Assembly: GCA_947179485.1 (NCBI GenBank)
Contig: OX359246.1
Location: 3,472,001-3,536,000 of the forward strand
Reading direction: 5' to 3'
Source: Allacma fusca
Taxonomy: Eukaryota; Arthropoda; Collembola; Symphypleona; Sminthuridae
DNA length: 64,000 bases
Shown here: one piece after another, positions 1 to 64,000 of the stretch
Layout: each line of letters begins with the position of its first letter
How positions within the stretch are numbered: position 1 is the first letter of the stretch
Program-made: the position numbers and the translations under genes
Notes under the pieces: model-generated
Databases searched by the model: none
What the model was told of the DNA's origin: nothing
What the model saw: only the letters and a program-made list of their open reading frames with translations

Positions 1-720
1 GCCTACGAGAGTCTAGTCCCTGGAAATGAGCAGTCACTTCATATGGGCATGTCATTTGAGTGTATTCCTTTATAATGTCGTTCATTTCGCTCTATTGTAA
101 TTTTCTATTCGTATTCAAATCCTCCTCCAAGGCTACAGTCCTTTTTGTGATGATGTTGGAAATCAGTGAACAATTCCGAGGATATTTTTTAAGCTCAGAA
201 AAGAAAAGCAGTTTTGAATTGTTCCTTTGAATAAAGTGGGCAATTGCTCTAAGAAGCCTTGCAATCCTGGTATTTTTAATTGGGCACAGTAAAAAATGAC
301 AACTTTTATGCATTTTTAAAAGTGCGCTAAAAACATGCGATTTCTAAGAGCAAAACTTAGAAATTCAACGCTAAAATTTTGAAGAAATACTTCCCAAATT
401 ATCATTTTTAAAAATTAGAACTGTGTGCTCTAAAATTCAAAGCTTATTCCGGAAATTCAAAACACCCTGAAAAATTTACTGTAAATTATATCATTTGCCC
501 CGGATTACAAACACTTCCCCTAAAATTTAAAACATACCCCTAAAAATTCAAATTTTGTCCCTGAAATACAAAATGTCTCCCAAAAATTATTTCCGAAATT
601 CGAAACATTTTCCAAAATTTCAAAAAATGCATTAAACACTTGAAATATTTACCGAAAATTCGAAAAATTACCTGAAATTTAAAAAAATTACCTAAAATCC
701 AGAACGTATTCACAAAACGG

Positions 721-880
721 TTTGATTTACCTTAAATGCAATAAATTTACCCAAAATGCAATAAATTTACCCAAAATGTAATAAATTTACCCAAAATGTA
801 ATAAATTTACCCAAAATGCAATAAATTTACCCAAAATATAATAAATTTACCCAAAACACAATAAATTTATACGAATTGCA
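721..880. repeat. 20-bp tandem repeat, about 8 copies
   Basis: The unit ataaatttacccaaaatgca recurs in exact 20-bp register from 741 to 860, with degenerate copies at both ends. It lies inside a longer AT-rich stretch (about 400-1,000) of diverged cccaaaattt-type repeats. Confidence 0.9.
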
Positions 881-3283
881 AAGCGATTACCAAAAATACA
901 ATACATTTACCTAAAATTCAAACAACCCCCCAAAAATTCACACCTTTCCACCCAAATTTTAAGCATTTTCCCCAAAATTTGAAACCTCCACCCGAAATTA
1001 AAGCAATGTCCCCAAAACGTCAATTATTATCAATGAAATTCAAACGTTTCCACAAAAAATCAATCATTTCCTCTAAATATCTAATTTTTGTCAAAAAATG
1101 CCAAACTGCATCAACTCAAACCTTTAAAACTTTCCTTCGAATTAAAAAGTTAAATTTAAATTGCAAAACGTTTCTTCCACTTATAAAATCTAGTCCAGTT
1201 TATGCGTATGTATAAGTGATTAAATATGGAGTGAATATATCATATCGACAACTTACATACACATGCGCAATGATGGAGGGATTACTTTTTGGGGAAATTT
1301 GTTGAAGGATACAAAACTATGTACGTAAAAACTTGAATTTCATTGAAATAGCGAAAATCAAAATTTCATCGACTTTCAAAAACTCAAAATTCTTATGGGA
1401 TTTAACATTAACTTTTTCTGAAAAGACAGGGACCCACCTGTGGTATCGTTTTAAATTTTGAAACTTTGGTGACGTGTCCTAGGAGAACGGGGCAAAATGC
1501 ACTCGAGTTACATGAGTTTTGAAACATACTAGGTGAGTACTAAAACATGTGCTATGCTTTGTTTGAATCGGCTTGTACCATCCCAAAATCTTACCTTGTT
1601 AGAATACGATTTTTTTAAATAAATTCAAAAATGGCACCTAACGTTCTAAAAATTCCATTCAAACTCCTAAAATCACTTTTCTTAAAATTCGTCCAATGTT
1701 CAATAAATTATCAAATTCCCAAACGTTAGTCCCTCCTTGTTCCAAATGAATTTTCAATGTTTAAAAATTTTACCATCCATAATAATTTTTGTGGGTAAAT
1801 TGTCTCAAAACAAAACACAAAACAGTAAACTCAATTAAACTTTTTTTATTTTACGGGGCTAAAACGCCTATAATAAAAATCTGCAAAGGGAAAAATAAAA
1901 ATGTTCTGGAGGTCAAAAAATGTTGATTTTGAAATGTATTCTGCCCTGAAAGCTGTATTTTGAGGATTGGGAAAGGAATTCGTTTGAATGTATATTGAGG
2001 ATATTAGGAAGTAGTAGGACATTAGGATTTAAATCCGAGTGTAATCTCTTTGATGGTAACATTCTGCGGAAATGGGTTGTGAAGTCTGAGATCGATCCTC
2101 TTTTCTCTCTCTTGTTCCACTTTTTAAGGGGAACGTTCGGGGAAGCCGGATCTCCTCCGCCCGAGACATTTAAAGCCTGAGAAGCGGAATGGTGGAGTTG
2201 GGAGTGAATGCAGAGTGGATGCATTTATACGATACTTAATGATAATTATGAGGATATTATTGTGCCAGTGCGTATGTTATAGGTGTCTCCGCATCTGTTA
2301 CTTGTCTTTAATTACGACTTCAAAAGCCTCCTCCTGCCGCATATGATAAATTCACAACGTGGAAATTAACTGTCAAACTCCCTTTTCTTCCAAAACCGTT
2401 CCCATGGAAACCTCCCTATATTTGAAACCTTTTCAACCCATTTGTAACGCTTCGCAAAATTTATGCACTCCCAAGAAAATTGCGGTGGAAATTTATAGGG
2501 AGACTTTCAAAATCACACCTATATTTTCCATATGATGCATAAATTTTATCCAAGGATTTCCCAATTGAATCTTTCAGGGATTTAAAGGTAAGAGAGTGGC
2601 GCCGGAGTAATTAAAGGACCACGCAAATATTTCCCAAATTTACCACAAAATTTCATCAGTAAGGAAACCCACGTTCCAATTTGTATCGAAAAAGTTTTTC
2701 AGAAACACAAAATACGGGCAAATAAAAAATCAGTCAATTGAACGAAATGTTAAAACCGTCAAAAATATGAGTAATAAAATGCAAAATTTTTCTATTGCAT
2801 TAATTTCACAAAAAAAAATTATTTTCATATTTTCCGTTCAGATTTTTCATTGGACCTTGCGATTTTTGCTCGATAATGGTACGTTCAAAAACCCTTTTTT
2901 TGTTAAGTGTTTACACTGTTACGCTCCAAATTCGCTATTTTGGTTCAATTTATAACACTGCACGTTCAAAATTCTGTATTGTGGTTAAATTTTAAAAAGC
3001 TTTTTGCAAGGTAAAAAATATTTTAACCCATGTTTTTGAGTAAATTTTTTTATATTTCCATCAAATTTGTAAACAAATTTTACAATTTTACGGGAAATTA
3101 TCGCAATTTTAACGTGTGTAAAATTAGGGGTAAATTTTTTTCGTAATTTGAAATCGAATTTTAAGGGTGATAAAATGTTCACATCGCCGCACTGTCGTTC
3201 AATGCATAAAATTGGGCGTTTAATATTCCTTTTTCGTAAAATTTTTCGAATTTTTCCTGTTTTGTTTTCCGTTCAATTTTTTT

Positions 3284-3478
3284 TTATCGGGCAAATTTTA
3301 TATTTCGGTTCAAATTTTTTTTTATCGGGCAAATTTTATATTTCGGTTCAAATTTTTCTTATATCGGGCAAATTTTATATTTCTGTTAAAATTTTTCTTA
3401 TATCGGGCAAATTTTATATTTCTGTTAAAATTTTTCTTATATCAGGCAAATTTTATATTTTCGTTCAAAATTCGAATC
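3284..3478. repeat. 39-bp tandem repeat, 5 copies
   Basis: The segment tatcgggcaaattttatatt recurs at 3,284, 3,323, 3,362, 3,401 and 3,440, an exact 39-bp period. Because 39 is a multiple of 3, the array stays open as a repetitive frame, which I regard as non-coding. Confidence 0.9.
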
Positions 3479-6400
3479 TGTCTTTCAAATTTTTTAATTT
3501 ACTACAAAATTTTGATTTTTTAATTCAGATTGTCTTGACCTGATGATATATTTTGGGTCTGTTTGAAGGTATTGACCTGAAATGGGTTTTAGAGCAAATT
3601 GAATGGGAAGGAGTAAATGGAATAAGTATTTAATTTGTGGCTGGTCCCGAATGAAAAATGAAAAGCCATCTGACTCGTCCCATTCCGTTTGATTCCCTTT
3701 GCCGACTTTTGACTCCGGCTTTGAACCTGGGCTGGGTTTTGCAAAGCCAAAGACAGACAGGGGTGATTAATTACTGTCACTCATTCCGGATTTATTAATT
3801 ATTCCCAGGACCTGAGTTCTCATCTCTTCCCGTAATATCTCCCTTGGCATAATAGCAAAGCTCACTCTACTCTCTCAGTCTCCACGTTCCCCCAATTTAA
3901 AACCCCCACAATTTATTGCCCATCCTCCGAATGTCATGTGTGCACTTTTTCTCTCCCTTTCAACATTTTCCTCTCGATTTTTTCTCCGTCCCCCGCTCTT
4001 TTTTCTCAATCTCTCCAATATCGACAGAGAGAGAGAGAAAAAAAAAGTTGGGCTAACTACTCCCTGGTCCGGAGGGAATTCCCTTAAGAAACGTTCAAGT
4101 AAATTACATTAGAGGAGGGAAGCTATCTGGCCGGAAATACGATCAGTTTTTTTTCTCTCTCCAAACTCCCTCCGCTGGACTGGACACGAGGCCTGAAAAT
4201 CGTGGAGGGAATAAGAATCTATTTTTCTTCCTTCCATTATAATTGCATTTCTCAAGGGAGAAAATTTTATCCAATTTTCCCCTCAAAATTTTAGCCCCAA
4301 ATTTTACCCTTATCTCAAATCTGCAAAAAGGATTTTTTCTAACACAAAATATATAGGAATCATTTTTACATTTAAAATTTTACACCCGCTAAAATTTTTC
4401 TCACCCTTAAAATTCGATTCCAAATTTTGAAGAAAATTTTGCCCTAAATTTACTCAAGTTAAATTTGCGAAAATTCTCCGTAAAATCGTAAAATTTGTGT
4501 ACAAATTTTGGGGAAATTTGGGTTATTGGGCAAAAATATGGGTTAAATATTTTTACCTTGAAAAGGAATTTATTTTGCAAAATTTAGGGGAAAAGAAAAC
4601 ATTCATTTTTGCGAAAACATTTTTCAAAAAAATCAAATAAAATTTTGGGAAATGTTTTTGCAAGAATGATTTTTAGTTGATTTGTATAGAGGAATTTATT
4701 GGAGTTTTAGGAATTAAAATATTCATATGGATTTGTTTCAGTTAGTGGATTTATTGGAACACGTTTTTCAATAAAAGGGAAAATGCAAGGGCTAGTTCCT
4801 GGACTGAGAAAGGATTCAGGGAAATGTAAATTGAGAAAGTTTCCCTTTCCCAAACATGGGATGTGTTTCCTGGAAGGGAAGTAACGAAGGGAAAACATTC
4901 TTTTTGTTGTTTTCCTTTGACTCTCTCCTACTCACGTAATTTAATTCCTCCTCCTTAAAGAGCATCTTGTCTTTGTGCTCTTTCCTTCCAGATCTGCTTT
5001 TTTGGGGACCCTAATTGGAATTGAGCTTGTCACGTTATTTCAAATTCCTTGCATTCCTTTAGTACAGATTTCTTATCTTGATGTCTGTCCTGTCCTAAAT
5101 CCTGAAACATTTTTCAACCCGTTTTTTTAATTCTAGGGAAGTTGTATTTAACTGTTTTTTCTTGGAGTTTGTTTTACAATTGCAATGAAATTTTGGGGAT
5201 AATAAGTTTAGGGTGAATCGATAGAAATTTTACGAATAAAGTGCGTCAAACCGAAAAATTTGGAGAAATGTCGAAAACGTTTTGGATAACGTTTAGGCAA
5301 AATTTGGAGAAAATTCAAAGATATTTGGGGATGATTTTCGGAACATTTCGGAGATAATTTTGAATTCCATTTACTTTATTTTAATGAAATTATATTACTT
5401 CCAATTGTAGAAAATTTAAAAACATTTTTTTAAAACATTTGCGTCAAATGTTAAACATTGAAATATTGCGAGTCAAAATTAGAGAATCTAAAACCAAAAT
5501 TTAGAAAAAAAGGGGAAATAATTTAGAAAAAATTTAAAGAAAAGTTACCGAAAATTTAATGAAAATGTACAGAAATCGGAAAGAAATTGTACTAAAATAT
5601 TCAAAAACATTTAGAGAAACCAACGCAAAAATTTAGACATTTTAAAGAATTTTTTGCAAAATACAAATTTTAAAGAAGTTTGAGAAAATTTGGCACCATT
5701 TTAAGCAAAAATGTAAAAACAAATAAGCCAATTTTTGAGTAAAGTTTAAACAAAATTTTGAGAAACGCTTAAGCTAAAGTTAGAGAGAAATTTAAAAAAA
5801 TGTAGAGAAAATTTATAGTATTTTCTGAAAAAATTAGAGAAAAAAGAATTTATAGAAAATGTAAAGAAAAATTAATAAAATTATAAGCCAAATGAAAAAG
5901 AGAATGTGTAAAGAAAATATAATGGATGTTGTACGAAAACGCGGGCGGTATTTTAAAGTAATTTTGCAGCCTTCGTTTCGTTTTTTGTTTTTTGCTGAAA
6001 ATCCCGTAAATTTTTAAATTGACCTTGGGCAGCCCATTATTTTCGGGAGGGGCAAAGGACCGGATTCCCATTTTCATGAGTAATTTCCCAGCGAAGAGGT
6101 TTCTTTTGTGAAAGATTAATAAATCAGAGGAGAGCGTGAGAAGAAAGGAAAGTCCAAATGTGATTTTTCATTGTGTGAGAAGATTGAAAGGAGTAAAGGA
6201 AAGTCATCCTTGAATTTCCCTGAAGACGCTCCCATTTCCCTAAATACTATTGAGTGAATATTACGGACATTATTATTTCTCTTCTTTCGGGAACCTTGGG
6301 GATTAAACCTTTCAATTTTATGCAAGCCCATATGTTCCCACCAAAAAATGGGATCACAAAAAATTCCGAAAATATTGAGATCAAGATGGGAAAGAATAGA

Positions 6401-7086
6401 GATAGAAATCACACGATTGAACAAGCTCTATTTGAAATAATCACGTCACGCTGGAACGTTTATATTAATACTCGCTTTTGTATTCATTTTAGTTCACAGT
6501 TGTCATAGACCCAATCAATTCATCAGATCTAGTTGTTAAGCTAGCGACAGCTTGGCGGCGCTTCTAAAAAACATTAAATAAAAGCTTAACACTTGCTTGG
6601 AACAAAATTTAGTTGAAAATTTGAGAATTTATTTGGATCAAAATTCAAGTGCAAGATTGGGAATCTAGTTTTGAGTTAAAATGGAAAATACAATTTGAGG
6701 GCAAAAATATTTAAAATTTTAAAACAATCGTTTAATAATGAAGACAAAATAGTAGTTTAAATTTAATTTAAAAGTGCTTAATATTTAGTCAAATTTTAAA
6801 AAGCTGAAAATTTTGGAGCAAGTTTGTTTCAAATTTCAGATGAATTTTGCTTCAAATTTGAGAGCAAATTTGTTACAAATTTCTGAGCAAATTTGGTTAA
6901 TATTTTTGAGCCGATTTGATTAAAATTTCGGAACAGTTTATTCTTAAAATTGATTCAGGTTTTGGAGAAAATTGTTTTAATATTGTCCTGAAATTTTTGT
7001 AAAAATTTAACTAAAATTTGTTTTAAAATTAAAGTAAAATTGTTCTAATTTTTGAAACAAAATCGGTTTAAACAAATTTAGGCGAA

Positions 7087-7229
7087 ATTAGTTTAACATT
7101 TTTTAAATTAGTTTAACATTTTTTAAATTAGTTTAACATTTTTTAAATTAGTTTAACATTTTTTAAATTAGTTTAACATTTTTTAAATTAGTTTAACATT
7201 TTTTAAATTAGTTTAACATTTTTTAAATT
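7087..7229. repeat. 20-bp tandem repeat, 7 copies
   Basis: The unit attagtttaacattttttaa is repeated almost without change seven times (gtttaacatt at 7,091, then every 20 bp to 7,211). The flanks (6,600-7,350) hold diverged caaatttgnttaaaatttt-like copies, suggesting recent expansion from older material. Confidence 0.92.
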
Positions 7230-8341
7230 TGTTTCAAAATTTGCACAAATTTGTTTAAATTTTCATCAATATTTTTTAAAATTTTGGCTCAAATTTAGTT
7301 AAAGTGCTGCCTCAAATTTGTTTAAAATATTTAGATCAAATGTAGCTTTAAACTGATAGCATAGTTGTGATTAATATTAGGATAAATTTGTGTTGACGAT
7401 GTTAAAACGCAACATGATAGTCACAAAACTGGGGTAAATTTTGTTCTAAAAACGTAGAGCAAATATTAAACTTAAAATATCGGGGCCAAATATTGTGCCT
7501 TGCAATTCGAACATCTGGTGATGTTGCCCAATATCTCTATAAAATATGGGTTGAGAAAAACACTTGAGCCCACATCTATTGATAAAGCTATGAAAACATT
7601 TTCCCCTCCACATCCGATATTCCTCATGCCATAATTTCACGCACGCAGTTTCTCGTGCAGCCGGTGATAAAAAAGAGAAACTAAAAAGGGACTGGGAGTT
7701 GGCCGGAAGGAAACACGTGGGCAGGCACATTTTACCCCAAACTTGAAACTATTCAGAAACGCATTGATGCAGCATGTGTGTAAGCATTCGATCCTCGAGC
7801 GAAAATCCTTTCACTGATCATCTCCGGACATACATTTGCTCTCCTGCATTTCACGCCCCGTTTAAATCCTATAAGCAATGGGGCAAGCACAACTTTCCCA
7901 AAATTTCGCTCCACTTTGAAAAATAAACTTTCTCACAAATACTCACATCCAAGAGCTCCGACTTTCCTGGGTTTGAACTTTTCATGCAAAAACTACGTCC
8001 AAATTTAATTTCCACATTTGTCCATAATTACAAACATTTTGCCGAGGTTTTGCAGAAGTTCAGGTCAAATTTGTTTAAAATTTTGAAAAACAATTAAACA
8101 TTGTAGAATAATTTTGACCCTTATGTTGAACCATTCCATGCAAACTTAAAATTTTTTTTCCCAATTTGTTTTTAGAATATTTGGGGTTAAAAATCTCAAA
8201 ACGTTTTGCGCAGCCCTTCTGTAAATGTACTGATGCGACTAAATTTCCGTATTAGTTGCGCTTTTAAAATATAAAAAAATTGCAGACTTTTTTAAAATTT
8301 TGCAAATAAGAACGTTAAATTTTTAACCGCAAATTTTGTTT

Positions 8342-8550
8342 GCGCATTTTTACCTGTACATTTTTCCTACACAGTTTTAGTGTAAATTTTGCTTGCGCAT
8401 TTTTACCCGTACATTTTTCCTACACAGTTTTAGTGTAAAGTTTGCTTGCGCATTTTTACCCGTAAATTGTTCCTTCACAGTTTTAGTGTAAATTTTTCCT
8501 GCACATTTTTATCCGTAAATTTTTCCTGTAAAATTTTCCCCAAAAATTAA
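8342..8550. repeat. 53-bp tandem repeat, about 4 copies
   Basis: Copies begin with gcgcatttttacc at 8,342, 8,395 and 8,448, and a diverged gcacattttta copy starts at 8,501. The unit also contains cacagttttagtgtaaattt. Divergence increases towards the 3' end. Confidence 0.85.
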
Positions 8551-9979
8551 TCCGCCAATTCTTTCCTCAGAAAATTGTCCAGAAAATATTTACGTCAATT
8601 ATTAACCAAAATTTTTCGCCAGAAATGTTTCCCCGTAATTTTTTTGAAAGAAATTTTTTCCAGTACATTTTCCCCGTAAATTTGAGACCTGATGCCCGAA
8701 ACAAATTAGGGATTTTCGGTGAGAAATTCTGAATGGTTTGGGCTGGCTGGGAAGAAATGCTGAAATTGGTTCATTTCCCGGAAGGGCCATTTGGGTCTGG
8801 TAATATGGGAAATCGGGGACTGTGAGAAAAAGAAGAAATAAATGGGTGTGTGAAGGGACCTAATGCTCCTCCTCGTGATTCATATCGTTCCATAAAAATG
8901 ATTAAGCCTCCCCCTAGTGCGTTAAAAATAGGTAAAAAATGGAGGGACAGATAAATTCAAACCTCTGACTCAGACCATGTCAGACGCAGTTCCTTCCATC
9001 CCATAACATTGCCTAATCTCTCGCAAATTTATTAATGACCCAGTTCAGGAGGTATGAATTCCTAAAAATGAATACATTCCTTTGATTTATTTCCGGGCAA
9101 AAACTTTTTCCTGCAACAATTTCAATCACCCCTACAAATTATTTATTTCCTAAAAAAAGTTCAATTTGCTTCTGCCCGGAATCCATTTTTTCCTAAAATT
9201 TTCCCCAGTTGAAAAAATTTAGACAAAATAAATTTAATTTATCCTAAACTTTTTCTGTAAAATTCTTTAAAACAAAAATTGCGAAAAATAGTATTTTTAA
9301 TTTTTTGGGGGAAAATGCATTTTTAAATGTATAAATAACACTAGACAATAATATTTGTTTCGGGGGAAAATTATGATAAAATTTTAATGATCAAAATTTT
9401 CAAAAATTTTGACTTGAGGAAATCGTTTTTTATAAATTGAAGACGTGATGTTATTTTGAGCATGTTTTTGCTGTGAAGTGGGAATGATTAAGAGAAGGGA
9501 AAATTTGGGGCTTTAAAAAGGAGGAAATGCGTGGGGGATTTGTATAGGAAAAGTGAGGCTGGGATTTGTAATACGTGACTCCCTGCTTCCCCACTGTTTA
9601 TAAATGTGTTGGAGTATATGTAAAGAGTGTGAACAAGGGAATGGTAAATATTAGGTTTGGCTTTGGCTTCCGACCAAATCCTTCCCAGAAAATCCATGAG
9701 CGTAGAAAAGACGGAGGGGAAAACGACAACGAAACAAACGGACGAGACTTTCTCCTTCCAAAACTTAACGCTCCGTTCAAGCTCATGCAATTATCGGCCT
9801 GAAGTCATGAGATTTCAAATTTGGGTTTATGGGGTTAAATTGTGAGGTTTTGGTATTTCAAGTGGGGAAAAGGTCAAGTGTCAGTTGAGGTCATTACTAA
9901 CCGAAAGAATTTAATTCAGCTCAGATTTCTTGTTCTGTCTGGGAGAAATTTCAGTATTTACTTGCCAATAGTTGTAATC

Positions 9980-10620
9980 AAGTTCCAGTTCAAGTTCAAG
10001 TTCAAGTCAACATCAAGTAGATATTGGGGTTAAGTTGCATTTGAACCAATTTCAAATTCAAGTTTACTTTAGGCTCAAAAATAATTTAAAGTTAGCGATT
10101 AGTTGAAGTGCTAGTTTAGCTCAAGCTTATTCCAAGTTTGGATTGGATTCTGTTCAAGTTTAAATTAAGTCGAAGCTAAAACGTCTCATCAAAGGTTCAT
10201 GTTAAGGTTTGGCCCAAGGCCAATGTGAAGTTTAGTTCAAATTCACATTAGGTCAAATTGTGTTCAAGTTCACTTTTAGGTTAAGTCCATGTTTGTTCCA
10301 AGTTCAAGTTTAGTATAAGTTCAATTTTAGCCCAAGTTCAAGTTAGGCCAATTTCAAGTCTAGTCCAAGTTCAAGTTAGGCCAATTTCAAGTTTAGTCCA
10401 AGTTCAAGTCTAATCCAAGTTCAAGTTTCGTCCAAGTTCAAGTTAGACCAAGTTCAAGTTTAATCCAAGTTCAAGTTTAATCCAAGTTCAAGTTTAATCC
10501 AAGTTCAAGTTTAACCCAAGTTTAAGTTTGGTCCAAGTTCAAGTTTAATCCAAGTTCAATTTTATTTCAAGTTCAAGTTTAACCCAAGTTCAAGTTTGGT
10601 CCAAGTTAAGATAATTTTTT
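9980..10620. repeat. Caagttcaagttta tandem array (about 17 bp)
   Basis: The core unit caagttcaagtttaatc repeats in a 17-bp register around 10,390-10,600. Looser copies extend from about 9,980, and scattered ones continue to about 10,930. Confidence 0.85.
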
Positions 10621-11619
10621 ATCATGTTCAAGTTTAAATCAAATTGAAGCTAAAACTCAGGTCATCTTCACTCAGGTTTGACTTAGCTGAACGATAAGTT
10701 TATTCAAGTTTAGTTCAAGTTTAAGTTTAGGTCATCAGGCCAAGCTCAAGTTCAGGACAAATTCAGGTGAAGTTAATATTTTTGTGAAGGGAAATTTGTT
10801 CCAAATTTGAACGAGTATAAAAGTCAAATGGGCTCAAGTTGTACATTTCAGGGTTAACTTCATGTCAAATTCTAGCTAAAGTTCAGGTCTTCGAAAAGTC
10901 AAGTAAGTCAAGTTCCAGTTTGCACCAAGTTTTACCTAAACATTAAGTTGAAATCAGTGTAATTATAAGTCAGGTCGCTGTAAATTCCCATTTATGATCA
11001 GGTATGAGCTCCAGACTTTTCCCTTATTAGGTCTTATCCAGCTCTAAAAAATCCTTCCTAGCCCAGAATGTTTAGAAGCTTCTCTTCCCATTTTCTTGGT
11101 CCGTTTGGGCGTGTGCGGAAACTCTGAGTGAAGATAAAATACAAGAAAATTGCTTACTCCTGATCATCGTGTCTTCAAGAAGTCGGGACCCTATTTACTA
11201 CTTTTGACTCCACTCCTGCCCATAAATACGGTCCTCATTTATTTCCCCTAAAAATTTTATTTCCCCAGCAGATCACATTTTCTTAATTGGGTCCTAAAAT
11301 TTAAGATTTTATTTTTTGAGAAAAAATCAATTACCCCACTGCTATTACATATGTGGACGGGTGCATGCTCCTTACCCATTTTAAATACAGAGTTATAATG
11401 GGCGCACCCATTTTTTCCAATGGGTTGATTTATGAAACGAAAAATTATTATAGGAATTGGCAATTTTAATGGGAAATTTTATGGGCAGATCTTTTAGCTA
11501 TAAAAATTAATAGTGGTTTTCAAATGTGGAATTTTGAAGTAGGAAATAGTAATTAATTTTTTAGAGACGAAAATTGTAATGGGCAGACCCATTTTGAATA
11601 ATGTATTTTTTAATTACAG

Positions 11620-11829
11620 ATGAGGCCTGTGAGACTACTTCATGTGCCTTTGGAGCGGAGTGTCTGGTTGAGGGCGGAAGAGCGACTTGTCGATGTCCGG
11701 AGTCTTGCTCAACCACTTACGCTCCCATTTGTGGCACCGACGGCCTCACTTACTCCAACGAGTGCCTGCTCCGTATGTACGCCTGCCAAAATCAGAATTC
11801 CATCCGGATACGACATTCAGGCGAATGTG
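11620..11829 (+). CDS. AGRN: Agrin exon: follistatin-like domain FS1
   Basis: This internal exon codes for one complete FS domain, an EGF-like hairpin followed by a Kazal-type subdomain. It is the most N-terminal FS domain seen. The acceptor is ttttttaattacag at 11,619, and the donor is G|gtcagt at 11,830. Both ends are phase 1. Ten cysteines are in canonical spacing: CETTSC, FGAEC, ATCRC, ESC, then APICGTDGLTYSNEC, YAC and GEC. The Kazal signature C-G-T-D-G-x-T-Y-x-N-E-C is intact. In agrin these domains form the rod-like N-terminal half that binds growth factors and carries glycan chains in the extracellular matrix; that role is family knowledge. Eight FS domains precede the LE pair, as in vertebrate agrin, so this is probably FS1. 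No initiator Met or signal peptide is attached: the upstream atg at 11,601 lies in the acceptor tract. Confidence 0.93.
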
Positions 11830-14658
11830 GTCAGTTTTCCAAAAATTTAGCCCATTTTTACTAAAATATGCACTCAAATTTGAATTTTCGAACGTATTTT
11901 CATCTAAGGGTAAATTAAGCTTGAATTTTGCCGTTTTAGAAAATTTGCAAGAAATTTTACCCTTAAAAGAATTTTTCGTGGTTAAAAATTTTTTCCGGTC
12001 TATTTGTTGCAAATTTCAAAATTTTATTACTCTAAAAATTTAACTATTATTTTGCGTTTTAAAAATGCCGCCCATATTTTTTAAGTTAAAAACGTTTTCT
12101 ATATTTGCCAATTTTTTAAACTTTTTCCCATATTTTTCCATTTTAAAAATTTACCCTCAAAATTTTTCAGCGTTTTGGTCAAAAAATTTTGACATCTCAA
12201 ATTTTTATTTCAATATTTTTTGAATCCCCAGATGCTGGTACTCGTAGACGCAACTTTTTTTTGTAGAACATTATTTTGAACTTGTAATTGAATTTTATGT
12301 TTTTGAAAAACATTTTAAACTCATTTTTTTGGTATTAAAATTTGTGGTAATTGGGTTTTAAATTTTTTGGTAAAATTTTTGTAAAACTCAGTATATCGAT
12401 TCGAAGTTTGATCTTCGCTGGAATTTTAAACGGGTCAAAATTCGCCCCCTCCCCTATGATTTTTTGTAAGGCCAAATTACCACTAAAGTTGAATTATTAC
12501 AGTTTTACAATAAATTAGCGCTTTTGAAAATGACCCATAAATAACAATTTAATAAAATTTCCTACAAATTTAGTTCACGAATTATCTCCTAATTTTCTCA
12601 GATTAAAATCAGCTTGAGTTAAAATTAGACACTTGGCAGCTAAAGATGGAGCAGGAAGATTTCCAGGACCCCCGGCACGGACTCATGTTTGCGAAAATAT
12701 TTATGCAAAACGAATCTCATTATTTGTTTGCTACTTTGGAAAGTGGACTAATATTGAAATAAAGCTGGGTGTATACATTTGAATAATAAATTCCTTCTGG
12801 AATAAATTTCCCGAACAAAATGAAAATAGAAGTTTGAGCAGAGGGATAGGACTAAAGCCGGAAAATTCCAAAAGGAAATATTCCTTGACAAATGAAAATC
12901 CTTTGTAAGATGTGTGTCTCTGTATATGTGTATGGGCCTTGGAGCTAAATCCAGAAAGATGCATAAATTATGAAAGGAAAATTCGAGGGAGAGAGAGAAA
13001 GGGGACAAAGAGAGCTGAGGAATGAGAAACGTCCAAAGGACAAAAGCTCTGCTTATATTTATGTGGCGGAAGACTAAGACAAAAAATAAAAAGGGTTCAA
13101 ACAAGTGAGAAATTAAACAAGTTTCTCTTTTCCTTCGCTCCTGTCTCCTTTTAAAAAATGAAATGAGCTTCTGTCCCTGACTCTTGGTCTTAGCAAAGAG
13201 ATGATGAATGATCGCGCCTCAAATGGGGCTTATATGAAAACAGGGTTCCAGAAAACATTACCCTAATTTTTCAAAAAACTCACATTTTTTCCCTCCCTAA
13301 AAGTTTCACACAATTTTCCAAAATTTTGGTCAAACCCTACATCAATACTTGAGGTCATCGGGGTCAAAAATGCTAACCGCCCTTAAAAACCGCTCAAAAA
13401 ATTATTTCCCCAGATTTGAAAAAAATTGCGTAAAAATCAAGAAACATGAAAACATCACGTTTTTAAAAAATATTTGCGACTGCGCAATGGATTTTTTGAA
13501 AAACCTTTTGACGCAAATGGGTAGAAAATTTTCGGGACCTGTTTTGCCAACCAAAATCTATAACCCACGTTAAAATTTGAGGTCACACGGGTCAAAATTA
13601 TCAGTCACAATAGAGTTTTTTTAATTCTTACAAAATGTAAATTTTAAGGTTTTTAATATAATTTTTAATTCGTAAAATTTCTGTAAATTTTCTTAAAATT
13701 TCGTGTATTTCAAAATGTCTGCGATCAGGCAGATTTTGCTTAAAACGTCGAATAAAGATTTGCACAACCGGCACAAAATTTTGACCCAGGTGCTTTCAAA
13801 ATTTTTGACCGAATTTAAGTCAGTTTAATATTTTTCGGTTTCTATTTTCGGGGGAACAAAATTTTCGGGATTGCCCGTATAGTTGAATATCTTTGCTGTG
13901 TATAAACATTCTACGTATAAATTCTCCCATGTTTTTCTCCCTTGTAAAAAATTTATCCTGGGAAAAAATTCCACCCTTGTCTCACACACACTCCTGGGGT
14001 ACTTGTTATGTGCAAGGAATTTTTAAAAAGCGTCACAAGTCCGGGCATCAAAGCAGTAGCAATGTCTTTTTTCTACATATTTTGACGGAGAAGAAAAAAA
14101 TTGGGCTCCCAAGTTTTAATTAAATTAAAACTTTTCTCTGTCGGGATATCATTAATTCGAAAATAGAGGAGCGTGAATTTTTTTAAATTTTAAGCCTTGC
14201 CAACAACTTTCCTGGTAAAAAAAATAATTTCAAGAGTTCAGTCATTCCTGAACTAAACTTTGATTAGGAACGATGTTTTTTTACCCAAAAAAAATTTAAG
14301 GCTGTTGAAATACGAAACTCCCAAAAATAATGCGGGTTAAAATTTTCCAATCCTGGATTTTTTGCAAAATGTCCAATTCTGGTAAAATTTATTACTTGCG
14401 AAACAAAAACCTTAGGGAGAAGTGTTAAGCACGAAATTAACGCACGCTTCAAAACCTCACCAGCCAATGACAAGCGGAAAATAATGCTGATTGAAGGCTG
14501 GAAAATTTCTGGGAATGCTGAGCGTCGAGAATTTCTCATTTCTCAGACACGAGCAGTAATAGGGCTGACAAAGCGTTTCCCGAAAATTTAATCATGATTG
14601 GTTTGCCGGCTCGATGGTTGCGTCGATTTTTTGTCTAAATTTTATTCTAATGAAAAAA

Positions 14659-15034
14659 TTATATTTTCTCAGTCAAAAATTATATTTTTTCAGTCAAAAA
14701 TTATATTTTTTCAGTCAAAAATTATATTTTTTCAGTCAAAAATTATATTTTCTCAGTCAAAAGTTATATTTTCTCAGTCAAAAATTATATTTTCTCAGTC
14801 AAAAATTATATTTTCTCAGTCAAAAATTATATTTTCTCAGTCAAAAATTATATTTTCTCAGTCAAAAATTATATTTTCTCAGTCAAAAATTATATTTTGT
14901 CAGTCAAAAATTATATTTTGTCAGTCAAAAATTATATTTTGTCAGTCAAAAATTATATTTTGTCAGTCAAAAATTATATTTTCTCAGTCAAAAATTATAT
15001 TTTCTCAGTCAAAAATTATATTTTCTCAGTCAAA
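14659..15034. repeat. 21-bp tandem repeat, about 18 copies
   Basis: The unit attatattttctcagtcaaaa repeats about 18 times. Blocks of variants (ttttttcag, ttttctcag, ttttgtcag) occur in runs, which suggests segmental duplication. With a 21-bp unit and no stop in the unit, all three + frames stay open, giving repetitive peptides such as KLYFLSQ. I treat these as non-coding. Confidence 0.95.
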
Positions 15035-16129
15035 ATTTTTTTAATATCAAAACCCTTAAATTTGTTACGTGTTTTGCGTTTTTGGGGTTAAAATTACACT
15101 CACCAGAGAAAATGCGTAATTTCTCAGGTAATTTGTTTTTTACGCGAAAACCAAAAAAAATTGCCCATAAAACCATGTTTTGCATAAACTTCCCCAAAAC
15201 GTGTAAACTTTCCCCGTTTTTTAATGTGAGAATTTCTTTTAAAATTTTAACGAAATTTTACTGGCGGATATATTTAATGCCAATAATTGTTGCAATTTTG
15301 GTCAAATTTTATTTTCCTATGCCAATTCAGGATATTTAGAAAATTGGTAAAATTTTGATTGAGGATATTCCCGGAAATAGTTTCCCCAATTTGGAAAGCA
15401 AGTGGAAATAATTTGAGGGCGGAATTCGACTTTGCGGAGTTTGACAGTAAGTGGGAAGGATTTTCTCATCAGACGGAAATGTGTATTTCCCAATAAGAGT
15501 AATTACTCCGCATATCCCTCGGGACAGGATCCATAATGAGCTTATATATAGGGGGCGCCATCTTGTGATCGGAGCCCAATTCACCGCAAAATTCCATAAG
15601 ATTTTGTGTGACAAAAAGCCTACTTAAAAGCGGGGATAATTGTTTGGAACGATAAGACCAAGTCATTTGTCGGAGTCGGAGTCGGCAGTCAAGGAATTTG
15701 TCCCAGGAATGGGGCCGCCCTATAACAAATCTACTAAAATTCCTCCAACCCCTGTATATACATGGAGATGTAATGATAGAAGACATGATTTATGACAGAT
15801 TTCTATTTCCTCCAGAATTATTATTGCAGTGATGAAAAAGCGGCTTCCCTCGTGGTTTATCTGAACTTCCCCCTTTTTTACACCGAACAAATTTTCCAAG
15901 GCAAGAGGCAAATGCCAGGATTTTTCTCATATGTGGGTTTTCTGGAACATCAAGAGCAATCGGGATAAGGCTGGAATTCGCTCGAATTTTGTCCTATTTT
16001 TCTGCAAGGAAATTTTTTGCTAAGATCTGATTTCAAATGACTCGAAAATTTTACATAAAATTTTGAATTGAAAATTCATAATGTAATTTTGCAGAAAATT
16101 GCGTTTTAAATTTATGTACACAATTAGGC

Positions 16130-16660
16130 TTCAAATTTGAACGAAAATTGTTCTAAAAATTTGAACAAAAATTGATCTTTAAATTTGAACAAAATTAGAC
16201 TCCAAATTTGAACAAAAACGGGGTTTGAAATTTCAAAAAAAGGATCTAAAATTTGAACAAGAATTGCGTTTGAAATTTGAAAAAGAATTGACTCTTCAAT
16301 TTGAACAAAATTAGGCTCCAAATTTGAACAAAAACGGGGTTTGAAATTTCAAAAAAAATTATTTGAAATTTGATTAAAATTAGGATCCAAATTTGAACAA
16401 AAACGGGGTTTGAAATTTCAAAAAAAAATTATTTGAAATTTGAACCAGAATTGCGTTTGAAAGTTTAAAAAGAATTGACTCTTAAATTTGAACAAAACCA
16501 GGCCCAAATTTCAAACAAAAATGGGTTTGAAATTTCATACAAAAGCGGGTTTGAAATTTGAACAAGAATTGCCTTTGAAATTTGAACAAGAATTGCCTCT
16601 GAAATTCGAACAAAAATTGCCTTTGAAATTTGAACAAAAATTGGGCTCAAAATTTTAGTG
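16130..16660. repeat. Gaaatttgaacaa tandem array (24-bp core)
   Basis: Near 16,550-16,640 the unit gaaatttgaacaagaattgc plus cttt recurs every 24 bp. Upstream (16,180-16,460) a longer composite with ccaaatttgaacaaaaacgg plus ggtttgaaatttcaaaaaaa recurs three times. The minus strand reads as repetitive FVQISKAI-like peptides, taken as non-coding. Confidence 0.85.
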
Positions 16661-17736
16661 AATTTTTGGCTGAGAATTTGATTCTAAATACAACCCTAAA
16701 TTTTAAAGTGTTTTTTATCAAGTAAATGAAATTTTAGCTCGAAATTTTTAACGTATTTGGTTAAAAATAGGGATCGAAATTTGTAAGGATTTTCGGGAAA
16801 AAATTTTGAAATATTTTTACAAAACATCTTTAAATTTGTGGGTTTTTCAAAAACGTTTCAAATAAGTTTTTAATTAAAAATGTGAAGTCAAAATTTGCGC
16901 CAGAAAATACGGATGAATGAAAAATGTCTATAGTAAGAATGGTACAGTGCAATAATTAGCTCGTAATAAGATGGAGGGAAAAGGAGGACAAATGGGATTG
17001 GAAAAGGAGCGGAGATCTGCATCCGCCACATAGAAAGAGCAATTAAGAAAATTGACCTATCATTTCTGCCATGAAGATTTATTTGCATAAATACATGACT
17101 GTAATCGGGGAAGTTGGTTGGATCGGGAGAAAGTCGAAGCTTAAAATTTAATCTCTCTTTTATCCCCCGGGCCTGCTCTTTCCTCCTAAGCCTAACTTCC
17201 CCAAATGTAAATGACTCTTATTGACTCTGGGCTTAAGTAGTACAGAAAACGGAGGAAGAATCCGTTAGAGATTTAATGGGGACTAAAATCTGCCCGACCA
17301 GCCTCAAAACCCTACAGATGAGGTGAATCTAGCCGAGCTTAACGTTTGTCCTGGTTTATAACATCTCACGTAATTACTTTTATTATTATCCTAACCTCCC
17401 AGCCATCACATTTCCCACGAAACAAATCTAAATATTAAGTAAATATTTGTGGTTCGAACATTTACAGCATTTTAGATTAAAATTCAGGGCTATTTATGCA
17501 GACCACGAATTATGGTTTGTTTGTGTCTTTGTCTCAAACCAGCTTTTACATAAATTGTTTCGCTTTCAAAATCTTTGTAATAAAATATTTACTGTTTGTT
17601 TTAGTGTAAATTATATTCGCAGAAATTTGATACTTTGAGTAAAAAAAACTATTCTAGTAATCGACGTTACCACTTTTTGTATCCTCATAATTGTATCCTC
17701 AAAATTTTATCCTCAAGACTTTATCCGCAAAGTTTT

Positions 17737-18260
17737 ACTTATATTTTAGAAACAAAATTTTGCTTGTATTTTAGAAACAAATTTTGCTTATATTTTAGAA
17801 ACAAAATTTTGCTTATATTTTAGAAACAAAATTTTGCTTATATTTTAGAAACAAAATTTTGCTTATATTTTACCCAGAAACTTTTACTTATATTTTACCC
17901 ACAAAATTTTACTTATATTTTACCCACAAAATTTTACTTATATTTTACCCACAAAATTTTACTTATATTTTACCCACAAAATTTTACTTACATTTTACCC
18001 ACAAGATTTTACTTATATTTTACCCACAACATTTTACTTACATTTTACCCACAAAATTTTACTTATATTTTACCTACAAAATTTTGCTTATATTTTGCCC
18101 ACAAAATTTTACTTATATTTTACCCATAAAATTTTGCTTATATTTCACCGTCAAAATTTTACTTATATTTTACCCTCAAAATTTTACTTATATTTTACCC
18201 ACAAAATTTTACTTACATTTTACCCACAAGATTTTACTTATATTTTACCCACAAAATGTT
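17737..18260. repeat. 25-bp tandem repeat, about 21 copies
   Basis: The unit is acttatattttacccacaaa plus atttt, in strict 25-bp register. The first copies are a tttagaaacaaaa subtype and the later ones a tttacccacaaaa subtype, so the array has two blocks. The unit has no stop in any + frame, so a 154-codon repetitive frame stays open; this is not evidence of coding. Confidence 0.93.
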
Positions 18261-19259
18261 ATGCTTATTTTTTACCCGCAAACGTTTACGCTTAAAGCTT
18301 CACGCTTAAAATTTTGCCCATAAAATTTTACCCACCAAATTTTGCCCACAAAGTTTTGCAGTTAAGATGTATCCACAATACTGTAACCGTAAAATTTTAC
18401 TTTCAAATTCACATCCAAAATTAAAATATTTACCCCCATTTATTTTGTCTCCCCAAACTGTCACACTTCTTTTTTAAAGCAAATTTGTTTGACTAAAATA
18501 CGATTTCTTTATAAATTAGGCAAAATTATATTTTCGCCGAAAAACTAATCAACGGCTTATATTTAGCGAAACATTAGAGTATGCTTTCGTGAGAAAAGTC
18601 CGCCCTCAATATTTCTGTGAATAAAATTTTCGCGGAGTATTTTTTCCTTGGAAATGTCTCCCCCAAAGCAGAGCGTTAATAAAGAAACTAAAAGGCGGGA
18701 AATTGGCAGTAAAAATTGAGAGCCCCATTTTATCTCATGTACGTTGCTAATCCCCATTTAGTGCTATTATGAAAGTCTTTGCGAAGGCACAAGGGGATGT
18801 TTGATGAGGAACTTTAGCCCGAAAACTCATTAAAAGGGACTGTTTTGTAGGGAATAAAATCCTATGTGGAAGTAGAAGTTGGGTACACGGTCATATTGAA
18901 AAAGTTGAGGAGTAAAATTGGTAAATAAAAAGCGTGACACATCATGGGAATGGGACGGAGTGGATTAAAGCCCCATTTGGTAAATTTGAATGCTCAGCTT
19001 GAAGCACATTGACACTTTGTCGAGTTTTCTTCCTCAAGCCGCTCCAAGCCTCTCTTTCTTCCCACGAAGTTCTCTGTAGTTCCTGGAACTGTCCAATTGT
19101 GAAAGATAATAGCCAGGAAATGAAATGTATTTTCAAGAAGGGAATTCTCATGTAAATTGGGTGGAAAGCCCCTTTTATAAGGCCGAGGTGGGTGATAAAA
19201 CGTTACGGGAGAAAATCCCATGGAAAAAGATAACGAGACAAAATTTACCACCTCAATAG

Positions 19260-20250
19260 GACTCGAGTCAAGTCAAGTCCCTACTGATTCTCAACTCAAA
19301 CTTCAACTTTCAAGTGGAACTTGACATTAACCTTGAAAACGTTTCGGGGTTTTTGGGACTAAACTCGAGACGGCAAACAATTTGATCCAAACTTGAAGTT
19401 AAGTTTCAAGTGGGAATTTAATTTTCAAGTGAAGAGTTTTCAGTTTTCATTCGGACTTTCGGAGATTTGAGTGTAACTCGAATTCGCGACAGTTAATTTT
19501 TGAAGGCAAGGTTTAGGTTTTCAAATGGCACTTCAAGTTTTTATTGGGAGTTGACATTTCAATTTTAACTTATCTTTTAAAGGGGAACTTTCAATCTACT
19601 GTTGACGCTTTTGCGCTTAACTTTTCAAGTGTTACATACCATTTCAAGTGAGACTCGAATTTTTACGGAGAATTTGAATGTTTCATTGGAACTTGTCCTT
19701 TCCAATGAGACTTGGCATTTCTATTGGGACTTCACTTTTCAAATAACTTCACAGTTCAAGCGTGATTTGAATGTTTTAGTAAAACTTGACTTTTCAAGTG
19801 GCTTCACATTTCAAGTGTGATTTGAATGTTTTAGTAAAACTTGAATTTGCACTTGACGTTTTAAGCGTGACTTGATTTGCATGCCTGATTTGACATTTCA
19901 AGCATGACTCAACTTGTCAAGTGGTGCTTCACTTTTCAAATGTCACTAGCTTTTTCGAGGTGGATTTGCATTGTCAATTCGGGCTTGAATTTTCATGTGG
20001 AACTTGAATTTCCAAGCGGAACTTGAATTTTCAAGTGGAAGTTGAATTTTCAAGTGGAACTTGAATTTTCAAGTGGAAGTTGAATTTTCAAGTGGAAGTT
20101 GAATTTTTAAGTGGAAATTGAATTTTCAAGTGGAACTTGAATTTTTAAGTGGAAATTGAATTTTCAAGTGGAACTTGAATTTTCAAGTGGAACTTGAATT
20201 TTCGAGTGGAACTTGAATTTTCATGTGGAACTTGAATTTTCAAGTGAGAC
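19260..20250. repeat. 20-bp caagtggaacttgaattttc array
   Basis: The dense part, 19,995-20,250, has about 13 copies of a 20-bp unit with acttg/agttg/aattg variants. From about 19,260 the same words (tcaagtgg, acttgaatttt) appear scattered and diverged, like an older edge of the array. Confidence 0.88.
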
Positions 20251-21119
20251 TATGATGTAGAAATGGGCATTTATTAGGGAGAAGCCAAATCGAGCAAACA
20301 TGACCAAAGATTTATCCAGATTGACCTAAACTTGACCTCATAAGTAAACCCCAGATCCAATCGTTACACAAACAAGGGTTGAACATGCTGAATTAAGGTA
20401 TGACCAAAGTCTAGCCTGACCTGACCCCTGTGCGTTGCTAATGGCGGAGTTTTAGTTTTTGGGAAATGTGGTTGGGAGGGGCGCGTGTTGGTTGGTAATC
20501 TATACGATCATTAATCGTGGAGGAAAGTGGAAGGAAATTGTTGCGGTTGACTATAATGGTGAACATGATGAGGCTGTATTGCTTCTTAAAAGTGCTCCGC
20601 ACTTCTTCCCAGCTCTTTCCCTCACTCTTCTTAAAGACTGTGAAACATTTTCGCACTTTCTCTAGTTCTGAAGACACTTTTCCTTTCTACGTCTCAGGGG
20701 ATTTCAGGTCTGTCACAAAATAAGACATTTGTTCATATGGAAATTGGGATATAAGGAAGTGTTCCGCAACACAATCATTAGTTGTAGGTAACGGACCAAG
20801 GCAGATTTCCTTTAAGTGGGCGGAACGGTTATGTCGATTATTTATGGGGCCAAATATCGCTTTACTAGTTTCCATTTATAACCATATCTAGAAACATTGT
20901 TACATCCGATGTACAAAACGATCTAATAGCAGGTCGTATGCGCAGGCGTCTCAAACACGGTTCGACCCAAATCCGAATTTTCGTCGAAGCGGCCGAACAA
21001 TTTTGTGCGCATCGATTATTTTTAAAAGTACACTAAACGTTGCGCAGGTCGAGAAAAGGATTTTTGACCTTTTCAAATTTGACGCGCATAGATTTTTTGT
21101 ACTTTCATCGTTGAAACTA

Positions 21120-21910
21120 TAGCCATGGTCCTATGGCATAGTCTGCATCGGTCAAACTGGAGCCAGGATTATACAGAAAATAGGTCAATTCGGGACCAAA
21201 AGCCTACAGTACAGCCCACATTTGTAAAAAATTGGTCAAGACTGTACAGTATAGCTCGCATCGGTGAAAATGTATATATGATCTTAAAATGCTGTACGCA
21301 TCGGTCGAATTGTAGCTATAGAGTATTGTAGCACTATAGAATAGTAGGCGTTGTTGAAACTGTATCCATGGCCTTAATGTGCAGTCCGCATTGGCCAAAT
21401 TTTAGTGATTACTCTACAGTAATGTCCGCATCGGTGGAACTGAAGTCATAACGCGAAATTATAGCCCGCATTGGTTAAATTCTAGTCACAAACCTTCAGT
21501 ATAACAAGCAAGGATCAAGTTCTAGCCATTCACCTACATGATTGCCCGCATCGGTTAAATTGTAATCCTGACCCTGGAGTATGTCACGCATCGGGAAAGC
21601 TGTACCAATGACCTTACATTGCAGCCTACATGGGTCAGGTTGCAGCCATTATACTACAGTATAGTCCGCATCGGTTAAATTCTAGCCATGAACCTACATT
21701 ATAGCCCGCATCGGTCAAATGCATGACATGGCTCTACCGTGTAACCCACATCGGTGAAACTGGAGCCATGACCTTACAGTACAATCCACATTGGTCAAAT
21801 TTTACCAAGATACTACAGTAAAGCCCGCATCGGTCAAATTCTGGCCCGGTCATGACCCTGCAGCATATCCTGCATCGGTCGTTGTATCCATCGCCCCACG
21901 GTATAACCCA
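21120..21910. repeat. Diverged ~40-bp repeat, about 19 copies
   Basis: The words ccgcatcggtcaaattctag, ccatgacc and ctacagtatag recur about every 40 bp (for example at 21,428, 21,467, 21,548, 21,588, 21,668, 21,708, 21,750, 21,789). Copies differ at many positions, so this is an old, GC-richer satellite unlike the AT-rich arrays around it. Confidence 0.85.
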
Positions 21911-22639
21911 CATCTGTTCTTAAAAAACATTGCATTCGTAAGGGCTTAAGAGCTCAAAATTAAAGCAAATCATTGAACGTTACGCAAAATTGAATGAACT
22001 TCAAGGGCTAATCCGAAAAGTGTTACAAAATTCTACTTGTGCGGCAGAAAAATCTCCTTCAAATCTTTTTGAAGATAAGAGAAGAAAATTGTTTAAATTT
22101 TCCTCGCTGTAGAAAAAAAGGAAATGTAACTTTAATGCTCTGGTCCAGGTGCCCAATTTTTCACTTGTGAAATATATCCCCAACCATTTTTTAACACCTT
22201 GAAAACCCCCCTAATCCAGTTTCCCAATTCTAACAGGAGTCCGGATCGTCACGTTTTTCTCAAAAGTAAATGCGTTTCGTGGTACAAAACCCCATTTCCT
22301 ATACATAAGCCCCTTTAATGAGTCATATATAATGAGGTTTTGCTCTTTCAAAGGGGCTCAAATGTATCGGGTCTTAAGCCCAGTTCCAGCAAATGCACTT
22401 CAGTTATTGTAATGTATCCGCTGAACGCGAGACATTGGATTAAGGTGAAACACCTTTTGGAATACAAATGAGGCTGGAAAATGCAAAACACACTGAATTT
22501 TTTATCCCATTTGTTTCCTCCATGAATTTTTACATAAAACTAGTTCCAATCATTTTACACCAAACCATGGGTAATTTTGCAATATTTGTTTTAGTTATTT
22601 GAAATTGTAAATGTTAACTCTACATTGGTTATTTTTTTA

Positions 22640-22745
22640 CAAATTTGCAAAATTCTTTTTGGAAAATTTTACAAACCCGTTTTTAGAAAATTTAACAAGC
22701 CTCTGTTTGGAAAATTTTACAAACCCCTTTTTAGAAATTTTTTTC
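22640..22745. repeat. ~31-bp repeat, about 4 copies
   Basis: The unit ggaaaattttacaaaccc plus an agaaaattt-type tail recurs about four times with substitutions. Confidence 0.75.
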
Positions 22746-23296
22746 AGGTTTGGGGTTTTAAAAATGTTTCAAAAAAATATATACAAGTAAGTTATAACAA
22801 AATTATAAGTAAATTTTACAAAAATGTTCAAACATTTTACAAAATTCCAAAAACACAAAACAATTTTTAAAAACGTTACGCAGAAAAAAGGTGTTTATGC
22901 GTTTTAAAAAAATTTCGGAGGAAAAAAATTGGGTTGGAAAATTTGAATGGGCGAAATTCCCTAATGAGCATAAAATTTATTCTTCCGTAGTGCGTTTTCA
23001 TCTGCATAAGTCAAAACTGGAGTTGAGGTTCAAAGAAAATATTTTTGCCACCCTCCGCCCGCTTTTTTGTGTATAAACTAGGAGCTTGTGCATTGCTGTT
23101 AATACACTGATGTAAGTTGCGTAGACGTTGGGCGTATATCTGGACCCCCATATTTTATATTATTACGGACCAGGATCTGCGCCTACGTCTTGGGGCCAGA
23201 TAAGCCCCTAATCGTAGCCTGTCTAATGATACTCTTCCATGGAGGATTTATAGCCAGGAGTCTTTTATGTGGAACTTGTTCTAATGTTTCAACTCT

Positions 23297-23323
23297 ACAC
23301 ACACACACACACGCACGCACACA
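23297..23323. repeat. CA dinucleotide microsatellite
   Basis: An interrupted (AC)n tract with two acgc interruptions. Confidence 0.95.
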
Positions 23324-24889
23324 AACTTCCCAACACAGAGCTTCGGAACATCTCTGGGTTAAGTCAACGCCTGGCGCATTTTTAGAGAGCCCCAATGCGT
23401 ATAACAAATGCCCGTATTGGTAAAACAATATAAATGCAAATCTATATAAGGCCAGCATTTTCCCCTAATTCTGCTGCACTTTTGGAGGCCCGCATTTTTC
23501 CTGGTATGGGGTGAAATTATATTATTACGCAACCTTTTGTTCTTTAACACTGCGTTATGAGGACCCATAAACGCGTTCGCATATTTTGAGGAGAAAAATA
23601 TTTCCACCCGAAATTATTCTGGAAATTTCATATTTTGCCATTTCATAAAAATATTTTGTCCAGGTACACAAATTTTATTTGTATTTACTGACAATTTTAT
23701 TTCTCATAATTATATTCTGCCGCATTAGTTCCCAAATCTCGTGGTTGAAAATCCTTTGAAATTTGAAAATGATGTTAAAATTTGGGGAATTTTGAACCAA
23801 AATTTGAAGAAAAGTTGAAATATTTGTTTGCAAAAACGTACCATTTAATGTAAAATTTGAGGGAAATTTAGATTCATATTTGTTGATTTTTCCAACGATA
23901 TTTTAAAAATTTTGCCAAAATTTAGGGAATTTGATGCTAAAAATTATGAAAATTTGGGCCCAAAATTTGGGGATAAGATAGATTTATTTTTTCAAATTCC
24001 GAAATTTAAATTTGAATATGAATATTTGTCACTAAAAAATATACAAATTGGCAGAAAATTCCTCAAGAATGTTCTGAAATCATTTCGGGACTTTAGAAAT
24101 GAATTAAAACATTTGGTAGTTTTTAAAAAAATAAAAACTTAATCCAGCCCGGCCCAAATCCCACCCCAAGCCAGGAAACCCGCCGTATGTTAAATGCATG
24201 TACTTTCCCATAATTCCGTAAATTTGCTCCGCGTATGTACGCCCCATTAAAAATTCAGGGAGCTCCTGTGGCTGTAGGAAAGTGCATAAATTTTACATTG
24301 AGGGAAGTACCTCATACAAATTCTATCGTCGAATTGCGTCTGTAAGAGCAGAATCACTTGTCATGGTAACTTCCATGTTGAAATATGCACTTGTCAATAT
24401 ACTTACCCATGTTAAATTCATGGGCGTTCCTCCTGGAAACATTTCCTTCGACTCAAAGACTCCGAACAGTAAACAATGCAATCATATGGGATTGGGCAGA
24501 AAGGCCCTGACAGTGAAAATGCATATGTATTACAGGGGTGAAAAATTCCTCTAAATATTAATGCCATTATTCCAGAAGCAAGAAGGACAGGTGGAAGAAT
24601 GGAAGAACAACTTTCCCCTTTTGGGAATGTACAAAGGGCAAATTCAAATGGGAACGCCTTTGAAAACAAATGGGTCAGTGCGTGCTTGATTAAAATTTCA
24701 GTTACCATGTTCCCTATTTTCCTCCAATATTTACTCAAGCGAATGAAAAACTTAAGCGAAATACATAGGTCGTAAAAATTTACACCAGCATTTTTAAAAA
24801 ATTGGCTCCCAAAAAAATGCACTAAGTAATTGATCAAAAATGTATGGTCACTTAGAAAAATTTGCTACCAAAAGTTTAACATTTTTTAA

Positions 24890-25150
24890 AACTGGTATCA
24901 AATTTGCCCAAATTTTAAATTCGTAACAAATTTACCCAAATTTTAAAATTGGCAACAAATTTACCCAAATTTTAAAATTGGCAATAAATTAACGCAAATT
25001 TTAAAATTGGTAACAAATTTACAAAAAATTTTAAACTGGTAACAAATTTACCCAAATTTTAAATTGGTAACAAATTTACCCAAATTTTAAAATTGGCAAC
25101 AAATTTACCCAAATTTTACAATTGGCAACAAATTAACCGACATTTCAAAA
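24890..25150. repeat. ~29-bp ggtaacaaatttacccaaat array
   Basis: About nine copies of attggtaacaaatttaccca plus aattttaaa with small length changes. The flanking sequence to 25,510 is rich in gttaccatggtaac words, which may share an origin with the ggtaac/ttaccc core. Confidence 0.85.
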
Positions 25151-27159
25151 TTGGTAATAAGTTACCTCGGTAACAAAAATTTTAAAGGACATTGGCAGCC
25201 TAAATAATGTTACCATGATATTTTACCATGATACCATAAATTATAAGAAAATTTTACAGTCTCAATATTTTTGCCGTGGTAATTTTCATGGGAGCAAATG
25301 TTTATTAGAAATTAAACAGCATTATTACCACCATGGTAAAATACCATTGGACCAGTTACCACCTTGTAAAAAAGTTACCACGGCAAAAAATATTTCGAAT
25401 GATTCCCACGTGTTTTTAGATATCTTAAGAGAAATTAATGTTCCCAGTTGACTGATTAGAGCCCTATTGAATATTACCCGGAAAGTTACCATGGTAACTC
25501 TGAACTGGTATTAAGACAAAAAAAAATATGTCTGGAGGATAGGATAGGGAACGCAAGACTTTCCCTTCCAAATTTCCTCTCTCAGACGCTAAGCCCCAAA
25601 TATGTAACTGGAAATAGTGGGAGAAAATCCCATAAGGAGCTTTCCTTTTCCATTACTCACACTTGCCTATTCTTGGAGCCCTTTTCGGATCTATAGGAAA
25701 AAATAGAGGGAAAGAGAAATTCGACCAGATTTCCTTCACTTGGCTGACGTTGAGAAGCGGGCTCCCTCCTCACCTGCGCCTTTTCTTCTCCTTTTACAAA
25801 CGTCCTCTTTTATTTCTCAACAGCCGCTAAAACCATCCAGAAATATTCAAGCCTAGTTTTACTCTGCAAGTTTACTAATTCAAAGGGATCCAATATGTGG
25901 TAAAATTTTCCCAGTGCGTTTTTACCCCTCAAGCCCATATTTTAAAGACGACATTTTTTTATTTCTTTAAAACCCGTAATATTTTGACCCTAAATAGTGC
26001 GAGAAAATTTTTAAAGGTGTGATAAGGCCCGGTTATGGGTTTTCCAAAGTGTGAAATTTTAAGAGCGAAAATTTGAGTGTGGATTTTTTAAACCCATAAT
26101 TTTGTCCAGGTGTACGACTCTTAAAAACATTTTTGCAACATGACCTTTGTACCTATTTTTCTTTCAAATTACATTTTTTTAGAATTTTAGTCCCGTTTAC
26201 CCAATTTGTCAAATAGGAAAAAATTTGCTTCCAAAATTAAGGGCAGTTATGGGTAAAGATTTTAAACGTAGAATTTTAAAGCATTTGTGGAAGTTTTTTT
26301 GTTTGGACAAAATTTTGGGATATATTTTGAAAAATTAGGTAAAATGTTAATTACAGTAAAAATAAGAGTTTGGGGGGACATTCGAGTCGTGATTTATTGT
26401 GGGTGAAAAAATTTTGAGAGCCCGTCTCGAGAAAATAAATTGGGTGTCTATCATCAAATATTAAGTTGTTTCAAGACGCCAGGGAAAGTGGGAACTGAAT
26501 CTTTGAGCTAATAAAATCCGGGGCTTTCAAAAGTCCCTCGGGGCAAGTGACAGTGAGGGAGAATTTTGGGAAATAAAGAGAACTCAAGACAATTCAGTCT
26601 GCTTGGGAGTGTGAAGTTGAGAAATATCAAAATAAAAAAGTAGAAAGCACATTTGTCCTTGCGTTACTTAAATCCAGGGAAGGAGTGCTGCCTCCAGCCC
26701 CGAAAGCAACCTGACTTCCTCAGTAACAAAACAAGCATCATAAATAATGGAAGGGAAACGTCTTTGCTTTTTTACTAACCCAAACTATAAGGTCTTACAG
26801 GGAACCCACAAAATTTAACATAAAATTACGCTTATTTTTGTAAATAATTTTACTTCAAATAAGCTGTGAATTTCAGAATCGGTTCTCTAAAAATAATTTT
26901 AAAAGGGTTGGTCAGAATTAGAGCAAAAATTTGGAAAATTAAGTGCAAATTTTTGTGAAAATTGTAAAAAAAATTAGTTAAATTCAAAGTCAATTATTTT
27001 GGAAAATTATGGTCAATTTTGGCGGAAAATAAGGGTTAATTTCGGCGGAAAATAAGGGTTAATATTTGGAAAATGTATTTCAATATTTTTGGACAAACTT
27101 AAGGTAAACATTTTAAAAATTAAGGTCAAATTGTTTGGATACGTAGGGTGAAAATTTAG

Positions 27160-27310
27160 AGTCAACATTGTTTTTAAAAATTAGGGCCAACAATGTTTTT
27201 AAAAATTAGGGTCAACATTGTTTTTAAAAATTAGGGTCAACATTGTTTTTAAAAATTAGGGTTAACATTGTTTTTAAAAATTAGGGTCAACATTGTTTTT
27301 AAAAATTAGG
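27160..27310. repeat. 25-bp tandem repeat, 6 copies
   Basis: The unit ggtcaacattgtttttaaaa plus attag repeats in 25-bp register with only a few substitutions. Confidence 0.9.
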
Positions 27311-27957
27311 GGTCATTTTTTTAAAAAATTGGGAAAATATTGTTTGAAAATTTGTGCCCAAATTGTTAGTAAAACATTTTGGGGGAAAATTCAAATTATT
27401 GGCCAAAATTAGGGGAAAATTTTCGGAAATAAGGGTTAAATATTTTGGAGTGTTAGGATCAAAATTGGTAATCAAAATTATGGCTAAATATTTTGAAAGA
27501 AGCTCAAAAATGTGGGTTACTTGGTTCAAAAATTACATACTTGATCTTCTAATTCTAAATATTTGGTAAACTATGGTCAAACGTTTCTCCTTAGAAATTA
27601 GAGTAAACGTTTTTGACAAATTATCAACAAAAGTTTCGTTAAACCTTTTAGTTATAGATTTCAAGGACTTTTTGATAAAAAATATATCATCAAACGCTAC
27701 GCATCAAATCAATTTCACTAAAGTTGGAAAATATTTTGTGGTCCCCTCCATATGTTTACTCCCATGAAAAGGAAACACCCGGACTGGAATCTACAGACGC
27801 ATTAGAAAACATTTATTTATTGCCATTGCTAACTCCAAAAGCAAAAAACATAATTACAAAATAAAATGTTTAAAAATTTCCTGCACTGAAAGAAATTGTG
27901 AACTTACAAATTTTAGTGATTTCTCGCGACAATCTCATATTTGAGCAAGCTGACAAA

Positions 27958-28042
27958 ATGGGGAAAGCAAAAACGCCGATTTCCGGGTTAAAGTGCTTAC
28001 TTTTGCTGGTGATGTTTAGTGACGGTAAAATTTTATTCCCAG
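27958..28042 (+). CDS. AGRN: Candidate alternative start with signal-peptide-like leader before FS2
   Basis: An ATG at 27,958 sits in gacaaaATGg, close to the arthropod Kozak context. It opens a frame that runs without a stop straight into the FS2 exon. The leader begins MGKAKTPISGLK, a basic n-region, followed by CLLLLVMF, a hydrophobic core, then SDG. This is the shape of a secretory signal peptide. The leader also ends at G|gtaaaa (28,025) in phase 1, the phase of most agrin introns, but the gt-to-ag distance to FS2 is only 18 nt, too short for an intron. The simplest reading is one longer 5' exon, 27,958 to 28,279, used from an internal promoter to make an agrin lacking FS1. The alternative is chance open frame in front of an ordinary internal exon. 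No promoter element is clear upstream. Confidence 0.45.
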
Positions 28043-28279
28043 ATTTACCAGATCCTTGTGCGGAAAAAGTGTGCTCGTTTGGGTCCCGATGTGTGGTCTC
28101 GGACGACGGTCACTACGCCACCTGCGAATGTCCCACAAATTGCCCAAGTTTTGGGGATAGTGGCGACTCCCTCCCTGTTTGCGGGTCGGACGGACGATTT
28201 TACCGAAACAAGTGCGAAATGGACCAAGTTGCTTGCAGTCAGCATCGAAACATTTCCATCAAATTTTATGGACCTTGTG
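28043..28279 (+). CDS. AGRN: Agrin exon: follistatin-like domain FS2
   Basis: This exon codes for one full FS domain with ten cysteines: CAEKVC, GSRC, ATCEC, TNC, PVCGSDGRFYRNKC, VAC and GPC. The acceptor is ttttattcccag at 28,042 and the donor is G|gtaagc at 28,280. Both ends are phase 1. The loop between the EGF-like hairpin and the Kazal half is lengthened by PSFGDSGDSLP and contains an Ser-Gly pair, a possible but weak glycosaminoglycan site. NIS in the Kazal half (HRNISIKF) is an N-glycosylation sequon. The reading frame is open upstream into a possible signal leader at 27,958, so this exon may be used either as an internal or as a first coding exon. Confidence 0.93.
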
Positions 28280-29808
28280 GTAAGCCCAATTTTACTTGTA
28301 AATATTTTCCATCTTTTGTATTTTAAAGTAAAATATTTTGCAAATATTTTCTTCCCAGATGCTCAAATATCCGGCGTAAATTATTTTTGATCAAAATTTT
28401 GTTTAAAAACGTATTACAGTAAAATCAGATTTTGTCGTATTGCGCCAAATTTCTTGCAAAAATGTTACCAGGAAAATAATTGTTGCGGTAATTTTTCTAT
28501 TGCTTGTAAATTTTCGGGGTAGAAACCCCAATTGTACAAAACTGCATACTAAACACAAGTTATGCAAGTCCTCCATTTGTTGTTGCAGTTCTCGATGAAT
28601 TCACGCAACCAAACGGAAAACTCAAATAAAAGGTTCTGCACTGTCTCTCAACCCAATCCATTTGTAAAGCTCCGCTGGCTTCTCTTATTTCCCAGTCCAA
28701 TTCCTTTGCCCAGATGGAATTTCTGGTCGGCTTCACATAACCCGGAAAATTATTTTCTATGGGTCAAGAATTTACTCCCTTAAATTTCTTGCCACAAGAA
28801 TTTTTCAGATATTTGGGTTAGATGTGCACCAGCTCAGAAATTTTTTCATTCTCGGGTTTCCGGTCAAAATTTTTTAACGCATAAACTACGAAAACCTCAA
28901 ATTTCCTGAAGATTGAATACTCCTACCATTAAATAATTATGGGCAAAGTAAATTGCAAACCCCAAAATTTCCTTAATTTTTACTTATTAAGAAAAAACAA
29001 ATTCAGGTGCAATAAATTTTGAAAACCTCGAATTTCCCTTAAATTTGATTTAGTCGCAAAACATTGACACACAGTAAACTGCGAAACCCAAATTTTGTCA
29101 TAAATCCAGGTTTTCGTTTAAACAATTTAGACGCAAAAAAATATTTAAACATTAAATTTTGCCCAAAAGTACGGTCTTTCATTGCAGAAATTTGGACAGA
29201 GTAAAATGCGAGAGCCCAAAATTTTACAATAAAATTAAGCTTTTTAATGTAAAAAAAGTGAACGGAATAATATGTGAAAATAAAAAATTTACACAAAATA
29301 ACGGTTTATCGGTTAAAAAAATTTAGACGGAGTAAAATGCAAGTCCCCTAATTTGGGCTTTATGGGAGCATAAAATTTGCGCAATAAAATTTGAAAACTA
29401 TAAATATTTTCAGGAAATTTGAACAATCTTTCAGGAAGAAATTTTGTGTAAAATGTCAAACCCATTTTTTCCTGGGAAATTGCGCCTTGCGGTAGAAAAC
29501 ATTTACTGGAATAAAATTCTTAAGCCAACATTTCTCCGCTAAAGCGGGCTCCGTCTCAAGTGTAAATGAAATACGGGATTAGACTTGGGAATTTGAATGG
29601 CAGCCCTCTTATATTTTGTTTGTTGTATGTGATTACTAAGGAAAACTCAATTGAGAGGAGTTTGGCGAGAGGAAATGAGGGAAAGCCCAAAATCCAGATA
29701 TTCAGAGACTTAAATGAATTTACGAGTGCTTTGTGTGGACTCACAGAATGAGATTTGTACATGGCCAAGGCGTTACTCTTAACAAATATTTGATTGTATT
29801 AATTTTAC

Positions 29809-29827
29809 TCACACACACACACACACA
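29809..29827. repeat. CA microsatellite
   Basis: An uninterrupted (CA)n tract of about nine units. Confidence 0.95.
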
Positions 29828-30229
29828 AACTCCAGAGAAATTGGGGAAGTTGAAATGAATGAAAGTTCTCTCAAATGGGGCTTTCCAAAAGGGCCGACAC
29901 TAAAATTTATGCTTAACACAATTAAAAGTCAGACAAAGAGATTTGTTCCGTCCTTTAACTTTGAACAACATTTCAAACGCACCAAGTCCAATCCGGCTTT
30001 AATTCCTTTCACTTACTCAACCTCAGGCTTAATTTTCCCCTTAATTTACGCCCCATATTTCCCCCTCTAAAACGCCCTTAAAAATGTTTTCATAAACCAC
30101 TCCTTCGCCCTTAAATCAAGAGTTTTTAAGATGGAAAAAATTTACTGGCCAGAAACAGGTTTAAAATTCTAGTCTTTAGACCTCAAATTATTTGAAAATA
30201 ATTTCCCTAAAACTGTAAATCTGCATTTC

Positions 30230-30720
30230 CCCATTTAAAACGGTTCCGTTAATATTTTACCCCTTAAATTTTGTTCCCTATTATTTTACCCGTCATTTTA
30301 ATCCCCTAAAATTTCATCCGTCATTTTTTGCCCTAAAAATTTTGCCCTAATATTTGCCATTAAAATTTTACAGAAATTATTTGCCCTTCAAATTTTACAC
30401 GTAGTTTTTTCCCTTAAATTTTGCCGTAAAATCTTTCCCTTAAAATTTAGTGGTAAAATTTTTCCCTTCAAATTTTACAGTAAAATGTTTCTCTCAAAAT
30501 TTTTGCAGACAATATTTTCCTTGAAAATGTTGCAGTAAAATGTTTTTTTCATAAAATTTTGCAGAAAATGTTTTCCTTTAAAATTTTATAGTAAATTTAA
30601 TTTACCTAAAATGTTTTCCGTACATTTTCTTCCTTTCAAATTTAGCTGTAAATGTTTTCCACTTCAAATTTTACCACTAAATTGCTTTCGGCTTAAAATT
30701 GTATAAATATTTTTTCCTTT
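30230..30720. repeat. Degenerate aaattttacagtaaaatgtt repeats
   Basis: The words aaattttac, agtaaaatgttt and ttttccctt recur at roughly 25-35-bp spacing with heavy divergence. The period is not fixed, so I call this an eroded array. Confidence 0.6.
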
Positions 30721-30888
30721 TCAAATTTCACCTGTAAATTCATTCGCATCACCCAACCCAATATTTCTCTTATAAAATTTTTGCAAAAACTTGAAAATTT
30801 TAGGCAACAAAATGTTTAAACAAAACTTAGGTTTTTTAAGGAAAATAAATTTTTAAAATTTTGAAAAAATTTGTTACGTGTTTTACAG

Positions 30889-31104
30889 ACCCATGTGAAA
30901 CAGTGCACTGTCCTGCGCCTCAAGTGTGTCATTTGGATGAAGATCGTCGACCACACTGTCGTTGTGGAGAAATGTGTTCAGCGGATTTTAACCCGGTTTG
31001 TGGCTCAGATGGAAAAACATACTCGAACGAGTGCATTATGAGACAAGAGGGCTGCCGATCCAGAAGGGATTTACGAATTATCTACCGCGGGAAATGCTCC
31101 TCGG
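30889..31104 (+). CDS. AGRN: Agrin exon: follistatin-like domain FS3
   Basis: One complete FS domain in a single exon. The acceptor is gtgttttacag at 30,888 and the donor is G|gtatgt at 31,105. Both ends are phase 1. Ten cysteines read CETVHC, PQVC, HCRC, EMC, NPVCGSDGKTYSNEC, EGC and GKC. The Kazal signature is a textbook match. The Kazal half is Arg-rich (CRSRRDLRIIYRGKC), a basic patch that could contact heparan sulfate or other polyanions; that is inference only. Only two residues (Asp-Pro) separate Cys10 of FS2 from Cys1 of FS3, so the two domains would pack tightly. Confidence 0.94.
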
Positions 31105-33264
31105 GTATGTTGAAACATTCCAAGTCCGTCGTCCGTGAGATTTGCACAAGACGATAAGTCATTTTATTTACTTTCCTCCTTCACATCCTCCCGAGATAAA
31201 AATAGCGTTGTCGGAGCAGAAGATGTTAGTGGACCAACAAGTCCTCATATTCAATATGATTCCACTCCTCCGTATGACACAAGTATTGAGCCCTAACCAC
31301 TATAAATGTTCCCCTGCCTAAAACTAATACAGAGCCGGGATAGGGAAAGTAAGGGGAAAGGATAGGGGGTTTATATAGGGAGAGCAGGCATTCTAACATG
31401 TATCCATATTCAACAACTGGACTTATCCCCTTCCTTAGGACATAAACAATAACGACTTTTTGGTCTTAGCCAAGTTTTTCAGACTCTGGGACAGGGCTCC
31501 GCTGGGGTAGGGACAGTTTTGTTAACTTGCACTTGAGGATCTACACCTGCAGTTTTTAAGTTTTATGACACTTGACCCCTTTACTTGACCTTCAGTGAAC
31601 ACTTTTGTTGTACTGAACTTGACCTTTTAAAATCCAACTTTGAATGTCATTTAATTCACATTTTACGATTTTATTACATCTTTAATTTAAGATTGCCTGA
31701 CTGTCACTTGACCTTTACCTGACCTTATCTGGACCATGCGTAATTTAAACTTGACCTTTACTTGATCGTACTTTGGCATTAGGCAATTTAAATTTGACCT
31801 TAGCGTGACATGAAGGGGTGTTAACCACTGGAAAAATAACTGACCTGAAATTACGTGACCTGATTTGACCTTAGCGTCAAAGTACGTTGAAACTTGACCA
31901 TGACTTTAAACTACATTTCAACTTGACCTTGGACTCAAATTACATTTAAACTTTACCTTAGCTTAAAACTACATTTTAACAGTATCTTAACATCAGATTA
32001 CACCTTAATTTAACCTTAACATTAGATAGTATGACCTTTTCCTGGCCTTAATATGCGATTACATGACCTTATCTTTACCTTAACATTAGATAGTATGACC
32101 TTTTCCGGATCTTATGAAAACTCAACTTGACATGACATCAACTTGACCTTAAAGAAACTAAACTTGACACACCCCAATTTGAGTATACAAAAACTCAATT
32201 TGACATGACCTCAAATTTACATCACCCTAACTTGACATGACCTCAACTTGACCTTCCAAAATCTCAACTTGACATGACCTCAACTTGACCTTCCAAAATC
32301 TCAACTTGACATGACCTCAACTTGACCTTATAAGTACTCAACCCGACATGATCTCAACTTGAGCTTAAAAACTCAACTTGACATGACCTCACCTTGAGTT
32401 TATAAAAACTCACCTTGGCATGGCCTCTACTTTACCTTACATAAGCTAAACTTGACATGACCTCTGCTTGACCTTGCAAAAACTAAACTTGACACGACCC
32501 CAACTTGACCTTATAAGTACTCAACCCGACATGATCTCAACTTGAGCTTACAAAAACACAACTTGACAATACATCAACTTGACCTTCCAAAATCTCATAT
32601 TAATATCAAAATCTCAAAATTAACTTGACCTAACATTAACTCAACGTGATTTTACATAAACTCACGAGTTACTTCAAATATTCCCATTAAATTCCCCTTT
32701 CTATCTCAACGAAAAAAATTGTCCAGAAATAGGACCAGGGCTTGAATGAAGCTCTCGTGAGGGAAACATTGCCCATTTTGAATTTTCATGCAGGACTTGA
32801 CTCCTAACTTGTCCTGAGCAAAGGCTTGTTGTCATTTCAGAGGTTTCCTTATACAATCCACATACTCCAACTCTGTATTTATTTTATCGGAATTTTTTCC
32901 CACAGCGAAACAATTTTGTCCTGCGTTTCGAGGAATTCCTCTCTTTTCTTTCCTCTTCACGTTCACAATTTTAAGTGTCACACGCTTCAATATTTTCCCA
33001 TCAGCTAGAAAATACGTCCATGTTTCCCAATTTCATCACGTTTTTACATCCCTAAATTTTACATGTAAAGTTTCATACGCATCGATTTTTTTTCAATTGA
33101 CATCGAATTACGGGCTAAAAACGTAAAAAATAATTGAATTTAAATTGGAGCAAAATGAGGAAATTTTTCTTGCGAAATATTTGATGTAACATTTCGCGTC
33201 AAGTTTTTTTACAAAACTGTTCAAAAATAATTGCAAGGAACTAAAGTTTTTTTTTTGGTTTCAG
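31105..33264 (+). other. AGRN: Agrin intron FS3-FS4
   Basis: A 2.2-kb intron. Complex sequence at 31,110-31,550 is followed by a long ttgacct-rich array (31,560-32,660) and then ordinary sequence. No exon is supported. Confidence 0.75.
31560..32660. repeat. Acttgacct-rich repeat array with ~37-bp subunits
   Basis: The 5' half carries scattered acttgacctta words with 40-60-bp spacing. The 3' half (32,150-32,600) has tandem ctcaacttgacatgacct plus caacttgaccttccaaaat units of about 37 bp, several nearly identical. The shared core TTGACCT is a reverse AGGTCAA. Confidence 0.85.
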
Positions 33265-33480
33265 GCACAAATCCTTGCACAAGTCGCACCTGCCGTGGTT
33301 ACGAGAGCTGCGCCATTAATAAGTTTGGAATAGCAAAATGCAATTGTGCTATGAAATGTGATCCGATTGTGGCTCCGGTTTGTGGAACAGATGGCAAAAC
33401 ATATGACAGTCAATGTGACCTCACGTCATTGGCATGCCGGGACTCACGTCAAAATTCTCTCGCATACAAAGGACCATGTG
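33265..33480 (+). CDS. AGRN: Agrin exon: follistatin-like domain FS4
   Basis: One complete FS domain. The acceptor is ttttttttggtttcag at 33,264, with a strong pyrimidine tract, and the donor is G|gtaaga at 33,481. Both ends are phase 1. Ten cysteines: CTSRTC, YESC, AKCNC, MKC, APVCGTDGKTYDSQC, LAC and GPC. The EGF-like half is atypical: the usual FGAxC is replaced by RGYESC. In the Kazal signature, the usual N-E-C is S-Q-C. No protease-inhibitor activity can be inferred, since agrin Kazal units are mainly structural. Confidence 0.94.
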
Positions 33481-33599
33481 GTAAGAGTTTTAGCTCATTT
33501 TCGACCACACTCCCTCTTTTTCAAGATAATTTTAGTCATGACCCAATATTTGACCCCGAATTCGACCTATAATTTTACAAGGATCACTTGAAAATAAAT

Positions 33600-34430
33600 C
33601 CATTAAAGCGTTACATGAAGTTCGACCCTGAATTTCACCAATAATTTCTAGCCAAATTCAATCATAATGTGATCCGCAATTTTGAACATCAAATTACATA
33701 AAATTGCGACCTAAATTTTCACCTTAAAATTTGTACCTAAATTCTGTAAGAGCGCAATCCCTAACTTGACCTTAAATTTCCAACCAAACTCAATCACAGT
33801 GCGACAATAAAGTTGACCTTACTTTTAAAACCTCATGATTCAGTGACCTTGTAACCCAAAATTTGACCTTAAAATTTGTAACTAAATTTACTAAAGGCGG
33901 GACCCATATTTTGACCTAAAATTGACCTATAATTTAAAAAAAAAATCAATCAGTACTCTACACTTTTTGACCTAATAATTTGTAGCTAGATTCAACCAAA
34001 GTGCAACCCAAAATTTGACACCAAATCGGTCCTTAGAATTTCAATATAAATTCCGCAAAAGCCCAATTCGTAATTTGACCTGAAACCCGGTCGTACAATT
34101 TCAGACCAATTGGATAGACCGACCCAGAATCTGACCTTAAAATTGTTCAAAAAACACGGCAAACCCAAACTTAAAATTTCTGGTCCAATTGACTCAAAAT
34201 GTACCCGAAATTTGACCTAGATATTAAAATGTATACCCAATTTCAGTAAAACTTTGGCCCAATCGTTGACCCACTTTTCGACCACAAAATTCCTCACAGT
34301 ATTCTGCTCCAAAATTACTTAAAAACTTGACCCATAGCGTGACCTTCCAATATTTCCCAAACCGTGTACTCCCAAAAACTAATCAAACCTCGACCCAAAA
34401 TTTAACCTCGACCATAAAAACCTAGGCCAA
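33600..34430. repeat. Dispersed aatttgacct repeats
   Basis: The words aatttgaccttaaaattt, cccaaaatttgacct and caattcaacc recur at irregular 25-45-bp spacing. The array is diverged but clearly built on TTGACC. Confidence 0.75.
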
Positions 34431-34998
34431 TTTTGACCCGATGTGGGATACGCATTGCTACGGGATACTCCGTACAAGGAAGAACAGATGCTTCGCCGTA
34501 ATATGAATTAATGGAAAAGTTATGAACCCCCCTTGTTAATTATAAGTTGCTACGTGGAGACATGTTCTCGACGCACTCCCTTCTTTTTCATAACGAACCT
34601 AATTGGGCTATTGATTTTCTCCCTTAAATTATGCTCCCCAGACTCACGCTCATCGCTCCGAATTGTTTCCCGTATTTGTCGACCGTCTCGAGAGAGAAAC
34701 CAAAAATTCGTCGAATTTTTTCAAAATTTTTTACAAAAATTTGCCCCAATTATCTGGACGCCATTAATTCTACAAATGCTATAAAAATCATGGAAAACTT
34801 TCCCCAAATCTTTAATTTTGCTCAAATTTTTTTGACACGAATTTTTTTCGAAAATGTCCGCTGTGAGGGTTTTGTCTCGCCTGACAGAAAATTGGAGAGG
34901 TGAGAGTGCCGGGTCCTTGAGGAGAAAGTTGAGGACGTGTGATGTTTGTCATAGGGAAATTTTCCAATAGGAAAGACAAGGCTGCGAGAGAAAGTCAA

Positions 34999-35090
34999 GA
35001 GTGTGAGGAAGCTCAATGTGTTTTTAAAGCCGAGTCTCTGTTCCTCGAGGGAAATGAACGCGTTGATGGCCGTTCTGGTTTTGACGTTAA
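34999..35090 (+). pseudogene. Possible relic of an FS-domain first-half exon
   Basis: The frame reads ECEEAQCVFKAESLFLEG, which resembles the EGF-like half of FS1 (CETTSCAFGAECLVEGG): C-x4-C-x-F-x-A-E-x-L with an acidic-Gly end. The third cysteine is Ser, and the following C-x-C pair is lost. A possible acceptor (agtcaag) precedes it in a phase-1-compatible position but lacks a pyrimidine tract. It could be a decayed duplicate exon between FS4 and FS5, or a chance match in 64 kb of six-frame sequence. Confidence 0.2.
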
Positions 35091-35188
35091 ATTATCATTT
35101 CATTTCAATTCCATCCCACTCTCCAGCTCTCAGTCTGAGTCCCCATCATTACCATACTATGAATTTATACACGACTCCAGAAAGCTCA

Positions 35189-35290
35189 TACAATCGAACT
35201 TCCATATAACGGCTCTTTGGGAATTGACATTTTTGGGCTCTTTGAACGAATTCCTGGAAACAGGTTAATTACATTGGGGGTTTAAAAATT
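35189..35290. mobile_element. Pogo/Tigger-like terminal sequence (fragment)
   Basis: The sequence from TA at 35,189, caatcgaacttccatataac and onward, resembles the terminal inverted repeats of pogo-type elements, which typically start TA-CAGTnGAACnTCgnTATAACGnAC. About 70 bp on, gaacgaattcctgg and aggttaattacatt also fit the usual sub-terminal layout. No matching inverted end and no transposase frame were found, so this is a fragment at best. Confidence 0.4.
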
Positions 35291-36079
35291 TAAGGAAATT
35301 TTGCGCGTAAATATTTTAGGGGCGCAGGATTGATTCTGATCTCCTTGTAATGAGAGTATATGGAGAGTAGCTTTATAAGGCGCAAGGGAAGTGGTGATTA
35401 TGACTCGTGGGGGGAGTTCTTATTGTTAATAAATGAGGTCTTGGAAGGATTGCGCACACACGCAATCCCTTAATCCCATTAATGGTTTGTCCATCCACTT
35501 ATCTCCGAATGGAAAAATATGCAGGAGCAATCCCCGGAAATAAAACTTGCTGGGATTCGATGTAGGAGTTGAAGCTCCGATGCGAACTTCGGGGCTTGCA
35601 TCGGAATCAAATTTTAACAGGGTTGGAGTAACATTCAATTTTTGTTAGAGGATTTGAGTCAGGATGCAGATTTTGCGTGGTTCAAATTATATCTCAGTTT
35701 TTTAATTTTTTTAATTTATTTGCAAAATTTATTGTCGGATGTTTTTTGAACGAATATTTTTGTTTTTGGTTCGAACTTTATAAGCAAAAATGTCAGTCAA
35801 TTTTCACTGGAAATGTTAATGTTTTTTGGATTTTCAAATTGTCTGAAGTTCAATTTCCATTTTTTCTTCCCTTGGTGTTTTATAAATTTTAACCTTAATT
35901 TCTACAAAATATTCCCCGTATTTGATGTTTGAACTTAAATTCCATAAATTGGTACCCTAAATTTAAAAAAAATTACCTTGAATTTCGTAAATTTTGACCG
36001 AAAATTCCATACAATTTGACCTTACAATTCATTGGCGTTGAGTTCCAATTTTATAAATTTTGATCTTAAATTCTGTAAA

Positions 36080-36610
36080 CTTTGACTTTATATTTCACAA
36101 ACTTTGGCCTTTAACTTCACAAATTTTGGCCTTAAACTTTACAAATTTTGGCCTTAAATTTCACAAATTTTGACCCCAAGTTTCACAAATTTTGAACCCA
36201 AGTTTCACAAATTTTGAACCCAAATTTCACAAATTTTGACCCCAAATTTCACAAATTTTGACCCCTAATTTCACAAATTTTGACCCCAAATTTCACAAAT
36301 TTTGACTTGAAATTGCACACATTTTAGACCTAAAATTTCAGACCTTTGACCTGAACTTTTAAACCATTGACGTGTAATTTGAAACCATTGAAATGAAATT
36401 TGAAACCATTGAAATGAAATTTCAAACCTGTGACCTGAAATTTCCAACCTTTGACCTGACATTTCAAACCTTTGACCGGAAATTTCAAATATTTGACCTG
36501 AAACTTCAAACCTTTGACCTGAAATTTCAATCCATTGAACTAAAATTTCACTAAATTTGAACTGAAATTTCAATCCATTGAACTGAAATTTCACTAAATT
36601 TGACTTTAAA
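36080..36610. repeat. 21-bp tandem array with two subtypes
   Basis: The first block is tttcacaaattttgacccca and the second is tttgacctgaaatttcaaacc, both in a 21-bp register. The period is a multiple of 3, so minus-strand frames stay open with repetitive FQVKGLK-type peptides, taken as non-coding. The TTGACC core is again present. Confidence 0.9.
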
Positions 36611-38009
36611 TTTCACAAATTTTTCTACATTGTGCCATGATTTTTTTCCTTGAATTTAATTGAATTTGCAAGAAATTCCTCAAATTTTAAGTCCTCAATA
36701 AAATACGCTAAATTTTGTAAATATGGTCCTTTTCATATACTTTGGCCGTAAATGTTACATGTATTGCCAATAAGTTTCCCAAATTAAATTAAGTCCTCCA
36801 AGCTCTGTAATTTAGCCCATAATTCCCATTGCCTTTTCAGTTCCATATTTTATATTGACCCAGTGAGAGTATCCGGGCTTCCGAAGTTTGCCCAACCCCC
36901 CACGAAAAGGAGATGATCCCGTTGAAAACCTAATGTGTGCAAATGGAGGAACGGAGGGAAAAACAGTTTACAAATGAAAACAAATTTCCACATGCTTCCC
37001 ACTCCGGCTCGCAATACATGTCCCGAATTCAGAATAGGTGTTTTTACAGAAACAATCCTATTTTTCTGGATGTTATGTCCGGGAAGAGGAGAATTTCCCG
37101 GGATAACGGGATGTTTCCAGGAACTCACCACACACATTGCACATTTTTTCGGGCTAGTTAGTATTCGTGCCGAATAAGCGTCATTACATTGGTGGAGGCG
37201 CTATACTTTGTCTCAATGGCTTTGTAATGTTAGCCCATTTTCAAGGGTGATTTCCTCCTTTGTCAGCGTCCCATATGAACACATGTAAATACAAATCATC
37301 CTTGGATATAGGCAAGCCAATGGCAAACTCCTATTTTTTACGTTCCTCAAAAGAACCATCCACTTTAAGGTTTTATGCTGAAAACCCCATGAACAAAATT
37401 CAAAGTGCTTTTCTTCCTTTTGCAAATGCCTGCGTAAAATTTTTATACAATTGCATCAAATATTTTTCAAAATTTTTATCCCTTTCCCAAATTCTTTCAC
37501 CAAATATTTTCTGAAAGGGAAACATTTCAATAATTTGTATCTAAAAATTTGTCACCCTAATATTTATTTTGCAAATTACAAAAATAGAAAAATATTTAGA
37601 AACTTTTTTGAAGGCTGCGTATTTTTCTGCAAAAACATTTTCCTGTAGATTTTTTCATGAAACATTAAGTAAAAAAATGTGGGCAAATTTCGGGACAAAA
37701 AAGAAAAAACCAGGATTTTAGCGAGTTTTGATTGGCGCCGTCAAAAACGTCCATTTTTGTCGTCTTTATTGTAAAAAAATTAGACACATGGTTGACGCAT
37801 ATGGCTGAAATTGGCATTTTGAAGGGAAAAGGGTGAGGATAAGGAAAATGCGTAAAAGACGCTGTCAAATAAACAAAAACATGTTGGGATTCTTTTTCAG
37901 TCAGAACTGCTGGAGACACAAATGCGGGCAATGTTGCGTACAAACCCTGTGTTAGTTTAATCCTCGCTATAATCACTTCTTGGAATGCGTTTTTTACTGC
38001 GTGCATAGA

Positions 38010-38808
38010 TACACGGTCTCCAAAATATTTTAACCATTACCCAATTTAAAGGGTGGGATTAAAACCTTTCAAACCCATTTTTAAAGACGATTTTTTACGC
38101 TTCAGGTTAAGACAAAATAGTTGCATGGTTTTAACATTTTTTGCTTTTTGACCTAGTGACCTTTCAATATTTGACCTGGGTTAACAAAATTATTAAATTT
38201 AAACAAAAATTTTTAATTATTACTGTAGAATTCTGTGAGCCTACATGTTGACCCAGGTCAAAACAAAATATTTAAAAAAACCCAAAAAATATTTTACTGA
38301 ACGCAATTGCCTTTAGTGATATTAAAATTTGACCCAGGTCAAAGGAAAACATTAGCCTTTTCAAATTTTTATCTTTCAATGAGCATGAATGTTGACCCAG
38401 GTCAAAGTAAATATTAAACAATTCAAAAACCAATACCCTCAATTTTCCTCCTGACCTCTGCGACCTTAAAGTTCGACCCAGGTCAAAGGAAAACATTTTA
38501 AGCAAATTCACGCTTGGATCTTTGAATGACCATGAATGTTGATCCAGGTCAAAGTAAATGTTAACAAATTCAAAAGCCATTTCCCGCAATTTTCCTCCTG
38601 ACCGTTATGACCTTAAAGTTTGACCCAGGTCAAAGGAGAAAATTAAAAAAAATCACAAATGAGTCTTTGAAAGATCATGAATGATGCCCCAGCCCGAAGT
38701 AAATACTAAAAAATCAAAAATCATTTTCCTAAATTTTCCTCCTGACCTCTGTGACCTTAAACATTGACCTAGGTCAATGTAAATGTTGTTACTTATGAAC
38801 ACCCTGTA
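38010..38808. mobile_element. Candidate non-autonomous DNA transposon carrying ~145-bp repeats
   Basis: The left end is TACACGGTCTCCAAAATATT at 38,010. The right end (reverse complement from 38,808) is TACAGGGTGTTCATAAGTAA. They match as imperfect terminal inverted repeats of the mariner-like TACAGGGTG type and both abut TA. The interior is mostly the tgacccaggtcaaa repeat, and there is no transposase frame. The match is imperfect, and the ends could be coincidental. Confidence 0.3.
38130..38785. repeat. ~145-bp repeat with tgacccaggtca, about 4 copies
   Basis: The landmark ttttcctcctgacc recurs at 38,443, 38,590 and 38,734 (147 and 144 bp). Each unit also contains gaccttaaagtttgacccag and gtcaaaggaaaa, then tttgaatgaccatgaatgtt, then a second gacccaggtcaaagtaaa. 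At 38,761-38,780 the last copy forms a perfect 20-bp palindrome, acattgacctaggtcaatgt. Confidence 0.88.
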
Positions 38809-38859
38809 CAATGTCTGGGAAAAAGGAAATAGGGGGATCGAAAAAAATGAAGCACACGC

Positions 38860-38900
38860 GACCAGCAGTTGTTGTTGCTGCTCCTGCTGCTGTTCCTGAG
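38860..38900. repeat. CTG/GTT trinucleotide-rich tract
   Basis: A short run of gttgttgctgctcctgctgctgtt, coding poly-Gln on the minus strand in an isolated frame. It is intronic low-complexity sequence. Confidence 0.7.
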
Positions 38901-41660
38901 CAAACACGCATTTGAATGGGTTTTGATGAGACAAGTTCAACTTTCCCTTTCAAATACACACACGCACAAGCCCATAAACAAGATTTTGAGAAAAGGGGCC
39001 GAGGCACGGGCACAAATGTCTCTTTTCCGGGAGAAAAAAACTTTCCCACACACTCACGAGGAGAAGCGACAAGAGATCCATTTTTCTATCATTTCCTCCG
39101 CACACAAACACTTATCCACACAGAGCAGCCCATAAGTGGAGGCATGGACGTTGATAAATAGATACATGCACCTCAAGCCAAAAAATCTCAATTGATAAAT
39201 TTTTTCTTGCAAGAAATCACGTGCCGTATCAACCAAATGTCCCACCAACTTCAACAACACCCTCTCAAATATGGAGATTTGCAAGTTCTCCGGAAAATTT
39301 AATCTTTGAGGTTTTTCGGGGAAAATATTTGACACAAAAGTTTCTTGAGCATTTTTCATTCAGGCATACTTGCGTATAAAATTTTTACTTCTGGAAAATC
39401 GCAAAAACGTTTTTACATTTCTGCAAACGAGTTTTTGCAAACGCATGTTTTTCGTAAAATTTAAACCCGTAATTTTTTGCGTCAATTCAAATTTAAATAA
39501 TTTTTGTAAAAGATAAATATTTTGCTGGAAAATGTTTTCAAGAGAAATGTTTCTTAAGAAAACATTTACGCGTCATTTTAGTAATGTTGGTAAAATTTTT
39601 GTATTTTCATGAGAAATTTTACGATCATTTGAAAATTTTACGTGTTGCAAAAGTTTTGAGGGAAATTTGATGTTTTTTTGTGTATCAACCATGGGTTTGT
39701 TGAAATTCAAGGGAAATTTCTCAAGTATTGTTTTGGAGGGTTGAAAAATAAAAATAAGGGGAATGAAAATAAATAAGGGCGCCCGTAAAATATCAGGGCT
39801 AAAAATCTTACGGTGAAAACTTGTAAGGACAAAATACATGTTGCTATGTTCATAAAAATAAAGAAAGATAAACTGATCTAATACGCTAAAAATGGGGTAT
39901 GTTCAAAAACATCAAATGTATACATATCTGGGGAAAGTTTTTTTAAGCCGTCTAAATTTATAGAAATGTTGGGGTATAAAAAACCTACACTACATTACAG
40001 GATACGAGGCTGACGGCTGAGGGACGTTTGTTTTTATGGGGCTCTAAAATAGCGGGACATTATACTGCACTCTTTCTGTACGTATATATATGTGCTGACG
40101 GTGCGTGCGTCAAAATTTTACGGGCGAAACCATACAAGTACCCAGAAGATGAGGGTGCCCAGGAACAATTGTATTCCAAATTCAAATATCCCATTTCAAA
40201 AATATTTTTAAAATTTCCTATAGATTTTTATAGGATTTTGCAAAACCCTTTTAAATTTCAATCCAGCTGAATATAAACAGCATAATATCAAATTTTTTGG
40301 TGTTTTCGATTTTTTATCAAACCAGAATTTTTGCTGGAATTTTTTTCGAAAAAAAATGTTTCGACAATCATCTCGATTTTATGGGTGGCTCTTGTTTCCC
40401 TTTTGCGCCATTGTACTTGACGTTTGTGTAATTAAAAGATATGTGAAATATTTAGCAATGGCGGGATTAAAATTTGTTAATTTTTTTTATGATTCGGGGT
40501 TAAAATTACTTACAATTTTTTCTAAAATGGGAAGTTACAAATGTTCTTAAATTCGAGTATTATTTTTTTGTAAAATTGGGGATGAATTTTTTTATAAAAC
40601 TACCTGGTTGATTTTTCCACTAAAATTTCGGTTTAAAATATATGTAAAATTGGAATCTAAAATATTTATTAAATTGGATTTTTAAAACTTGAAAATTTGC
40701 CCAATACCAGACCAAGTTAGAAAAATATTTTGAGCACCACTTGCAAATATGTAAGTAAGAACATATGGGGGCAGACCGTATTTGAAGGACTTGGGTGCCC
40801 GGAATTTGACAGTCGTTCCTGTACTTCCTCGCGGAGTGAACTTTCTCGTCAAGTTTATATGTCCTTGGGATTATTACGGCGGAAAAGGTGCTGCGACCAA
40901 ATAGCTGTGACATTGTTATTTCTTTAATAAGGGGATAAATTTTCTGGGTTGTTACAAAAGTGAAGTGGGTAATTTTTTCCCTGTAATCGTTTTGCCTTTT
41001 CCCATCCAGTACCATTCCAAATGGTCTAAATTTTTTTCTCCACTGAAAATATTTTTCAAACCCGCAAACTTCTCCGCGCGTCTTAAAAACACGTTCCTGG
41101 GAAATGTCATGAAATAAATACCCAGGAAGATGAAGCTTCCCAAATTTTAAAGCATACATTTTACACAGAAAATTTTAACAGCAAAATATTTCTTTCTTTT
41201 TCGAATTTTCCTAATCCTAGTATTTATCAATAGCTACTTAGAATGCAACTATTTTTATAGAATTTGACTGAAAATACCACACAAACAAATAATTATTTGT
41301 ACGTACAAACAGTTCATAAAATTCAACAATTCATTTCAAAAATATTAGATTTTTTTAAAATTTTATTTGACCAATTTAAGGTTATGTGGCTATTTGTGTA
41401 AATTTAACAAATTTTGAAAAAAATCTCATGTTTAACAACTAGATTAAAAAATTTTAGCAAATTTTGTTCTAAAATTTTGGGGTTTTCCAGTTTTTTAAAA
41501 TTTGATTAATTCTACCAGAAATTTTACATGTAACCGAATAATTCATAAAATGTTAAACCATTTGACCCTAGTTTTATGTGTGGACAATTTTCGAATTTTT
41601 GACCAAAAAATATGAACTGATGATGTTCAGAAATTTTGTAAACTTTACCCGTTTTTTCAG

Positions 41661-41876
41661 AATCTGGAAGCCTCTGCTCAAAACATACATGTTCACCTGG
41701 CGCCATTTGCACGGAGCGTAATAACGAGGCTGTTTGTGAATGTCCGGCGTGCCCATCGGACTATGACCCGGTTTGTGGTTCAGATGGCGTTTCCTACCAG
41801 AATGAGTGCCGCCTCAAAATGGAAGCTTGCCTCACACAAAATGACAAAGTTCATAAGTTGTACAATGGTTTATGCA
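41661..41876 (+). CDS. AGRN: Agrin exon: follistatin-like domain FS5
   Basis: One complete FS domain. The acceptor is cccgttttttcag at 41,660 and the donor is A|gtaagt at 41,877. Both ends are phase 1. Ten cysteines: [37 protein letters not shown] and GLC. The exon ends after the last cysteine with a lone A. Joined to the microexon this gives Asn (AAT), and joined directly to FS6 it also gives Asn (AAT). This exon therefore reads correctly with or without the microexon. The linker after Cys10 is the one that changes length. Confidence 0.93.
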
Positions 41877-42291
41877 GTAAGTTTTAATTTTTTTTCGTTT
41901 ATTGCAATATCATCAAAATTGTGCAAACATTTGAATCAAATTTGTCTGTTTTACATATTTTTTTAGCAAACCCCTTTAATTGCGTTTTCTAGCTAAACGT
42001 GGTATTGTCTTGTTAAATATTTGCAAAAGATTTGTAAATTAATTTATTTGTGTAAAATACTTTTTTACCCTTATCCCTGTGGCATGGAAATCAATTTGTG
42101 TGGTGTACCAAATTTTTCTGAAATGTAAAATGAAATTTGGTAACATTGCTTGACCCGGATGTTTTTGCAGGGGGAAATATAGTTGGGTGTAAAAATTGTC
42201 GGTAGTTACTCAGTGGTTCTTAAAATTTGAGTGTTTTATTTTTAAAATAGTTATTACGGTAAATTTGATTTTCTCCTTTGCTTAATTACAG
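41877..42291 (+). other. AGRN: Agrin intron between FS5 and microexon
   Basis: A 415-bp AT-rich intron (gtaagt...attacag). No repeat array is seen. It ends with a good pyrimidine tract, ttctcctttgcttaattaca. Confidence 0.6.
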
Positions 42292-42318
42292 ATCTAATTC
42301 GTGATTTTAACCCTTACG
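42292..42318 (+). CDS. AGRN: Candidate 27-nt agrin microexon
   Basis: Twenty-seven bases lie between a strong acceptor (ttctcctttgcttaattacag) and a consensus donor (G|gtaagat). With the A that ends FS5 it reads N-LIRDFNPY, and its last G joins AT of FS6 to make Asp. It is phase 1 at both ends, divisible by three and free of stops, so it can be included or skipped without shifting the frame. Inclusion lengthens the FS5-FS6 linker from two residues (Asn-Gly) to eleven without adding cysteines. Vertebrate agrin is known for microexons (the y and z inserts), but those are in the LamG region; one here would be a different insert. The call rests on splice signals and frame only. Confidence 0.6.
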
Positions 42319-45052
42319 GTAAGATGGGCTTTAATGCGGGTTTCATTTTTTTGATTTGCACCTTTTGCAATAAGACGCAATGCAATTACACCTGAGCTTT
42401 TCGTTTATTTTCTGCGATTTGTTGATTCTCGGATTTCAAATTATATCAACGTTGTTTTTTTTACGCTTTTCAATTTTTTAAGAATCCACCATTTGTTTAT
42501 TTTTAATTGCTTAAACCCATTTAAACCATTTAAAAAGTATTTTTTGGCTTTTTTATTTTTTGAAGTATTTCACGCTATTATTTGAAATTTATATGTTTTT
42601 CTGATATTTGATTTCCAGCTTAACCCATTTTGTACCGATTTTCGTATCCAAGAGCATACTTGGGATTTGTTGTGGATATTGTCCGTTTTAAACTAAGAAT
42701 TTTTATGGTTTACCGAATTTTATCTCTTATAGGAATTGGATATATCAATTTTTAGGCACTGCCAAATATGACTTTTTAACCATTTTTATCAGCTCACTAA
42801 ATTTTGAGCGGATATAAATTTTTATAATTTCTCCAATATTTACCAGTTGCCCAACGTTTACCCTTTCCTAAATTTTTACTATTCATCCAATGTTACGCTT
42901 GTCCCAGATAGCATTTTACCAATCTAATTAATTTGACTAAGAATTAGGAACCTACCAATTTTTACCATTTTAGTGATTTTTTTATCGATTTTTACGGGCT
43001 TACTAATTATTGTTTTTTTCGGTTTCTATTTATTATTATTTTGAATTTTTTACCCATTTTTACCTTTAGCAAATTTTACCTTTTACAAACATTTTCAGTG
43101 TTTCTAATTTTATCATTTGACTAATGTATTACAAACTTTTACAACTATTTTGTAAATGTTTAAGTTTTACCAAAATTGTATGATGAAGTTGTATGTTAAG
43201 CTAAGAAAATTAAGTTTTATAATTTTTACCGATTTTACTACTCAACTAATTTGATCAATGAACCAATTTATTAACACTGAATCAATTTTTACCACTAATC
43301 ACCAATTTTAGGGCTAAACAAATTTTTACCACTTTCAAATTTTTACACCACTTTCAAATTTTTGCCGTTCCTCCAAATTTTATCCTAATTCGAATTTTAA
43401 CCGCTGCTTCAATTTTTACCGCTGCTCCAATTTTTACCGCTGAACCAGTTTTTACCACGAAACCAATTTTTACTATAAATCCAATTTTTACCATAAAATC
43501 AATTTTTAAAGCTGAACCAGTTTTTACCACTAAACACCAATTTTTAGGGCTAGACCAAGTTTTACCATTATTCCAATTTTTACCACTTTCAAATTTTTAC
43601 ACCACTTTCAAATTTTTGCCGTTCCTCCAAATTTTGTCGTAATTCGAATTTTAACCGCTGCTTCAATTTTTACCGCTGCTCCAATTTTTACCGCTGAACC
43701 AGTTTTTACCACGAAACCAATTTTTACTATAAATCCAATTTTTACCATAAAATCAATTTTTAAAGCTGAACCAGTTTTTACCACTAAACACCAATTTTTA
43801 GGGCTAGACCAAGTTTTACCATTATTCCAATTTTTACCATTTTCAAATTTTTACACCACTTTCAAATGTTTGCCATTGCTCCGATTTTTATCGCAATTCC
43901 AATTTTTACCGCTGAACCAGTTTTTACCACGAAACCAGTTTTTACCATAAAACCTATTTTTACCATAAAACCTATTTTTCCGCTGAACCAGTTTTTACCA
44001 CGAAACAAATTTGTACCATAAAACCAACTTTTACCGCTGAACCAATTTTAACACTAAATAAATTTTTACCACTGAACCAATTTTTACCAATAAATAAATT
44101 GTTACCCTTAAAAATTTGTTTATCATTAAACCAATTTTTACTACATTTGCCATTGGTACTAGCTATGCTATGAACTTCTTATATTTTTTACCACTTCTTA
44201 TAATTATGTCTATTCACAACGTTTCACAATTTCAAATATTTCCCACTTTGTACTACATCAAATTCGTTCACGTTTCGCTACTTGCTAATTTCACCACCTT
44301 AATACTATTACGACAGTTACGAGCTATTACTCTTTTCCCTTTGATAGTTTTAAAGTTAAAAGCTGATTTTTGATAGTAGCTTATTTAAGGCCTGAGTGTT
44401 TGTAGTTTGAACAAAATTTGTCGGTTTTACCGTTTTGAAAGGAGTAATTTGAAATATGTCCGGTTTGTTCTTCTCAACCCAATCCCAAGTTAAATGCATT
44501 CATCAAGCTTTCTTTCCTGTTTTTTGTGTTAGAACAATTTTCATGTTTGGTGCTTTACCCGACAACGGTACGTGCTTAAAATTTTGCATGCTTGTATTAC
44601 TGCAGAGAGAAAATAGGATTTAAATAGGATTGTTTGAGGACTGTCCCTCTCTCCCAGATTTGCTTGAACTGACTGTGTTTGGCGAATGTACTGGTTATGA
44701 TTTGCATAAAAATGTCGGGCGCATGTTTTACATTGGCAATTTGAAAGCTTTCTTTAGGAAGGACTGCCATTAGGAGGATAATAGGAAGGAAATTGCAACC
44801 ACAAAACATGAAAATTGCGCAACTTTTGCTATGCATTCTCAAAATGACACAATTAGACCCAAAAGTAATGTTAGCATATAAAAAAATTGTTTTGATGCAG
44901 CATAAGATCTCACGCTGATATTTTCACCCGAGCAATTTGTGGGCATTAGAGAATCATAAAATGACATTGAATTTTAAATGGGAAAAATTTCCCAAGGGAA
45001 TGGAAATTCGGAGGGAAATCAATGCTAAATGGGAAAACTTGAATTGGTTTAG
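42319..45052 (+). other. AGRN: Agrin intron between microexon and FS6
   Basis: A 2.7-kb intron that contains the 43,300-44,110 higher-order array. The rest (42,340-43,280 and 44,120-45,040) is AT-rich, with complex sequence at 44,380-45,040. No exon is supported. Confidence 0.7.
43290..44110. repeat. Accaatttttacc array with a 254-bp higher-order repeat
   Basis: Monomers of 17-18 bp (ccaatttttaccgctgaa and variants) are organised into a higher-order unit. The landmark gggctaga/gggctaaa occurs at 43,311, 43,547 and 43,801. The second and third units are 254 bp apart and nearly identical; the first is 236 bp, missing one 18-bp monomer. This is satellite-like structure generated by unequal exchange. 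Confidence 0.92.
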
Positions 45053-45153
45053 ATGGCTGTGACCGGAAACAATGTGACTTTTACGCAGTTTGTATTTCCG
45101 ACCCGGAAACTTCCGAAACCAAATGTATTTGCCCGGAAAATTGCACGCGGGAG
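45053..45153 (+). CDS. AGRN: Agrin exon: EGF-like half of FS6
   Basis: This exon codes for the first half of an FS domain. The acceptor is ttggtttag at 45,052 (phase 1) and the donor is GAG|gtaagc at 45,154 (phase 0). Six of the ten cysteines are here: GCDRKQC, YAVC, TKCIC and ENC. The Kazal half is in the next exon, with the frame continuing exactly. ENCTRE contains N-C-T, an N-glycosylation sequon. All FS exons before this one are single, so an intron inside the domain is a change of pattern; FS9 shows the same split. Confidence 0.92.
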
Positions 45154-46635
45154 GTAAGCCTATCTTTCAAATGTGATACAGTCCGGCATCAATATATACG
45201 CGCCCCTAGATAAATTCTTGAAATTAAATTTTTTTGCAAATTTCTCAAAGTTTTTAAAACTCAGAAAAAAGCGATATCGGGTCGACTGGGAAGCTTTCAC
45301 ACAAGAAATTTGACCCTTGAACTTGAACTTGACCTTACACTTCCTAAGATGAACGATGGTTCACTTGAATGAACGTGAACTCAAACTTGATCATTGACCT
45401 CACACTTGACCTTGATATTTTGTTTTCGTTTTCAGAATGCACACAAAATACTTGACCTCGCACTTGAACTTGACCTTTGTTTTTCGTTTTGAGAATTCAA
45501 AAAACATACTTGACCTCGTACTTCAACTTGACCTTTAATACTTGTTTTGAGAATTCAAAAAACTTGACCTCACACTTGAACTTGAACGTCTTTAAAATTC
45601 AAACATTCCAGGACCTTTGATTTTCGTTTTGAGAATTCTAAAGCATAACTAACCACGTACTTAAACTTGACCTTTTGTTTTTTTCAGAATTTATACAACA
45701 TACTTGACCTCACACTTAAACTTGACCTTTGTTTTGAGAACTAAAATATGAACATTCACCGACATTTGAGCTGATATTCTATTTTCCTTTTAAGAATTCC
45801 GCCAAACAACGTTGACCTCACACTTGAACTTGACCTAAAATTTCCCTTTAGGAATTTATACAACATCCTTTATCCCAACCCCCTCCAACCCCACCTTGAA
45901 TTTTACTTTCAAAAAACTTGACCTAACACTTGACCCTCAAACTCAACCCTAATCCTTAACTTCTCTCTTACTCCAAATTAACCCCAGCCTTCAGCACTTT
46001 AAAACTTGACACTGAACTTCAAATGCCCTCAAATCTTGACCTTTGACCTTGAACAAACTCTGACCTTAAATCTGCCTCCAACTAAACTGTCTCCCCTCAA
46101 GCTCGAACTCCAACTTGCATTTAAATCCCCAAATGACCGTCAATTTTATTTCACCTTGTTTGACCTTTGACCTCACTTCAACTCTCACTTGACATCGTTG
46201 ACCTTTACTGACATCAAGTTTAGCCCCCAAAAAAAATCAAATAAAAAAACCCAGTCTCATTCCTCCATTTTATAATTCCTGAACCTGAAGTTGACCTCAT
46301 TGACCTCGATTGACCTCTCTAAATTTTTACTTAAACATTAAGTTTAACCCCAGTCTTAAATAATTTCCAAATTCAAGTCCGAAAGTTTGAAGTGTGCCTT
46401 GGGCAGAGCTCTGGCACAATGCAGATTCCCTTGGAGTTAGTTTTGGTCTTGGAAGCGGAGTGTCTGTGAAGAAGTGAATTGATTTGGGAAATGTGATAAG
46501 TTGGGGAATTGTAATGTATGGAATTTGTAGACACTGCTTTTGAGTGGATTGACTTCGGAGGAGTTTCGTTGAGGGAGAGAGTCACAATGTTTTAATCCTA
46601 TCTTAATGTATGACTTGGGCTATGTATTTATGCAG
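45154..46635 (+). other. AGRN: Agrin intron splitting FS6
   Basis: A 1.5-kb phase-0 intron (gtaagc...tatgcag) separating the EGF-like and Kazal halves of FS6. Most of it is the cacttgaacttgacct array. Confidence 0.85.
45300..46360. repeat. Cacttgaacttgacct-rich repeats
   Basis: Between 45,310 and 45,850 a unit of about 75-90 bp combines cttgacctcacacttgaact, tgacctttgttttcgttttg and agaattcaaaaaa. Beyond 45,900 only scattered tgacct words remain. Confidence 0.8.
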
Positions 46636-46759
46636 AGTGGGCTGTGGAACTCCGTGGTGTGTGGGACGGATGGGATGACGTACAGCAGCGAGTGTGAGTT
46701 GCGGAGAGCGGCTTGTCAACATCACAAAGTCATTTTCGTCGCATCCAAAGGCCATTGTG
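46636..46759 (+). CDS. AGRN: Agrin exon: Kazal half of FS6
   Basis: This exon completes FS6. The acceptor is tatttatgcag at 46,635 (phase 0) and the donor is G|gtgagt at 46,760 (phase 1). It supplies the last four cysteines: SVVCGTDGMTYSSEC, AAC and GHC. The residues before the Kazal core (SGLWNS) are unusual, since most FS domains here have Pro before the V/I-C; the loop may differ in shape. The exon has a higher GC content than its neighbours. Confidence 0.93.
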
Positions 46760-46917
46760 GTGAGTCCCGTTCCAAGCCCAAATCTCAAATTCATCCATCA
46801 ACATTTCATTTTCTCAATCCTTTCAGGATACTTTCCCCAAAATTAACATCCACCTACATATATTCCCAATTCACTTAAATCCTGGCTACAGTGCACTCCA
46901 ACTGTTACAGCATCCCT

Positions 46918-46951
46918 GGGAGAAAAAAATATTTTCAGGAGATTTTCTCCC
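46918..46951. other. Hairpin with 9-bp perfect stem
   Basis: gggagaaaa at 46,918-46,926 is complementary to ttttctccc at 46,943-46,951, with a 16-nt loop. It lies next to a transposon-end-like sequence (cagtgcactcc at 46,889). Confidence 0.6.
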
Positions 46952-47086
46952 TTAAAAAAATAATATTAAAATATAATAAAAAATTTTTCGCGGATTTTCC
47001 CTTTTGGGTTTTTTTTTAAAAAGGGCCGTTTTAACGAAATTTTACTTTACACAATTTCCATAAAATATTTGGAAGGCTGTGATGTA

Positions 47087-47108
47087 CAGTGCCGTATGAA
47101 AATTATGG
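47087..47108. mobile_element. Tc1/mariner-like end (fragment)
   Basis: After TA at 47,085, cagtgccgtatgaaaattat and the following gg resemble the TACAGTGCCGTGCAAAAATTATGG style of Tc1/mariner inverted-repeat ends. No inverted partner or transposase frame was found. Confidence 0.3.
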
Positions 47109-47298
47109 AGAGGATGAGAAATCCAATATTTCTTCCAGCCCGTGTGTTAATGAACGGGAGAGTTCGGGCTGGCAACAAGTTTGTAGTAAAAAGGGCGGGA
47201 AAAATCGAAAGTGTCATTTGGGGCTGGGACAAAAGAAAAATGATTAAGGGAGTGTTGATTCCTGGGATTTACATAGGTTCACTTGGGACCATCCATAG

Positions 47299-47314
47299 AC
47301 ACACACACACACAC
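47299..47314. repeat. CA microsatellite
   Basis: A short uninterrupted (AC)n tract of eight units. Confidence 0.9.
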
Positions 47315-47519
47315 AAATCATCCCACATCACTCATTGTCTAACGTCAGGTATAGCAATAACATAGGGTTCGTACATATGAGTCCATATGGTGCCTTCCTG
47401 GGACATCGGGTCTAAATTTATCATTACGCCCCCCTACGTTTATATTGAGGTCAAAGGTAAAACTAGCAAAATGTATTTTATTTTTGTATTTTGTAAGCAC
47501 ATTGCGTATTTATATTTTA

Positions 47520-48600
47520 AAAATTTGTCCACTTGACCCAGATCATTTATTCAGGTCACAAGGGTCAATGGTGTCAAATATAGCCATATGATGCTTGAAA
47601 ACTGTATTATTATGTGCTTAAGTGCTCTGCATATTTTATTTGAGTATTTGTAATTATAATTTTTTCAATGACCCAGTTCAATATTCAGGTCATTTAGGTC
47701 ACAAGGGTCAATTGCATCAAGCATATAGGCAAGGGTTCCTTCAAGTAGCACATCTTTTGGGTGCATGGCTAATTTACTTCGTGGATTTGCACTAGTAATT
47801 GTTTTGATTGACCCAGGTCAACAATCGGGTCAATCAGGTCACAAGGATCAATCATATAGCAAGGGTTCCTCAAAAACAGTGTATCCTATGGGTGCATAGG
47901 AAATTTTCTTTGCTATTTGGTACTAAAAATTTCATCATTTATTTAGGTCAACATCCAGGTCGTTCGGATCGTAGAGGTCTAGTTCATATTATTCCTGACG
48001 AGCGTGACCCGAAGATTTTGACCTAGGTCAATGAGCATACAAACTTTTACTAAATAAAATAGCACTTTAGTGTACCTTATGTTACTATAAGTTTTTGTTG
48101 CGGTGAACACTCAATTAATCACCTATGACCCTTATCTTGACCCAGGTCACGGAAATTTCAAAGATTCGAATATAATTGTCAGCCGAATGTAATGGAGCTT
48201 CTTGAATTCTATTTCGAAAAATTCGGTTATATCTTTAAAAAACGGGTGGTTCGGCACTTTGACCTATGTGACCCTAATGACCTAGGTCAATGAAAATAGG
48301 TACAATTCTGAAATTAAGTAGCCGCAGGACGTTCTTAACATCACATCACGCTTATGTTAACATCCCGTATTAAAACTAACTGTCCTAATGACATTTGACC
48401 CTAAAAATTTGACCCAGGTGATTTGAATACAGACATATATACCAGAATTTCACCCAAAATGTTAAATTCGTTTATTATTAAAAAGAAATAATAATATAGA
48501 AATAAAAATCAGGTATTTCGACCCCTTGACCTCTGTGACCTGACTTACTGACCTTTACAGGTCAATTAAAAAAATTGGGAATATTGTACCACGTTTTCGT
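47520..48600. repeat. ~139-bp repeat with tgacccaggtca, 4 copies plus relics
   Basis: The landmark tgaccca(g)gtca-type motif recurs at 47,532, 47,671, 47,810 and about 47,946, with aggtcacaagggtcaat and gcaagggttcct in between. Palindromic tgacctaggtca occurs at about 48,019 and 48,279. Words such as gacctctgtgacct are shared with the block at 38,130-38,785, so the two are related. Confidence 0.85.
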
Positions 48601-48990
48601 CCACAATGGACCGATCCAGTATTTTCAGAACTGACCGTTTTCATTGAGCCAGGAGGGCGCTAATGGGTTTTTAGTATACCCTTTGGATACATATGTATGT
48701 ACACATGAAATGTAATACGGACGTAGGGTGTATGTCTCATCGTAATGATGATAAATGCTATCCCGGACTGTCATCCGAAACTGAGGAAGGGAAAGAGTCA
48801 GTCCGTCAGTTTGGGAGTATTATTGCTTCGCTTGGATTTGGCTCTCATTTCCGTCCTATTATTTCCCATTTAACGTCCACTCTCCGCATAACGCCTCTCA
48901 AAAAAAAATTTCCAACATACAAAAAATCGTCAGAAATGCAATTTCGACAGATATGTTTTCCTTTGAAATTCTCGAGTAAAATTTTTTAAG

Positions 48991-49017
48991 GGGGTCCCCT
49001 ATAACGAAGGTCCACTG
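48991..49017. mobile_element. Pogo/Tigger-like right end (fragment)
   Basis: Read on the minus strand from 49,017 the end is CAGTGGACCTTCGTTATAGG, followed by a G/C-rich ggaccccc. It is flanked by TA at 49,018-49,019. This strongly resembles pogo-type inverted-repeat ends. A weak candidate partner, TA-CAGTGCACTCCAACTGTTA, is at 46,887, which would make a 2.1-kb element; the pairing is poor. Confidence 0.4.
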
Positions 49018-50307
49018 TAGGCATATGGAGAAACAAACGGTCTGGAAACTTTTCCAATAATCACGCTCCCCTTTCGACAAGTACATGCTTTCCCTTACGT
49101 TAGAAGCTCCCCTTGGCTTTCCTTCCCGTCATAACAGTCCAGTCTCTTTACAACGGCGCCCCCTTTTCCCTTAAAATTTTCCCATTAAATAAGATGGAAT
49201 GTGACGCCAAGCAAATTATTAATACATCGGATATAACCACGAGAAAACATTTCACTACAGAAAATTATTTTTAGGGGAAGAGGTAGGTCCGTCACAGGGA
49301 GATTTTCTTCTACGCTTGGTCAATACCATCATTGCCCTTTTTTTCGACCCATGACTCTGCTGGCAAGAAACCCAAACATTACCTTTTCATATTTGGCTCT
49401 GGCAACTGTAAACATTGACTTTCTTTGTTTACTTTTTCATTTCCTCTACATTTGGGCTATAACGTTCGGCCCGAAATATTTTGTGTACAAAATATCAGGC
49501 AAAATTTTATGGAAATTTTGACTGGTTCTTTGCTTTTTTGTTTCACCTTGCTTCCAGCCTTTTGTGAATGTTAGAGTTACATATGAAGCATGAATTAAAA
49601 TATTTGATTGTTCCGTAAAATTAAGGGGCAATTTTTAAGAAAATTTTTATTTTGATTAGAATTTTGAAAAAAAAATCGAAATAATTGGGGATCAATATTG
49701 ACAAATGCGGGATTCATTTTAATTGGGGATTTTTTTAAGAAATCGGGGATCTTTTCGGAATTTGTAATTTTTTTTACAAAATGCAAATTTATTTTTATGT
49801 TGAAAACTTAATTTTTTTAGAAATTTTGTTTTGGGAATGAAAACATATTTTTCCAGAGTACTAGATTTTTCTACAAAATGGGTTTTTTTAAAAAGTGTGG
49901 TTGCTTTTTTGAAAATTTGGATTTCTGTTGTAAACGAAATTGTTTTTGATTTCTTTTTTTAAATTGGGGAACTGCTTTAAATTTTCTTGAATTTTGGTAA
50001 TAAATTGCTGGCATTTGCCGGCAAAATGAAAATTCGTTGAATTCGTTAGAAGACGGTTTTTTCCGAAAATATTTGCATAATTTTTTAAAATTGGGATTTT
50101 TTTAAAATTGTTTTTTTTTTTCAAAATTGAGGGTATTTTTAAAATCGGTTTTTTTCAAAATTGATGGTATTTTTGTGTCAAAATTTTGAAAAAATGTTGA
50201 GATTTGAATGAAAACGGGTAAAATTGAGTGTGAATTTAGTGGAGTGGGATTTTTGTTGCTTGAGTCCCGGATGTTAAATTTGGATGTGTTTGTGTGTGGA
50301 AATGTAG

Positions 50308-50532
50308 ATTTATGTGCAAACGTGGAGTGTAAATTTGGGGCCCGATGTGAGAACGGAGCGTGTGAGTGTCCCACGGACTGCCCTTTGAACAAAGAGCCCG
50401 TTTGTGGTTCAAATCTAATGACCTACGCGAATGAGTGTGAGCTCCAGAAAACCGCATGTCAACTCGGACGCCCGCTCACCGTCCACTTTTATGGCGAGTG
50501 TTCCGAAGGATTGAGTCCGCAGCTGAATTTCG
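50308..50532 (+). CDS. AGRN: Agrin exon: follistatin-like domain FS7
   Basis: One complete FS domain. The acceptor is tgtggaaatgtag at 50,307, with a poor pyrimidine tract, and the donor chosen is G|gtttgt at 50,533; both ends are phase 1. Ten cysteines: LCANVEC, GARC, GACEC, TDC, EPVCGSNLMTYANEC, TAC and GEC. The hairpin between Cys3 and Cys4 is very short (ENGA). The Kazal signature has S-N-L-M where S-D-G-x is usual. A tail SEGLSPQLNF follows Cys10. The donor is weak, so the exact 3' end is uncertain; a donor further on at atgtgtgt would not keep phase 1. Confidence 0.9.
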
Positions 50533-53329
50533 GTTTGTGCCTATCCCTCTTTATGTGTGTATGCTTCCGTTCAAGGAGTATGCCCAAAATTTGCATGTCA
50601 TTTTAACAACCGTACGCATACCGTCTGCTTCCCAATCGTTTCCCCCTAAATGTCAACTTTTCCAAGTGTTACAACCCAAACCAGCACCTTTCTTAAACCA
50701 CCGTACTATTTTCATACCTGGAAAAAATTACGCTAAAAAATTTTCCCCTCATATTTTTTATCCCTCAATCTAGTACGAAAAGTCGCATCAAAATTCCATA
50801 TGGGTAACATGATTCAAATACAGCAATAAAATTAGGTAAACCCTTTGACCCGTGTATTACACAAGAAATAATGCTGCAAGGGGAATTGAATTTGAATAAA
50901 AAAATTTAATAGATCCAACAGTCGGAGAAAATTTTACAAAAATTATTACGTCAAAAATGACGGTAAAATTTTAGGGAAAATTTTAAATCGATTTTGTTTT
51001 TTAAATTTTCCAAAACTGTTTCAAAAAATCAAAAGCAAAAAATTTGTGGGCTGTAAATATTTGAGTTTCATACGTTTTTGTGGGATTGCAAAATTTAAAG
51101 TAATTGTCAAACCGTCTCTTTTTCAAAAAACGCAAAATTGGTTTTGGGATTTCAAAATTTGTAACAAATTCCGTTAAATTAGGGGTGACACGATTTGCGG
51201 GGAAGGAATTCATGAAAAAATCAAGTAAAATTCACTAAAATTCCGCAACATGTTTTCAATACACCCGAAATTTTTACAAATCGGGCAAAATGGCTTAAAA
51301 TTTCGTAAATTTTAAACAATGAACAAAGTTCTACAAAATCGTGCAAATCAGCCAAAATGCAACGAAAGTTCACAAACATTTACTAAAATTTAGCAAAAGT
51401 GTCTAAAATTCCGCAAAACCACTTGAGTATTATAAAATCCAAAAGTGCGTATAAAATTTGCTGAATTTTTCAAAATTTTATAGACTATTTTAAAATTTGT
51501 TAGTTTTTTTAATTTCCTTTTTCCTGCTCATTTCTCAAAAATCGTTTGCTTAAAACGTATTCAAATCTTTAATATAAAACAATAAAAAATAAATATTCCG
51601 AGTAAATTCCATTTTGACTATTTCCATCTACTTCCATGGTTCTAGTGCCCCAAGTAACATTAAATGGATTCCTGTATTTCCGCACTTGCGAATGGTCAGA
51701 CAGGTTTTCGGTAATGAAAATTTTAGGCATAAGTTGTGCCCTGATTCTCCCTCTCAACTTGTTTTGCCACTTTCCTCCGGTGAATTTTTTCCCTGTTGGA
51801 ACCCAAAAGAAAAGTCACGTTGAAATTGTTTTTTCCCTCTCGTTTCCTTTCCCCATTTCTTTTAGTGTATGTGGAAATGTACACTTACGCCTTTTGCTCA
51901 AATAGATATATATAAGGGCAAAAGTTTGGCTGCCAATTTTACAAATTATGTTTCTTATAGGATTTGGCACCCGAGCCCTTCCCTTCCTTCAGATCACGAT
52001 CCAGGTCCAGTTCATATCATGATTGAGTTATTTTCTTTCCCAAGTTTTTTTCTCCCCTCTGTCCGCAAAGTTTTCCTTTGTTTCTTTTTCATGTTTCCAA
52101 TTCTTTGCCCACCCTTTTGGCTTCCATTGAATTTTTTACTTTCTCCGCACGGAGGATGATGACGAATTCACGCTACTTTCAGTATTTACTCAAAAAGCAC
52201 TTTTTCCAACTCAAGAAAAAATTTTCCTCCTTGCAAAATTGATTTTTCGCCCTTAATTTTTTAAACCCCCTATTTTTGTTACAGTTTTGAAATCTTCCGA
52301 TGTTTTCCGTGCGGTTTGGTTTTAAATCAGGGATATTGCAAAAAAAATTCGCCGAATATGTGCCAAATATAAGGGCTTTGGGGGGAAATTGTGCGCGGTT
52401 TATTTTTTGTTTGCAAATTTTTATGAACTAACTTGAGAAGCAAAATATTTTGCAAGTTAGAATTTTGCAACGGGAATGTTACCAAAACCTGGCCCTGATT
52501 GGATGAAATATGTGACTTGATATTTGACATTGGAAACCCCGTTTATTGCGCTGTCGTAAATTTTTCCCCGGACGTGAAATATTCCTTTGGTAGTTTTTGT
52601 GAAGGTATTTGATGAATGTGACCGATTTTATGGAAATGGGGGAAATCAAAGGAAATTCTTCTTTTTGGTGGGTAAAGGAACTCAAGCCTTTTGACATGGT
52701 ACAAAAGGGCTGAATTTGATACATTCGAATGCTTATTGGTTTTATATTTCGTAAACAAAAAAAATATGAGGGATGCCATATCGGGGGATATTAAATTTTT
52801 TTAAAAGGAGGGATTGAAACAAGTCACATATGTTTTCTAATATCGTCATGTGGTACTGCAAAACATTACGAAATTCAAGTTCGTGCTCCGTTCGGGTGTA
52901 GTTTTTGTCTTAGGATCAAATGTTTTCAAAAATATTTTCAAAAAAACGGTTGGAATGGAAATTTTGACGAACATTTGGTGAAAATGTGTCTAAATATTTT
53001 CTAAAATTTTCCCAGTTTTGCCTGAAATTTGCCAAAATATTTTGCAGCATTTACTTAAAATGTATTTAAAAAATTTGAATATATTCTGCCAGTTTTCGGC
53101 AAACATTTCATCGCGATTTGAACCAGAATTTACCAATATGGAGCGAAATTTTGACTGAAAAATCCTCCATTTGTTTCCCAGAATGCGTCGATATTTTTTC
53201 TGAAATAATCCCTGTTTTGCCCGAAATATCGCCAGTTGTTGCAAAATTATAAGCCGCATTTTGCCCAAATTTAACGCAAAACATTGTCTAAAGTTCACTC
53301 CGTGATTTGACCAAAATGTATCCGATTTT

Positions 53330-53640
53330 ATCCCAGAATTTACGCTATTTGGCCCCTAATTTACACATTTCCCTCAAAATTTTCCCTCAAATTTTTCCCT
53401 CAAAATTTGCCCATATTTGCCCCATTTTGTCCCCATTTCCCCCAAAACACAAACTACGTTTTGCTTGAATTTGTCAAATTTTTTGCCTAAAATCCACCTG
53501 TAAGTTGTTCAGAATTTACTCATTTTCCACTAAAACGTACCCGTATTTAGCCCATAATTTTACCATAACTCCCTAAAGTTTACTCATATTTTACCCAAAA
53601 TTTTCTCATTTCCCTCTGAAATTCACCTATATTTTGTCGA
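53330..53640. repeat. Degenerate cccaaaatttnccc repeats
   Basis: The words tttgcccatat, ccctcaaaattt and cccaaaattttc recur every 14-25 bp without a fixed register. Confidence 0.5.
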
Positions 53641-54219
53641 AAACTTGAGTACCCCTTAAATAACACGTATTTTGCCCAAAACTGTTCAAAATTTCATTTA
53701 AAATTTATTCAAATTTTCCAAAAAGGTAGCGGATAATTTGAGTATGGTCCGACCAGAGATTTCCGGACTGCGCACCTGAACCCAGCCCGTGTTAAAAAAT
53801 AGAGGGAAAGACACGTTTGAAGATTTGGAATATAAGAGCTGAAAAAGAGAAAGTAGAAATCAATGTGAAAATCTCTGAGCGACCTGTAAGACTCCCATTG
53901 GAGTGGTTACGTGTGCACTTTTTTCCTTCTCCCACTTTCATTATTTTGTTTGTGATTTATGACTGTTTTCTTCTTCTCGCTTTGTCTGGCTCGCCCTGTT
54001 CCATCTGTGTTTCCCCCTTTTTTTCCCACTCACCCGCTCACGTATGGCCTGTTCTATCAACTTGTTATTATTGCTACGAGAGTGGGAAAAGAAGAGAGAG
54101 GAAAAGGGGGTTGAGAGCATGTGAGAAGAGAGGCGACTGCTGGAGAAGTCATCAACTATCGCATGACATGCCGGTGTTTCAGGCTAAACAGCAGAGATGA
54201 GCCAGGACCTACTTGGGAG

Positions 54220-54291
54220 CGGGTTAAGCGGCAAAAATATTTTTTCCGCCGACAGTATATTTTAACCCGTAAATTCACTCAGTCACTGAGT
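54220..54291. other. Cluster of inverted repeats (long imperfect hairpin plus short one)
   Basis: cgggttaa (54,220-54,227) pairs with ttaacccg (54,262-54,269). Inside it gcgg pairs with ccgc around a self-complementary aaaaatattttt. Immediately after, actcagtcactgagt (54,277-54,291) is a perfect 7-bp inverted repeat with a 1-nt centre. It could be a transposon end, a structured RNA element or replication slippage. Confidence 0.7.
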
Positions 54292-54654
54292 CAGGGCCGA
54301 AAAACATGATGGCCCAGTGACACGTGAATTTTTCCCTGTCCAACCAGGTCTATTTCACTTTCGACCAATCTGCGTCAAATTCTCAAATCAAATATTTTCT
54401 TCGGAAATATTTTAATCCCCTGTACTTTAAACGGAAAACGTTTTAAAAATTACGGGCTAAATTTTTTTTTTCGCTTGTTACATTATTTTAAATAACACTC
54501 GATAAGTGCTTTTGCCCTACAAAAAAAATTCAAAATATGGGCTAAATATTTTCACATTTTTTAAAAAATCTGGAATTTCCCCCTAAAATACGGGTTTTAA
54601 AACTGACAATTATTTACAAGCTTGGAAATTTGGAATGTGAAGGAAGTTTTGCAA

Positions 54655-54800
54655 AAGGGTATAAAATTATGCAAAACGGTTGGAAATTTGCAAAACTTTA
54701 TGCAAAATGGTTGGAAATTTGCAAAAATGTATGCAAAATGGTTGGAAATTTGCAAAAATTTATGCAAAATGGTTGAAAATTTGCAAAAATTATTTACAAT
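54655..54800. repeat. 31-bp tandem repeat, about 5 copies
   Basis: The unit atgcaaaatggttggaaatt plus tgcaaaaatgt repeats with few changes. Because 31 is not a multiple of 3, the + frame shown by the array changes from copy to copy. Confidence 0.9.
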
Positions 54801-54973
54801 TATTTTCATTAAACTGAATCTAAAATTGAACAAAATTCTTTGGAAATTTTTTAAAAAGTTTAATCAAACTTCCTCATCATTTTTGGAGCCATTAAAATGA
54901 AAGGAATTTTTTTGCAAAATTCGTGGCTGCAAATTATGGAAAATTTGGGTTCTAAGGATTTGATTTTTTGCAG

Positions 54974-55363
54974 GCGGACCCTCTAATTCACATGTATTGA
55001 GTCCCAGCTCTGTATCTTCCATTGGATCTCCTTCCTCCTCTTCATCGTCGTCCTCATCAGTTTCAGGGATTGTGGTGGATTCCACAGCAAAGAGTTTGGG
55101 AAAAGGGAAAACGTCAGAGAGTGCGGGTGGTTTGGAGGAGCGGCCGAAGCTCTGTGATTCCATTCGGTGTGATTTCGGAGCTATGTGTGAATTGGGTGAG
55201 GACGGATTCCCACGCTGCACCTGTCAATTCAACTGTTCCTCTGCTCCCGGCAACCCTGTCTGTGGCTCGGATTTGAAGCTCTACTTGAACGACTGCGAGA
55301 TGCGGAGGGAAGGTTGCCATCGGCAAACCGAACTTCGACCAAGACCCATGGAACTTTGTGAAG
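54974..55363 (+). CDS. AGRN: Agrin exon: Ser-rich linker plus follistatin-like domain FS8
   Basis: At 390 nt, the longest exon here. The acceptor is gattttttgcag at 54,973 and the donor is G|gtctcc at 55,364; both ends are phase 1. The first 57 or so residues form a low-complexity linker with a run of nine serines (about residues 22-30), then VSGIVVD and SAGGLEE. The FS domain follows: LCDSIRC, GAMC, PRCTC, FNC, NPVCGSDLKLYLNDC, EGC and ELC. N-C-S in QFNCSS is a sequon. In vertebrate agrin the segment just before FS8 carries Ser-Gly heparan-sulfate sites, so this linker is the positional equivalent; S-G and the nearby acidic residues could be the attachment sites. The donor gtctcc is weak, but the phase fits the next exon. 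Confidence 0.92.
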
Positions 55364-57093
55364 GTCTCCTCATTTTCATTTAAAGCTCCAAACAAGTCTC
55401 ATAATGACACTTTCCACATTCAACTTAGGATGCATGTTCAACATTGAGATCCATTTGACCTTCAAATGACTTTGTATTGACCTACGTCTGACATGCAAAT
55501 GCAGGTTGGGATCAGTTGGCTCTAAAATTGACGTGCACTTTAGGTTGTGTCTTGAAATTGACATTGACACTAGTTAAACTTATTTGACATTGGTACGAAT
55601 TGACCTTCATTTGAAATTGACACGAGTTGACCCTCATTCGACATTCAAACAAGTTGACCTTCATTTGACATTGACACAAGTTGACCCTCATTCGACATTC
55701 AAACAAGTTGACCTTCATTTGACATTGACACCAGTTGACCTTCACTTTACATTGACACTAGTTAACCGTGATTTGACATTGACAAGAGTTGACCTTCATT
55801 TGACATTGAAACAAGTTGACCTGAATTTGAAATTGACATCAGTTGACCTTTATTTTACAGTGACATCAGTTGACCTTTATTTTACAGTGACATCAGTTGA
55901 CCTTTATTTTACAGTGACACTAGTTGACCGTCATTTGACATTGCCACGAGTTGGCGGTCATTTGACATTGCCACGAGTTGGCGGTCATTTGACATTGACA
56001 CGAGTTGGCGGTCATCTAATATTGACACGAGTTGACCTTCATTTGACACTGATACGAGTTGACCTTCATTTGACATTGGCACTAGTTGACCTTTATTTTA
56101 CATTGACACGAGTTGACGGTCATCTGATATTGACACGAGTTGACCTTCATTTGACATTGGGACTAGTTGACCTTTATTTTACTTTGGCACTGGTTGACCT
56201 TTATTTTACATTGACACTAGTTGACCGTCATTTGACATTGACACTAGTTGACGGTCATTTGACATTGCCACGAGTTGGCGGTCATTTGACATTGACACGA
56301 GTTGGCGGTCATCTAATATTGACACGAGTTGACCTTCATTTGACACTGATACGAGTTGACATTCATTTGACATTGGCACTAGTTGACCTTTATTTTACAT
56401 TGACACGAGTTGACCGTCATTTGACATTGACACTAGTTGGCGGTCATTTGACATTGATACGAGTTGGCGGTCATCTAATATTGACACGAGTTGACCTTCA
56501 TTTGACATTGGGACTAGTTGACCTTTATTTTACATTGGCACTAGTTGACCTTTATTTTACATTGGCACTAGTTGACCGTCATTTGAAATTGACACTAGTT
56601 GACGGTCATTTGACATTGCCACGAGTTGGCGGTCATTTGACATTGACACGAGTTGACCGTCATCAGATATTGACACAAGTTGACCTTGAATTTTGGAACC
56701 TAAACTGACCTTAACTTGTATAAAAGTAATTCACATTGCATTACTCTTTTAACATTAATTTGATTTAACACTAGCTTGAAATTTGCTGACCATATGTGAC
56801 ATTTAGTTGACCATTGCTTGACCTAATTTGTTTTAACTCGAACGAAGCCCTAAATTTGAAGTTTCTTGCATGCACAACTTTACAATCCCTAATATTGTGT
56901 GATATATGCATTTGGAAAGGGAAAAGTAATTAAAACGTCGACAAAATTTCCACCCGCATTTTCGCCTGAAATTGAATAGAAGGATAAAGTTACAGGGGAA
57001 AAAGTTGCTTTTAAGTTCCAAAAACTTTGTGATGCTTCAAGTGACAATTTTTGGATCCTAGCCCTGAAAAATATTTTACCAATTTTTTTCCAG
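55364..57093 (+). other. AGRN: Agrin intron FS8-lustrin module
   Basis: A 1.7-kb intron almost filled by the 27-bp array (55,575-56,715). Reading through the donor hits a stop eight codons later, so the array frame is not continuous with the agrin frame. Confidence 0.8.
55440..56715. repeat. 27-bp ttgacnntcatttgacattg array with a 297-bp higher-order repeat
   Basis: About 40 copies of a 27-bp unit, agttgaccttcatttgacat plus tgacacg, are strict from 55,575; looser related sequence starts near 55,440. The rare variant gtcatctaatattgacacg occurs at 56,011 and 56,308, 297 bp apart, which is 11 units; neighbouring variants repeat in the same order. Since 27 is a multiple of 3, a 374-codon open frame of VDLHLTLTR-type nonapeptides runs from 55,584. 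I interpret the array as satellite DNA, not protein. Confidence 0.93.
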
Positions 57094-57246
57094 AAACTGA
57101 AGCTCGACCGTGTAATGGAGAAGATCCGTTGAAGCATCCGGACAGTGGAGAGGAAATAAATTGTGGGAACGGGCCAACCAGAACTAATTGCCCGAGTGGA
57201 AGTTACTGTCACAGAAGCTCCACGTTCGCCAAATGCTGCAAAAAGC
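57094..57246 (+). CDS. AGRN: Agrin exon: lustrin-type Cys-rich module
   Basis: This exon codes for a six-cysteine module that is neither FS nor LE: PCNGEDPLKHPDSGEE, then INCGNG, TNCPSGSYC and FAKCCKK. The acceptor is tttttttccag at 57,093 and the donor is C|gtgagt at 57,247; both ends are phase 1. The pattern C-x-G-x-P ... C ... C-P-x-G-x-x-C ... C-C fits the lustrin-type cysteine-rich repeat found in many invertebrate extracellular proteins. I do not know this module from vertebrate agrin, where FS8 is followed directly by the stretch before LE1. It must be a surface or matrix module, as it lies between two extracellular domains. Its binding partner is unknown. Confidence 0.85.
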
Positions 57247-57543
57247 GTGAGTAATTTCATTTGTCCCGAATTTTTTCCACCATCATTTTTTCACGTGGAA
57301 ATTAATACAAATCCCAACTTTTCCTCTCCCCATATTTTCCTCTAGCTCAGCCCAAATTATCTCCAAAATCTCATTACCCATTCAACCCAACCAACCCTAT
57401 TACATTTTAAACTCGTTTATTTCAAAACTCCATATTTTTTCATACGCACAAAAATTATGTATAAAATTTTGAAAAATAATTTTTGGAAAATATTTTTTTT
57501 TAAACGTAATAACATGTTTTAAAACCATCAAATTTATTTTCAG
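57247..57543 (+). other. AGRN: Agrin intron, short (297 bp)
   Basis: The shortest of the confident introns, with gtgagt and a ttattttcag acceptor. No repeat array is seen. Confidence 0.85.
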
Positions 57544-57834
57544 CGGAAGAACGTACCACGACCAAAAAACCTCAACCAAAGCCCCAGCCCAAATGTGATG
57601 ATTCGATTCACGGGTGTTGTCCCGATGGGGTCACTTCGGCCATGGGGGATGACCATGCGGGCTGTCCATCCGTTTGCAAATGTAACAAATTGGGCTCCAT
57701 TGCGGAAACTTGTGACCCGTTTACGCACGAGTGCCAGTGTCGACCTGGTGTTGGAACCCCAAAATGTGACCGCTGCTTGCCCGGATTTTGGGGTCTGTCC
57801 CGCATAGCCTTAGAGGGACATTTGGGGTGTCGGG
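57544..57834 (+). CDS. AGRN: Agrin exon: Pro/Lys linker, CCPDG motif and laminin-EGF-like domain LE1
   Basis: The acceptor is tttattttcag at 57,543 and the donor is G|gtaagt at 57,835; both ends are phase 1. A linker ERTTTKKPQPKPQPK precedes CDDSIHGCCPDGVTSA and HAGCPSVC, the agrin-specific Cys motif before LE1. LE1 follows with eight cysteines: CKCNKLGSIAETCD, ECQCRPGVG, KCDRCLPGFWGL and LGC. The GCCPDG motif followed by an LE domain ending in GFWGL is highly characteristic of agrin and is the strongest single piece of evidence for the gene name. LE domains are rigid rod elements in laminins and agrin. Confidence 0.96.
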
Positions 57835-57919
57835 GTAAGTTTGAATTTAAGGGCGATATAATTTTGCGCACTTCTATTTTTAATTTTACGGTTTCATGAC
57901 CCTTTCGGGTTCATTTTAT

Positions 57920-58140
57920 GGTCAAAGCGTGTGACCGTCTTTAATTTTACATTCGGGTTCAATTTACGGTCAAAGCTTGTGACCATCTTTACTGCAGCAT
58001 TTGAAAATTTTTACGGTCAAAGCTTGTGACCATCTTTACAGAAACATTTGAATAATTTTACGGTCAAAGGTTGTGACCGGCCTTGCTGCAATATTTGAAT
58101 AATTTTAAGGTCAAAGTTTATGAACGTCATTACAGGTCGT
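57920..58140. repeat. 47-bp tandem repeat with ggtcaaagcttgtgacc, 5 copies
   Basis: ggtcaaag starts at 57,920, 57,968, 58,015, 58,062 and 58,109, a 47-48-bp period. The heart of each unit, ggtcaaagcttgtgacc, is a near-palindrome with ggtca and tgacc arms. Related words persist to about 58,420. Confidence 0.9.
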
Positions 58141-59034
58141 TTTACGTTCTTCAGTTTTAAGGTCATGTCTTGTAACTGCACTGCTTTGTAAACTGTTACC
58201 GTAATGCGGTAAAAATGTGACCCTTGTATGGTCAAAATTTGCATTTTACGGTCAAGTTTTGTGACCATTTTAGGATACAAATAATGATCGTATGAGGTGG
58301 GAATTGTGATCTTATGGCGGTAAATATTTGACCGCGTGACAGCAAAACCTTGGTATCATTTTGCTGAAAAACTGGTGACTGTTAAACGTTACGACCGTGT
58401 TATCACAAAATGTTTGACCATGTCGCTGTTGATATAATTCCCTTTGCGCTGAGAAATTGTTTCAACATTTCGACCAAACCATTTTGATCGTTGTCCAAGC
58501 CAAAAAATTGGCCCTTTTGGTCCATTTTTATCCTAAGTTTTGAACCAATTTTAAAAACACGTATTGTCAATACCTTTTTCAGTGTGGCACATTTACTAGG
58601 CAACTTTAAAAGTGTCAAATATCACAAAAGAAAGGGGTAGTTGGCCTTAAAATTCTATGAATTTGAAGTTTGTGAATTATTTTGGCGCAGCCTGTTTGTG
58701 GTAATAAAATTTTTACTCGATTTTTTACGGTATGAATACAATGACCTTTGGAATGTAATATTGTATACAAAATCACCTGTCTGTGAAATTGAGATCATCA
58801 AAAGAGGTAAATTATGGTCATGACCGTATTTTCTCTTACCTCGGCTCTATTACGTGTCAAATAAAACACAGTTATTATTATTATGGGCAGCAAATTGCAC
58901 CGGAATGGCCTGTGTCATTGCAACTGTTCAGTCCATTACTGAAGCCTGGCCTTTAGGGCTCAGATGGCTGCCTTATTATTACCCCTTCCATGTGTATACT
59001 CTCCGGCCATAAATTTTACAAACATACAGGGTGC

Positions 59035-59056
59035 TCCAAACCTATCGTAGTAAAAC
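59035..59056. mobile_element. Mariner-like end (fragment)
   Basis: tacagggtgctccaaaccta resembles the TACAGGGTGTCCCAAAA style of mariner inverted-repeat ends. No inverted partner or transposase frame was seen nearby. Confidence 0.3.
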
Positions 59057-59399
59057 AACAGTCCCAAAATGGTCTCAAAAAAATTTAAACTTTCGCAGCT
59101 CTCAATTTTCTGGTCATTTCCGCCCGCACCCGTTTCAAAATCATAGTTTCTATTACGTCAATACGTTTTCAATCATCGCTGAAGAGTCACAAATTTTCTA
59201 CAAGAAATTGCTTTTGTACAACACTTTGACCATTTTGCCTCTTCAACGACGAAATGAATTTCCAATTTGACCTCCAATTATTTTGCACGCCTGTTAAATA
59301 TTTGATTTTAAAATATTTTCGCTGTAAATTATCCCGGGGAAATAATTACAAAATTCCAATTTAAAAAGCGTTGACCCTAAATGCTGATTTAATTAAAAT

Positions 59400-59770
59400 T
59401 TTCGCTCTGAAATTGACCAAAGTTAAATTTTGGCCCTAAAATTGACCATGCTGATAACGGAGCACAAAAATTGTCCCTGAAAAGCTGCTGACCCTAAAAC
59501 TGACCTAAAATATAATTTAACCGTAAAATTGAGCAAGTGAAAAAAATTTAACTGAAAATTGCCCAGGTCAAAATTTAGTTCTAAACTTGACCTAATTAAA
59601 TATTTAGTTCAAAAATTGACCAAATTAAATATTTAGTTCTAAAATTGGCCCATTTAAATATTTGCTTCTAAAATTGGCCCAGTTAAAATTTTATCCCTAA
59701 AACTGGCCCAATTAAATATTTAGTTCTAAAATTGACCCAGTTAAAATTTTATCCCTAAAATTTTCTAAAT
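59400..59770. repeat. 29-bp ttgaccaaattaaatattta array
   Basis: The unit ttgaccaaattaaatattta plus gttctaaaa recurs about seven times near 59,570-59,760, with older diverged copies upstream. The TTGACC core is shared with other arrays. Confidence 0.85.
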
Positions 59771-60011
59771 GTAATTTGAACCTACACTTACACAAATGTG
59801 AAACTTTAATTTAAAACCAAAATTGTTTGCTCTAAGAAAGTAGCAAATTTGAAGGAAGGATTCTAACTTCGATGGAAATTTTTTGGGTCACCTTCCTTGC
59901 CCATATTTGAGTGAGATGCTGGGGACTCGGTTAAAAATAGAAGTAGGTGGACTCGTAAAATAAATCAAGAGCCCTTATACAAAAAATTTGGTGTGTCCAT
60001 TATGAATGTAG

Positions 60012-60155
60012 AATGCGGGTGTTCAAAATTCGGGTCAGTCCGAGACGACTGTGAACAAATGACTGGACGATGTGTGTGTAAGCCGGGCGTGTTGGGCCAT
60101 AAATGTGATTCATGTGCTGAGGGAGAGTTCCTTGGACCTTATGGATGCACTTCGG
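60012..60155 (+). CDS. AGRN: Agrin exon: laminin-EGF-like domain LE2
   Basis: The acceptor is attatgaatgtag at 60,011, with a weak pyrimidine tract, and the donor is G|gtacgt at 60,156; both ends are phase 1. It codes for a full LE domain with eight cysteines: [35 protein letters not shown] and YGC. The [10 protein letters not shown] core matches the agrin LE2 signature known from other animals. LE2 follows directly after LE1 (GCRG-ECGC), forming the tandem LE pair. Confidence 0.95.
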
Positions 60156-60681
60156 GTACGTATCCTTTTCAACCCGGATTTTCCCCACCCATATTCTATA
60201 CGTACATAGCACCATTATTTATTATGCACTCTCCCCAAATCCCATCCTTAACTTAATTTTAGCTTAATGCACTCTCTGCCCAACAGCTCCTTAACAAATA
60301 GGCCACGTCTAAAAGTCTCATGGACAAATGGCCCCACTAATACTATACAGTGTCACCTTTTTATTACAAAGAAATCTCATGCTAAAATTTTCAGGAATTT
60401 TTTTGCCAGGAATTTGTCAGCGTTTCCATATTTATTTTTTCCCTCAATTTTTGCGTATTGTTTATAAAAGGCAAGTCTGACTCCTGAAATTGCTCCTGCT
60501 GTAAAATTTTGTTGCTAAAAAATAATTGACTGTAACCATATATTTTAGTGCATGCTCCCATTAAATTTAATGGCCTGTAAGTAATTGCACAGTGGGGAAA
60601 TGGGAATTAAAATTGGGATTGTAAATTTTTAGAGGACTGTACGATTCCCCTAAATGACTCTATATTTGCGTAAATTTGCAG
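60156..60681 (+). other. AGRN: Agrin intron LE2-FS9
   Basis: A 526-bp intron of ordinary AT-rich sequence. No repeat array or extra exon is seen. Confidence 0.8.
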
Positions 60682-60806
60682 ACCCAATTAATCTGGGCCG
60701 AACTTGCGATGAAGTCGTTTGCGGTTTCGGGGCTGAGTGCGAGCAAGATGGGAATCGGGCTGGATGTGTCTGCAATATTCATTGCCCTGATACGACTGAT
60801 AACGAG
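60682..60806 (+). CDS. AGRN: Agrin exon: EGF-like half of FS9
   Basis: The acceptor is gtaaatttgcag at 60,681 (phase 1) and the donor is GAG|gtacca at 60,807 (phase 0, weak). A short linker DPINLGR is followed by six cysteines: TCDEVVC, GAEC, AGCVC and IHC, ending PDTTDNE. The Kazal half is in the next exon. In agrin the FS domain that follows the LE pair is FS9, and a Ser/Thr-rich region plus a SEA domain come next; those are not in the window. Confidence 0.92.
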
Positions 60807-61632
60807 GTACCATTCCCTTAAAATATTGCGCTCAAAATTAGCACGCGTATCTCATCATTCTGCAAAAAACAATTGCAAAGAGCCCCTCAGGAAATTTTGT
60901 CAAAAAAATTTTTTAAAGGCGATAAAAAAGCATGAGAGAAAATTTTCCCTGGTATTGTGTTAAAATTTTTAGTAGAAACAATTATTTGCATAAATTTTCT
61001 TAAAATGTGGTCAAAAATTTTAAAAACATTACATTTTTTGGAATTACAAAATTTCTTAGAAAATTCTGCTAGAAAAAAACGTGTTCTAAAGTTATATGAA
61101 ATATTTGCGCACAACATTTTTTGTTGCGGTAACATTTGTAATGTAGTTTTATGAAAAAAACTTACAGGAAAAATTTTACAGGGTATATTTTACAGGGAAA
61201 ATATTTAAGCAAGAATTTTTAATCAAGAGTTGTTAAGGAAAAATTTTTAAGCAAGAATTTTTAAGCACGAATTTTAAAGGAAAAATTTGTAAACAAGAAT
61301 TTTAAAGGAAAAATTTGTAAACAAGAATTTTAAAAGAAAATTTTTAAGCAAGAATTTTAAATGAAAACTTTTTAATCAACAATTTTAAATGCAAAATTTT
61401 TAAGCAAGAATTTCTAAGATAATTTTATTTCCGATTAAATTTTATCTTTTAATTTTGTTTTGCAAATGGGGCAAAATGTTTCTAAAAAATTCCTTTCAAT
61501 GAAATGTGGATAGAAATATCTGGTTTAAAGAATAATTTATCATGAAATTCCGGGTTTGTTTACAGGTTTAAATATTTTCAAAAATGTATACAAAAAATGT
61601 GGTTTTAATGCAAATTTTGAAAATGTTACCAG
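60807..61632 (+). other. AGRN: Agrin intron splitting FS9
   Basis: An 826-bp phase-0 intron (gtacca...gttaccag) at the same place in the domain as the FS6 intron. It contains a diverged aatttttaagcaagaatttt array. Confidence 0.8.
61190..61400. repeat. ~28-bp aatttttaagcaagaatttt repeats
   Basis: About seven copies of aatttttaagcaagaatttt plus aaaggaa with variable length. Confidence 0.8.
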
Positions 61633-61747
61633 GAAATTTGCGCCAGCGATGCGTTTACTTACGAATCGGAATGTCTGGTCCGACTCCAGTCCTGCCGAAG
61701 CCAGAAACCGATTTGGGTGGCCCACAAAGGACCCTGTTTGGATTCCA
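61633..61747 (+). CDS. AGRN: Agrin exon: Kazal half of FS9
   Basis: The acceptor is aaatgttaccag at 61,632 (phase 0) and the donor is A|gtgagt at 61,748 (phase 1). It supplies the last four cysteines: EICASDAFTYESEC, QSC and GPC. The Kazal signature is altered: the usual C-G-S-D-G-x-T-Y-x-N-E-C reads C-A-S-D-A-F-T-Y-E-S-E-C, losing both glycines. The domain should still form its disulfides. This is the last exon in the window, and the phase-1 donor predicts more exons downstream. Confidence 0.92.
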
Positions 61748-61940
61748 GTGAGTTCCCTTTGAAGATGAATCAATTATTTTGAGAAATTCCCACATGTAAC
61801 AAAGAAGGTCCCCTCCAACCGAGCTGTAAAATTTTGTTAGATTTTGTAAACACATCGGAAGGGATCGTCCGTAGCAACATGAACCTTACAATGTTTAAAC
61901 TTTTGATATCTTTCATATACACCTACCAAAACTATATATT

Positions 61941-62440
61941 TACAGGGTAACAAAAAAAATATACGGAGCCAGTAAAATTTTTGTATATATTTGATGTCAT
62001 GGGTAAAAAAATTTGTGTAGTTGCAAATACAATAAAAGTAACATTTGACATGACCATTACATTCCAAGCCGTTGTCCTGCTTCTGGGAAAGTTTTCCTCA
62101 AGTTGTTCCAAAGTCAAGCCTTTATGGTACAAGTTGGGCTAAAATTTCCTTCTGATCACAATCACATTCACACAATGGCCATGAAAGGGGAAAATGCCAA
62201 AGAATTCCATTCATTCACGTAGTCGCCTTGGGTTGTATTTTGGCTCTTGCTTTTGTTAGAAATAGCTGAAAAAAATTTCCCATGGAAGCGCCAGATTTGA
62301 ACATATGGGTAAATACGGGAAAATTGTTCCTTAGGGTATTGCCAATGGTTCCAGGCTTTAAATTCGTTAAAATATTCCAAAAAACTAATATTTTGGGACT
62401 GACGGGTAAATGTTTTTAATCTAAAAATTTTAAACAACCA
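61941..62440 (-). mobile_element. Possible decayed mariner/Tc1-like remnant
   Basis: tacagggtaacaaaaaaaat, then atacggagccagt, at 61,941 resembles a mariner-type end. To its right the minus strand has two open stretches (62,168-62,437 and 61,932-62,132) in different frames, reading for example KGLTLEQLEENFPRSRT and HWQYPKEQFSRIYPY. They look more protein-like than the surrounding sequence. I cannot identify a DDE catalytic motif, so the transposase assignment is only a guess, and the element would be broken. Confidence 0.3.
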
Positions 62441-63483
62441 TTAAAAAATTTGACCTCATACATTTGAATTGGGCGTCGATCAAAACTCGTAAACGTTTCC
62501 CAAAACGATTTTTTACAAAAACTAAAATTTTAGAAAACTCACAAATTTTATCATTTTTCGTTAAATGTTTTCCCGGATTTTAAGGGCAAAATTATTACAG
62601 ATTTTACAATAATAATTTGTCTGACTATGGTTTCTGCAGACTTGTAAATTTTTAAAATAAATTTTGAAATATAGAATATTTGATTTGCGAATTGTAAAAA
62701 TTTTTACTCAAATTATAAAATTTTACGCTCACTACATTTTACTTGCATGAAATTTTTTGCGCAATAATCGGGATGGGCATTAATATTTTGGACAGGTTTC
62801 AAATCACCGTTTTTAATACTTGTTGGCCAAAATTTATAAAAATGATTTCAAAAAACTTCCTGTCGAATGTCTCGAAATGAGGAAACATTTTCAAAAATGT
62901 TGAAAACATTTGTGATAAATCGGAAGGGATGAAACCACATGAAGGAAATTTGTTTTACTTTGAGTGGCAATTTGTTTGCGTATAAATTTTTCGTAATAGA
63001 ATTGAGTATGCGCATAAAATTTGTTGTAACTCTGTAAAATGGAGTGGTTTCGGGCCTTATATGTAAACATTTTGGGGAACAAATATGCACTTTGCCTTTC
63101 TCAGGTTTTGTGCGTATTTCCCGGATGTATGAAAATTGGGTATTGGTAGAAAAAAGGAGGGAAGTGGCTGAATAAGAGAGACTATTCAATGAATACAAAA
63201 TAATATTGAATTGAATTTTAGGGAATTGTTATACCCTAATACGATTTCCTCTGTCGGCAACACTCCTCCAAACTTGTTTTGTGTTATTGGACGGAAGAGC
63301 CCTTATCCAGAGAATACATTTTCTTATGGGCTCCCGAACATCTCTTTTATTCTCTTTTGTTCGCCCTCGCCAACTGAGTTGTGATCCAATGGCACGCACT
63401 CTGTTCTCAAGTTCTCTTATTCAAGGTCCAGGAACATATTATTTGGCCCCTAGAGCCCGCAAATTTTTTTGGGGTAAAATTTT

Positions 63484-63662
63484 GAGGTTGGGTGAATTTT
63501 AAGGTTGTGCGAAATTTTGAGGTTGGGTGAATTTTAAGGTTGTGCGAAATTTTGAGGTTAAGTAAAATGTTAAGATTGTGCGAAATTTTGAGTTTGGGTA
63601 AAACTTTAAGGTTGTGCGAAATTTTGAGGCTGGGTAAAATTTTAAGGTTGTGCAAAATTTGG
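63484..63662. repeat. 35-bp tandem repeat, 5 copies
   Basis: aaggttgtgcgaaattttga, then ggttgggtgaatttt, recurs at 63,501, 63,536, about 63,571, 63,608 and 63,643. Confidence 0.9.
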
Positions 63663-64000
63663 AATTTTATTGTTTTTCAAAATATGCAAATTTTAAAACG
63701 CTTTCTCTTGAATTGCTAGAAGAAATTTCTAAATTAACAATTTTAATAAAAATAAAAATTTCGACGACGAAATAAGTTTTAGTAAATGTTTGTTGAAAAA
63801 ATGAGATTTAAAAAGTTTTTTATAGAGTTTCGGGGGGTTAGGGTTTTTGCTGGAACCGGCCTTGAGGAACACCATGACATTCATATAATTAGTGTACATT
63901 GCACTTCACCATAACATCACAGTCATGCTTCATATACAATACCTTCACGCACATGCACACAAGTATTTCTGGACATGGAGTCATAGGAACATAAGTCAGA

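Follow-up and report, generated by a model that had tools for sequence, protein, structure and literature searches.

A probable 27-nt microexon between the FS5 and FS6 domains of agrin, kept in an old second copy of the gene

The gene analyzed here encodes agrin, the classic example of functional switching by microexons. Between the exons for its fifth and sixth Kazal/follistatin (FS) domains, the sequence points very strongly to a genuine microexon of 27 nt. Because this 27-nt exon has also survived in a very old duplicate of the gene, it is almost certainly real. The explanation that we favor, and hold to be probable, is that the microexon predates the duplication of agrin and has been kept by selection on its peptide, and that it is a cassette whose inclusion changes FS5-FS6 spacing or ligand binding. 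On the narrower question of regulation, we infer with modest confidence that the exon is a cassette under regulation and not constitutive. The window is the whole 64,000-nt stretch of DNA that was analyzed (G000:C8:3472001-3536000); the genome searched comprises 392.7 Mb in 91 contigs. FS domains are numbered from the exon at 11620 of the window.

Structure of the microexon

Microexons are defined here as exons of no more than 27 nt that are open, preserve the reading frame, and have usable splice sites on both sides, and the element between FS5 and FS6 has all of these properties (Table 1). The letters of the window read as 27 open bases, ATCTAATTCGTGATTTTAACCCTTACG, between an acceptor ending in cttaattacag and a gtaagat donor, bearing out the attacag acceptor and G|gtaagat donor of the original prediction. 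A codon is split between the two flanking exons, its first base closing FS5 and its other two opening the first FS6 exon (FS6a), so that inclusion reads N-LIRDFNPY-D-G-C and skipping N-G-C; both forms stay open through the phase 1 junctions at 41876 and 45053, as had been proposed. The junction base of FS5 followed by the exon letters (A|ATCTNATTCGNGATTTTAAC) creates the sequence N-L-I-R. The accompanying statement that nearly all exons of the gene share phase 1 holds for the FS exons and fails at the FS6a/FS6b junction, which is in phase 0, and at several LamG exons, which have other phases.

Table 1. Location of the microexon, its neighbors, and related loci (window positions unless a contig is given)
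Feature	Position	Strand	Remarks
FS5 exon (Kazal/follistatin domain)	41661..41876	+	216 nt, phase 1/1; ends TGC A|gtaagt; Kazal_1 E 1.1e-11
Intron upstream of microexon	41877..42291	+	415 nt
Microexon acceptor TTTTCTCCTTTGCTTAATTACAG	42269..42291	+	16/20 pyrimidines at -23..-4
Microexon (probable)	42292..42318	+	27 nt, phase 1/1, (N)LIRDFNPY(D); paralogue counterpart G000:C8:3272586-3272612 (-)
Microexon donor GTAAGATGG	42319..42327	+	Donor-matrix rank 13/32 from weakest
Intron downstream of microexon	42319..45052	+	2734 nt; holds a long stretch of TTTTTACC-type repeats
Degenerate TTTTTACC-type long repeats	43262-44100		Within the intron 3' of the microexon
FS6 first-half exon (FS6a)	45053..45153	+	Starts ATGG after tttag; phase 1 start, phase 0 end
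FS6 second-half exon (FS6b)	46636..46759	+	Acceptor position tentative
Agrin gene of the window	G000:C8 3483600-3545000	+	Window 11620-64000
Second agrin gene	G000:C8 ~3243000-3298600	-
Probable Srrm-type gene (L054)	G000:C8:48690141-48690302 and following open stretch		eMIC-like ending PRRRGSPSFLDRRRIT / SARKRPIPYKR

Inclusion lengthens the Cys-to-Cys linker between FS5 and FS6 from 2 to 11 residues, a real and frame-neutral change that matches the original prediction. The corresponding linkers are 5 residues for FS1-FS2 (with the FS2 acceptor realigned), 2 for FS2-FS3, 6 for FS3-FS4, 5 for FS4-FS5, and 2 for FS6-FS7. The agrin chain 8s9p_A of the PDB has a C-DR-C linker of the same length as the skipped form at the presumed FS5-FS6 position, which was placed by domain order and best score (61.6 bits at 467-599 vs 57.0 at 602-750); the linker was read from the printed chain, as the HMMER alignment does not pair those cysteines. 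The skipped form thus has a known architecture, relative to which the microexon is an addition. A search of the linker peptide against the PDB gave one match at chance level (E 0.71).

Two further repeats were noted in the window. Soon after the FS8 exon, a 376-codon open frame at 55578-56708 consists of tandem repeats of LTRVDLHLTLT type and is probably an intronic minisatellite. A tandem repeat at 14569-15339 with an apparent 21-nt unit is open in three frames (YFLSQKL / IIFSQSK) and is probably also a minisatellite.

A second agrin gene with the same exon

A Kazal search of the genome revealed a second Kazal cluster on the minus strand of the same contig (C8), and exon-by-exon comparison with the window gene identified it as a second agrin gene at ~C8:3.243-3.299 Mb. 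The two genes lie head to head with their FS1 exons ~185 kb apart. Both copies contain FS1-8, a lustrin-type cysteine module, LE1-2, FS9, an EB-like module, and LamG exons, consistent with the agrin order of FS domains, two laminin-EGF domains, a further FS domain, and EGF/LamG modules. Pfam domain matches included EB, with Lustrin just below and a nematode-TNFR-like domain below the cut-off; they are no more than a hint of a non-vertebrate animal. A nematode origin was not supported: the exact 22-mer of SL1 is absent, and a search for TTR-52 that had no positive control gave no match. The best PDB match for FS5-FS6 (2.3e-52) and for one LamG exon (4.8e-21) is agrin 8s9p_A; a second LamG exon matches neurexin chains (2e-14) better than agrin (2.5e-6). 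This agrin is quite possibly non-chordate.

Protein identity was measured in 16 of 28 anchored exon pairs, the microexon apart, and is 56-87%. In the same pairs, four-fold degenerate sites are identical at 105/281 positions and other synonymous codons at 206/394. With only 105/281 four-fold sites in agreement, the duplication must be old. The FS5-FS6 intron of the paralogue nevertheless carries a counterpart of the microexon at C8:3272586-3272612 (-), reading ...TTTGAATCTTTCAG|ATCTTATTCGCGATTTTAACCGTGCTG|GTAAGAAC (reverse-complement coordinate 47389-47415), with the acceptor TTTCAG and the donor GTAAGA. Its length, phase, and order are those of the window copy; 21/27 bases are identical, and it reads N-LIRDFNRA-D. 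The first 20 bases differ at 2 positions, both of them synonymous third positions, and the final two residues differ (PY vs RA), leaving a common peptide core of NLIRDFN. The conservation that the original prediction looked for in close relatives is therefore found, with the paralogue standing in for a close relative; it rests on one comparison, within the same genome. It was the duplication, acting as an internal control, that made the microexon recognizable.

Chance, splice-site strength, and flanking introns

Short open candidates between plausible splice sites are expected to arise by chance in AT-rich introns, and a pseudo-exon made of a fortuitous acceptor and donor has to be considered. 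In an antisense control of 204 kb, 7 open candidates were detected, or 0.11 per 3175 nt, so that a single copy in an intron of this size could by itself be a coincidence (about one in ten), and the microexon is the sole candidate of 9-60 nt and a multiple of 3 that reaches its own scores in its own intron. The bare 27-mer also matches the antisense strand of the paralogue region at 20/27, and the weight of the argument accordingly lies on agreement in location, reading frame, and splice sites together. This doubt is removed by the paralogue, whose homologous intron holds a 27-mer of the same length and phase that retains both the frame and the splice sites; the chance pseudo-exon was rejected on that ground and is barely credible. 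A scan of 27 homologous interval pairs, 13 of which have candidates in both copies, was restricted to candidates of equal length, 6-90 nt, with sites above set scores; the microexon was the only conserved pair scoring at least 7 (13.8), and no other hidden microexon conserved at the same length was detected in the remaining intervals of both genes. Among 190 x 142 antisense candidates, no same-length pair reached 7.

The 28 anchored exon pairs of both genes yielded 39 acceptors and 32 donors considered reliable, and splice-site matrices were built from these, leaving out the microexon and unsure sites. Counted from the weakest, the microexon acceptors rank 9/39 in the window and 20/39 in the paralogue, and the donors 13/32 and 14/32, all in the normal range; when the full acceptor matrix is applied, the acceptor of the window copy falls short of the median. 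These normal splice sites in both copies are compatible with a constitutive exon, in which case agrin in this lineage would always have an 11-residue FS5-FS6 linker encoded in part by a tiny exon. The microexon peptide is conserved at the same rate as the neighboring exons (6/8 vs 48/70 and 20/29), and the cDNA work on C. elegans agr-1 described in PMC1939731 found no alternative splicing, both of which also agree with constitutive use. Neither of the points against it is decisive: skipping would leave a linker typical of agrin in an exactly preserved frame, and microexons of C. elegans are often tissue-regulated according to PMC7706725. We regard constitutive use as the less probable reading, with appreciable weight.

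The flanking introns bear on the same question. Microexons of Caenorhabditis are described as having conserved flanking introns (PMC7706725), and such conservation, expected of a regulated microexon, was not found between the two copies: the flanks do not align above shuffles in four windows (p 0.34, 0.99, 0.67, 0.95), which omit the last 20 nt upstream and the first 6 nt downstream and compare paralogues at a saturated distance. This absence fits a constitutive exon as well as a cassette, and it leaves a conserved intronic enhancer around the exon unsupported. Between the two introns, the best blastn match lies over the microexon (39 nt, 82%, E 2e-5; next E 0.003). Because this match extends slightly past the exon, the element might be thought a conserved non-coding sequence for splicing or transcription that is open in frame by accident; the overhang, however, corresponds roughly in length to the acceptor and donor consensus, the core changes at synonymous sites, and nothing is conserved farther out, which makes such an element very improbable.

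A mobile or repeated element was likewise not supported, as a DNA search that skips very common words, with 241 nt around the exon as query, returned no match elsewhere in the genome. Relatives of the FS5 exon were looked for in viral contigs and none was confirmed.

Proposed role of the insert

In the favored explanation, the microexon would have arisen before the split into two agrin genes, and both copies would have retained its peptide under selection. The cassette would be included in some tissues, where the long polypyrimidine tract may offset its small size. Skipping would leave the ordinary two-residue linker; inclusion would insert a nine-residue loop that parts the two follistatin domains and shows the conserved short peptide. 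Such a loop could affect the distance between domains or the binding of ligands in the N-terminal half of agrin, which is reported to bind the growth factors BMP2, BMP4, and TGF-beta1 (PMC2874008); the spacing of FS domains could therefore matter. The hinge of the original prediction is possibly one role of the peptide, and a docking peptide is possibly another.

The docking role would depend on N-L-I, which the junction codon and the microexon together spell in each copy and which agrees with the N-X-I/V pattern of the chordate Z inserts. N-L-I-R can be read as an NXI motif with a basic residue, and inclusion would then switch a putative binding of agrin to an LRP4/5/6-type propeller. This LRP docking is compatible with the favored explanation and independent of the chordate Z exons, and we consider it unlikely. 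The motif was noticed post hoc, Nx[IV] occurs in 3.5% of windows, and the agrin of the window has another NxI[KR] inside FS1. PMC12445529 describes a constitutive N-X-I/V before the Z site as universal in vertebrate and invertebrate agrins, so that the motif is not special to the microexon; the LG3 position before the Z site gave no match to PDB agrin. An exposed interdomain N-L-I-R might even constitute a second, independently evolved agrin switch that turns on LRP4/5/6-type binding as the Z exons do at the opposite end of the protein, a proposal drawn from the motif that we judge improbable. Conservation in the paralogue is not independent evidence for docking, and DFN is conserved too.

Propeller-type sequences were observed elsewhere in the genome. 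A gene at G000:C1:44868388-44871229 (L024, L051) has the propeller signatures WPN and HPF and is presumably LRP5/6-like. YWTD-propeller matches of equal score and alternating orientation occur at G000:C10:47940662-48181029 and G000:C11:28722-179605. Five matches on C11 repeat the orientation and rough spacing (~39, 21, 39, 51 kb) of five on C10, and C11 may thus represent an alternate haplotype or else a block duplication.

Comparison with known microexons

Neural microexons that depend on the eMIC domain are characterized by longer pyrimidine tracts, UGC and UCUC motifs, strong branch points, and extremely weak 3' splice sites (PMC8797185). The microexon acceptors have 16 or 17 pyrimidines among the 20 positions from -23 to -4 in the two copies, a count of at least 16 being found in 2/39 other acceptors; the FS2 acceptor of the window was moved 9 nt after alignment for the pyrimidine and motif counts. 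Of the two copies, only that of the window has UGC and UCUC close to the acceptor, motifs that 15/39 and 4/39 ordinary acceptors share; CTAAY is absent within 40 nt of the acceptor in both copies, and the AG exclusion zone, whose length is a further mark of eMIC-dependent exons, measures 39 in the window and 57 in the paralogue (median of 39 acceptors, 33). The microexon resembles the eMIC/SRRM-dependent exons described in PMC8797185 in being very short and frame-preserving with a long pyrimidine tract, and differs from them in that UGC is found in one copy only, CTAAY is lacking within 40 nt, and the 3' sites are not extremely weak.

The genome apparently codes for an eMIC-like domain. A weak SRRM_C match (E 0.025, below the cut-off; one bacterial control genome also matched below the cut-off) sits in an RS-rich frame whose end reads PRRRGSPSFLDRRRIT; after a further few hundred nt comes an AG and then SARKRPIPYKR in an open stretch. 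We take this ending to be the eMIC core. A Pfam scan of the RS-rich frame by itself gave no match. The eMIC-like, Srrm-type ending suggests a neural microexon programme in this animal. Caenorhabditis is described as having no eMIC domain (PMC7706725).

Small inserts in agrin are also known from other positions. The original prediction placed the known ones only in the C-terminal LamG region, which was too strong: chick agrin has a seemingly neuron-specific N-terminal insert of 7 residues (Denzer 1995, cited in PMC4210653), and rat agrin has an x-site insert at the end of the SEA domain (PMC6966886). Like the microexon here, both are small and outside LamG. Both occupy other positions, the chick site being an N-terminal splicing site of the NtA-containing form, and neither is known to be linked to FS5-FS6. 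The agr-1 gene of C. elegans is an invertebrate agrin with a follistatin-rich N-terminal half; it has 29 exons, and no alternative splicing was found (PMC1939731). Among the papers listed in searches of the open literature, none reported an FS5-FS6 agrin microexon.

If the favored explanation holds, small exons have been used repeatedly to tune agrin, here in its little-understood follistatin half, and the defined nine-residue insert allows tests of the N-terminal half in growth-factor binding, LRP contact, and spacing. The closest comparison is with the Z exons of the LG3 region, which are neuron-specific and Nova-dependent and have been suggested to be a chordate-specific innovation; for nematode and sea urchin agrin, the same source gives no evidence of N-X-I/V/F motifs in potential microexons (PMC12445529). 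Like the chordate Z (B/z) exons, the microexon is tiny and frame-neutral, and its inclusion would supply an N-X-I/V motif (PMC12445529, PMC6966886). Unlike those exons, it lies not in LG3 but between FS5 and FS6.
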